64,000 nucleotides of DNA from Solen grandis (taxonomy: Eukaryota > Mollusca > Bivalvia > Adapedonta > Solenidae). Made by a program: the position numbers and the translations under genes. The DNA is taken from assembly GCA_021229015.1 (NCBI GenBank), contig CM037777.1:52134423-52198422 (forward strand). The letters run 5' to 3'. Below, one piece after another: positions 1-64,000 of this stretch. The notes beneath the pieces are model-generated. The model saw nothing but the letters and a program-made list of their open reading frames with translations. It had not been told where the DNA came from and did not search any database. Positions within the stretch are counted from its first letter, which is position 1. Each line of letters begins with the position of its first letter.

Positions 1-356
1 TTCTGTTATTGAATTTAATTTATTTTTTTTTTTTTTTCCCAATTTAATCCGCACTAATCCTTATGGTTGTTGGCATATATTCTCATTACAAATATAAATA
101 ATTTTAACTAAAGAATCATTATTGTTATTTAGGATTTTTACCCAATATGGCATCAAAAGTATATTTCATCTAACCATGTTAGGATGTATTCCTAGCTCGC
201 CATATAATCAATCAAGATTTATATTTTTACCATTTACCGTTTTTTAAAAAGAGTGACTCCAAGATAACGAAATTTATCCACTTGTTTAATATAATGTTAT
301 TATATCTAAAATCATGGCTATAGTATGTCTACCGTTTTCAAAAATCATATTTTTTT
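1..356. other. Non-coding, nothing recognised
   Basis: AT-rich sequence with a T-run at 25-38. Confidence 0.6.
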
Positions 357-985
357 AGCTCACCTGAGCACAAAGTGCTCAAGTTGAGCTTTTGTGATCA
401 CCCTGCGTCCGTCGTCAACAATTTGATTTAAACGACATCTCCTCTAAAACCGTTGGACAGAATTTGATTAAACTTGGCAGGGATGATCCTTGGGTGAACC
501 TTCACAATAGTTGCTAAAATAAACTTGGTCCATATAGAACTCTGGTTGCCGTGGCAATGGAAAGTAAAAAATATGAAAAATTTAAAAATCATCTCCTTCA
601 AAACTACTGGCCAGATTTCAAAATGTTTCAGTACAAATGTTCTTTGGGTAACTGTCTACCAAGATTGCTAAAATTTATTCCGATCCGTCAAAAAACATAT
701 AGTGAAAACTTTGAACGACATATCCTCTAAACCGCTGGACAGAATTTGATTCAACTTGGCAGGGGTGATCCTTGAGTGAACCTTCACAAAAGTTGCTAAA
801 ATAAACTTGGTCCATGCAGAACTCTGTTGCCTTGGCAACCAAAAGAAAAAAATATGAAAACTTTAAAAATCGTCTCTTTCAAAACTAATGGCCAGATTTC
901 AAAACGTTTAAGTACAGATGTTCTTTGGGGGACCTATACTCAGGTGAGCGATCTAAGGCCTCTATGGCCCTCTTGTTTTAAATTT
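357..985 (-). mobile_element. Dispersed repeat with inverted ends (GCTCACCTGAG / CTCAGGTGAGC)
   Basis: An 11-nt perfect inverted repeat lies at 359-369 and 939-949. Inside, a ~283-bp unit (cgacat, cctctaaa, gacagaatttgatt, cttggcaggg) occurs twice in tandem, starting near 430 and 713. The right edge continues to an AAACAAGAGGGCC-like terminus (on the minus strand), the same edge as the relative at 56227-56655. It behaves like a non-autonomous element. Confidence 0.65.
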
Positions 986-3860
986 CAGGTATTGCAAAAA
1001 TGTTCGAAACCATTCCGTAAAAATTGTAATGATTCGGGTATGTACAAAAAGCACAGCGTCATCAGCAAACTGTAATATGAATAATGTCATTTCTTTAAGT
1101 CTATATAGAACCCTCAATATTGCTTATGTAGGTTAAAATGTCAGTTATGAAGAACGGGAAAAAAACCTAAAACATTGGCCTCTGTGTTTAGTTAAAAAGT
1201 GAAGATTTTTTTTCTACTGAGTCGAATACATGCTTTTATAAAATTAAGCATGCTTTTGAGAGTATTACATTAGCGTTTATTTATTTGAAAAATAAATATG
1301 AACGGTCAATTCTGTCAAAACATTTTAACGGCAATGAAAGGCAGTCGAGATGATTATTTTTTATTTTTTTTTTTTTTTTTGGCAGTTATAGACTGATGTA
1401 CACTGGCAGATTCAAGGGGGGCGCGCCCCCTCTAAAATTCCCCGACCATGTATAAAAGTAGACACACAAGTGACACAACCACAAAAAAAATTCACAAGAA
1501 TGCACTATTTTACAGCTTTAAATTTAAAAATCGCAGGGGAGTTCCCCCGGATCCCTAGTCCAACTAGAACTACACCCTTAGCACGGCTCTGGCAAAGCGA
1601 CAAACCGCTTGTATTGTCACTGCCTACATTTTTTTTAATATAGCCCCCCCCCCCGATCCGGCTCTGATGTAAAACAAATATGAAGTCTTTGGTGGATTTT
1701 CTTTTCTGGAAGCCGAATTGATTTTCAATTATTTTTCATATTTAGTTAGCCTATTTAACAATATTTGTGAATATATTTTAGATACTGTATTGATAGGGGT
1801 GACACCTCTGTAAACTACTTTTACTTTTAATATGGAGCAAATAATCCCTTCCCCAAAATAGTTTGGGTATTCTCCCTTGTCTGTTTAAATGATCAGCTCA
1901 TATACATGTATTGTCTATACTGAAACTTTTGTAATTGTTTTGTGAATATAAAGCATGTTTTAATTCTGACGCGATGACAGCATCAAGATTAAATAATGAT
2001 TCGGCAAATTGTCGTTGTCATTTAACAGTTGATCTTAACAACCGAATAATTCCTCGAAATGTTCATATATCTCTGTGATATTTTTATTAACTTTGTTTTT
2101 TGTACTTCTTTACTTCTTTTTTATTCGCTTCCGTTACGTTTTACATAGACGTGTTACAATGTATTTTTTAGATATGTAATTTTACTTATACGTTTGACTA
2201 ATAATAATTTGTCTTTGTAGAAAGTTTTCATGTGCTTAAATTGCATCTGTTTTATTTCTCAGATACGTTTCTTTCCTTGTTAAATACCAAACCATGGTTT
2301 GTATGAGGATTTCTTTGGCTTCCTATACATTTTTAAAGAACAATAATATAATATTATTAAAATGAGGTGGTTGCATCATTAATAACGCTGTTGTTGTCTA
2401 TCAACGACTTAACTTTCTGTAAATCAGACTGTTTTGATGTTACAACTTGGATGAATTCTTTAATTTTTTTATTTGTCAAATTCTTATATATTTCATCATT
2501 TTTATCCTCGTTTTTTTTTCTTGAGTTCTCTGTAACATTCACGTTAGTTTTAAACAAAAAGACAACATACAATGATCAGAAAATTCTGTCATTTCTTATT
2601 CCAAATCAATGAACAAATCAATATTTTCTGGATAAAGTAATGAATAGTCTACCACACAAGCACCATTAATAGAATAAAAAGTGAAATCTCTCATAAAATT
2701 TAAAATACGTTGCTAAGTCTATTTGTCTCCGAGTTTCAATTTAAGGTTGATGAAAGTGATGTCTGGTATCTGTTGACTAAACAATTTGCAATTACATGTT
2801 TTTCGGTGATACAACGCTTAAACAGTATTTTTCTATGTAATCTAGAATTTTAGAAGAAGAGAAAAAATAAGCAGAGGTAAATAAAAAACGTTTTGTCCAA
2901 TTTCGTCTCAAATAAATTTTGAAGAAAAGTTAAACCGTTGTTTTTAATGAATTTATATTTGCGACCTGAATAGCTTTCCATGAAAACGACAAATAATAGA
3001 AAAAAAATGAGTCAATATATTAGTCAAATAAATAAGCTACAAACAACGGTCTCTCATTATCAGAAGACTAGCGATTACTTCATATTTCAATTCAGAATAC
3101 ATGTGCATTAACAAAGAAAAGAAAATAAGGATGTGTTGATAATCCAATGTCTTTCTACTTGCATACCGGTACTTCCTACTTTCTTTAACGGAGAAAACAC
3201 CAACACTTGAACCGCATACCCCCTCTTCCACTTCTTCCCGATACTGGCCACATTCAACAGACTGAAGATTATTGCCAGGGGCTAGCGCAAGAAGTTTTTC
3301 TCCTATATTCTATATAGATATATATATGTAGGAGAAAAAGAAATGGCGAGGGTATGCAGTTCTAGTGCCAATTGGACACTATTACTGACGGCTAAAACGC
3401 AGTATGTTGAAAACACTGGTTTGAATCAAATATTTATGCTGAAAGAGAAAAGTTTAGATCTAATAACAATAAAATGGTAAATAGCACTTGGGTCACATTG
3501 CGAGGAATATAAACAAATAATAGATAAATAAATCTAATGTAGATTTTAACAGTTTTTATTTTTACATGGTTGTGATGTCAAAACACTGATCAAGTAACGG
3601 GCAAACAAACTTGGCCCCTGTATAGCGGTCCGTTAGCGCCTTTTCCTGTATCCGAGATGTTTGTCCCAAACACTTGACGGATGTAGACTGTGAAACAAAC
3701 ATATTACTGTCAGGAAAGTATGAAGTGCCATCGACCCAAGGCTGAAGTGTGTGTGTTGCGCGGATCATCCGGGATACAGGTAATACAGGTAATGTATATA
3801 CAAACAGACGGACCCCCAACAGGTGATCAAAGTTACACCGCGTAGTCGACAGGTGTGCCC
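986..3860. other. Non-coding, AT-rich intergenic
   Basis: Apart from the repeat at 1390-1670, I see no convincing exon, RNA gene or repeat. The open frames at 2357-2612 are low-complexity and lie on both strands of one segment. Confidence 0.5.
1390..1670. repeat. Probable MITE-like repeat with GC-rich ends
   Basis: ggcagattcaaggggggcgc at the left and a C-run followed by gatccggctctg at the right form imperfect inverted ends around an AT-rich core. The type is inferred only from this layout. Confidence 0.35.
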
Positions 3861-3865
3861 GTGTT

Positions 3866-4068
<203 letters not shown>

Positions 4069-4220
4069 TGTTTTAATACAAATTCTTTTTAATACTTAAA
4101 TTCAAGCTATGATTTGGTATTGTAGTGTAAATGAAATGTTGAATTTAAATACAAGAAGCTTTAAGAAACGCCAGATCATGCCTGGTAGCTTTTTTGATCA
4201 TTCTTTTTCTTCTATTTAAT

Positions 4221-4225
<5 letters not shown>

Positions 4226-4260
<35 letters not shown>
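4226..4260. repeat. (CT)n microsatellite
   Basis: Uninterrupted CT run. Similar runs lie at 5789-5826 and 12392-12424. Confidence 0.95.
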
Positions 4261-4263
<3 letters not shown>

Positions 4264-5785
4264 GTCTCTGTTGTAAAGAAATTAAAAACACATTTCATAT
4301 ATTTATAGCATGTTTGAATATAGGAAGGAAGATATTTTTATCAAGAGTGTGTTTGACATTAATGAATTACTTAGACAATTATATTCTCAATTCACGGGTC
4401 ACACATGTTCTTTACATTAGAATTTTCAACTGTTGAATACCTTATTACTAACTCTTTTCAATTTCATTTATAACTGATTATTGCTGGACAACAAAATTTG
4501 TGAACCGCGATTCGTTCACTGGACCCGCATAATGAACACAGCACGGTCAAGAGCTATTAATTTCCATTAAGTTTTGTTCAAGCCCAGGGTCTCTCAGCGG
4601 AGCCCTAAATGGTGACCATATACAGGTAACAAAGGCCCAGTGGGGCAGGAAATAGCCCATAATCCCCTGATATAAGGCTTCATTCACCGGACAACTGTAC
4701 ATCATTATTCTGACACCGTTCGACAGATGGACATTGTTTACTTAAGACCGCAAAAATGGAATTAAATGCATATTTTGTGGTACGAGAGGATTATACTGCA
4801 ACTGTCACAGTATCTGTGTTACGCAATAAGCAAATATAATCCCAGTAACGCCCTGATTAAATATACGAATACAAAACAGCACAATGCAACCTATGGGCTG
4901 AATGACATATACGCAGGTAAAAATAAATTATTCAATTAAATACTAGATTTGCTGTTTACTTCTGCTGCTGATGATGATTCAAGCGGCAGAAGCAAAAAGA
5001 AAATGAATAGTTATAAAGAATAGCCATCGTCGTCATCAAACCGACCGTCGTCATCGCTAGCAAGCCGTATTAAATCAACTAGAGAAATATACTGTATGTG
5101 AGAACATTTTCGCTCACATAATTATATTCGCTCGCAAGATGCCAATTCGTCGGCTGTATAATTTTATTTTTGACTAAGGCAAGACAAAGGCAAGTCTCTG
5201 AATCACCTATTATCCTGTCACATTCAATGGTCCATAAAATTAAACTTTAACCGACTGCACAGTGCTTTAATTGAATGTTCTTCTTAATATATTTGTACTT
5301 CATTGAGTCAACCTTTAATCTTGAGAATTCCGATTGATTTGATATTTTAACCATTGTGATTTATTCATATATGTTTCCTAAATTAAGATAAATGACAATT
5401 ATTGTGCAATCAACAAGGCGCCTTTTACAAGTATTGCTTTCATTTTTATATTTACAGCATCTTTATCTGGTAAAATTGAACTAAACCAAGTGATTTAAGG
5501 ATTTCATACTGTTAACAAGCCGTCTGATCTTTGCTTCCATTATAGAATATATGGTATCTATTATCATTTATGTTATTATCATCATCATCAATATTGCTGT
5601 CAGTTTTATTGAAGGAATCATCATACTTTGGATACTTTTGGTCGATTACGGTCGCCACAACCCCTTATTTGATTTAATAAAAGTTCAAATTCATGAATCT
5701 GGTCACAAGCAGCCAGTCGATGTCATGAGATTACGACAGCAGCCACATAAAATCATTTTTTCCTCTATGAGTTCATTATATTACA

Positions 5786-5788
<3 letters not shown>

Positions 5789-5826
<38 letters not shown>
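5789..5826. repeat. (CT)n microsatellite
   Basis: Uninterrupted CT run. Confidence 0.95.
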
Positions 5827-5829
<3 letters not shown>

Positions 5830-7963
5830 ATTCAATCAATTCTACAACATCCGGATGCACTGCTTTCTATTCATCATGTGTCATGTTCCGACAGACTGGA
5901 CTTTGTCCCAGATAGGGATAGTCAGTCCGCCTTATCTTCGTGTTCAGATAAAGACGGGGAACTATCCTGTCCTGACCGACCCCTGACCCTGTAACTGTCC
6001 GCCATGTTACGTGCTCGGGTCCAAGCTCCATCCCCTGGACCCCTTGACCTTTTAATACAGGATTTCTTACACTGGTCATTCCCTTTACACCTCTTAACAG
6101 TACAAATATACTGTTTACAGAGAGAGATAGAGAGAGAGCAATAGCAATACTTTTTTTGCAGTTGTATTTTTTTCGTAATATATGTAAAGATGGCGAGAAA
6201 ACAAGTATAACGTACATATCACCACTAAACATAATCAAAGAGCCATATGCACAGTTCAACACTTACCGGTATTTACTTTTATCTTTATAGTAAATACTTC
6301 GATTGTTTTATTATTTTTTTTTTCGAATACCACAGTACCGGTAGGTATTATTTCTTTATTATAAAATGAATTACATAATGTTTTAAAAATTTTTTTTATT
6401 TATTCTTTTTTAATAAATTAAATATTTTTTTCTGTGCTGGTAATAAATGTGTCAGTGCAACTTTCACACATGCGAATTCAACCAACAATACCAGGTCTCA
6501 AGTACGATTAAAGATCTTAAATACGGTAGGGACGTATTTTTGGAAACATAAAACTAAATGAATACGTTGTCATATAAAGTTACCATACTGTCGAACAATT
6601 ACAAGAACGATGAAATATGCCACTAAGTATTTAAGTATTACTAGAGTACAGTATTTAGTAAATATGTGGACTTGGTATCTGTTCGTACTCATGGCCATTT
6701 CTTGTTTTATGGGGGTAGGTTACATCAAATTATGATTACTATTCCTAAATGAAGAATTGACTACTCTTTGATTTTACGTTTAAGTCAATATCATGGTTTT
6801 CAGCGAGACATGAAATTACAATTAATCTATGACCTGTAACTCTGTGAAGCAAAAGAAATCGAATTTATGTTGTGTCGAGGTTTATTTCTACAATGTTAAT
6901 TGAGTAATTAAATGATGTTTCTACTAAAAGATCTGTTTGATCGATGATTAATCCCAGATTATATATAAAAGTAGGATTTCTATTTCTGCAACATGCACAT
7001 TATCACGTCACCCCACTGTTTATACCAGGCTGAAACTTTTAAATATTTCCATAAAACTATTTCCTCTGGCAACAAACACCAGTCGTCGCTGGTTTATAAA
7101 TTGTACCACTCCACAAAACCACAGAACGGTAGCATTGATATCAAATATGTTATACGGTAAATATGTAATTGTTACTGACTGTCATATTTTTGCATATATT
7201 TTCCCACACCACCTGTTTTACTCCAGTAATAAAAAATTAAAATCTAAACCTGCAATGATCATGCAAATTTTTTGAACTGTTATAATCACATAATAGAAAC
7301 ACTTTAGTAAAGTTAGGAGTGTATTATAAAAAAAGGATTGAGATTAGAAATGAAATACTGAATCACATGGTTAACGATTAAATCCACCTTACACATTTTT
7401 TTACTTAAATTACTTGTTCAACTTCATTATATTTCCATGACAACATTGGGCATAAACCATATGTTAACACGTTCAATTCACTAGAATACGGAAGTAATCT
7501 TTTGCGATCACATAACCTAGTATTAATATAAACTTACTGCATTTCAATATATCTAGACAAAGTACTTTGTACTACTCATAAATAAAGATATGTTCTGTTC
7601 TGTTCTACGTTTTATTCGTGTTCTGTAATAAGTCAAAAAAAATTTAAAATTATATTAATTAAAATTTATAAAATCTAATTTATTTTAGTCACGATCCTCT
7701 GCTAAGATGTATTTCAGATTAAAAATTGTCTTCCTAATATACATAACAGATTAAACTATAAATGTCCTTATCTTTTTTTTTTCCTTCAGATATTCCTTAA
7801 GCTTATTTTTAACTTAGATTCAATCTAAGTGAAATCTTACATGAAAAATAAACTTGAAGCACAAAAAACCTGCAGTTTCACTATGGTTAATTGAAATTAC
7901 GTCACTTATTCAAGGTCAGCTTCTTCAAAAAAAAGTCTGCATGGCTTAACTTATTATTTTGTT

Positions 7964-7977
7964 GAATTTTTTTTTTT

Positions 7978-8008
<31 letters not shown>

Positions 8009-8010
8009 GT
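7964..8010. repeat. Poly-T/poly-G tract at a SINE end
   Basis: A T-run followed by a G-run directly abuts the 3' end of the SINE copy at 8011-8255. Confidence 0.8.
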
Positions 8011-8255
8011 ATTTATTTAACGTCCCGCCGACAGTATTTCAGTCATATGGAGGCGATGTCTACTTGAGACAGAGCTGCCACACTGCAGTATCACGCTGTA
8101 GACATGTGGCATGATACCACACCCAGTCACATTATCCTGACACCGAGCCATCCTGTCCTGCAACTACCCTTATATGCTGAGAGCCAAGCAAGAAAGCTAT
8201 ACCAGTACCATTTTTACGACTTTGGTAGTCGCGGCCGGGGCTCCCACTCCCGAGG
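8011..8255 (-). mobile_element. tRNA-derived SINE, family 1, head damaged
   Basis: Contains ttaacgtcccgccgacagt, catgtggcatgataccacac and tatatgctgag, shared with copies at 37541, 53425 and 55352. The tRNA-like head (right side, minus strand) is truncated after gtcgcggccgg. Confidence 0.8.
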
Positions 8256-9982
8256 CTTGAACTTGCGTGAAAACGTAATGATACTTTTCCTTACATGTGC
8301 GTATATTGCCAACATCGTTATGGCAACAAGACTGTTCCCGTGATTAATTAATACAGTTACGGAAGTAATCACACTGTAAACACATATAATAGATATATAC
8401 ATACGAACTGTCAAAAGGTATTTAAACGGCTTTTTTCACAGTTTTTTTTAAATGAGATCTTCAAGATAAAGAAATATTTAAGAGAGCAGCCCTTTAATTA
8501 AATTTAAATTAAAAATACGGATTTTAATATATTTTTCTTAAAATTGAAAACAAATCTGATTCAAATCATAATGTTTACCGTCTAAGAATTACCTGAAATT
8601 AAAGATTGAATATCGCCCCTGAATGTTTCGAATCAAGTTAAACTTAAGAATCCTACTGCGCATGCGCAATTTTGATAAATGACATAATACTTCATTTCAA
8701 AATACATGACAGATCCTATATGTATTTCATAATGATATGTTGCAGCTGTGATTAGTTTTGTAAATATAGATGTTGCTAAAAATAGAATAAGAACAGTGTT
8801 TTTCTTTGGTTCTGTTTTTATGTTCCTAGAATATAGAAATGTCTCTCTGATGCTTTGATCTGTTAAATACGTCGAGATTTTTTATTTTAGAGCAAACATC
8901 AAGCTATTGTGACGGTGGTTTTTATTGTCGTTTTTACAGCGTGACTTTCAGATATTTAAATGTGTAAGCGGAGCGAGATAATATTAGTTTTACATTTGTT
9001 TTGCGTGCAACTTAACATACCAGTAATTTACCTATCAAAGAGTACGAGTGCATTACATTTAATCAGTTTCATAAGTGCAGATAATTTTGACGCGCAAGCT
9101 TTACATCTATTTGAAGTGAAGATATCGTTTATCAGGGGGGTAATGTTCATCATTAAGCAGACTTTCGTGTCAGATCTCCAAACTTTGCCCTTAAATTTCA
9201 CACCAATCTATCTACAGCATCAGTACCCACTGCCTCTGAATTTTTATCGATCTAAAATTTGTTTAAACCCTATTAAAAGGTATAATTTCATCGTCACTAT
9301 AGTAATGAGAGGGGCACGTGCCGGCACGTCATCTGGACTGTGTGGATGATCAACTAGTGTTGGATCCGGTTGAGGGCTTGACTTAAATAAGCCCCTCACT
9401 AATGATTGGATGTAATGAACCAGTCGGCTGTAGTTTAACAGTTTCTTTTATGCTTCAGTTCATTGTACAATCAATATTTCATTTTTATGCTTAAAAGCAA
9501 CAGCCTTCACACTGGAAAAATGAATCAATATGACCCTAAAATTATGCCGGAAAAAAATAGATAAAGCATGAGATAAAAGCTTAATAAAATGGAACACATA
9601 TTTTTATTAAAATGGTGAAACTAGATCGGAAAATGGCAGAAAATAAGGAAAGTTATGAAATACCATTTGTGTTATGTACTACCATTTTCAACATGTAGCC
9701 GGGTGCTGTCATTTATTTATAAACCGACATGGACAGTCGTGTATAGCTCTACATCTATGTAATGTATTCAGTTAAAATGCCACATTAGCACATGTACTCC
9801 ATTTTTAAACCAGAATATACGTCTAATTAACTTAGACGGTAATCTTGGTGTTTGATTTTTTATTTCATTCAGATGTTTAACCATAATTTTATTATTTCTG
9901 TCTCTAATGCCGATCGGACCTGTACCATAAAAAGCAAGCGTCAAATTAAGGTAATTTGAAGGTAAACACGCTTCCATCACTG

Positions 9983-10038
9983 TCTCTTTCTCTCTCTCCC
10001 TCACACACACACACACACACACTCACACACACACACAA
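9983..10038. repeat. (CT)n/(CA)n compound microsatellite
   Basis: Short CT tract followed by CACACA with one interruption. Confidence 0.95.
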
Positions 10039-11070
10039 CGAATATATTAATGCATTATTTAGTTCAGTATTGAGGTATGCATATAATGGCAAAGAAAGAA
10101 GGGAAGGAAAAATGTATGAGACACGGGACTCTATGTTAACAAAACAATCAGTTTTAATAAAAACAATTGCATCACTGCGAAGTGTGAAGACGTTAAATCA
10201 ACGGACCTGTTTTGTACCCTGAGAAAAGATCGTTATCTCTCAGATCTAAAAAAAATAAACATTGATACTAAAGTTAGATTATATAGCCAAACAATCGCTC
10301 AACCTTGCACAATTATTTTCTCAAGGGTTACCTCTAATTATTCTTTTATGAAGATTTACCGGTAACCCTTGACTATAGAGAGATTAACGCAGTCCTTTTG
10401 TTAATCAACGTCTTTGAAATCACGCTTTTTTGTCTGCTTTCGTAATACTACCGACATATTTCGTGCGAACGTGATTTTACAAATTATACTATGAGCACTA
10501 TTTCCTTGAACAAATGACGAATTAAGCGAGGAAAGTGGGCAAAAGTTTCAAAGTTTTCATGACCACTTGTTGCCCCATTCGGAATTTCAACGGATAATTC
10601 GCCTCCGTCGATTTTCTCAGTCAATCACCTAGAACTCGTGATATCCGCTAGACGATTGGGTCCCAACACAGGGGAAACGACGAAATATGATTGTATTATT
10701 TTCTATTACATCGCCGACAACGACGTAATCGCCCAGAGTTCTTTCAGTGGGAAATAATTCATAGATGCCAAGTACCTTTTTCCTATTCATTCAATAGGGT
10801 GCTAACACTATTATTTGTCAATGTATAGGTAAATAAATCGATTTTCCGATAATAGCACCGGCGGATAGTTTCCCCTCGGGTAGCCTCTAGCTTGAATCAA
10901 TAATAATAACAAAGCGCTGGAATTTGAATGGCTGAACGGTTTTCCGCACATGCGCACTGGGCTCTTTTTCATGAAAGGCGCTTTATATGAATTTTCATTT
11001 GTAAATGTGAAAACACAGATGACGGGTTGTGAATGTCGATTTATTCTCTATGTTCGTACGTACGGACAGT

Positions 11071-11224
11071 ATGCCGAGGACATTTCTGGTGAAAAGGAGT
11101 GGTGAAGAAAGTGACATAATACAAACTGATAGTTCGATTCATGAATCGCAGACAGGTTCAACCAGCGAGTTAACGTGCCTTACTGAAGTGACATTTGGTT
11201 GCATTAACCGTACTACGTCGATGG
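11071..11224 (+). CDS. First coding exon of a SNAG-domain transcription factor (Snail/Gfi/Ovo/Insm type), partial
   Basis: Seen: ATG at 11071 opens MPRTFLVKRSGEESD, followed by an acidic/Ser-Thr tail, and the frame runs to a consensus donor (ATGG/gtgagt) after 154 nt, phase 1. Known: the SNAG motif, consensus MPRSFLVKK, sits at the extreme N-terminus of Snail, Gfi1, Insm1 and Ovo-like C2H2 zinc-finger repressors and recruits LSD1/CoREST or similar corepressors. The in-frame ATG at 11029 is less likely as start because SNAG must be N-terminal. Upstream sequence is complex and contains an NRF1-like gcacatgcgcac at 10948. No C2H2 exon is visible downstream in the window; the rest may lie in the N gap or beyond, or the exon may be an orphan. 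The family member cannot be assigned. Confidence 0.55.
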
Positions 11225-12390
11225 GTGAGTATATCAGTATTATACTGTTTGACAGGCCCGTGCGCACGTGAGACAATGGGCGTCTTATCTTCGGTTTAAG
11301 AATATAGCACATATATATATTAACTGAATAATTTGTAATAAATTATAATAAAAATATAATAATGCCTACAAGTTTAAAGAATGATACTGTGGAAACGATT
11401 TATTGTGATCTTTACTATCTATCTGGTTGTGTGTCTCTGTCTGCTTCTTCCCCTTGCGTCTATCTGTCCCCTTAATGACATAAATTATATTTGCTTGTTT
11501 ATGTTCTTCATATTCATATCGAAATGTCATTTGTTAACACTCGTGTGAGAAAAGTTAAAAACGCCTTATTATCATGTTATAATTAATTTCGTTTTCATTT
11601 GAAAGTAATGACAACATCAATTTATTTGTAGAGCCTATGAAAGCCCTGTCTAGACATTTATGTCACTTTCCTCTTTGCTTCCCACTTTTTCCAAGATATT
11701 TCATTTCAATAAACCTTAAGTACACTCAATTTGCACATTTATCGTCCCAGTCTGTTTACTCTCTCTATCGTCATTGCACTTGTTGAGCAAAGAGGCTCAG
11801 CAGGTGTTGCCATAGAAACCAGCAACATTTTATATTGTAAGGAGAGCAAGGTTTTTCAAATATTTCCGGCCACCTGTCAGTGAAATACTTTAAAATCCGT
11901 TTAGATTATTTTAAGAAATCTGACTCGACCTATTTTGCCCGGTCGTCCCCGATAATTCAATTGATAGCAGGGCTGTAAAAACTGCCTGTTGAATGGTTTG
12001 CATTCGGGTACGTGATACAGGCCCAGTTAAACCCCTATTGATGTTTAATACGCTGGTCGGCAGTTTCTTACAAGGGATTTATTTGTCGATTGCCGTGCTA
12101 GCCCCACAATGATTTTAATCGCTGATGTGTTGGAAGCCGTTTATACCGAAGGACATTTGAAGCCATTAAGGGCCACAACTAAAAGATTTCTCGCTGCCGA
12201 TGATGATGAAGTAGAAAGAAATAGACCGACATGTTGACCTAAACATTAAATTGATGGTAGCAGATAAATCTAGAAAAATAATGAAAAGTACAGCTGATTA
12301 ACGTTGGAATGTATGAAATGTGTATTTTAACTATTTTATCAGACATTGTTACAGCTCCTTCTGCTAAAGAAATTTTATCTTGAATTGTTA

Positions 12391-12425
<35 letters not shown>

Positions 12426-15400
12426 AACTTGGCATACTCGTTTAAATGAATGGGGTTTGAGAAAAAAAATAATGGAAAGGAAGCATGGAAGAGAGAGAGA
12501 GGAAGAGTCAGAAAGTATGAGATATGAAGGCGCGGCTATGAGATGATACAGTGCGGACAAGAGATATGAAGGAATCAGAGAGAGGGTTTATGATTTTATG
12601 ATACGTCTAATCGCCTGTAATATTTGTGTGTTCACTGCAATGTTTATGCAGTGTGATAGGACGGTGGGTACAGAACTGACATCTATATGACAGTAATAAC
12701 AACAGTCCCATGTCGTAAGTGTAAACAAATGATAATTGACAGGTTGACAGCCCTGTTTGGGCAATTTTGTTTACTTTTGCATTAGTCACGTGGCAAGACC
12801 GCCCAGGAATGTATTTGCATTATGTGCAGTTAGATAAATATTATCATTCTTCATAACCCTCATCATGATTGGATAAACTAATGACAGTTTTAAGGAGAGT
12901 TCAATTGTTTTCAGAGGAATTAAATGTAAACGATAGGGCTAGTAATATATTCATATCGACGTAAACCTTGTTACTACTGGATCTATTTCTTGCTCAGAAC
13001 TGAGTGTTTAACGACAGTTATTGTAAGCTATATATTCATTCAAATCGTGCATAACGGTATCTAAGATTATTTATAGAAACAATAGATTTTCTCTTAATAT
13101 CTTTATATTTAGATTCATTTCCATAAATATTTTTATACATAATGTTGGCTTCTCCCTTGAAAAGGTTATTTCTGAAACGTACATTGATAAGAAATTCCCA
13201 GACCACAATCGAATTATTTATCCTCTCCGACCTCATACGGTTCCCCGTGCAACACAAGGCATGCCATTAGTGTTGCACTATCAAGCCGGGAATCAGGAAG
13301 AATATTAATTAGGTATTAAGAACCTTATTAATTACCCACAGCCATTGACACGCATTCATATACCACGTTCCATAATTTCCACGCATGTGTTGAATGCTGT
13401 CGCATATTGTTCATATTTCTCATGGCTCGGTTTTGGCCCCTTCCCCCTTTTTTCTGTGTTTCATTAATTAACCGTTTGGCGCGCTCCTTAGGATCCACAG
13501 GGGGTCAGGCCTGTTTCTTCCGCGAGGTGTTCCGACTGTGGAAGGAACCGTATTCATAGCAGGGTAATGTGAACCCGCTAATCGCTCACAGACATCTTGG
13601 TCGAGTTACCTCTGCCAAAATGCACCCATGTTACATGTAGGAGGCGCGTGGATTGGTTCCTGGCTGATTTACAGTTCATGTGTATAGCCTATCAAACTGA
13701 TAGCATCGGTTTTTGTGAATTGACCTGGCCAATAAATGTGTCACATGTATTGTGTAGCTGTTTTATTGGTCATCTAATTGTATGTAATCCAATTTCTACC
13801 CTCATTTAGTTCCCTGAAAGAATACGGCCACTTATATTTTTCCAATCAGTCAAATAATTTAAATGTAATGGGCAGTTAAAAAAAACACCGGGCTTTTTTT
13901 ATATAAAGTGATACACATGTACTCCTTACAGTATATTGACTTAGTTAAATATTTCAGCATCTGCTCTTCAATTTTTGTGAGAAAATAAAACTGAATTAAA
14001 AACAAGCATTTCCATGTGGTACTAGAGTTGGTACATTAAAGATGCATTTTGTATAATGCACGTATCATTTAATCTTCATTTGATATGATGATATATCTAT
14101 ACCACATATCTTTAACAAATTTATATGCGATGCAGCATTTCCGGATGTGATTATACCGTAATTATATACGCAGTGTATGACATCGGCGTAACATCGCTTT
14201 GTAGGTTTTTTTGGTAATTAAACCTCCAATGACATATTGTTCTCAGAAATGGCCGATCTTGTCAGCCTTTTTGTTAAGAATTCAATGCAAATCTTCAACA
14301 TGCATTAATAATACTCGCTAATGATAATCGCTGCATGAAACAACCACCTGTTCGACAAATCTAATTAATTCACCTGGATCACGTGACTCTGTTCTCGCGC
14401 CGGTCGCGTGGCGACTCCGAAAACCTTTTTTCTTTTACACAGGATGCAAATGTATCAAGCAACATTTTATTTTCTCTTTCATGGATAGTTGCTAAGTTCT
14501 TTTCAGATTCGATGAGGCGGATCTCCAAGGCTCCCCTGATTCGCTGTGACACTCTACTGTACTGAACAGCATATATAATCATACTATACGTGTGGCTTTT
14601 AAATTTTTTAAGACACCGATCTTTAGCGTAATTTTAACCGTATGAGTATTTCAAATTTACTGTTTGAATGATCCAAATGGGTCATAAAAATGCCTGATCG
14701 AATCTGGTGATTGTATGCTTCATTAAGTTTTATAATAATTACTCGGTAACATAAGTCGATAGCTATTTGCTACAGTGACGGCGCCATTAACTCTCCGGAG
14801 ATGGAGGCGATAATGTATGGAAACACTGTTGCGCTCATTTGCATACATACAAGCCAGCCTGTGGCATAACACCTGTAGGTAACGATGTCTTAAGGTGGCA
14901 GTAGATCATGGGGTAAAACATCTAGAAAGAGGCTACTTTGGATTTGAAGTTTTGTATCATTTCCAATTTCTGAGATGATGATGATGATGAAAGTGATGTT
15001 GTTTTTATACGTGTACACTAGCGGTCATCGATGTCTTGAACTGCAACTATACATGTATAGAAATAATCGAAATCAGCTGCACTGACCCGACATTTCCAGC
15101 TGCCAGTAAGGGTGTGTGATGATATATATGGTTCCCGATTTTATAAAATATGTTTCGGGTACCAGCCTGAAACTGCAAGCATCTGCTTTGTTACATCATT
15201 CGTGTCACCGTGAAATTCTGTACTTTGATTTCATGAACTTTGTACTTTGATTTCATGAACTTTGTACTTTATGCAGCCAGAACAAAGACACATGAAATTA
15301 TTATTCCAAAATAAAATTGCCATGTAATATATATGGGTACTTATGACATACGAGTAAAGTGTTGAGCTATGTGCATTTTATGAAATAATTATGTAATGAA

Positions 15401-18400
15401 ATGCAATCCTAAAATAAGTGATGACTATAATTATTACTCTGCATATCGTTTGTCTGTCTAAATATATGTTGTTGTTCTTTTGCACCTTTTCACGTAATTG
15501 AGACTTTTGGTCACGTGATTAAACGGCTGCTAAGTTGTATTTAGGCATTACAAGGCGAATAACAAAAAGCATCAAGTATCTTGTAGTTTTTTTTTCTCAC
15601 GCTTATGGATATATCATGTGAAAGTTGTGATCACACTGTCATAGATAGAGATACTTTGTTTGTCTACACATGTGACTTCTTGTCATATAACGCTCGTGTC
15701 CCCTGCCTGTTCTCTTCATTGGTTTAGTGTCTCATATTACAACAGAAAACAAATGCAACAACAAACGCATTTATACATTACAACTTATCATTGCATATTA
15801 TTATAATTATGCCAGTCTGCGAAATGAGCTGTACGTAGTTAAGTGAAAGTCATCCTGAAATATGCAATAAAGAAAAATAATTGAAGATATTTTTCCTCTT
15901 TTATCATTAAGGACGGATGCGTAGTGCAGCTCTGCGTAAATATAATTAGGTGCAAATCTTTGGTAAAGAACTACAGTCAAACTTTATCGACATCAATGTC
16001 TTTAATTTTGCCATTATCAATTTAGTACATCTGATTTATTTCCAGATTTTTCTTTATAATCCGGTTAAGATTTCGTTTCAAGCTGTCAGATTGTTATATA
16101 AGCAATTTTAGGTGAAAATCCCCTTGAACGACAAGTGTGTCTCTCTAAGCACTCTTATGTATATCTTAAATTGCTAAATGGTCAACAAAGTTATCACTAA
16201 ACTATCACGATAAACTAAAATCGCATCGCCCGCCTTTTTCAAGAAACGTTAAGTTCTGTCGTCTGCAGCAATTAGATTTATCTTTAGAACCGCTTCAATT
16301 AAGTATGGGACGACTTAAATTGCTTACGGTTGTGATGTTATCGGAAGATGTATGGATTAGAACAGTTTATTGGCTAGTAGTGGCACCGAGCAACTCAGAT
16401 TTTTTCAAAGTTGTTCGGTTGCTTGAATGGCACCATGTTGATATTCGAAATAAGTCGGTCACGCAGAAGGCATATGCAAACTGTCTGTGAGAATGTTTCA
16501 CGATTCTTAAGTGTTGTAGCTATAAAGAAATAATTGCGTGGCTTTGAAACAACATGTATATAAAGATTGTCATTAATGGTTTTTGCTGGTTTCCGAGTTA
16601 CTATAGTCATATTTTGGCCCGATGAAACAACCGATTTACTGCCATTCGTAATAAATAGCCGTCATAAATTTCTGGTGGATTTTATGCACCTTGTATTCTT
16701 TTTAAGAAACATCATTGATTGAAATCGATTCCTTGTGTCATTTCCTTTATAATGACTTTTGCAAGGTCATTTCTGCTTTGGTTTAAAGAAATATCTTCTT
16801 TGGTGTGAGCAGACGACAATTCAAATCGCGCGCGCAATTCTTCTAAATCAATATTGCTGCATAATTAATGCCGCTAACAATCTGTTACTCGGCAAAGATT
16901 ACTCGAAAACAATAGCGAAGAAAAACATTTGAACCGATATCGAATTTTCAGAACCGGATGTTTAAGACAAGACTTCTAACAAAAAACACCGTGTCGGTAA
17001 ATGCCCGTCAGGAGAAAATATGGCGGTTGTCGAGTAATTGCAGAAAATGACACATCCGTGTTGGGCCGCATTGGTGTCTGGTGCAAGAACGGGTTACCGT
17101 GTCCCACGGGAGAATTGCGTCATAGCACAAACGGACCCTTCAATTAAATTACAGCAGGTGCGCGTTTTAAGCATTGACTGGAAGCCCGGATTAAGATTTT
17201 GCTATGATTATGTCTGTGATTATGCTTAGATCAAACATTTTGATGTAAATTCAGAAACTTAAAGCAACTTACAGTTTTAACATTATTTTATATCTTATCA
17301 TCTTTATCATAAATATTTATTGTGAATTGTAACATTAAAATGTATGCATTTTTTAACGCAAGTGCTTACTACCGATAATCAATAACATTTTGGTACGTTA
17401 ATTTTAGACGGCTACGAAGACAATGTGTTGATTATATAGACATTAATTTCTACTGTATAGAAAATGCAATTCACCGGTCCTCTTTGTGAAAGCATGCTCT
17501 AGCTTCCTTTAGTCTTTCAAAATTTATTGCGTTCACCTTTTTCTGTAAATGTTTTCATTTATTACATTTTACGCGATATAATCCTCCAAAATACTTTCAT
17601 CAATATATATTTTTAGCTTTAGTCTATGTTTTTGCGGGTCAAGTTTTGGCGCCAAAATGAGAGGTCAGCTTAGACCCATTTTCACAGATCTGTCAGTGCC
17701 AATTCACTTAATTACTTGCGAATCCCGTAAATTGTCCGAACCCCGACAACATATTAGTTCAATTTAAATCGTGTAGGAATCCACAAGAGATTATCATTAC
17801 AGCAGACGGTAAACTGACCTATCCCGTCTCCGCCCCTGCGGCCACTTGCACGATTTTCACGAGATTCACTAAACGGTGTTAGAGCCGTGAAGTACCCTAT
17901 TGAATGAAAAGTAACAGTTTTGATAAACATTTACGCTCAAATTGTCTGTCTAGTGTGACCTGCCACAGAGCCCTCTCGTCGTTTTCCGTTATATCGACGT
18001 AGACAAAAGGTCCCGCCTCGTTCGGTGGGCAAAATCGGGCCGTTACCGGCGGGAAGATCGCACTTCCAATAACTGTTTACGACCCGAGCCGGTTCACAAT
18101 GGCCATACCATGACGTAACCCTGCATTGACGGCCACATTGATAACCTGGGTGGTGACAGGGACATCCGTTACCATGGTAACACGGTTGGTTAGAATGTTC
18201 TTCTTGTATGCCTGACCGGCTGCGGGGTTACTTTTTCCTCCTCCTTTTCCCCCATTATTTAAGTTCTTGGCATGCTGATAACATGATTACGCTAAATTAC
18301 AAAAAAAAATGATGGTTGCGGCACTGACGCCTTAAAACCGATGATCGTTAATGCAAACTTATTTTTTCGCTTTGATTTTGGAACTTCTACTTCTTATAAT

Positions 18401-18479
18401 TCCTATGCCTCATAGAATCCAGGATCCTTCGTTGCTAACACCAAACATTTTTGTTAACATTTCGTAGAAATAACTTAAA
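11225..18479. other. Gene desert downstream of the SNAG exon
   Basis: Long unique sequence without a convincing exon. Less AT-rich blocks at 11760-12240, 13430-13620, 14360-14560 and 17620-18240 look like candidate regulatory or conserved elements. A short direct duplication (tttgatttcatgaactttgt) is at 15232-15270. Confidence 0.35.
12392..12424. repeat. (CT)n microsatellite
   Basis: Uninterrupted CT run. A GA-rich patch on the same strand follows near 12490-12590. Confidence 0.9.
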
Positions 18480-18579
18480 NNNNNNNNNNNNNNNNNNNNN
18501 NNNNNNNNNNNNNNNNNNNNNNNNNNNNNNNNNNNNNNNNNNNNNNNNNNNNNNNNNNNNNNNNNNNNNNNNNNNNNNN
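18480..18579. other. Assembly gap (100 N)
   Basis: Exactly 100 N, the conventional size for a gap of unknown length, at the edge of a satellite-rich region where assemblies often break. Confidence 0.98.
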
Positions 18580-19130
18580 TATCATTAGTAGTAGTCATTG
18601 CCAAAATTAATATACTGACAAGATAAAGAAATAAAATCATCGAAATAAGGCGTTATTTTCTTTACACCGTTTTAAATTGCAGTGAAATGTAGTAAATGTA
18701 TATGTGTTGTGACCGTAGTAGTAGTAGTTGTCACAATTATTATCATTAGCAATAGTCATCGTCGCAATAATCATCATTAATTTAAGTCATTGTAGCAATT
18801 AGAAGAAGGAGTCGTTGTTGTCAGAATTATTATCATTAGTAGTAGTCGCTGTCGCAATAAGTAGAAGTAGTCGTTGTTGTCGCAATTAATAACCTTAGTA
18901 AATTTTAAAACACAATAATAATAATAATAAGTAGTAGGTGTCGTTGTCGCAATTTTTATCATAAATAGTAGTCGCTGTTGCAGTTCATAGAGTAGTCATT
19001 GTTGCAATTACCATTATAAGCATAACTCGCTGTCGCAGTTATTATTAGAAGTAGTCTTTGTCAAAATTATAATCATTAGTAGAAGTTGTTGTCGCAATAA
19101 ATAGTAGTCTACATAATTATTATCTAATGC
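18580..19130. repeat. Degenerate AGTAGTCATTGT-like satellite, left arm
   Basis: Irregular repeats of words such as tagtagtcgttgtcgcaat and attattatcattagtag continue from the gap. They are related to the units beyond the hAT-like insertion, so this appears to be the left part of one older satellite field. Confidence 0.7.
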
Positions 19131-19779
19131 ATTTATGTAAGAATATTAAACTTACGTTTGTGATTAAAATCGGTTGTTAATGTTGACAAAAGACAGTGAC
19201 CATGTTGTAGTACTTACATTACATGACTGTAAATGTTTTATTTCAGTAAAAGTATTGAAATTATTTCATATGTATGACTAACCCATCATATTACAAATAG
19301 AAAGTAGTTCTATATACGTAACTGTAGAATACTGAATCATACACTTACTGCGTCTGTTTCCTTGCAGTAATCAAAATATTAGAATGAACAGAATCTAGTT
19401 GGGTTTTTTTTTTCTTCTTATTACTTTAATTTTAATATCTATCTGGTATGAGATCTATAAAGTTAACTTTATGCCAAATGGTACACATTAGCGAAATAAA
19501 ATCCATATTTATCTGTTTTGAATAAATGAAATAAGTTCAGACAACACATTTTTTTCGGTGAAATTTGCGAACGTGACATGCTATTTATAGTAAGCGCGCG
19601 GACCAAATTGAAACCACCCAGACCGAAAATAAATATATTGATGTTATTTGGCATAAAATAAACAGGATGTGGTCTACAAAGCATTTTATGCTTTATTTAT
19701 ACAAGGTCCGAAATTTATTCCAGTGTTAATAAGAAACTGAAAGTAACAAAAGCGCAGTTAATATCCGACAGTAGGCTAA

Positions 19780-20278
19780 AAAGTCAGGGGCACGGAAACT
19801 AACAAACATGCAAATTTGTCGTGTTCCCACTGTATTTAAGTACTGTCCGGCATATTTTGCAGCCGACCCGGTTTTCGTCCATCACTTCGCCTTTTTGAAT
19901 ATAGCCGAAACTCCCCCACACTTTTGATTTGGCTTTTTTATTAGCCACTATGACGAAGTCGTCGTCTGCTTTTCCGCGACCCGCCATTTTTTCACTACGG
20001 GACATTGATATCGCATTCGAGTAATACCCTATCCCCCTCTGGCTTGTAATTAATGCTGTGTCGCCAGGGCGCTTGTAAAAATGTTTCAGTGCCCCGTGAC
20101 TATTACGCAATCATGGCATGTCAACAAACATTTTCAACGAATATTATAATAAAACTATCGATTGTTGACTGAACTATCGCGATAGTTATCGATGGATGAG
20201 TTTCGTATCGATTTATTACCATCGGGGCTGCATAGATCGCGATAAATCGATAAGTCGACTTATTGTTACACCTCTAGT
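19780..20278 (-). mobile_element. Truncated hAT-like DNA transposon, 5' end
   Basis: Read on the minus strand, the element starts at 20278 with TAGAGGTGTAACA, a terminal sequence typical of many hAT elements. A region with repeated CGATA words and the palindrome TATCGCGATA (20175-20184) follows, then the BED finger frame. No opposite terminus is visible between 18580 and 19780, so the left boundary is approximate. The minisatellite begins directly at the transposon end. Confidence 0.5.
19799..20110 (-). pseudogene. BED-type zinc-finger fragment of a hAT-like transposase
   Basis: The open frame contains SKVWGSFGYI, then GCKICRTVLKY and SGNTTNLHVC. This is the BED finger pattern of W-x2-F, C-x2-C and NTTNL-H, typical of ZBED1-like proteins and hAT transposases. 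The frame ends immediately after the first His, before the second His and the catalytic RNase-H region, so only a DNA-binding fragment remains. It lies 170 nt inside a hAT-like terminus that reads TAGAGGTGTAACA on the minus strand from 20278. The 3' part of the element was not found. Confidence 0.6.
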
Positions 20279-20712
20279 AGTCATTGTCACTATTAGTAGT
20301 AGTCATTGTCACTATTAGTAGTAGTCATTGTCACTATTAGTAGTAGTCATTGTCACTATTAGTAGTAGTCATTGTCACTATTAGTAGTAGTCATTGTCAC
20401 TATTAGTAGTAGTCATTGTCACTATTAGTAGTAGTCATTGTCACTATTAGTAGTAGTCATTGTCACTATTAGTAGTAGTCATTGTCACTATTAGTAGTAG
20501 TCATTGTCACTATTAGTAGTAGTCATTGTCACTATTAGTAGTAGTCATTGTCACTATTAGTAGTAGTCATTGTCACTATTAGTAGTAGTCATTGTCACTA
20601 TTAGTAGTAGTCATTGTCACTATTAGTAGTAGTCATTGTCACTATTAGTAGTAGTCATTGTCACTATTAGTAGTAGTCATTGTCGCTATTAGTAGTAGTC
20701 ATTGTCGCTATT
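20272..20712. repeat. 22-bp minisatellite, about 20 copies
   Basis: Near-perfect tandem copies of a 22-bp unit containing TAGTAGTAGTCATTGTCAC; only the last copies vary (gtcgctatt). The uniformity indicates recent expansion. It begins flush with the hAT-like terminus. There are no spacers, so it is not a CRISPR array. Confidence 0.95.
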
Positions 20713-22175
20713 ATTATCATTATTGTAGTCATCATCACAAATATTAGAAGTAGTCATCGTCATTTTTTTATAATAGCCGTTGGTGTGTGATGTAGTAGTA
20801 GTAGTCTTTGTCACTTTCATTATCATAAATAGTAGTCATTGTCACAATCATTGGTAGTAGTTGCTTCATTCACAATTAGTAGAAGTAATTGTCGTCACTT
20901 TTATTATTGATGGTAGTAGATGCTGTTGCAATAAGTAGTGGATTTTAGCAGCAGTTGTTGCAATTATTATCATAAGAAATAGTCATTATCGCAATTTTTA
21001 TCATTAGAAGTAGTCATTATCGTAATTATTATCATTAGAAGTAGTCGTTATCGCAATTATTATCATAAGAAGTAGTCATTATCACAATTATTATCATTAG
21101 AAATAGTCATTATCGCAATTATTATCATTAGAAGTAGTCGTTATTGCAATTATTATCATTAGAAGTAGTCATTATCATAAGTAGTCGTTATGCAATTATT
21201 ATCATTAGAAATAGTCATTATCACAATTATTATCATTAGAAGTAGTCATTATCATAAGTAGTCTTTATCGCAATTATTATCATTAGAAGTAGTTGTTATC
21301 ACAATTATTATCATTAGAAATAGTCGTTATCCCAATTATTTTCTTTAGAAGTAGTCGTTATCGCAATCATTATCATTAAAAATAGTCATTATCGCAATTA
21401 TTATCATTAGAAGTAGTCATTATCGCAATAATTATCATTAGAAGTAGTTGTTATCATAAGTAGTCATTATCACAACTTTTATCATTAGAAGTAGTCATTA
21501 TCGCAATTATTATCATTAGAAATAGTCGTTATTGCAATTATTATCATAAGAAATAGTCATTATCGCAATTTTTATCATTAGAAGTAGTCATTATCGCAAT
21601 TGTTATCATCAGAAGTAGTCATTATCGCAATTATTATCATTAGAAGTAGTTGTTATCATAAGTAGTCATTATCACAACTTTTATCATTAGAAGTAGTCAT
21701 TATCGCAATTATTATCATTAGAAATAGTCGTTATTGCAATTATTATCATAAGAAATAGTCATTATCGCAATTTTTATCATTAGAAGTAGTCATTATCGCA
21801 ATTGTTATCATCAGAAGTAGTCTATTATCACAACTTTTATCATTAGAAGTAGTCATTATCGCAATTATTATCATTAGAAATAGTCGTTATTGCAATTATT
21901 ATCATAAGAAATAGTCATTATCGCAATTTTTATCATTAGAAGTAGTCATTATCGCAATTGTTATCATCAGAAGTAGTCATTATCGCAATTATTATCATTA
22001 GAAGTAGTCATTATCATAAGTAGTCGTTATCGCAATTATTATCATTAGAAGTAGTTGTTATCACAATTATTATCATTAGAAATAGTCGTTATCCCAATTA
22101 TTTTCTTTAGAAGTAGTCGTTATCGCAATCATTATCATTAAAAATAGTCATTATCGCAATTATTATATTTTAGAA
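20713..22175. repeat. ~31-bp satellite with higher-order repeats
   Basis: Variants of a ~31-bp unit (agaagtagtcattatcgcaa, then ttattatcatt). Longer blocks of about 170-200 bp recur, beginning near 21459, 21660 and 21823, showing higher-order amplification. Another shared block (tcccaattattttctttag) is at 21330 and 22093. Confidence 0.9.
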
Positions 22176-23830
22176 TCAACGTTATAGGTTAAATAGTCGT
22201 AGTAATAATGGTAGTCAACATGATAGGTTAAATAGTCGTAGTATAATGGTAGTCAAGTGATAGGTTAAATAGTCTAGTATAATGGTAGTCAACGTGATAG
22301 GTTAAATAGTCGTAGTAATAATGGTAGTCAACGTGATAGGTTAAATAGTCGTAGTAATAATGGTAGTCAACGTGATAGGTTAAATAGTCGTAGTGATAAT
22401 GGTAGTCAATGTGATAGGTTAAATAGTCATAGTAATAATGGTAGTCAATGTGATAGGTTAAAAAGTCGTAGTAATAATGGTAGTCAACGTGATAGGTTAA
22501 ATAGTCGTAGTAATAATGGTAGTCAATGTGATTGGTTAAATAGTCGTAGTAATAATGGTAGTCAACATGACAGGTTAAATAGTCGTAGTAATAATGGTAG
22601 TCAACGTGACAGGTTAAATAGTCGTAGTAATAATGGTTGTCAACGTGATAGGTTAAATAGTCGTAGTAATAATGGTTGTCAACGTGACAGGTTAAATAGT
22701 CGTAGTAATAATGGTAGTCAACATGACAGGTTAAATAGTCGTAGTAATAATGGTAGTCAACGTGATAGGTTAAAAAGTCGTAGTAATAATGGTAGTCAAC
22801 GTGATAGGTTAAATAGTCATAGTAATAATGGTAGTCAACGTGATAGGTTAAATAGTCGTAGTAATAATGGTAGTCAACGTGACAGGTTAAATAGTCGTAG
22901 TAATAATGGTAGTCAACGTGATAGGTTAAATAGTCGTAGTAATAATGGTAGTCATCCTGACAGGTTAAAAAGTTGAAGTAATAATGGAAGTCAACGTGAT
23001 AGGTTGAATAGTCGAAATAATAATGGAAGTCAACGTGATAGGTTGAATAGTCGAAATAATAATGGTAGTCAACGTGATAGGTTAAATAGTCATAGTAATA
23101 ATGGTTGTCAACATGATAGGTTAAATAGTCGTAGTAATAATGGTAGTCAATGTGATAGGTTAAAAAGTCGTAGTAATAATGGTAGTCAACATGACAGGTT
23201 AAATAGTCGTAGTAATAAAGGTTGTCAACGTGATAGGTTAAAAAGTCGTAGTAATAATGGTAGTCAACGTGATAGGTTAAATAGTCATAGTAATAATGGT
23301 AGTCAACGTGATAGGTTAAATAGTCATAGTAATAATGGTAGTCAACGTGATAGGTTAAATAGTCATAGTAATAATGGTAGTCAACGTGATAGGTTAAATA
23401 GTCATAGTAATAATGGTAGTCAACGTGATAGGTTATACAGTCATAATAATAATGGTAGTCAACGTGATAGGTTAAATAGTCATAGTAATAATGGTAGTCA
23501 ACGTGATAGGTTAAATAGTCGTAGTAATAATGGTAGTCAACGTGATAGGTTAAATAGTCGTAGTAATAATGGTAGTCAACGTGATAGGTTAAATAGTCAT
23601 AATAATAATGGTAGTCAACGTGATAGGTTAAATAGTCATAGTAATAATGGTAGTCAATGTGATAGGTTAAATAGTCTGATATGTTAGTAATGATAGGTTA
23701 AATAGTCAATAGTCAACGTGATAGGTTAAAAGTCATAGTATAATGGTAGTCAACGTGATAGGTTATATAGTCGTAGTAATAATGGTAGTCAATGTGATAG
23801 GTTAAATGGTCGTAGTAGTACTTGTAGTTC
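22176..23830. repeat. 39-bp minisatellite, about 42 copies
   Basis: Tandem 39-bp units containing AATAGTCGTAGTAATAATGG and a second half gtcaacgtgataggtta. Because 39 is a multiple of 3, long open frames arise by chance (23004-23687, a 13-residue repeat); these are not taken as genes. Copies become irregular at both edges. Confidence 0.95.
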
Positions 23831-24221
23831 CATAATTTGTTGATGAAGTCGTAGATATAGTCGAAATATTAGTAGCTGGAATGATAATCAATAATTTCAA
23901 CATTTCCGAAATTATAGTGATGCAGAATATGAAAATTTGTGAACATCAATGTAATGGAATCGGGGGGGGGGGGAAATGTGTTCCTTACCTTAGATACATT
24001 CTGTGACGTCAGAAGTCGCCGTAACATATACTACACACGTCCTCCGTGGAACACTGCCGATCTAGCTGATTGGATTCCTGCACAAATAGAAGTCAATACA
24101 TTCAATCTCCAAAAAGAAAGGCTACACACGTCTACCACGTTCCGAAACCACGAATAATTTCTTAGGTAATAACAGTGAGCCATTTATCTTTTTAATAAGT
24201 ATTTACTGAGCTGACAGTTAT

Positions 24222-24246
24222 CAGAGAGAGAGAGAGAGAGAAAGAG
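24222..24246. repeat. (AG)n microsatellite
   Basis: Short AG run. Confidence 0.9.
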
Positions 24247-24404
24247 ATGAATACCTCAAAAGCACGGTGTGCACATATTGTCGTTGAAACTAACCAATAT
24301 TTCAAACAAAAGCTCTAACATATTAACTTCAACCCTAACCCTTATCATTATCCTAGACTCAAGACTATTTGGGGGGTATGAAGTTTATAAGATGCGAGCA
24401 CACC

Positions 24405-24675
24405 AACAAACACACACACATTCACACAGACAGATAAACAGATAGATAGACATACACCCACACAGATAGACATACACCCACACAGATAGACACACACACA
24501 GACAGACAAGATACACACCCACACAGATAGACAGACACCCAAACATAGATAGACTAACACCCACATAGATAGATAGACACACACACACAGAGATAGACAG
24601 ACAAGATACACACACACGCACATAGAGAGAGAGAGAGGGGGGGGCAACATACAGACGGACAGACAGGCACATACA
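24405..24675. repeat. CACA/GATAGACA compound minisatellite
   Basis: Irregular tandem words such as cacccacacagatagacata and cacacacacagacagacaag. It gives several overlapping Val/Cys/Leu-rich open frames on the minus strand that are not genes. Confidence 0.9.
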
Positions 24676-26147
24676 CAAGCATGTATCTCACAATTTTTGA
24701 ACATATTTCTTTTACGCCAATATGGGAACAACCTAACCTTCTCCCTCTCAACGGTTTCTGGGTTATACCAGTACGTTGGATCTGGGGAATTGAACTCACA
24801 ACCATCGGACACAGTTAATGAACTGTGCCACTCGACCTCGGAGCTCTTTCAAATGTCGATCACAGATTGTATCCGACAACGTCTTAGTTATATAGATAAA
24901 CATTATACATATCACTACAACCAGTATAAAATGAAGCAACAACACAGAATCCTGCCTCACCATCATCATTAGTAGTTTTCTCCGTTAATTATTATATAAA
25001 GAAATGTTTAAGACTCACCATTTTTGTCCTAATAAGATATAAGCTTGACTATCCTTGTCATAAGCCTCAAGCCATCTGATCCAGTAAATCTATTATACCA
25101 TGTTTTTGGAAAACAAAAGTGAAACCGATGTCGAGGGATAACCATGTTACTTCCTATTATGCAATCATGACGTAATGCACCCAAGTCATTATACTGGATT
25201 CCCAGCATCATTTCTGTATCTGAACTCCATTCCGATTCACCGTCTTTATCGATCAATATAGCGGGAATCTAACTTAAAATAGTTGCAGCTTATATTTTCT
25301 TGAAGTCATATAGGTTGGCTTCAAAACAGAAATAATGTCGCGCGATGTGTAAAAACCGAGAGGAAATTCCGAAAAATTCTAAAAATAGAAAAAAATATAC
25401 GAAATCCCCCTCCTATGTCACGTGATCGCTGAACTATTTCATATATAGTCAACAGAATTAACAATAACTTTGAAGTGTAACTTTTACCAGTATACCATTT
25501 TAAATATGTTTAGATTTTGGTTATACTTTTATTGTCATTTAACATTACTGTGCGCGGTCAAGGAATGGTATTTTAGCATGCTATTTTAAGTAAATGGTAA
25601 TTCCCAGTCAAACGAACACGTATGTACTTCATGTTTTGCGGGGAAAAAAAGCAAACAAAGGTAGTGCAATGTGAAGATATATCGAGGCTGGCGGTCTGTG
25701 ACAATTATAATCGTTATAATGGGACAGAAAATAAAAAACAAAAAACACTCGTACATTCGTGTAGGATATGGATACCTCACCCTCGGGATCAGGAACTTTA
25801 GGCAGGTTTCTGATCTTCGTGTGAGATACCCGTGTCCTACATAATTCTTGTTTTCAATTATACCGAAAATATACGGACAGTCACCTAATCAATGCCTTAA
25901 CTTCAAAATTTACTTAATGGCAGAGGAGATAATCCAAGAATGTATTCTTACAAGGAAAGATAGTCTACTCAAATCTAACTTAAAGCAAGATTAATATCGG
26001 TTTAACATACCGGCCCTTGTTCTTTATTTGTGAACAAAGTGAAAATCCCAGCGATCATTCATACCTTGCGGTTGGCGAGACGATAAGTTCGAATTGAATT
26101 ATTCCGGGTTTTGAACTGAAGAGTATCACGCTCAGATATCCGTAATT

Positions 26148-26682
26148 AAGTCTCCCAAATGAAGTTAGGAGACTTCTTGTTTTTACTCCGTTTCTTCCTC
26201 TTCTCCTTTCTCGAGCAGGCAACTTTGTACAGGCCATATCTCGGGAGCCGCTCGACCTATCTTTACAAAACTTCACACACTTATAGTCCTCAATGAGTAG
26301 TGATGCCCCTTGATTTTTATAACTGTGAGGTCCCTGGGGGTCAGACCCCACCCCTCAAAGATGGACTTTTGCATAAAAAATGTATTTTGGTTAAATATTT
26401 CAAATTTCCAACCCTAAATAATATATTTTTGTTCCTCATAATGAGAAGAATTAAATAGTACTATTTTGTGTCCCCTGTGGTCACTCAGGGGTCAGGCCAC
26501 ACCCCCTCAATTTTACTTATGACATTTTATCTCAAAAACTGTTCAGATCGCCACCCCTAAACCATATATTTTCTTGTTCCTCATGATGAGATGGATAGAA
26601 TGGTACTTCTTACACGCCCCCACCCTTACCATTCGTGTATGATGTATGATTGTCTAAGGAGAAACTTCGTTTGGGAGACTTT
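26148..26682. mobile_element. MITE-like element with inverted ends (AAGTCTCCCAAAT)
   Basis: aagtctcccaaat at 26148-26160 and gtttgggagactt at 26670-26682 are inverted repeats with one mismatch. The interior has repeated ggtcag-accccac blocks (26340, 26490). No transposase frame is visible. Confidence 0.55.
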
Positions 26683-27521
26683 GTAAAAGTTCACTGTTAC
26701 TTGTTATAACTGGCTTGCGTAAAACTATGAAATGAAACTGTTAAATGTCAGACAAAAAAATCATGCAAATAAATATTCATTCCTTCCCGCCATGAAAATA
26801 CGTGATTTTGTGAATATCAACTGACGTATTCTGATATAACTGGAGTCATGGCTATGTTGACAGTGAAGAGTCTTAAGCTATACACATCCAGGGTAGATCC
26901 TGATCAGACAGCTTCTACAGGGGATGGGTAATCCAGGTATGACGCGTAAAAATGCGTATATACTTATCAAGTAAAGAGTTAATCATACTTAAAGTAATCC
27001 ATCCATCATTAAATTATGATCATGGCCCATGAAGTGATCATGGGAATTTTATAGTCAATACAAGCTTTTATAGACTCTGAGCAAAAAAGCCTATAACTCA
27101 AAGCCAATGGATGCTTGCATCTGCACTAGTGTCTTTCTTATGTCTTTATTGTGAATTACGAAAGTAACTGAATCTACATTAACTTAAATTTCATCCCTTA
27201 GAGTCTACGAACAGACATGATCTGATATTAAATATCTTTATCCAAAAGTTAACAGAAAATCATAGAGTATTTGTGTTTAAAACTACTTCTGTGGTTTCTA
27301 CAATTTGTTTACATAAATAAAGCTGCTTGATGCCTTTTCATCTGTTCTGAGAACAAGGACCATTCCGGGAACAGTGTCTCAGAAATGAAAGACTGGATGG
27401 GTCTCAAGTTTACATTTCTTTAATCAAAAGTTTAAATTTCTGAGGCTTTTTATTCAGTAAGTTAATCCAAACCATGTCTTCAGATTGAATTAGAAAATCT
27501 TTGTGCACTCTTAGATTACTC

Positions 27522-27590
27522 CCCCCCCCTCTCTCTCTCTCTCCCTACCACCCTTCCTCTCTCTTTCTCTTCCTCTCTCTCTCTCACGGG
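27522..27590. repeat. Pyrimidine-rich CT tract
   Basis: C-run followed by interrupted CT repeats. A further CT run is at 27773-27796. Confidence 0.9.
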
Positions 27591-28328
27591 TATAAAGCTT
27601 TGTTCATCATTTCATTTATTCTTTGCATCTATATCTCTAGTTTCCTTAGATTAATCACAAACTCTCTCACACAAACGTGCGCACGTATTTAAAGATATTA
27701 CTTTTGTCAATAGATCAATATTAAAGACATTACTTTTGTCAATAGATCAATATCATACTTATATTAAAATCTCTCCCTCTCTCTCTCTCTCTCTCTGAAC
27801 AAATCAATAACAGTCTTATGATAGTTACACAAAGAAGAAATAGGTGAAGTAAATCGCAAGCGTCACTGTGACACAAGTGTTGAGTAGTTTGTGATATTTA
27901 CCTAAAAAACAAGATAATACATTAGATTCCCGTAAGGTGACGAATTCCAGACCTCTTATGCCATATAGATACGATGATACAACGTCCTCAAGTACACGTG
28001 AAAAGTTTATACTTTGTCGTAAAGTTCTATTATTAGAATGTTTCTGTGTTTCTCATTGTATTATACATACATATATACATAAAACTACAATTATGATACA
28101 ATGATGTTAGATCATGATGATACGTGATGATGATGTTCCACACATTCCATCTTTTGAGAGAGTACAATCAATTTTTTACATATCCTTAATGCATGAACAT
28201 GCACCAACTCCTGGCTTGATATTAGTTTAATTATCAAAATATATTTACAGTATGAACATACCGGTTGTTTAGCAACGAGCTGGTAAACAGTTTGCAAGTA
28301 AGCGTGATATTTGAAGAAGATAAACAAT

Positions 28329-31300
28329 CTAAAATGTTTTAATGTTCGAGCACAATCCACAACCAAGGCAAAATTCAGTCCCTGTCGGCGGATGATCGAT
28401 TCCTAAAGGACACTTCCCAACTAACTGTAGACCAATTGGTCCCGCCGGGCATGCCGGCAAAGGGTTCATCTGTCTCATTTGTATAAAGTTCCTGTGGCAT
28501 TCATCGCAGAAGTGGGTGTTTCCGAAGCAGAAGTAGACCGCGACAGAACAGCAGTAGCGACACTTGTATTCCATGTATCCTTCCCCGTGTACTTTACATA
28601 CCTGACACGACACAGAACATCATAATTAATAAACACACTTCCGGACATAGCAAGCAGTTTTATTTCCATATACAGGTTGTGTTAAAAATTGGTAAATATT
28701 ATTACACAAATTATTTTTATTTAAAATACAATACAACCGCAGCAGTCCAAGGAGCGATTACAGACGGATTCAGAGGGATATACTCTCGGTATTACGAACC
28801 TTTCGATTATCCGAACATTTCATCTTCCCCACCAGTTCACGGACTTTCACAATGTTTCGCTATAACCCATTCACAAAGCAAACCACACGATATTATGAAT
28901 TTATTTAATCATTACAATAATTATTTATTTGCATAGTATAAAGACTTGCAGATTTGCTAGACAAAATCTTACTACACGTATTTTGATAGCCGTGGGTCCC
29001 GGAGATGAAAATGAAAGGGAAAGCCTGTGTCAGTTTTGAAAATATTTGCAAAGGGAGAAAGAAACTTTATACATTCTGAATCTCTGACCTTATTGTCTAA
29101 GCCAGAACATACTCCACATACGAGGCTCTCCACGTCATCTCCTTCTTCCAGCCCGTCTTCACACTGGACATTACCGGCGAAAAATGGCTGCAATCAGGAG
29201 TACGTTTGATCAGCAAGAAAATAATCCTCAGAAGGTATATGAGTTTTGAACGGATACTGTATAAAACTCACCGAGAATTGATACAATTCTAATAGTTAAA
29301 TGTTAAAATTGTATCATTTCGAGATGAGATATCCATATCCACTCACAAAAACATTATTTTCAGGCTGCGTGCGCGCATGCGCAGCAGTCTGTAGAACCGC
29401 AATTATCAAGTCGATTGACGGCAGCCTGGCATGTCATTTTATTACGTAGTATTACTACGCAGAAGAAGTTTTGAGGTCAAAATAGTTAACCTGTCAGATA
29501 GGAAAGAATCAAAGCACTGAAGGCACTGGAGTTGAGTATTTCTCAAGTATATGACGGTTTGTCGAGCTGCAGATCTGCTGAGTAACTTAATTTTGCTAGA
29601 ACTCAAAATAAAGCTTATTTTTTGATTTAGATATTCATATTGATATAAAATCTTATACACTGTAATCAAGAGGAATTGGGAGAGTAATAGTGGTGATGTG
29701 CTAATTGTTAGAAGTCCATTGAAACAATTGGTGTGTTCATCTTTTCATCTTGTTATGACCTTGTTAACGCAAGGTTAAAGCGGATTTATACCATTGGATT
29801 TATTGGCACGACTTGAAATTTGATCCCTATTTACTTTGATAAACAAAAGAAATGCGATAATCCTGTCTCTCAACGCTATCAGTACCTTGATTTGTACTCG
29901 GTATCTGTCAAACCTGTCAAGCGCAGTCTCTATTTATAGATTATCGTAATTATGCAAAAATCAGTGGCTCGTTAGTAATTTCGGATAGTATAGGTTTCGG
30001 TCATTTTATAGTGTAACAAATAACCCTTGGATGTATCTGATGTCGATAACTTGATGTGATTAAGTATGTTACACGGATTTGCATCTGACTTCAAGCTTTC
30101 TACATTGGTTGTTGTAACATCATAAAATAACCAAAAGCTGCATATTTACTGTCCAATATTGTATACGAGCCACGTTTGATTCAAAACAAACTTTATTCCT
30201 CCGTATGGTAACGTGTCGTACATGTAGAGTTGTGTTAAATCGTTCTATCATTTTTTTTTTACAAAATTGAGAGGTTCTGTAGTTTTCAGAGCAGAGAATC
30301 GAATGAAAGTAGGTACTATAGTTGTAAGTGACTAGGTCATTTACAGCACTCTGATTATTGCATGCTAACTGATGATAAAAAAATATGGAGCTGTTTTGTG
30401 TATTCGTTCCTGTTCACACACGGATTAATCTATATGCTCGTCCTATTACATAAAATAAAAACTAAATACCAGAAGGCTGAAATACCCCCCGCCCCCCTCT
30501 ATAACCTAAAAAGTAATCCGACCGACCTATATCACTCATGTTGTGAATCATATCAATGTAAGTATCAGTTTGTTTGAGATATGTGCATGTTGTGATTGCA
30601 TTAAAGCCGGAGACAGAAGCCAAGTGGATAAAACGTCTACCCTGTTATCAGAACGCGAGAGTCGTACGTGAAAATATCATTTGTTTGGCGCAAAGTTCCG
30701 GAACTAGTTAAAGCGTGTGTTATCAATTGACTTGTTTATTGCGTTATATGCGGTGAGACAGAACTATATCTGTCCCCTGTACACAAAATTCCGCAAGCAA
30801 ACAAACACGCAAATCCCGAAGACGTATCAAGATAAGCATCTTATAAACTATTTTTGTCCAACGTCTTATTTCAAATTTTGATGACACTAGGGAGCAATAC
30901 CGAAGTCGAGTTCAGTATTTGTAATGTTTCATTTAAACTACGTATTTTTGTTTTTAGGACCATGTTCACTGTAAAGAAATATAAATTCTCGCACCTTTTT
31001 GCATTTAGTACAAATGTAGTAAGAAAACCGCTCCATTGCAAGGCCAAGTACGTTATTGTAGTACGGACTGCCCTTACTGGCCACTTCCTCTGACATTTCA
31101 AGACCCTCATATTGCGCGCGCATCATAGCTCTCCGTTCGACGTCATCTTGCAGATCTCTGATTGGCCGCAGCAGTGGCTCCAGTACCGGATGTTCCATGG
31201 GCCTCTGTGGGTTCAAACCCATTACAGGGGCATTATTCTTTATTATATCTTTAGATATGTCTTTGACTTGGATAGAGAAATACAATAATTTTTAATATAA

Positions 31301-31508
31301 AATATAAAAGTTTTATGAAAAAGCAAGAAGACATTGCTACAAAAATCACTAATGCGTTTCAAGATATTTAACAAGCATAGTTCAGTAAAGTATACCATGG
31401 GTAACATACTGTAAAGGGAAGGTACATGCAAGGAAATGGGTATAAGTTTTATATTGTCGCCGAATAGTTAAGTCATATACAATAATTACATTAAAAAGTA
31501 AAATAGAT

Positions 31509-31550
<42 letters not shown>

Positions 31551-34500
31551 TACAAATTCGCCATCGACCGAAATTGTCAAACTTTATATTTTAAGATATT
31601 TCAGATTTGATAAACAAGCTTTCGACTGGTAAAACATTCAGTAGTTCTCGTTTACTATGTTGATTTAGATGTCATATCTTATGTATCACACGTAGAAATA
31701 CCAGTACGTATTGTAATATGCATTTATCATGTGAGCCGCTAGCTGAATAACAGCCACATCAAGATAAAGGCCAGTTTTTAGCTTTCCTTGAGTGACCTTT
31801 GTTCACAAGTTTAGCTGAAAGTAAAAGTTTTTTGCAAACCAAACAAACCTTGCATAGCGGACACAGTGTGAAGTTGAAGGTTATCCTTGCTCCAACCCAG
31901 CGGTTCTCCAGCACCCGCTTAACACAGTGAAGATGCAATACGTGACCGCATTTCAGCTGAAAAATAATAAAACAAATTGAAATAGGAGAGAAATGACTAC
32001 CCATAACATAGTTAAGCCAATAATGTATCCGTTGATCACAAAGAAAATATGTGAAAGTGAATTGATTAAAAAGGTGGTGTTGTTGTTGTGGTGGTGGTGG
32101 TTTTATTTAGACCTGAAATACAATGTAAGATAAATAACATCCATTTGTAATAAAATGTTTGTTTTTTTTTACATTTACTTGAGTTTCAGGTTGATAGGAA
32201 TGTTCACAAATCATTACAAAAATGCCTTAAGAAAATGATATAACAGTACGTAGACCTCCGCCGGTCAGCGTTGATCATTGATGATGTATCCTAGTCTTTG
32301 TCTTGGTCTTCTGTTTGGTTGAAGCAGGAGTCACATCTGTGTGCAGTCCCTGGTCTGTCAGACTTACGTAGCTCTTTTCTGCCCGATCGCCTTTTTTCTG
32401 CTGCGCACATCTGCTTCTCTTTTCCTGACTTGAGTAATTTGGTCAGGATACCCCTCCAACTTGATCGAGGTCTTCCCAAGACTTGATGTCCATATTTACG
32501 GTTTTCATGTCTCTCTTGGCAACGTCCTTGAAACGTAGCTTGGCGTGCCCAGTGCTTCGCCTTCCAATTGATAGCTTTCCATAGAGAATGTCCTTTAGGA
32601 TTCTCCCATAAGTGGCTTATCCAGTGCAAACGACGAGAAGGTTTTCACGAAACAGGACCTGTGTGTTTCTTGCTCAGGCTTCGGGGCAGATATCTTAGGT
32701 GGGAGGTGTTGAGTCGTCTCTCTTTTCGAACGCGGTCCATTCTGTTCCCGTATCGGTGATTGAGAAGCCCGGGTTGGTAACAGGTGGACGGTCGTCTATT
32801 ATAATGACTGGTGCTATACGGTGTCCTGGCTCAGAACGTTAGTTTTTCAAACCCCTAAAGAACTCACCATGCATACAGGAGCTGCCCGGAGTGGGTTCGA
32901 GTAGCAGACGATACAATCATCGTCTGCTGTGATGTTCGACCCGTTGTTTCCCTCACAGTTCGGCTGCAGGCAAGGTGGACAATCTTGTTCGTTCTTAAAT
33001 CCGCTACAGATATGGCCGCAATTCAAGACTTTCTTGCAGGAATTGTAAGCGTTCTCTTGAATACATGTATGTGACACTGAAAGTAAAGAAAAAATCATAT
33101 GTACTGAGACGAATAAGCAAATTTTTTTTAACATCCAAATGGTAAACTTACGACGTGCAGTCGCATCTTGACACTGGGTCATCTAGTTTTGTACCTTTTT
33201 TTAAGTGCTGAGCACCAAGCACAATAGATATACCAGCACTATATATCAAGAATTGTGTATGTCGCGACCGCGGATAGGACACTCAGCCTCCCAATATTTG
33301 AAACTGCCCATAGAATGTCCACTCAAATCTGCATCAAAACGTTTTGCCCATACTTTAACTTTTAATTACGCATGTATAATTATGTCAATAAGGCGGAGAA
33401 AAAAGTTGTTTCCACTAACATCGCCGAAAAAAGATAGGGTCGGTAGATCGGCTAAACTTTTTTTGCATTTTTTTTTTTTTCCATTTTTACCTTATTTTTT
33501 AGAGGTATTGACGAAATACAGATTTTTCCAACCGCAATAGCCCGAAAACTACGAAAAAAAGTGTAGGGTCGGTACAAAAAGAATAGGGTCGGTCGGGTTA
33601 GTGGAAACAAGTAACTTTTTTTATTACTCCTAATAAATGCAATGTGAAATATATCTTACGGTCTGTATCAGGATAAAGTTTTGGTCTAGCAGAGACTTGT
33701 TTGTCGTCTCTTCTCAAAAGACTTTGACTTCTGCCGGAACCCTGGTGGTCTCTGATTGGAGAAGCCTTAGCGGGCGCATCTTTCTTTCCAAATGGAAGGG
33801 AAGACATGAGCCAAGAAAAGAATCCCTGTGTTTCGGGTTTGGACGCCTGCGGAAGTGAATCAGCAGGCCGGGCACCATGGAGACTCCGCACAAAGCCCTG
33901 GGGTAACAGATTATTTAAAATCTTATTATAGGAATACAATCAATGTATTCAAGTCCACCGGGAAATGTCTTTGCGGAAGTCAAGTAAATTATTGACTGAA
34001 ACTTTTAGAAGAATGTGGCATTGTTTAAAATCAACTTAACAAGTCTGATGTAACAGGTTTTTTACTTAAAGAATCTTATTTATATTTTACCCGACAAACA
34101 GAGCAACGGTCAAAATTATCAAAGTGTTGTACATAGTCTAGATATTTGCAGGCGATGGATAATAATGACATTTATTCAAGAGATATCGCTTTTTCTGTCA
34201 AACTTATTTCACGTGTTCATATTCGACATAAATTTGCCAAAGGATTCAGTATCAAGAAACAGACTATGTTTCCTCTTCATCTCAACAGACCACCGTGAGG
34301 CCATTGCCATTTCACCTGTAAAGTCACTTGACGATGGTAAAAAAAAAAAAGAACATAAAAAAGTACGTGTGCTGTATTATATAGAACGAACCACTCTAGA
34401 TACACAGTGGAATCGTTTTATTACGTTAGTACAAACTCCGCGCACCGGTTACGTCACGCTACGCTACTAAACCACTGCGACCACACAAGTCACGTGATGA

Positions 34501-37017
34501 TAGTTGTAACCATGTGCCCAACACTCATAATTTTATATATTAATGTTATTTTATCTTATTTTTTTTTTCTAATTTCGTGAATATTTTTTTCGTGAAATAT
34601 AACGGACTGATGTAATATATTCAAAACTAAAGTCAAAAGTGATAAAAGTAAATCCGTCCTATATCAGTCGAAATCTACTTGTGGTGGCAGTGGTTATCGA
34701 CAACTGTAAGGGGGGGGGGGGGGTAACTACTGCGGCGGAGTTTGACGTTAGTAGGGGATTTACCGGTGATAGCGTCGATACACTGTGCATGTAAGGGGAT
34801 GTAATCACTGTATGTTCATGAAGGATGCCATAGTAAATTTAACTGCACAGAATCTTTTTTTATCTTTACCTGTTTCACGTGCTGCCAGTCCGCAGCCTTT
34901 GTGAAGATGACTATATAAATGACTTTCAGGGTTGTGACTTCATGTTGACTCTTGAACATGGCCACGCACTGGAATATTGTCTCGGCACTTTGGTCCACCG
35001 GGTAGCTCAGGAAACCGCAGCCGAGGGCCGGAAAAGCAATGGACGACATGTTATCGTCATGCGCTAACTCCAGGCACTTACACACAAAGTCGCATAAAAC
35101 CTGCAAGTATGTTTAAAACTGAAAAAATGAGTTATTCTCCAGTAAAAGATTGTATCCAGATTTATAAAACAATTTTAACGTGCACTCATTTTTATGTCTA
35201 TTGCAAATTGTACGAGACAATACGATGTATTTAAAAATGTTCATGATTGTTAATTGTTCAATTGACAAGCTCTCTCTCTCTCTCTCTCTCTTCTTCTTCT
35301 TCTTCTTCTATTTCTTTTTCTTCTTCTTCTGTTCATCATTTTTCTTCTTCGTCTTATGCAATTATTCTTTCAAGATAAAAGATAAATATTAACGATACAG
35401 GGGAGAGAACTAACAAGATATTGTAAGACACCTAACCCTATTTCAATATCACTTTTAAAAGTAAAATACATTTGTTATGTATATGTAAAAACTGTAACTA
35501 GGATGACTTGTTCAACAACCTCGTTATGAACAACAAATGAATACCTTCAGTGGATCATCCACTTCACCGGACTGCCACCCAGGGAGGGCACCATGGTAGA
35601 CCCGCTTGCACCTCAGGTCGTAACCATTGGTTACAGCCACCTCGCCGAGTTGAATTCCATCCGGGTACTTTTCTTCGCATTCTGACTTCAACCTAGGACC
35701 GCCATTTTTCAGGATATATTTAGACAGATATCCAAGACCAAGGTTTAGGTCTCGGTTTGTACTGTTGATGATGACATCAGCCTGGAGGTAGAGGAACGGC
35801 TTTAATATTGCTTTATAGTCATGGCAGAAGTCAAACGTGGATTAGCTGATTAGAATTAAATGCATTTTAGTCAAATTAAGATATTATATTTCACTACCAT
35901 TATCAATAATCCTTGTATGTTTACCTCTTTTTCTTACACTTACATTCAATTAAACGGGTTGAATTACGTTGCAATATACCGCTATCGATTTTTTCCAGCA
36001 CAATTACGCATGCATTGGCCTTAATTCGTGTCCAAAGTACACACACTACCATTTAGTTATCATGCAAACGAGCGCATATCATATATTCAGTGATAACAAG
36101 AGAGCATGCATGCAGCCCAATGACTTACTATCTTCGTCTGATTACACTGAATTATTGTTCAAAACTTATGATTGAACATCTTTGCATACCCAAAAACCTT
36201 GCCCGCTACAAAACGATCCATATTCGATCTGTTGCCCAAATCAACTCGAACGCAAATACGTTCGCTACTGGACCGCTACTCGTCCATACACGAGTTCACT
36301 CGACCAAGACCCGGACCGAACACGACGTCGATCTGGTGGAGGCCGAGCTCGAGTGCGGGTCGAGTTGGTCAAACAGATATTGTGTATGAGTCGTGTAGGA
36401 ACTCGGGTCGAGTAGAGATCGAATGGTTGTCGAGTTGAAGTGTGGGGATCAAGTAGCTGTCTAGAAGAAGTAATGTACAAGCATATCAATTAATAAGCAG
36501 TTGTTCGAGCTTTATCAGGAGGAAGGAGGGCTTTATCGAAGCGTTTACTTCCAATACAAATGAGCCAAGGTAAAAGTTTAAATACCAGTGATTCAAGGCT
36601 AGGTGGGTTGGTCAGATCATTTAGATTGATGGTAGGTAGAAAAGAAATGATGAAATCCATATTATGTGTCTTGGTTAGTATTATTATTTTGGGGAAATAT
36701 TAGGGAGTGCGTTCCAGGATCGAGGGTCGGTATTATAGCTGTGTGGTATGATGAATGTTGACCAGGGTGTTGGTAGGTTGTGCGATACAGGCTATTGTAA
36801 AAGTTAGCATTGTGGTAACAGTTAATTGGAGAAGTAGAGGACAATTGGCGTAAGTTTTGTCAATCTGATAGATGGCGAATGTTAACGTTCTCACAGTGTA
36901 ACCGGATTTAGGTCTAAATAAAGATGAGAAAAATGTTATGTATTGAAAGTGGATAAAACATACCTTGAATTCTGCCAAGAACCCTTCAACAATTTTCACT
37001 TCTAAATTATCAGCCAT
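28329..37017 (-). CDS. Gene A: macro domain + MYCBP2-type RING-Cys-relay E3 ubiquitin ligase, nine exons
   Basis: Seen: nine exons joined by GT-AG introns, at 36964-37017, 35545-35781, 34870-35100, 33660-33897, 32868-33076, 31849-31956, 30995-31204, 29089-29187 and 28329-28601; together 1659 nt, 552 codons plus TAG. All introns are phase 0 except the one after exon 4 (phase 1). Residues 1-174 form a macro domain: ADVIINSTNR, then FPALGCGFLSYP at 120-131. Residues 175-253 are a basic, low-complexity linker. Residues 254-323 carry a Cys/His cluster (CGHIC, CPPC) and the first RING pair DDDCIVC; 324-359 complete the RING. Residues 360-429 match the MYCBP2 linker helix, and 430-552 the tandem-cysteine domain. 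Known: human MYCBP2 passes ubiquitin from Cys4520 to Cys4572 and then to Thr/Ser hydroxyls. The equivalents here are Cys438 and Cys487; Phe488, Phe493, His498 and Phe501 also match. Inferred: an ADP-ribose-sensing, non-lysine E3 ligase. The start at 37017 places the macro fold at the N-terminus, as in gene B. A possible ATTAAA poly(A) signal lies at 28226-28231. Confidence 0.9.
29089..29187 (-). other. Gene A exon 8: RCR mediator loop with upstream relay cysteine
   Basis: A 33-codon phase-0 exon (acceptor ttgcag, donor AAG/gtcaga) directly follows the exon ending CTKCKK. It begins PFFAGNVQC, the counterpart of AYFGGEARC in MYCBP2, whose Cys is Cys4520. The following acidic loop ends ESLVCGVC. 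The family has Glu (Glu4534) three residues before the next Cys; here that position is Ser and a Glu sits one residue earlier. The spacing from relay Cys438 to Cys487 is 49 residues against 52 in MYCBP2. Confidence 0.85.
31511..31551. repeat. (AC)n microsatellite in gene A intron 6
   Basis: Uninterrupted AC run. Confidence 0.95.
32288..32770 (-). pseudogene. 3' fragment of a non-LTR retrotransposon in gene A intron 5
   Basis: The minus-strand reading holds HWISHLWENPKGHSLWKAIN, then GRPRSSWRGIL, LKSGKEKQMCAAEKR and AHRCDSC. This follows the order of the C-terminal part of endonuclease/reverse-transcriptase LINE proteins (GHxxRM, GRPxxRxxD, AAExxRxxRK, HRCDxC). A stop interrupts the upstream part. 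No catalytic reverse-transcriptase motif remains. Confidence 0.6.
33405..33615. mobile_element. ~200-bp MITE, copy in gene A intron 4
   Basis: Inverted ends ttgtttccactaac (33407-33420) and gttagtggaaacaa (33597-33610) enclose a body with tagggtcggt motifs (three occurrences). It shares its body with 46428-46615. Confidence 0.75.
35270..35350. repeat. (CT)n and (TTC)n tract in gene A intron 2
   Basis: CT run followed by TTC-rich tract. Confidence 0.9.
36180..36450. other. GC-richer patch with repeated ACTCG/CGAGT words in gene A intron 1
   Basis: Many copies of cgagt and actcg in both orientations (for example gagttcactcgacc, gtcgagttggtc) open several overlapping frames on both strands. 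No protein family is recognisable. It may be an old repeat. Confidence 0.35.
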
Positions 37018-37072
37018 GTTTTGCTGTCACTGATCCGTATTATCACCTCAAATGACACTTTACCTGCGCGTC

Positions 37073-37086
37073 ACGAAAACGAAACT
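37073..37086 (+). promoter_or_regulatory. ISRE/IRF-binding site upstream of gene A
   Basis: The + strand reads ACGAAAACGAAACT, a full match to the interferon-stimulated response element RNGAAANNGAAACT. It lies 56-69 bp upstream of the gene A start codon on the opposite strand; such sites act in either orientation. Gene B has the related ACAGAAGAGAAACT at 52188-52201, with GAAACTTGA shared and nearly the same distance to ATG. IRF control of these genes is inferred. Confidence 0.6.
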
Positions 37087-37540
37087 TGATTATGGTCTTA
37101 CCGACTACAACTCACATATGCATGCGTTTATAAATATACACATTTAGACATGGACTATTTGTTATCAGATATCAACAAAATAGCATAAGGAGTATAAATC
37201 TATATCTTTTCACTCAAAACACATTCGGTGTATCTACACATATGGCATTTTGCCACTGAACTTGAATATTCCTTAACAAATCTACGTTGTTAAATCGTGG
37301 GGCATAGTAGATCTACTAGTGTTTAAAACTTATTTTTAAATATAAAACATTCAAGTTAACTACACGTCACTAAAAAGGCATTGTTTATTCTTAGATAAAT
37401 TCTTTTCAAACTTAGTTCAAAGTTCCATATATTTTAATAAAAATATATAAAAAAAATGTTTATTGATTCTACATGTGCCTTGGTGTACGTAATTTTTTCA
37501 TGCAAATTACAGTTACTAGTACTTGTTTGATTGTTTGTTA

Positions 37541-37834
37541 GGTTTAACGTCCCACCGACAGTATTTCAGTCTATTTGAGACGATGTCTACTTGAGACAGA
37601 TATAGTGCTGCCACACTGCAGTATCACGCCGTAGACATGTGGCATGATACCACACCGAGTCACATTATCCTGACACAGGACCAACCAGTCCTACAACTAC
37701 GCTTATATGCTGAGCGCCAAGCAAGGGAGCTATAACAGTACCATTTTTTACGACTTTGGTATGTCGCGGCCGGGATTGAACCCACGACCTCCAGCTCCCG
37801 AGGCGGACGCTCTAACCACTCGGCCACCGGGGAA
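37541..37834 (-). mobile_element. tRNA-derived SINE, family 1, full-length copy
   Basis: On the minus strand it begins CCCCGGTGGCCGAGTGGTTA (tRNA-like A box) and then has GTGGGTTCAATCCC (B box), a central part with the cgacagtatttcagtcat motif on the + strand, and a 3' end before a gtttgattgtttgtt tail. Class III promoter boxes plus multiple copies identify a SINE. The tail suggests the V-SINE group (for example molluscan RUDI), which I cannot confirm. Confidence 0.85.
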
Positions 37835-37956
37835 TGTACTAATACTTGTATAAAATATCATTTTTGACGGAGTTTATATGTACATTATGTAGCTCTCTAC
37901 ATACTCGTATAGCGATATCAATAATTATAGTATTCATTGTGTCAGTGACGCTGAAC

Positions 37957-38226
37957 ACCTTGACTTGACTTGACTTGACTTGACTATTTGAGTTTACCGT
38001 CGCTTCGACAGTATTTCAGTCATTTAGCGACGTCCAGCTAATTACAGGTGGAGGAAGACCCCGAATGCGCGGAGGCATCCGGGTAGAACCACCGACCTAC
38101 CGCAAGCCAGCTGGAAGGCTTCCTCACATGAAAATCCGAATGACCCTGCCGGGATTCGAACCCACGCGGTGAGGGCTGAGTGAGTGTTAAAGTCAGCGAC
38201 TTTACCCTCTCGGCCACGGAGGCCCC
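37957..38226 (-). mobile_element. tRNA-derived SINE, family 2
   Basis: On the minus strand the head reads GGCCTCCGTGGCCGAGAGGG with a B box GGGTTCGAATCC. The 3' tail is a TTGAC pentamer run at about 37960-37985. It is shared with 49256-49515 and 47953-48145. Confidence 0.85.
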
Positions 38227-39005
38227 CTGAACCCCCTGGCAGGACTGACGTGCGTTTCTGAAGCATGATTTTTGTTCTTTTCTAGATGTCGATATTCTTT
38301 AATCCATCAAAAGTACATATAATCCACTGGCACTAGAACCGCATACCTCCGTCCCTTCTTTTTCTCCTACATTGGATCTACATAGATCTTTGTTTCAATT
38401 TATAGATTTCTTATGAAGAAGAAAAAGATGGGACGGGGTATGCGGTTATAGAGTCAGTTGTCTAATCATTCAATGCCAAAATGTTGATCTGTTGAATATT
38501 AATTTGGCCATAGGCTATTAAAGAATAAATGTTAGCTAATGTGAGCATAATCTTAATAAATCTTTAAAACTTAGATTAATTTATAGCTTCTTGAGTCAAA
38601 TAATTGGTTAACTCTACTCATATTTTATCCAATATTTCATTTTTCTACCAAACCCTTTGAATAAATATACCGGTATATTACATATCAATGTTGCGACAGT
38701 TCACTCAAACAGTGATCTTAAAATATATTGTGGGTTACACGTGTAACGAAAATGCAGGTTTAATTACATATCTTAAATATCTAAAATAAAAACATTCGAT
38801 ATATTTCAGAACTTTTGGTTAATTTTAGTGTTTCTGTTAATTGATGTGATTCGGTTCATTTATATAGACTAATAAGTGATCATAGGCGCACCAGCAAACA
38901 TCTGGTGACCATGATAAACACTTTGCAGCTCACTTTGTGTTCTTCTGGCTTTGAAAAGTGCATGACGCACGAAAGTTGGTGAATGCTGATTTTTTGCATA
39001 TACGA

Positions 39006-39007
<2 letters not shown>

Positions 39008-39050
<43 letters not shown>
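39008..39050. repeat. (TA)n microsatellite
   Basis: Uninterrupted TA run. Confidence 0.95.
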
Positions 39051-39052
<2 letters not shown>

Positions 39053-40848
39053 AGCGTGAGAAATGTAGGCAATTATCTGGGTACATTCACCATTATTACA
39101 AGGCAGAGGAAACCCCAGGACTAATCCTGGGTCGACACATCATTGTGTATATAAGATAAGTTTTAAACCGTTTCAGATGTCAGGTTTAGGGGTTGCGGTT
39201 ACTGCCTAAGGTTTTGGTATGGAGGTATTTTTAGAAAGGTAGAAGCGACTTATGTTGATTTTGTAATTGGATTTAGGTTTTACATCATTGGTTGATTCAT
39301 AATTAATAAATTTGTTTTTTATGTAAATTGTCTACTGTTCACATATGTAGTTAAATTATTTTACCCCTTTAAAAACCTTTGATGTTGATAATTTAAAAAA
39401 TACAAGATTACATAATGAAAATTTGATTTACCAATTTCTTAGATGTATAAATTATAAGTTTCTAATATACATGTAATTCTTAAACGTCATGAAGATTGAA
39501 ACTTATACATGTAATTACTTTCAACTTCTATCATTAATATGAACAAATAACTTACAGTAAAGTGTCCTTTCTTAAATGCATGTTTTACCAACAAAAATGT
39601 TGTTACAGCTCTATTATTTGTTGTTTTCATGAATTCTAATATGTTTGACAGACGAATGTGTTAGAGCCTGTATATCCATCGGTTTCTTACGTTTCCGTAC
39701 AGTTGACAAAAAGTTTTTTGTTTTACTTTTTTAATTACATAATGACAGGTCCCCCCCAACACTTTAATATTGTCATATGATGCATCAAGCTGCAAACAGC
39801 GGTTGCCTCCCCTGATCTTTCCGAAGAATGAAGGGGAGATCACTGCGTGGACATTGATGATGCACACAAGTCAACGTTTTACGTAAATTGTCATTTTCAT
39901 AATCAACAGTAGACTCTTTACACAAAATGTAAACATGTCCGTTATGTTATGCGAAGTATCATATATTCCTATTTTGAAATAAATTACTTTTTGAAATGGC
40001 GGTGTTTGGAAGTTGGTTGGCTGTGGGTGATGGTTGTCAGTGACATTGATAGTGATCTAGTTTCATCTTATGTCATCTGTTCAAGACGCACCAGAAGCTC
40101 GCTAATTGGTCCATTTTCTACAAGGGCCAAATAGAAGAAACCATCACTATATTTTGTGTAATACAGTAGACTCGACCGTAGGTTGACGTTTGATATTATA
40201 AGCGTTATTGACGACGCGTGGCGGCGTTAGTATGAAATAGATTTTTTTTTGGCCAATGGAGCCGCCAAATAAAAAAGGAAGCAACCACCGTTATTATTAT
40301 AAAATAAAACCATGTAATATGTTTGATAAAAAAACACCTTATGAATTAATTACTTGTATACCTGATGTAAAAATAGGAATCTGATAACATCTCCCTAAAT
40401 TCGTAGGTCACGAGTTTTAAAACTTTTAACGGACCTTGCAATTAACCCGATTCATTAAAGCTCAGAAAAAAAGTTTTGGAAGATGTTTTGTAACCTTAAA
40501 ATATTCAGGTTTTTAGATACTTAACGTCAACTTGAAAAATCAATGAAACCTCATTTTAATAATACACATATAATAACGTAGAATATGCAGAAAACACAAA
40601 GACTATACACACATGTCTAATTGACGGCCCCGTCCTACAATGATATAATGCTTGAAATCGATGAATTAAACTGAAAATTGTAGCATATATTGTAAAGCCT
40701 TTTAAATATATATTTAATATTATAGATTCAAGATTCATATATGTTATTCAGTAACGTAAATATATACATGTACATGTTTCTTGTTACATGATCCAATGTA
40801 ATATATTTTAACAAACAAACATGACATGATTTGCAATAGCTATTTACC

Positions 40849-40852
<4 letters not shown>

Positions 40853-40876
<24 letters not shown>
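40853..40876. repeat. (AG)n microsatellite
   Basis: Uninterrupted AG run. Confidence 0.9.
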
Positions 40877-40879
<3 letters not shown>

Positions 40880-41099
40880 TTAAACAACAAAAAATAAATT
40901 TCAGAGTATATTAATAGAAAACAATGTGAGGATGAACTAGCACTACACAGAGCACAATACATTCACAAAAGTTTGATCACAGAACAAAAAGGAAAATTAA
41001 ATATAGCATAGATAATACGAAAATATAACAGCAGTAAGTCATATAATGATATACATGTACCATATACAATATATGAGAACGAAATGACGAGTATAATTT

Positions 41100-43030
41100 A
41101 TATTAATTACCTGATATAAAGGTGTTTCGAACATTGAATGCATGTTTGATAAATTTACCTAAGTTCAGTAATGTTTTATTGTCTTTTGATTTCATGAGTT
41201 CAGTAAATTTGTAAAAACTAGGCTTAACATAGAATTGTCTTTTCAAATATAATTTCCGGATATCACTATATGCTTTACAAACACAAACAAAATGGCACTC
41301 ATCCTCAATATCACCAGTTCTACCAATCGTACAGTATCTTTGACTATATTCTGTTCTGTTAACACCATATCTGCCAGATTCAATTTGAAGTTGATGTGAA
41401 GAAAGTCTTTATTTTGATAAAACGATTCTATAATTTCTTGGTAAAATATCCAGATACTGTTCAAAATCGAAACTTATCTTTATCTGCTTATATAAGCGCA
41501 ATGAATTACCGTTAAAAATAGTTGTAAACCAGTTTTGTTTAAATTGATCGAGTAATCTTTCCTTAAATACGATATGAAAGGTTTTACAATCAACAGTATG
41601 TGGATTTAGTCAAACATGAGAAAACCCACTTCTATCTAATAATTCTTTTACATGAAAAGCCCATTTTTTTTGGCCTCTATTACAATCAATCAATAAGCTA
41701 TTATACAACTTATTTATTAATATATTATCACTTTTTAAAATATTAAGCCAATATTTTAACATGTCTATTTATAAACAGGGGAAATCTACATATTTCACCA
41801 TATATCGACATTGTACATGTAGATTGTTAAACACTTAATTACCATTTAAAATTTTTTAGATGTATTCTTTCTAAAGATTTACTTTTACCAAAACCAGATA
41901 TTTCACAACCATAATTCAAAATAAATCCAACAAATGCATCAAATAGTTAACAGACTGTACTAGGTTTAATTAACATTGATCTAGTATTCACCATTAATAT
42001 ATTTAGTGTTTTTAACCCTTTGCCAGCTAGCATTTCCTGATTGAGTATGAAACTCCCAGTGTAATAAAAAAAATGTGCCAAAATAATTAAAATTACTTAC
42101 TGTTTTAAGTGGAACATTCCTATTCAAGGGAACTCTGTTTCTAAAAACAACAATTTTGCTTTATCTGGATTTACTTCTAGACCCCATATACCACAATATT
42201 TTTCTAAAAGATTTAAGCTATTTTGTAGATCATCTGTTGACTTACCAACAATAACCATATCATCAGCAAATAACATTAAGATAAATGTTACGTCATCAAT
42301 TGATAACCCTGAATTAATATTATCCAAAAACAATTCTAAGTCTTCTACAGAAAGAGAAAAAAGGCATGGGAGATAACTTCCCTTGTTTCAAGCCGACAAG
42401 CACTCAAAATATTAAGAGTAGGATTTACAGCCACGAACACACGCTTTAACTTGAGAGTACATATCACATAATATCCTAAGGGTTTTACCCCTAATACCTA
42501 AGATATAAAGCTTATACCATAAACTGTTCCTGTACACACTATCAAAGGTTTTTTTTTTAACTCAATAAATGCACACATAAGGCGACCATTTTCATAAAGT
42601 ACTTTGCTGATAATTGAACTTAACACATCGCATCAACAGTAGAGCGTCCCTTCTAAAGCCAAACTGCGTATCTCTAATAACATTATTACTTTCAGCCCAA
42701 TCCGATATATTGTTTATTGATTATACCTGTAAAGATCTTAGAAAAACAACTCACTAACGTAATACCCCTATAATTATTTACATTGTTTGGGTCATTTATC
42801 TTATGTAACGAAACTATAATACCGTTCTTTCACTCTTCTGGGAAAAAAATGAATTCAAAATACCGTTAAAAATGTCGACATTATGTGATCCAATAATATC
42901 ATAGATTCAATAAAATTTTCATTTAATAATTCATCTCCAGCAAATGACTTATTTCTTTTTAATTTACGTACAATAAATTCAACTTCAAATCCATGCATCT
43001 TGCAGACTCTAACTCTTCCAATAATTGTAT
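41100..43030 (-). pseudogene. Decayed non-LTR retrotransposon (reverse transcriptase)
   Basis: On the minus strand, about 42718-42800 reads NNYRGITLVSCFSKIFTG, the N-terminal reverse-transcriptase motif. 42124-42333 reads LMLFADDMVIVG with the catalytic Asp pair, then WGLEVNPDKAK. Further along, 41260-41340 shows a C-terminal CTIG, DIEDECHF, VC cluster common at the end of such proteins. Frames are broken between these blocks, so the element is inactive. It sits between the two macro-RCR genes. A jockey/CR1-like placement is likely but not certain. Confidence 0.75.
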
Positions 43031-44090
43031 AAGAAAGGAAATCATCATCATATACTATGTCTACTATAATTAAAGTATTTTCCGTACGTTTGTGTTCTGT
43101 ATTTCAAAATAATTTGATAATATGAGTTTTTGATCGGCCAAATCTCGATAATTTGATGATTTGTTTTTCAGACTTATAGATAGAATTTTTTTAAAGAAAA
43201 AAAATAAACATTTATGGAAATTAATTGATTTACATGAACTTTTTAGAATACATTTTAGAAATCTCTGAAACAACAGCTGAGGATATTTGTCAAAATGACA
43301 TGTACTATTGCCTAGTGAAATATTAGACCTGCTGTTTGTAAAAATTAATGATATTCTGAAATGGCTTTGCTTTATGTAAGTCGTGCTTCAAAAACATGCG
43401 CGGCGTCTTTAATGCTTTGCATCAAAATTAATCTTGTTGATTTATAACTAAAGATGCAACACCCATTCGACGAGTCTAATGCAGATAGCCGTAATATTTT
43501 CACTGGCCTATACTTAATATACAGTACAATCTTTATTATCTTGACTGATTGAATTTCGTTGTTGCAGCTGTTCATGAATATCATTATGGTAAATTGACTC
43601 CAAATTTCTTTTATTCACTTTGAACATCTGATATATTAGTTAACAAAAATTACCACAAATTGTCATCAAGACAGTCTCAACAGAATTTAATGTCAACAAC
43701 ATATACTAATTTAACTTGTTACACAATTCCCCTAAAGGAGTTCCTAGAACTGAATTTGTCCAAAGTGCAAAACATATGTCCCAATCACGCAGAATTTATG
43801 AAATCATTGAACATCTAAACTAAATCAATTTCACATTTTAAAAGGTATATGTGTAAGTTTCGGGGTCTCTTCGGACACATATATCACAGCTTGATTTATA
43901 AATACATGGCTATTGTACATATTGTTTAGAAGGAGGATGACAAGCAACATCATCATCACCTTCATCAACATCATCACCATCATCATAACTATCGCATGTT
44001 TATCACAATATTTTGTGAGCTTTAATTTCATGTAATGTATCAAGCTAGAAGTCCAGATGCAGCACAAACAATATCACGTGACCGGAATGT

Positions 44091-44362
44091 CTAAAAGCTC
44101 TGTAGATTGGCGCACAATCCACAACCGAGTGCATATTCCGTGCCTGTTGGAGGGTGCTTCACTCTGAGCGGACACCTTCCTCTCAGCTGTCTTCCACATG
44201 GCCCTGCTGGACACCTCGGCAGTTGGTTTTTGTTGGGAAATAAAAACCCTCCGTCATGGCACCGCTGGCAGAAATGGGTGTGTCCTAGACAGAAGAACAC
44301 GGCCATGGAACAACAGTAGCGGCACTTGTACTCTAGAAATCTTCTCCGTGTTTTGGACAAAC
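44091..44362 (-). other. Gene B last exon: tandem-cysteine domain with one-base frame loss
   Basis: From the acceptor (tcctcag, exon starts 44362) the expected frame reads VCPKHGEDF, matching the family, and then hits TAG. One base on, the other frame reads LEYKCRYCC, AVFFCLGHTHFC, RCHD and ends at TAG 44091 after GLCANLQSF. Both halves are clearly conserved, so a single base is missing near the TTT run at 44337-44339. In the second half the downstream relay Cys and the following His are present. The Phe after the Cys is Leu, and the Phe expected three residues after the His is displaced by one. Confidence 0.8.
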
Positions 44363-47300
44363 CTGAGGAGTAAACAGACCCATTCATACATTGGTTTGTG
44401 GACACATATCGATAACATAATTAAATCCCGTGAACAGTTAAGGTTTTAACAAACCATACATTATCAATAGCAGACAATATCTTTGTTCCGTTCCACTGCG
44501 TGTCATTGCAATTAACTTCTCTCAGATTAAGTTGAAACCTACAGCTTTATCTAGCTTTATCTAGTTACAAGTAATACAAACAGTAGTTCAATCCCTGTTG
44601 TTTAACCTTCCTTAGTGTGGGTTTAAAAAGTACAGCCTTGTCATAAAATCATGTTTGAAAATGTTAGTTATAGTTGAGAGGAGAAAAATTATACTTATCG
44701 TTTACAGTCATTTTGGGACACTCGCTTTGTCTACATGAGACACACAGACATGGTGAATCCTTATTTTAACATGACGCTGTAGATAAACGACATGATACCA
44801 CACCCAGCCCGAAGTAAACAGTGCTAATCAGTGTATACCATTGTAATTTAGCGCCTCTGGTATTTCGCGGCAGCGGATACAATTCACTTTTTTAGTTATT
44901 GAGTATTACGCACAAACTAACTATTATCTCAGATAAAATATACAGTAATTACCTGTGATTTACCGAGTCCTGCGCATGCGCCACAAACTAATTCTTCCGG
45001 TTTGAAGTCACCTTGGTCTCCCTCCTCACACTGAGCTACACCACCGAAATATGCCTGAAGACACATACACACTAGTCATGTGATGCTTATTGCATAGTGC
45101 TTGACAAAATACATTTGAAAGTAACTTGCAAAAGAGGGAATCTCAGTTAACTGGCGCCCATAACCAAAAAATAAAACATAATAAAAAATAAAATAATTAA
45201 AAAAAAAAAGAATAAAAAATCGGATATTGTTCTCATTCAAAACGAGACAACCTTTCAAAATCACTTCCATTGCACCGCTACATTAAGGTTTCTATTTTTT
45301 AAATAGCAACCTTAGGGATGTCGATATCAGTGGAAGTTATGAAAAATAAATCCCCGCATGCAGAAGCTTCAAAAACCAAGCCCCTAATGGGCATTCGAAT
45401 TACAAGACTTATAATCTGTTTCAAGAAAATCATCAAAATACATTTTTCATTCGGCAAACTGACTTAAAATACCTCCATTCGAAATAGTTTTGTTCTGAAA
45501 TGAAACGTCAAGTAAATGAGTATTTATAAAAAAGATAAACCACACAAAATATGAATGTCTCAATTTAATTGTTGTTTAATTAGATATAAACCAAATTATA
45601 CTGAATTGTCCAACCTTTTTACACTTATAGCATGGATAATAACAATAACGGTCCAGAGCCAGACGAAGTACGTTGTTGTAGAAAGGGCTCGAGGGGTTTG
45701 TGACGTCATTAGTCTTATCGAGACCCTCGAACTCTGCACGCATCATCGCCTTCTGCTTGACGTCATCCTTAAGGCGTCTGATTGGTTTCAGAAGTGTTTC
45801 AAACTCTGGATGGCGCATCTCTGTCTGAGGTTGTCATCGGTATCATATTTTAGAGCCACAAGCAAGCTACTTAGAATGGTTTTAAATTACATCTTAACAA
45901 TATCATTCACAAACCATCAAGGGCATATGACAAGAAACAAAAGTTTTAAGTTTATATAAAGTATTACAAGAATAATTCGTATTAAAAAATCAAAATAAAA
46001 AAAGGGGATTAAATTTCCATTTTAAAATCACAAACCTTTTGTATAGTTAGGAATAATTTAATATGACAAAATCGTAAATCTGAAGTCTATACAATTTTCT
46101 ATAAACAAAATGATGGAGTAAGTCCTAGAAGATGACCACCCGGGAACGGAGGTCCCGATGGTATTACTGGACCTGTGAGACTGACCTACCTTACAGATGG
46201 GACACAGCAGAAAGTTGAATGTAATCCTGGGTCCGACCCACTTGTTCTCCAGCACCCGCTTAGCGCAGTGTAGGTGGAACACGTGGCCACATTTCAACTA
46301 AACATAACATGGTAAGAAATTAATGGTTTCCATCGCTTTTGGTGAGAACCAAAATGAAGTTCAAAATAAAAACTGAGTCACGTGCAATTTATTCGATGAA
46401 GGAAAAATGTAAAATATAGGTTTGTATTCCACTAAAATTGCCGAAAAAAATAGGGTCGGCTAAACCTTTTTTTCCATTTTTACCTTATTTTTAGAGGAAT
46501 TGACGAAAAACAGCGTTTTTTTTTTAACCGTAAAAGCCCGAAAACTACGAAAGGAAAAGTCTAGGGTCGGTACAAAAATAGGGTCGGTCGGGTTGATAGA
46601 AACAAGTAATTTTTTTTTACTACGCCTCACTGATCTTGTTATTTTTCTTTTCACTTTCTTAAAGAAGAATACATCTTGTTTACATTATGAATTGAAGTAA
46701 GCTGAGCAGATGATTTTGCACAGTTCATAATTTGCTGTTTCCTCACCACACAAACCGGAGCTGCCGACAATCGGTTGGTGTAACAGATCACACAGTCATC
46801 GTCTGATGTCTGACCGTGGTGCGTGTTGTCTTGGCAACCAGCCTGCAGACACGGCGGACATGTAGCCTCGTTCCTGTATCCCGGGCATACATGCCCGCAC
46901 TTTAGCGACTTCCGGCAGGCGTTACTGACGGTCTGTCTGTAGCAAGTGTCCATTAAAGCTGGAAAATTGTAGTGACTGTTTAGTCTTGTGATTCTGACAA
47001 AAACTGCATTGCTGCATTGGTATTCCGATACTATGAACTATGTTATGCAAATATTTAATTGTTCAATACAAAGTAAGTAACACAATAAGAGGATTGTCTT
47101 AGATAACTATACGGCAATGGCACCCCGAACCAAACAATAGATCATTGTATTTCTTTATCGACCATTACATGCATACTTTGTGAAAAACAGAATGAATATT
47201 AGACATCACCGAACTTACTAGCCTATAGGAAACCATATCAGTTTTAAGACATGGGTCGGCCCATAACAAATACATACGGGTACACACAATGAATATTACA

Positions 47301-50300
47301 TAGTTGTTTATATTATACGAGGTCAACTGCAGGACGCACATGTTGACAATTTTTGCCTGGCGCCACCTTCCTCTCTACTTGGCCTGCCTTCCAGCTGTCT
47401 CCCGAACCTCAGTTTTAGTACACGTTCGGATACCACCCTTCTCTTCTTCTGTCTGTCCATAACATGCGCCTCTCTACCCATCACCCCTGGGTTAGGTAAG
47501 GGTGGGGGTTCCACGTCAGTTGACTCGCCGCCACCAACATGAAGTTGATTATTGAACGCCTGCATAAGTTTACCCACATAAAGCGCAAATCAATTATCAA
47601 ATCAGACAATGCAGTTACTGCAATGTAAATGGATTTTACTTTGTATTCTAAAGTATTAAGGTTTTTGTTTATTCTCCTCCGATAAATGAATGCAATTACC
47701 GAAATAAAATACGCACGCAGAATTCCTAAAACCAAGACAACGTGAAATTAAATACAAGAGAAGATTATCAAAAGATAATTCGAGCCTTGGAATTAGAACT
47801 GATTTGTCTAAATCTATATGACTATACATGTGTATTGATGTACACGTACTTAAGAATAATTATTTTTGTCATATAACACATTTTATACATCCTAATTTCT
47901 TCTGTATACCATGCATTTATTTCTTTGTTGTTATCATTTATTGTTAATGTTGTATTGGGGTTTACCGTCGCTGCGATGGTATTTCAATCATATAGCGACG
48001 TCCAGCTAATGACAGGTGGAGGAAGACCCCGAGTACACAGAGGTACCCGGGTAGAACCACCGACCTACCGCATGCCAGCTGAAAGGCTTCCTCACATGAA
48101 AAATCCGAAGTCCCTACCGGGATTCGAACCCACAGCGGTGAGGTGTTATCATTTAAGCCTATAAAATACATGTAATATAAATTAAAAGATGTGACACCAG
48201 AAACCCAGAACCGGTTTCTGACATGTAAGTACCCCGACCCCTTCAAACATTTACATATTTCTAAACGGAAAAATAGAAAAAAATATTATCTATATAAATA
48301 AAATAGACATTTTACATTTATCTTTATACAAAAGCAGTAAACAAGTACACTCATTCACATTCACTATCACTCACCAGTCACTCACTCGGTACTATCACTG
48401 TCCAGTCTACCTCTGGCAGCTGATCCAAACGGTCCTTTTCAGGACCACCTCCTCCCTTCACCTTTGTCACAGGGGATGACAACATCTAAGCTGAATTAGC
48501 CGAGTTTGTCATTCCCACTTTGGCTTCAAAATCTTGATTTTATTAAGTACCTACCTCACACCTTTTCAAAATTCGACCTATTTCGGCATTCAAATTCATT
48601 TTTAAAGAGTTTTGGTCACACTCCGGGGTCTGAGCATTAAACAGTTATTTACTGTAGACGGTTCCTCTTTAAACTTCATTACAACAAACAGTAAACAAGT
48701 ATTTTTTATCAGAGAAAACTTTTATAAAACTTAAATCTAAAGTCTTCTTAAAATTCTCATAATATAAGATACAAGTCCATTCAGCTTCACAGTATTTTTC
48801 AATATGAAAAATATTTATTTGATTTTTTTCCATTAGCTGGTATACTACGCTGACACATACTCCCTAGAAAATAGCATTGTTCGGATATTCCCAAAATCTA
48901 CTGACCCACTATTTATGTTCATATCGTAATACAAATTGTGATGCTATAATTTAAGACTTTTTAAGAAATAAATATACAAAACAAGAAATCAAGTAATATT
49001 TTCTTCTTGTAAAGGTATTTTAATTTTGAAGATACAATGATTCAGAAACTCGTATCACGAAGCATGGTCATATCTATATACCGATAAGCACATTACTGTA
49101 AAAGGTTTTGATAAGAATTGATAAATATTTTTGTTCTGTAGAAGACACATTATTTCCTTTAAACTGATATTTTATTACTTTGAAGCCCTACCTTTACTTA
49201 CTGAAAGAGGTCGTTTTCAATGTTATATCAAATGTATACATACATTCGTCGTAAGCCAGGGCCTCCGTGGCCGAGAGGTTAAAGTCGCTGACTTTAGCAC
49301 TCACTCAGCCCCTCACCGTGTGGGTTCGAATCCCGGAAGGGTCATTCGGATTTTCATGTGAGGAAGCCTTCCAGCTGGCTTGCGGTAGGTCGGTGGTTCT
49401 ACCCGGATGCCTCCGTGCATTCGGGGTCTTCCTCCACATGTAATTAGCTGGACGTCGCTATATGACTGAAATACTGTCGAAGCGACGGTAAATTCAAATA
49501 GTCAAGTCAAGCGAAGTCATTGTAAGCCGAAAAATTGTAAAGGTTTGAATGGAATGAAATATCTGAATCTGATTCTAAATTCTATCCATGGCTAGGATAA
49601 ATAAGGTAACCATTGGTTATATTATATCCAATTACATATGTGCAGCGAACGACTGAATAACAATTAGTCTATTCCTGTAAATGTATATACATGTAGGTTC
49701 ATTATACTGCAATTTCGAAAATAAATGCAATAGCACTATTTTATATATATTCTTAATAAAGAGAATGGATTATCACGTTAAGTAAGAAAGTCAACTAGAG
49801 GATTAGATGTCTGAAAGGTGAACCTTCTTTTTTCCTACTATTTTTTTTTCAGAAGGAACTTGAACATAACCTTGTACAGATTCTTACCCGTTTGACGTGG
49901 ACCCAGTCTCCGCCCTGCGTGAAGATGACTATGGTTACAGACCCGAGGCTTGTGTGGGGGTGGGTACTGGCAAACATCCCCACACACTGACTCATAGTGG
50001 CGGCGCACTCTTCCGGAGGATACCCAAGGAAGCCACAACCTAGCGCCGGAAACGCTATTGACGCCATTTTGTTTTCATGAGCCAGCTCCAGACAGGAGCA
50101 AACGAATCGGCACATAACCTGTCAATACAAATGTCATTGGATGTAGTATCTTTGAAGTATATTCACCGCAACTTACTACTACTTCCTCATCTTCTGGTGC
50201 AGCTGCGGACGCATCCACTTGTTATACCATGTCTGTTCTTAACTCCAGGGAACAAACAAATTGATGATGATAGGCTTAAATTGTGTTAAGGAATACCGCA

Positions 50301-52129
50301 ATGAATTCGGAATCTCGATGCAAAAAATTCCAGCAATTAATTGCAAAATTAAATAATAATTCAATTTTAGTTAAACCTTTCATTCAAGCGTACCCGGTAC
50401 AATGTTTTGATTGAAAATATTCCCTCTATCTAAGTGATTTAACACTCCTAAAATATCATTATATTGTATCAAAATAAAAAAAAAGATAAAAAGGAAGACG
50501 ACAACGACCTTATATATTAGGTCGTTGATTTTGTTTCATCTTAGATACAATTTATTATCTTCTGGTGCAGCTGCGGACGCATCCACTTGTTATACCATGT
50601 CTGTTCTTAACTCCAGGGAACAAACAAATTGATGATGATAGGCTTAAATTGTGTTAAGGAATACCGCAATGAATTCGGAATCTCGATGGATTATAATACA
50701 ATAACTTCCAGCAATTAAATGCATAATTAAATAATGAATTCAATTTTAGTTAAACCTTTCATTCAAGCGTACCCGGTACAATGTTTTGATTGAAAATATT
50801 CCCCCTATCTAAGTGATTTAACACTCCTAAAATATCATTATATTGTATCAAAAAAAAAAAAAAAAAAGATAAAAAGGAAGACAATCAACGACCTTATATA
50901 TAAGGTCGTTGATTTTGTTTCATCTTAGATACAATTTATTGATATTTTGGGGGTGTTAAAACGAGCAGTTTTTCGGTACTTACCTTAAATTTGGTAATCA
51001 AGTTCATAACTTGAGACAGAAATTTCGTAAGTTTTAAATACATTAAGATATATATTCTTTTAAATGGTTAAAAAAAAAAAAACAATATCTAAACTGACCT
51101 CTAATGGGTCCATGACCTCACCACCATCCCAAGACGGAAGTGACCCGTGGTAAACGTTCTTACAACCCAGTCCGTATCCTGACGTAACAGCTACGTCACC
51201 AAGTGCAACTCCATCCGGGTACCGCTGTTTGCATTCCTCTTGCAGCTGTGGCCCAGCTTTCTGTAGAAGTGATCGGGACAAAAGACCAGCCTCTAGAAGC
51301 AGCACGCGAGTTGTGCTGTTCACCAATACATCTGCCTATATATGCATTTATGTGTTACCTAGATAGACAAGCGGACGGATGGATAGATTGATGTATAGAT
51401 AGATGGAAAGAAAGCATTGTCTCACGGTTTGATTCTTTTCATTGCTTACAATAATTTATGTACAATTAACAATAAATTGCATGCGACGCAGGTTGGGCAT
51501 GAATTTAGCTGAAAATACTGTACTTAGGAACTGCATAAATGGAATAAAGCGTATTACATCAAAACAAGAGTAAATATATGGCATATATATTTTTTATGAA
51601 AATGCAATTGCATGTGTTTGCAATTTAAAGCTACACGACTTATTACAAAACCAATATAACATATGAATGTTATAGGTCTACTAGCAGGTGACTTAACAAT
51701 TCAGACGTGTGCATTGTGTAGTATTATACTTCCTGGTTTATAATCTCACTTTTGATTTCCAGTGAATGACTCATATATTCCTGGAAACCTTCAATGGATC
51801 TCTTTCATTTTCACTTCTATAAGTTTGATTGTTATAGGCCTGTGTTAGTTTCTATTTATTTGATCTGACAAAATAACAAGAGTGTCCCGTTATGAAAAAT
51901 ATCAAAGTCTACGCCAACTACACTTTACAAAACATAGATCTGATAAAATGAAGGAGTATGTGTGAGTGAAAATGTCAAGCCTCTAAGGCAACAAACAGCT
52001 AGGGACCACCTTAATCTTCAGTTAAGATTTGCCTTCTTACGTCACGTGTCTGGATTACATAGCATAAAATGTGTTTACCTGATATTCAGCGAGGAGTCCC
52101 TCTACAATATTAATCCTAATGTCAGCCAT
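44091..52129 (-). CDS. Gene B: paralogous macro-RCR E3 ligase gene with a frameshifted last exon
   Basis: Seen: nine exons matching gene A, at 52079-52129, 51099-51335, 49888-50118, 47367-47559, 46747-46958, 46190-46297, 45615-45824, 44953-45054 and 44091-44362. Exons 2, 3, 6 and 7 have exactly the lengths of gene A's (237, 231, 108, 210 nt), and the exon 6 peptides agree at 30 of 36 positions. Order: macro domain, linker with PPPLPNP and a basic stretch, Cys/His cluster, RING (DDDCVIC to CPIC), helix, mediator loop AYFGGVAQC with Cys423 and EELVC, tandem-cysteine domain. The macro motif reads ADVLVNSTTR, so the second Asn is Thr, and the first glycine loop is lost; FPALGCGFLGYP is intact. 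Odd: with the conserved exon 8 donor, the last exon is one nucleotide short (TTT run at 44337-44339) and meets a stop before the second relay cysteine. An alternative donor 11 nt upstream would restore frame. A sequencing error, a decaying gene or a splice variant are all possible. Confidence 0.82.
44712..44890 (-). mobile_element. Degenerate family 1 SINE copy in gene B intron 8
   Basis: Recognisable fragments include cagtcattttgggacac, tgataccacacccag and gtatttcgcggc, in the order of the full copy at 37541-37834. Confidence 0.6.
46428..46615. mobile_element. ~200-bp MITE, copy in gene B intron 5
   Basis: Same body as 33405-33615 (attgccgaaaaaaataggg, cgaaaactacgaaa, tagggtcggtcgggtt) with more diverged ends (tattccactaaaa / ttgatagaaacaa). 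Confidence 0.75.
47953..48145 (-). mobile_element. Family 2 SINE copy, 5'-truncated head
   Basis: Matches the family from the cgacgtccagctaatgacag region to the B box (gattcgaacccac) and then stops. It lies in gene B intron 3. Confidence 0.8.
49256..49515 (+). mobile_element. Family 2 SINE copy, full-length
   Basis: Begins gggcctccgtggccgagagg (A box), has gtgggttcgaatcccg (B box), then the body, the shared actgaaatactgtcgaagcg motif, and an AGTCA-type tail. It lies in gene B intron 3 in antisense orientation to the gene. Confidence 0.87.
49888..52129 (-). other. Gene B macro-domain module (exons 1-3)
   Basis: Exons of 51, 237 and 231 nt give a macro domain of 173 codons. The second binding loop PALGCGFLGYP is intact, closer to consensus than in gene A. 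The first loop is strongly changed: the NAAN-like Asn is Thr (NSTTR) and no glycine triplet follows. Catalytic ADP-ribosyl-hydrolase activity is therefore unlikely by family knowledge. Intron 2 holds a duplicated block with a palindrome (50190-50945). Confidence 0.8.
50190..50945. repeat. Tandem duplication (~365 bp) in gene B intron 2
   Basis: cttctggtgcagctgcggac recurs at about 50190 and 50559, and both copies end gttgattttgtttcatctta. Each copy contains a hairpin around ccttatatat(a/t)agg; in the second copy it is a perfect 32-nt palindrome (50883-50914). Confidence 0.9.
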
Positions 52130-52187
52130 ATCTGTACCATATGGCGGGATTTGTGAGTTTCTATAAATACCACGTACGTCTGAATGA

Positions 52188-52205
52188 ACAGAAGAGAAAC
52201 TTGAG
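52188..52205 (+). promoter_or_regulatory. Decayed ISRE-like site upstream of gene B
   Basis: ACAGAAGAGAAACTTGAG aligns to the gene A site, sharing GAAACTTGA. Its GAAACT half lies 67-72 bp upstream of the gene B ATG against 64-69 in gene A. The first GAAA half is lost, so IRF binding is probably weaker. Confidence 0.4.
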
Positions 52206-53254
52206 ATATCCGTAATTCTATGCGTGTATTGATCACACTGCACTTCCAGCCAACTATAATATTTGGGTATGTAAAGGTAGATGAAATTTGATCTGACATT
52301 GTTTTATGTTGTGTTGTTTACAACGCAATATAATTACGTAATCGCATGATATCCAAATTGAATGCCGTCCAGCGTCCTTAACTAATAGATCAAGAATTTA
52401 GTGTGCAATTCGACAGACTATCTGAATAAGAATTATGGCCCTTGATGAGAATAAAGCCCTTGTGATAGTGAACATGTATGTGAATATTGATGTTTAGAAG
52501 TTATAGCAATGGTTAAAGTTTATCACCATTTCTTCAAAGGGAGATAAGTTTGGTCAAAATGGACCTAACAGTTATGGACCTTTATGTAAATGTAGCCCTT
52601 ATGAAACTGAACAAGTATGTGAAGTTAGATTACAGAGGGTTTAATAGTTTAGATGTTACAACCAAAGTTAAAGTTTTCCACGACGACTACGCTGCCAACG
52701 ACGACGACGACACCAGAATGATGACTGTACCTGGACTTTTATCTTTGAAGCTATATTATTTTATATATAACAGTTGGTCGTGAGAAAAAAAAAACATTAA
52801 TTCAACACCAGTCATTCTAACATTTGGTGAGCAGTGTTATCAAAGAGCAGTGATAGCGCTAAGAGAACAGGGGTTTAAAATATGATAATGTCGCATTTTT
52901 ATTAATTCTTTTTTATCAAAGAAAATTTAAAAGACGAAGATCATTTTCCCCAATGTTATAAAACCTTTTTTTTGCCTTGCGTGAATACGGACGTTACAAG
53001 TAAAGATTAACGCACCATTTGTCTCGAGTGTCTGCTGAACATAAGTTCATCGTCACTATAAGATTTATAGTCGCTTATATCAATACGTTAAAGAAATCTA
53101 AACCAACAATTTCGGTCATTATTTAATCTATGTCATATATTTTTATATACACATGTAATTAATATAGATAAATTGATAGTTTGTCAGATTTTATTCCTCT
53201 ATGAATGTTAATTAAAAGCAAGAGATTTTCTGTTCTAGGGTCCTATTTGCGATG

Positions 53255-53400
53255 TTGATTTGGTTTAAAGTCCAACAGACAGTAATTCGGTATTTGGGGA
53301 CATTAGTCTACATGAGGCATATATAGTACTGTCACACTACATAATAGACATGTGGCATGATGCCATACCCAGTCACATAATTCTGACAACGGGTCAACTA
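53255..53400 (-). mobile_element. Partial family 1 SINE copy
   Basis: Diverged copy (gcgatgttgatttggtttaa, acatgtggcatgatgccata) adjoining the next copy at 53425. Confidence 0.65.
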
Positions 53401-53424
53401 GTCCTGGTTTGTTTGTTTGTATTG

Positions 53425-53765
53425 TTAGGTTTCACGTCCCACCGACAGTGTTTCAGTCATTTGGAGACTGTACTTAAGACAGATATAGTGCTGCCACACT
53501 GCAGTATCACGCCGTACACATGTGGCATGAAACCACACCCAGTCTCATTATCCTGACACCGGGCCGACCAATCCTGGAACTACCAGTTCAAGAAATACCC
53601 TTACATGCTGAGCGCCAACTAGTCCTTGAATTACAGTTATATGCTAAGCGCCAACTAGTCCTTGAATTACAGTTATATGCTAAGCGCCAACTAGTCCTTG
53701 AATTACAGTTATATGCTAAGCGACAAGTAAAGGAGTAATACCCGTGCCACTTTTACGACGTTGGT
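53425..53765 (-). mobile_element. Family 1 SINE copy with internal 36-bp triplication
   Basis: Standard family 1 body, expanded internally by three copies of a 36-bp unit (ctagtccttgaattacag, then ttatatgctaagcgccaa) at about 53617-53722. The 36-bp period keeps the frame open (LVLELQLYAKRQ repeats), which is incidental. Confidence 0.8.
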
Positions 53766-53769
53766 ATTA

Positions 53770-54120
53770 TAAATAGTAAATGAGCATCATATGATACTAA
53801 ATATCATCATATAATATCCTCATATAATACTGAATAACATTAAATAACTTTAATATAGCATCATAATATACTAAAACAGCATCATCAAATACTAAAATAG
53901 CATTATATAACACTAAATAATAAAAATAGAATGATATAATGATAGATTATTATCGTATACTAATCATAAACAGCTTGTAATGGAATGTGTGCATCATACA
54001 AGCCGCGATCATCAGAGAAGACTAAATGAACATCACATAATGACACATGAACATCATAGCATTAACAATGTTCAACATGTAATGTCCTGTGATAATCATA
54101 AAATGTAGACTGATCATTGT
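53770..54120. repeat. AT-rich degenerate satellite (CATCATATAATACTAAAT-like)
   Basis: Irregular repeats of catcatataatactaaat-type words, decaying to the right. Confidence 0.7.
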
Positions 54121-55351
54121 ATAATGCAAATCGGGAGTATGTATTTATGAAAGGACATAACATATTTATTTTTGAACAATAATTACTACGATTTGCACGG
54201 ATCGTCATTGTGAACTAACATGATATAATATGTCGGCTCATGTTAAGGCAGCTATGGCGTTCCATATTTTTACATCTACCATAGACCCAACAAATACAGT
54301 CACTAATGCGACTAATGCATTAGATTGTGTGACGTAAGCCAATGGCGCGGTATACATGAAATGCAACAGTTCACGCACCTCTGACATATAACATGTCAGT
54401 GGTTAATCTAATAGGTAAATGACAAATAAACTGATGTCGTTCATTGAAATAAATCAATAAAACAAATCAAACAAATCCAAATTGCAAGCCACTTGACTTT
54501 CTCATTGCCCGTTCCAGTTTATGCTTAACGCAACATTAGGATTCCCAGTTCTTTGATTAAAACATTTAAATGAAAATTAACCTTTACAGCGTATTTCATT
54601 TTCAAGCAATCTTCAGTAGCTGATGAAATAAGATGAAGAGAAGTTGAAATGCATTTAAATCCATTTGCATTTCCGGCGTATATGTAGTGTATAATTCTTC
54701 TTTATTCATCTATATTTAGAATTTCTCATTTTTCGTTATGCGATTACTACACAATTAGCTATCTCCATCTGGTGAAGACGACATGGCACCGATAGCATCT
54801 GATTCAGTGAAGCTGTATTCTATATTTAACTTATTTCCCCGAAGTGGCATTTACGAAAATAGCGTCCCGTGCATTGTGACTTTCACTTTGTCAGGCAAAA
54901 AACCAACATTAACATTAAGCAGAAAAAAACAGCTTTTACTTATTTCAACCGATCACCTGTAAAAGAGTTACTTTAAGTGTTAACCTTACAATGGACGGAC
55001 ACACGCACTTACAATGGATCTCCATCGAGCTCATTCAATGTTTTTAAAAATTTCATAATAGTGATTAAAGAGGAAACACTTCGGGGTCCTATGACAAATA
55101 CATTATTAACTTCTGACAACGAACAGTTTACAAATGGAAAAAAATCGCCCTTTCACGAGGATGAATCGCTCTTCTTCAGGGTGTAAAGAAGCACGAACAT
55201 TAGGGATTGATTTTGAAATTAAGTGTTTACTGTCAATAAATAACAAGCTTATATTAGAAAATTATACAGCATTTTGGCATTTCACCAGTATTTTATTTCT
55301 TTCTAAAACTATACATGATAGAAGATTTGCTACACAATTTGAAGAAGTATA

Positions 55352-55635
55352 TGTTGGGTTACAGCATTTCAGTCATTTGGAGACGATGTCTACTTCAGAC
55401 ATATATAGTGCTGCCACAATACAGTATCACGCCGTAGACCTGTGGCATGATACCACACCCAGTCACATTATCCTGACACCGAGCTAACCAGTACTGGATC
55501 AACCCTTGTATGCTGAGCGCCAAGCAAGGGAGCTATACTAGTACCATTTTTTTTTTACGATTTGATATGTCACGGAAAGGGATCGAACCAACGACTCACG
55601 AGGCGGAAGCTCTCACTACTCGCCCACCGGGGACG
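55352..55635 (-). mobile_element. Family 1 SINE copy
   Basis: Contains tttcagtcatttggagacga, ctgtggcatgataccacac and a damaged tRNA-like head ending cgcccaccgggga at 55632. Confidence 0.8.
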
Positions 55636-56226
55636 GTCACATATAATCAAATTAAGAATTGCTAGTGGTTCATGTCGAGAATAAGGTATTTAAGAAACTA
55701 AATGCTGTCCTAGAGTAGGTATTTTATTTTTGGTATACTGATATCGTCAAACCGAAGTAAAAAGATATAACAAATTGTGGACTACACGCAAACATACTTG
55801 TCATATTTATTTTGGTCGTTTTCTTCTGTTTTCCCCCATTTTCCCAATTTATTGGTACCTGCACTAATAACGATGACAATAGTAATTATTATTGAAGATG
55901 ATGAATACCTTCAAATTCCGCTTCGTCACGTTACTGTTACGATGTCAGACAGTCTTGAGAAATATAACAATGGGTCATAATTCATTCAAAATCAAGCCAA
56001 TCATGACGTGCTACATGTAACGATATGCGTAACTAAGCTTCGTACTTATCAGTCTTGCAAAGTTTTATCAAAATCCAACCAAATATAGCCGAGTAAAAGG
56101 GCGGACACATCTCGCCTGCAGACGACGGACGTGACTAAAATATAGACCACATATATTTCGTACCTAAGAGTGTACTTGACAAGCATTTCGGATCTAATCA
56201 GTGTATGTTGATACGTTAAGATAAAA

Positions 56227-56655
56227 AAACAAGAGGGCCCTAAAGACGCTCACCTGAGAAAAACTGCCTTCATTGCCTGTACATATTACTAATTTATGGC
56301 ATAGTTGTACTGAATACATAATCCATGAGATCATTTATAATTCCTCAAACTAATCAGTACCTGTGGTCGAACTTTGAAGTCAAACTTGACTGAGATATCA
56401 TGGCTTTAATAAACAAATTTAAACAAAGGAGCATAACTCCTGACCTAACAGGCTGATATCAGCCATAATCAAAGTTAAATCAAGATATTTTGGTTATAAA
56501 CATTGTCATTAAGTTTGAAGATGATTGCTTAAAAAATGAAGATGCTAGAGTGCAAACAAACTAATTGTGGACGACGGACGGACGACGGACATTCATCGAT
56601 CATAATAGCTCATCCTGAGCACATGTGTTCAGGTGAGCTAAAAACTATAATCGGC
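56227..56655 (+). mobile_element. Second copy of the GCTCACCTGAG element
   Basis: Begins aaaacaagagggccct, then gctcacctgag at 56249, and ends ttcaggtgagctaaaaa at 56629. It shares both edges with the 357-985 element in opposite orientation, but the interior differs. GGACGACGGAC repeats occur near the right end. Confidence 0.6.
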
Positions 56656-57375
56656 GAAATATTTATCTGCACAGATAAGTTGCTGTTTTGCTATTTAAAA
56701 AGACAGTGCATACCTTATGAACATTTGAAATAAATTGCAGGTGCATATAGTCTTTAATAAAAATATTATCTGTAGCTGTTGTTTTAGTGAGATATGTTGT
56801 TTAAATTAATCTTCGGATTTGTTAAAATGTGCCTTTTGGTAAGGGTCCTTGCGGTAAGTAAACTGTTCATTCTAAGACTATATCATACAAGCAAATTATT
56901 AAGAGAAATAAATGTAAGTGTGATAGATGATAGAATTTTACTTTACTTCAGTAATTCCTTTTTTACTCTCTCTCTCTCTCTCTCTGACAGACAGTCTCTT
57001 AAAACATTAGCTGACATGTTTAAAATGTTTCAAAGGACCGATAGTCATGAGAGCTGCCAATTGAAAATTACTGCTATATTATCCTAGCTAACAAGTTTAT
57101 GCAAGGTTCTTAATGGGATTTTGAAATCGTAGACACGAATGAAATCTTTCAGAACAACTACCAAACTTTTATGCGCAGTACATACATACAAACAATAACA
57201 ATATCGCTCTATCCGGAGTTAAAAAGACAAAATATCATAAACATGTTAAAATTAATCTGATTTCATTACTTACCTGTGCAAAATGTAGTAGAATCTGATA
57301 TGTATGCATTAGCTATTGGGACGGCGCCCTGTCCATAAATGTGTAGACGCGGATACGATATTCAAAGCCGTTTTT

Positions 57376-60300
57376 AGGTTTTCGTGGACTGCAACGCAGC
57401 CGCGAAAACCTACTGTTCTTCTTGTGTTTCTTTTTCCCTTTTTTTTTTTTCCATTATTATTAGGTTTTCGTGGACTGCAACGCAGCCGCGAAAACCTACT
57501 GTTCTTCTTGTGTTTCTTTTTCCCTTTTTTTTTTTTCCATTATTATTATTCTTTGCACTGGTTTTGTGGCCGCTGTTGCGGCGTGATTAGAAGTGCTACA
57601 AATATGAAAATTTCGCTGCATACTCACATGTATCTGAAGTTGTGCACCATTAAGTTTATTTTTTATTTTAGTACTAAGTTTTGCCGCTAGGTGGCGTTTA
57701 GCATCAAAACATATAATTGCCGATAACTCTGTCATTTGACATTTTATTTGTATGCAGTTTTTTGCATTCTGTTCTCTGTCAACTACCCCTTTAAATATGA
57801 TGAGTGGCAATATCCATATCTTTGAAACTTTTGAGCTAGAAGAGGTTGAATGTTTGAATCTTTGAAAAAATCTGGCAAATTAGGGTGTGTCCACGAAAAA
57901 CATGCCCATTTTTGTTAGAGATTAGATATCCTCATTCTGTTTTTTGAAATTGATTCTGAAGATCTTTGCGCACAAAATATATGGGGTGGCGATTTCAGAA
58001 AATGCATAAAATGGCTTTCAATAAGCGTCCAAGTGTACTAAAATTTAGAGGATTTTTTTTTTCGAGAATAGGCATTTTTTAGTTTTTTGATGATTCTGCC
58101 ATTATTTTTTAATCAATCTTTATGAAATTTTCACAGATTGTATTGTTTGTTGTTTCAAGGGACTTAACAGTTTCAAAATTTCAAAAAATGCAAAGGTCAA
58201 GGTCATATTGCGATTATTGGTTTTTTCTTTGACCTTAAATATCTCAAAATCTAAAAATATTTTATCGAAAGAATATGGTAAAATCAAAAGCCTCTAAAGA
58301 GTACTTTTTGAAGAAATTTAGTTTTTTCAGATCGGGGTTGATTTGGTTGTTTGGTGGCAGTTTGAAGTTTGGTCATACTTTGAACTGATTTCAAAGCCTT
58401 TAAAGTTTAAATGTCGAGAAATCATTGAAAAAAGAATGTCTTACCTCGTCAACAAAAAAAGAATTTCGCAAATCTGTCGAGAATTGATGAATTTATAGAG
58501 AATTTAAATACATGACCCAGAATAAAAACTGAGAAAATTTGACAGAACACTGGATACCTATGTTCTATAATTAGAACTCTGCTCTGCTAGCTTTGCTCTT
58601 TAGGTTGGGATGTAACAGGTCATGAATGTATGTGTAAAACTAAGCCTACTATCTCACTTCCATTGTAGCAGGTAATTTTGTTATGCATCAACCCATCAGA
58701 GGTTTTACACACAAAGCTACTGTAATGGCTAAAGACTCCCTGCAGTGATGACCAGATATTAACAGGGCTGATCACAGCAGTTGGGGGCCTGGCTCAGTGG
58801 GACATCACATTCCTTTCGAGATGCCTTTAATTTAAGTTTTGGTCACAGCGAATTCACCAATGAAGAAAAACACTAAGATATATAAAGCATTTTGCATTTT
58901 GTTGTTTTTCTGGTATTTTAACTTGGCTGATCAGGTTTGAAACTGTTTCTCATCACGAAAACCGGTGCATTTGCAGTATGCAAATCTAGTTATTCTTTGC
59001 ACTTTTTTTGTGGCCGCTGTTGCGGCATGATTAGAAGTGCTACAAATATGAAAATTTCCATGCATACTCACATGTATCTGAAGTTGTGCACCATTAAGTT
59101 TGTTTTTCATTTTAGTACTAAGTTTTGCCGCTAGGTGGCGTTTAGCATCAAAACATATAATTGCCGATAACTCTGTCATTTAACATTTTATTTGTATGCA
59201 GTTTTTTGCATTCTGTTCTCTGTCAACTGCCCCATTAAATATGATGATTGGCAATATCCATATTTTTGAAACTTTTGAGCTAGAAGAGGTTGAATGTTTG
59301 AATCTCTGAAAAAATCTGGCAAATTAGGGTGTGTCCACGAAAAACATGCCCATTTTTGTTAGAAATTAGATACGCTCATTCTGTTTTTTGAAATTGATTC
59401 CGAAGATCTTTGCGCACAAAATATATGGGGTGGCGATTTCAGAAAATTCATAAAATGGCTTTCAATAAGCGGTCAAAGTGCACTAAAATATGGAGTAAAC
59501 AAATTTTCGAGAATAGGCATTTTTTTTAGTTTTTTAATGATTCTGCCATTATTTTTTAATCAATCTTTATGAAATTTTCACAGATTGTATTGTTTGTTGT
59601 TTCAAGGACTTCACAGTTTCAAAATTTCAAAAAATGCAAAGGTCAAGGTCATATTGTGATTATTGGTTTTTTCTTTGACCTTAAATATCTCAAAATCTAA
59701 AAATATTTTATCGAAAGAATATGGGTAAAATCAAAAGCCTCTAAAGAGCACTTTTTGAAGAATTTTAGTTTTTTCAGATCGGGGTTGATTTGGTTGTTTG
59801 GTGGCAGTTTGAAGTTTGGTCATACTTTGAATTGATTTTAAAGCCTTTAAAGTTTAAATGTGTAATATATTTTGTCATCATTGGAAAAACGAATGTCTTA
59901 CCTCGTCAACAAAAAAAGAATTTTGAAAATCTGTCAAGAATTGATGAATTTATAGAAAATTTAAATACATGACCCAGAATAAAAACAGAGAAAATTTGAC
60001 AGAATGAGCGCACTGGTTACCTATGTTCTATAAATAGATGCAGGCTCTGCTAGCTTTAGGTTGGGATGTAACAGGTCATGAACTAGCCTGCTATCTCACT
60101 TCCATTGCAGCAGGTAATTTAGTTATGCATCAACCCATCAAAGGTTTTACCATATAGCTACTATATTGGCTAAAGACTCCCTGCAGTGATGACCAGCAAT
60201 TAACAGGTCTGATCACAGCAGATGGGGGTCTGGCTCAGTGGGACTTCACATTCCTTTCGAGATGCCTTTAAGTCTTGGTCACACCAATGAAGGAAAACAC

Positions 60301-60392
60301 TAAGATATATAAACGTTTTGCATTTTGTTGTTTTTCTGGAATTTTAACTTGGCTGATCAGGTTTGAAACTGTTGATCATCACGAAAACCGTT
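57376..60392. mobile_element. Dimeric ~1.43-kb element with GGTTTTCGTG ends
   Basis: Starts aggttttcgtggactgcaac. The first ~85 bp occur twice (57376 and 57463). The body from ttctttgcactg (57549) recurs from 58993 to about 60415 with high identity. Each body ends in cacgaaaaccg (58956 and 60381), the inverse of the start ggttttcgtg. No intact transposase is visible. Frames such as 57496-57810 and 58931-59179 on the minus strand are equivalent positions of the repeat, not genes. Confidence 0.8.
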
Positions 60393-60415
60393 GCATTTGC
60401 AGTATGCAAATCTAG

Positions 60416-62336
60416 TTTCGATTTGTAATGCTCTGTATCTCATGAACATCAATGCAATGTCGACCATTTATGCTTATTGTGTTCAAGCTGCGTCAGTATT
60501 TTCCTTTAACATTTTAAGATACGTATGTGTTGATCTAAAATACTTTCACGGATCCGTACATGTACATGTAGCCATAGACTGCGAATATGAACCAAAGTGA
60601 AATATTAATTTCTCATACTCTCGTACATGTAGTATGTGTTATGACTATAAAATATGGTTTAAATACAAAATTTTATGAAACAGTTACTTATACGAGAAAG
60701 ATACAAATAGCTCACTATATTATATAGAAACAATATGGCCTATTTCGTGGGTAGCATTTATACTGAAATTTGAGTTATCAGGTTCCGGAGACCAGGATCA
60801 TAGCAATGAGACTGCATTCTGAGAATCAGAATACAGCTCAGAAATCTAGTTAAACTTCATATATCATTAAAAATGAAGACCAAAACAGGATAGCTGTACT
60901 TAATTATTCACAAAATTATTGCCTTTTCATATAATAAACAATAAAATCTCTAATGAGTGCCTTCTAAATGAAATCGTCTTTTCTTTGCATTTCTGTTAAC
61001 ACAGGCTGAACTGTAGACACGCTATGTGACCTATGGTAGATTGGTAGATGTATTCCATAATTTTTAGTCATGCTAAATATGGACAATATGACTAACATTT
61101 CTGAAAATGATCTGTGAAAACCTGATTAAGATTGTGTGGATCAAAACATTTCTCTCTTTCGGATACTGATCCCCCCCCCCCCCCCCCCCCCCCCTCAAAA
61201 AAATAAGAAATTTAAAAATAGTGCTGGCAGTTTAAAGAAACATTTAGTTTTTAATTCTAAAACTTCCACAACCTGGTAGATGAGCAAAAATGACGGATAG
61301 ATAAAAGTTGGAACCCCCTGGTCAGGTCTTTCTGAACACTTTTAGGGAATTATATATGTTTAGAGTTAGCTTATAAGTCGAAAGTCTGAATTTGAATCAA
61401 GCATAAACATGTGTATACAAATAATGATATGCACGTAACTTTTAAAGAAATATCATATGGGGACCTATCAACGTGGGTCTAAGCCTTTCGTCAGCAAAAT
61501 TAAGAACTTAACTATATCTTATATTAAGATAGAATCTAGGATAATTAAATCTAAAGATCATTTAAGTAAATCACTGAAGAAAATATTGATTGTATTATCT
61601 TAAACACTTTCTATCAACATTACTCTATTTCTACGCTTTTTAAATTTCTGAATCTTTTTTAGATTTTTTTTTACGATCTTTTTCGAGGTAGGGGTAGCAA
61701 ACTGGTAAATTCATATCGTATTTACAAAATATTAGAAAATAATTCCGGTAAGTCATGCCACCACCAACCCAAGTTAACAAAGCGGATTTAATTTGTAGTG
61801 ATCATAGTTGTGGGGCATTTTCATCTATTTAAGGCCCTGAACATGTCTGATGTTGGATTATCACGACGATAGGTACCCCCCCCCCCCCCCCCGATAAGAG
61901 TCCTGCAGTTTCACTAGCGATGATATTTCTGTGACATTTTATTTTCTCTTTGCTCCAATTAATTAAAAATAAAGCATATAATGATCTCTTTTATTTTTTT
62001 TATTTCACTTTTATCAGAGATTAGGGTTGGCGGTGTTTATAAATCCGATAAATAAAACATTATGACCTTATGTATGCATGAGCAAAGTGTTATTGAAATT
62101 ATCAACATGTCACGTGCACGGTCTTGGTTATATTGAATTCTTAAATATTTAAAAACGAAAACTGTAGTTATACTTAAAGTCGAATAAAATATCTGAATAT
62201 TCGAATATATAAAAGTCAAGAGTAAATAATTAAAATGATAACCGTCGGAAAGCTGTACGTGATACCCATCACAGTCCAATCTCATTATTAATTTGTTGAT
62301 ATACTTATTCAAGTGTACTACTTATTAATGATTTAG
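60416..62336. other. Intergenic or intron left of the TNFR exon
   Basis: No exon recognised. It may contain upstream introns of the TNFR-like gene. Confidence 0.4.
61171..61194. repeat. Poly-C tract
   Basis: Long C-run; another lies at 61876-61892. Confidence 0.9.
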
Positions 62337-62745
62337 ATACCAAGTGGTCGAGTCCCGAATTGTCCGAGAGATATGTACCTTACTATTCTGGAAGACGACA
62401 GCTATGAGTGTTTCCACTGCTCTGACTGCTCGGAAGGTTTTGGAGAGATTATTGGCTGCCTACCCAACAAAGATCGTGTTTGTGTTGCCTGCCCAACAGG
62501 CACCTTCAACGATGGCACCCAGAACCATTGCAGACCATGTAAATCATGTGGACCTGGTCAGTGCATCATGCAGGATTGCAAAAGTGATCAGGATACTGTT
62601 TGTAAAACACACCTTATGTCTAAGGTTTCGACAAAAGCAGATGAACCATACTGCCAGACAACAGAGTCTCCGATTCATTCAGGTGGTACGACAAAGTCTC
62701 AGATTGATTCAAGTGGTACGGCAAACTCTACAACTGATAAAGATG
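62337..62745 (+). CDS. TNF-receptor-superfamily exon with two cysteine-rich domains, partial gene
   Basis: Seen: acceptor atttag before 62337, an open frame, then donor GATG/gtatgg after 62745 (409 nt, leaving phase 1). The peptide begins IPSGRVPNCPRD and shows two TNFR cysteine-rich repeats: CFHCSDC with a closing DRVC, then CPTGTF, HCRPCKSC, GQC and a closing DTVC. A Ser/Thr-rich stalk with repeated SGGT/SSGT motifs follows. Known: such receptors bind TNF-family ligands outside the cell, and the stalk normally leads to a membrane span. No signal peptide or membrane exon is certain here. A weak next exon is 63306-63369 (ttttag acceptor, gtaagt donor, open in phase). A possible alternative is 63652-63732, which ends in a stop. 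The upstream exons were not found. Confidence 0.7.
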
Positions 62746-64000
62746 GTATGGTGTTGTTTATTTAATAATTTTCTTAATGTAATGACACTGAATCAACGTT
62801 CGTTTTATTAATCAATAGTCAATAGGTGCTCACTTTGACTACCTGATATGGGACGGTACTTTTAACATTGTGTATTAAAGTATGGTTTACCTATAAAACC
62901 TGTATGTGATGACTCGCCTTATAGTTCTTTCATGTATAATAGTTACACCCTTTCCATAATAATACATACTGTAAACCAGGAAACTTTTGTGTCAAGAAAC
63001 TTTCGCGTTTTGATGCATCCATACATATTCGCGGCGTAATACTTTCGCGGATTTGAGCAGACCGCGAATCTCGCGTAACAATGCACGCTACGAACCAAAG
63101 TATTCATTGACACGGCATTCCAATACACTTAACGGTTATTTTTCTGATCAGTGGTCATTGTATATGAGTGAACAGTTTTTAGTTAATAGTTTTTAGACTA
63201 GCTGTTGTTGAGTTTTTGTTAATCATACAATAAACCTGGGCAAATAATATTTATAATAATATAAGACCACCGTACTTATGATTGACAATCACTCAATATT
63301 TTTAGTGCAATGTGACCCTAGACTAAAAGTGCGGGGGTCTCGTTCAACCAGACATGGCAATGTTTGTGGGTAAGTTCCATATTATCAGATTAATAGGTCA
63401 CAACTTGAATTTGTCCATGTCTCTCGGTAGCTTTAGTTCCACAATAATTCAACACTCCAGTCACAATGGGACAGTGAACAATGGTAGGTAATTACCATTC
63501 ACCAATATACAAGACTACCTGAATACTGCTTTAAACATTGGGTCAGGTTGAGACTCACGCCCGGTTTGTACTTCAAAGAAGACACTTGCCCGTATTAAAG
63601 TATGGCTAACTCTAATACTTTAAACGTTAATACGTTTGAATTACCAACAGATACAGAACTTGAGAAGAAACGTTCAAGGCAAGATGCAGACACTGTGTTT
63701 CATCAATATCTGGGAGCCAGTAATGTTAATTAATTACATTTCCATCTTAATGGAAATTTAATCAATTACATTTTAAAATAACTGTAATGTTAAAGGTAAT
63801 TGTAATGCCATTTTTGCAATATAATGTGTAATATTATTAATTACATTGTCATGTAATTGGACCTATGACTGATATATATCACATGAAATTTCGTTAAAAA
63901 ACAGTCTATACTCTATTGTTTTCCGTTTACTTTGATAGTGAAAAGACCATCAGTTTAAATTCAAATTGAAATCATGCATATTATATGCACAATCAACAAA
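62746..64000. other. Probable intron and weak exon candidates after the TNFR exon
   Basis: 63306-63369 and 63652-63732 have splice-like borders and open frames in phase with the 62745 donor. The block 62980-63080 (aaactttcgcg, gaatctcgcg) looks like a dispersed repeat. Confidence 0.35.

Follow-up and report, generated by a model that had tools for sequence, protein, structure and literature searches.

A gene of the clam Solen grandis encoding a macro domain and a MYCBP2-type RCR module in one predicted protein

Gene A and Other Features of the Window

We analysed a stretch of 64,000 nucleotides from Solen grandis (the window; contig CM037777.1, called C1 below, positions 52,134,423 to 52,198,422). 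The whole genome searched comprises 1.32 Gb in 811 contigs, and the Solen grandis genes discussed here are known from genomic DNA alone. Gene A is located on the minus strand, with the ATG at 37017 and the stop codon at 28329. It consists of nine exons with a total length of 1659 nt and encodes 552 amino acids. All eight introns have GT-AG borders, their phases are 0,0,0,1,0,0,0,0, and the largest of them is about 1.8 kb long. An earlier note on this DNA had described a single nine-exon frame uniting a macro domain with an RCR (RING-Cys-relay) module. The coordinates given there are exact, the introns and the uninterrupted 552-residue frame bear out the description, and the two relay cysteines that the note numbered Cys438 and Cys487 do fall at these positions.

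Exon 1 of gene A (36964..37017) encodes MADNLEVKIVEGFLAEFK, the start of the macro domain, and is homologous to the N-terminus of P0001, one of the relatives described below. The N-terminal half of the macro domain is encoded by exon 2 (35545..35781), with N24, the loop-1 glycine G35 and the motif HGALPGW, and the C-terminal half by exon 3 (34870..35100), with loop 2 and ALGCGFLSYP. Exon 4 (33660..33897) encodes a linker that exceeds those of the relatives in length; by eye, both of its ends are like the linker of P0003. The Cys/His cluster and the N-terminal half of the RING come from exon 5 (32868..33076), and the C-terminal half of the RING from exon 6 (31849..31956), both borders of which are the same as in the MYCBP2-like locus of this genome. 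Exon 7 (30995..31204) encodes a helical linker and CTKCKK. The mediator loop in exon 8 (29089..29187) carries the upstream relay cysteine, Cys438, and has Ser450 at the position of the triad glutamate. Exon 9 (28329..28601) encodes the tandem-cysteine domain with Cys487, His498 and Phe488/493/501, followed by the stop codon.

Using tblastn with the gene A protein, we found a second macro-RCR gene in the window. This tandem paralog, gene B, also lies on the minus strand (52129-44091). Its exons follow in the same order with 45-76% identity to those of gene A, and the same phases fit. Exon 1 (52079..52129) is followed by the two halves of the macro domain in exon 2 (51099..51335; 58% identity to gene A) and exon 3 (49888..50118; 60%). 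The linker exon 4 (47367..47559) has a clear acceptor, and its donor is one of six phase-compatible sites. Exon 5 (46747..46958) encodes the Cys/His cluster and the N-terminal half of the RING, exon 6 (46190..46297) its C-terminal half, and exon 7 (45615..45824) the helical linker. In the mediator loop of exon 8 (44953..45054), the relay cysteine and the triad glutamate were recognized by eye, as was the 3' end at a GTAATT donor. The tandem-cysteine exon 9 (44091..44362) contains a one-base frameshift after CPKHGEDF.

Three other features of the window were seen. Within intron 5 of gene A there is a 117-residue open frame (32291-32644, minus strand), which resembles the tail of a retroelement polyprotein. 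An open frame on the plus strand (62337-62762) contains cysteine-rich repeats of the TNFR/NGFR type (PF00020, 58.9 bits, two stretches) and probably belongs to a TNF-receptor-like gene as one of its exons. The long open frames on both strands at 22228-23697 are built of a repeated short unit, as in a minisatellite-like array.

Domains and Catalytic Residues of Gene A

The domain assignments of the earlier note agree with the comparison with solved structures. Residues 303-552 matched the MYCBP2 RCR crystal chain 5o6c with E=6e-90 (306 bits) and the crystal sequence 6t7f with E=7e-90. For the macro domain, the Pfam model Macro (PF01661) scored 74 bits at a cut-off of 22, and the top solved-structure match was PARP14 macrodomain 2 (3q71; residues 5-164, E=4e-24); the match to 3vfq, also from PARP14, reached E=2e-38 over two stretches. 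Both the macro and the RCR matches are far beyond chance. The zf-RING_2 model scored 26.9, marginally below its cut-off of 27.3. At E<=1, all Pfam matches of gene A are to Macro, RING-type models and, weakly, one UBZ; at this threshold there was no match to a DTC domain or to the ART catalytic domain PF00644. By these alignments, the predicted protein is an RCR homologue whose RING, helix and mediator loop are homologous to those of MYCBP2.

The catalytic residues were counted in ten macro-RCR sequences (genes A and C and the proteins P0001-P0008) against the human RCR. In MYCBP2 we take the relay anchors to be numbered C4520 and C4572, and the other residues compared E4534, F4573, F4578 and F4586. 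The equivalents of C4520, C4572 and H4583 (C438, C487 and H498 in gene A) are each found in 10/10 sequences, and 28 of the 34 human Cys/His positions are conserved in all ten. Equivalents of F4573 and F4578 occur in nine sequences, the exception being gene C. At F4586, presumably the third aromatic-pocket residue, one sequence of the ten has Phe, that of gene A only, which we counted against the mechanism proposed below. At the position of the triad glutamate E4534, there are five Glu, four Asp and one Ser, the latter being Ser450 of gene A. Glu449 adjoins it, and the loop is shorter there. Since this position is Ser in gene A and acidic in 9/10 sequences, the chemistry of gene A may be altered. 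Ser450 is the main warning against the proposed mechanism: it weakens the case for full catalytic identity of gene A, whose acidic residue is present in the other family members.

In the alignment of macro domains, N24, the loop-1 glycine G35 and the GxG of loop 2 are kept in all 17 ligase-linked sequences. ADP-ribose binding by gene A is predicted from these pocket-type residues. According to a hand count along the 3vfq alignment, G35 of gene A is G1044 of PARP14, the residue mutated in its macrodomain 2 (PMC10499325). Macrodomains 2 and 3 of PARP14 are reported to bind mono-ADP-ribose and to lack hydrolase activity (PMC10499325). Judged by eye in the macro alignment, loop 1 of gene A is nearer to that of the inactive macrodomain 2 than to that of macrodomain 1.

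Macro-RCR Loci in the Genome

Among the best candidates of the genome search with gene A, there were at least 79 matches at E<=0.001, and those to the RCR part lay on C1 only. We found three further macro-RCR loci on this contig. In gene C (73.86-73.87 Mb) all the exons found are open; exons 1 and 4 are not among them. Gene D (75.66 Mb) and gene B have 96.1% identity over 6.3 kb, gene E (88.46 Mb) and gene C 96.5% over 5.0 kb; both D and E have a frameshift in exon 3. The exon order is the same in the five loci of the genome, although for E no tandem-cysteine exon was found in the stretch examined. Thus each of genes B, D and E carries a frameshift, and this was counted against the proposed mechanism. 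Over five exons, B and D differ in 10 synonymous and 5 nonsynonymous codons of 285 (dN/dS 0.14), and C and E in 9 synonymous and 0 nonsynonymous codons of 275. This indicates that the coding sequence was constrained until recently, be the frameshifts real or assembly errors.

Detached fragments of the family lie on C1 at 57.64, 57.69, 73.90, 73.94 and 75.64 Mb. Three of them (L040, L043 and L044, at 57.69, 73.90 and 73.94 Mb) are stretches of the tandem-cysteine region with approximately 90% identity to gene B over 1.28 kb; judging by this similarity, they are dispersed fragments of the macro-RCR family. At 81.42 Mb of C1 there is a MYCBP2-like RCR without a macro domain, a locus known by its RCR part. 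The macro-domain repertoire of the genome as a whole is large: counting exons separately, the Pfam Macro model matched 88 times at E<=0.001.

Macro-RCR Proteins in Other Clams

The earlier note had proposed a search of proteomes for proteins with both macro and RCR. Protein searches did reveal macro-RCR relatives in other bivalves. Among 5.8 billion proteins, a first search yielded 95 hits, and a second, in which 11 aligned macro-RCR proteins served as the query, yielded 99 at E<=1e-10. The same 15 proteins in both searches combine a macro domain with a RING (P0001-P0014 and P0021). Ten of the 15 belong to the macro-RCR type (P0001-P0008, P0010 and P0012). P0012 ends before the tandem-cysteine domain, and P0010 lacks the helix exon and is, by name, an isoform from the gene of P0008. 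Full-length relatives come from Ruditapes, Mercenaria and Dreissena. The named sources of the 15 also include Mactra and Mya, and all belong to Imparidentia, Neoheterodontei. In P0001, P0003, P0004, P0006 and P0007 the whole frame is intron-free on contigs of 1536-2305 bases, and these contigs look like transcripts.

The database names of the relatives are automatic, mostly 'E3 ubiquitin-protein ligase MYCBP2-like' and also 'RCR-type E3 ub...'. In freshwater mussels (Unionida) we found short RCR proteins without a macro domain (P0015 and P0017). A scan for viral relatives with two peptide patterns of the alignment A3 gave 13 stretches matching one of the patterns, none of which encodes a relative. 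One hit from krill, P0022 of Meganyctiphanes norvegica, has, by eye, NFX1-like Cys-rich repeats upstream of its RCR.

Chimeras with a Parkin-like Rcat

In the other proteins with macro and RING, the macro domain is followed by the Cys/His cluster, the RING and the relay loop, and the place of the tandem-cysteine domain is taken by a Parkin-like Rcat. These chimeras are P0009 (Mercenaria), P0011 (Mactra), P0014 with its isoform P0021, which lacks the helix (Mya), and P0013, from a transcript-like contig of 2332 bases. Residues 250-407 of P0013 matched MYCBP2 with E=1e-46 and residues 427-487 matched Parkin (9c5e) with E=7e-16. IBR-type Pfam matches were found in the Rcat region of 4/4 chimeras scanned. 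Their mediator cysteine is off the RCR alignment column, with a Cys two residues further on in all four. With residues 330-500 of P0013 as the query, we obtained eight proteins: P0013 itself, P0009, P0011, P0096-P0098, which have the Parkin domain set, and a further two IBR proteins. These matches did not include P0014. A search of the Solen grandis genome with P0013 found no such chimera and no Rcat near the macro-RCR loci. The Rcat matches were one of 36 residues on C3 and one of the same length on C10, away from the loci on C1.

The reciprocal order, an RBR-type IBR followed by an RCR, was confirmed by Pfam in 8/8 proteins scanned: P0026 and P0027 (the latter from the amoeba Balamuthia), P0031, P0033, P0041, P0069, P0072 and P0075. 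They were picked from nine hits outside the bivalve set that had a precomputed IBR label. P0053, which resembles them by eye, has no Pfam IBR match. Taken together, the IBR-RCR proteins, one of them from Balamuthia, and the Rcat chimeras suggest that domains were exchanged in both directions.

It is quite possible, although we put the idea forward tentatively, that imparidentian clams have evolved E3s that read ADP-ribose, act by transthiolation and form a modular family with an interchangeable end domain. This would be either the RCR tandem-cysteine domain, directed to hydroxyls, or the Parkin-like Rcat, expected to act on lysine, and both branches would share what precedes it, namely the macro domain, the MYCBP2-type RING and the relay loop. 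The Rcat group would then be a naturally occurring swap between two classes of cysteine-dependent E3. If so, the ubiquitin relay has been rewired between E3 classes, and the chimeras offer a direct test of whether the RING of an RCR can pass ubiquitin to a foreign catalytic cysteine.

Origin of the Macro-RCR Family

Gene A and the MYCBP2-like locus at 81.42 Mb lie on the same contig, and all four internal introns of the RCR are at the same positions and in phase 0 in both. Therefore, the RCR of gene A probably arose by copying at the DNA level and not by retroposition. In a tree of the RCR core (33 rows, 201 columns), one side of a branch (91/87) holds 16 macro-linked rows together with P0101, a protein without a macro domain from a contig of 1040 bases. 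The four chimeras group together (94/86), as do genes A, B and C (98/94, starred), and the MYCBP2 rows are in another, loosely supported group. A position of the chimeras nested inside macro-RCR is weakly supported (82/65 branch), and the macro-RCR rows fall on one side in 14% of the bootstrap trees. The krill protein P0022 has a branch of 1.42 and adjoins the macro-linked clade (85/84).

We also considered that the linked macro domains might share one origin and rejected this as a conclusion from the macro tree, which leaves 12 of 22 inner branches open, with long branches meeting. The ligase-linked rows are on one side in 8% of its bootstrap trees, and this was counted against our best explanation.

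Proposed Mechanism and Alternatives

We consider it fairly probable that the product of gene A is a small RCR-class E3 that reads ADP-ribose and relays ubiquitin to a hydroxyl ester, and that its RCR was copied from the 3' end of MYCBP2. The copy would have been joined to a macro domain in the ancestor of the imparidentian clams. The macro domain, similar to PARP14 macrodomain 2, would dock on a mono-ADP-ribosylated protein without hydrolysing the tag. The RING would recruit a ubiquitin-loaded E2, and ubiquitin would pass to Cys438 and then to Cys487. Finally, His498 would activate a hydroxyl, and ubiquitin would be esterified onto Thr/Ser of the docked protein. E2 loading, the cysteine relay and the His-activated hydroxyl have been described for MYCBP2 (PMC9527308, PMC7615817), and we infer ADP-ribose binding, E2 discharge, relay and ester linkage in gene A from homology. 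The likeliest role of the protein would thus be that of an E3 recruited to ADP-ribosylated proteins, where it esterifies hydroxyls, and it may act in responses that use PARP14-type ADP-ribosylation. Such a compact RCR E3 of 550 residues with a predicted substrate reader raises the question of whether ADP-ribosylation can direct ester-linked ubiquitylation.

A less likely reading, which we nevertheless take seriously, is that esterification by gene A has been lost or changed. Thioesters would still form, transfer would be poor or go to other nucleophiles, and the protein would be a regulator or a dominant-negative. Ser450, where 9/10 family sequences have Glu or Asp, fits this reading. The second site of MYCBP2 is described as a Cys-His-Glu triad (PMC9527308). 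However, gene A has kept both cysteines, His498, F488/F493/F501 and the Cys/His residues common to the family, and Glu449 is one residue away in a shorter loop.

We regard it as improbable that ADP-ribose itself is the acceptor, with the RCR esterifying a ribose hydroxyl held or presented by the macro domain, so that a Deltex-like outcome is reached through a covalent relay. One expects much of the ADP-ribose to be hidden within the macro fold, which counts against this role. In addition, no DTC-like domain that could activate ADP-ribose was found in gene A among Pfam matches at E<=1, and nothing favours ADP-ribose over Thr/Ser. The idea keeps some plausibility because MYCBP2 is cited as modifying glycerol (PMC7615817). 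The 3' hydroxyl of ADP-ribosyl is the site to which Deltex ligases attach ubiquitin, and their catalytic His has been compared with His4583 of MYCBP2 (PMC7615817), which is kept in gene A as His498.

Slightly less probable still is that the locus of gene A is a decaying duplicate without function. The frameshifts in paralogs B, D and E and the detached exon fragments on C1 show that such decay may occur in the family, but gene A has an unbroken frame and all its splice sites, gene C is open in every exon found, and the near copies B-D and C-E are constrained. A wrong joining of two adjacent genes, to which introns of up to approximately 1.8 kb between the exons might point, was rejected as very improbable: the phases are compatible across the linker exon 4, the paralogs have the same exon order, and the relatives in other bivalves are single proteins, in five cases encoded by contigs of 1.5-2.3 kb, so that the single gene of the earlier note stands.

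Comparison with Described Systems

Gene A was also considered as the MYCBP2 orthologue. This was rejected, because the protein has 552 residues and, by its Pfam matches at E<=1, none of the further N-terminal domains of MYCBP2, and the genome has a separate MYCBP2-like RCR at 81.42 Mb. Gene A shares with MYCBP2/Highwire/RPM-1 the RCR with its relay cysteines, the His and 4/4 internal introns. It differs in having a macro domain within 552 residues, whereas MYCBP2 is a giant protein, in Ser at the place of the triad Glu, and in belonging to a family in which F4586 is kept in one sequence of ten. With macrodomain 2 of PARP14, and with the macro domains of PARP9 and PARP15, it shares the loop-1 Gly and the GxG of loop 2; it differs in that gene A has no ART match in Pfam at E<=1. 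In DTX3L-PARP9, reading of ADP-ribose by macro domains is coupled to ubiquitin transfer (PMC12687431), which resembles the architecture of gene A. That system consists of two proteins and uses direct RING-DTC transfer (PMC7615817), in contrast to gene A, which has no DTC match in Pfam at E<=1. RNF114/RNF166 read an ADP-ribose-containing mark and write ubiquitin within one polypeptide (PMC12583694), as proposed for gene A. These are RING E3s with a Di19-UIM reader that build K11 chains on Ub-ADPr, and the accessible part of that paper mentions neither a macro domain nor a relay (PMC12583694). The likeness to Parkin, an RBR ligase, concerns the Rcat of the sister chimeras only, in which the macro domain, the MYCBP2-type RING and the loop replace the upstream domains of Parkin.

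The earlier note knew of no description of the macro-RCR architecture. In accordance with this, we found none in the accessible text of CC papers in PubMed Central, only the automatic database names. Within the same collection, two of the three papers that name both MYCBP2 and a macro domain were covered, and they describe no fusion in their accessible parts. In the literature surveyed, as far as its text was accessible, the giant MYCBP2 is the single protein with which RCR chemistry is associated. The term 'MYCBP2-like' is used in these PubMed Central papers by studies of carp and shrimp.
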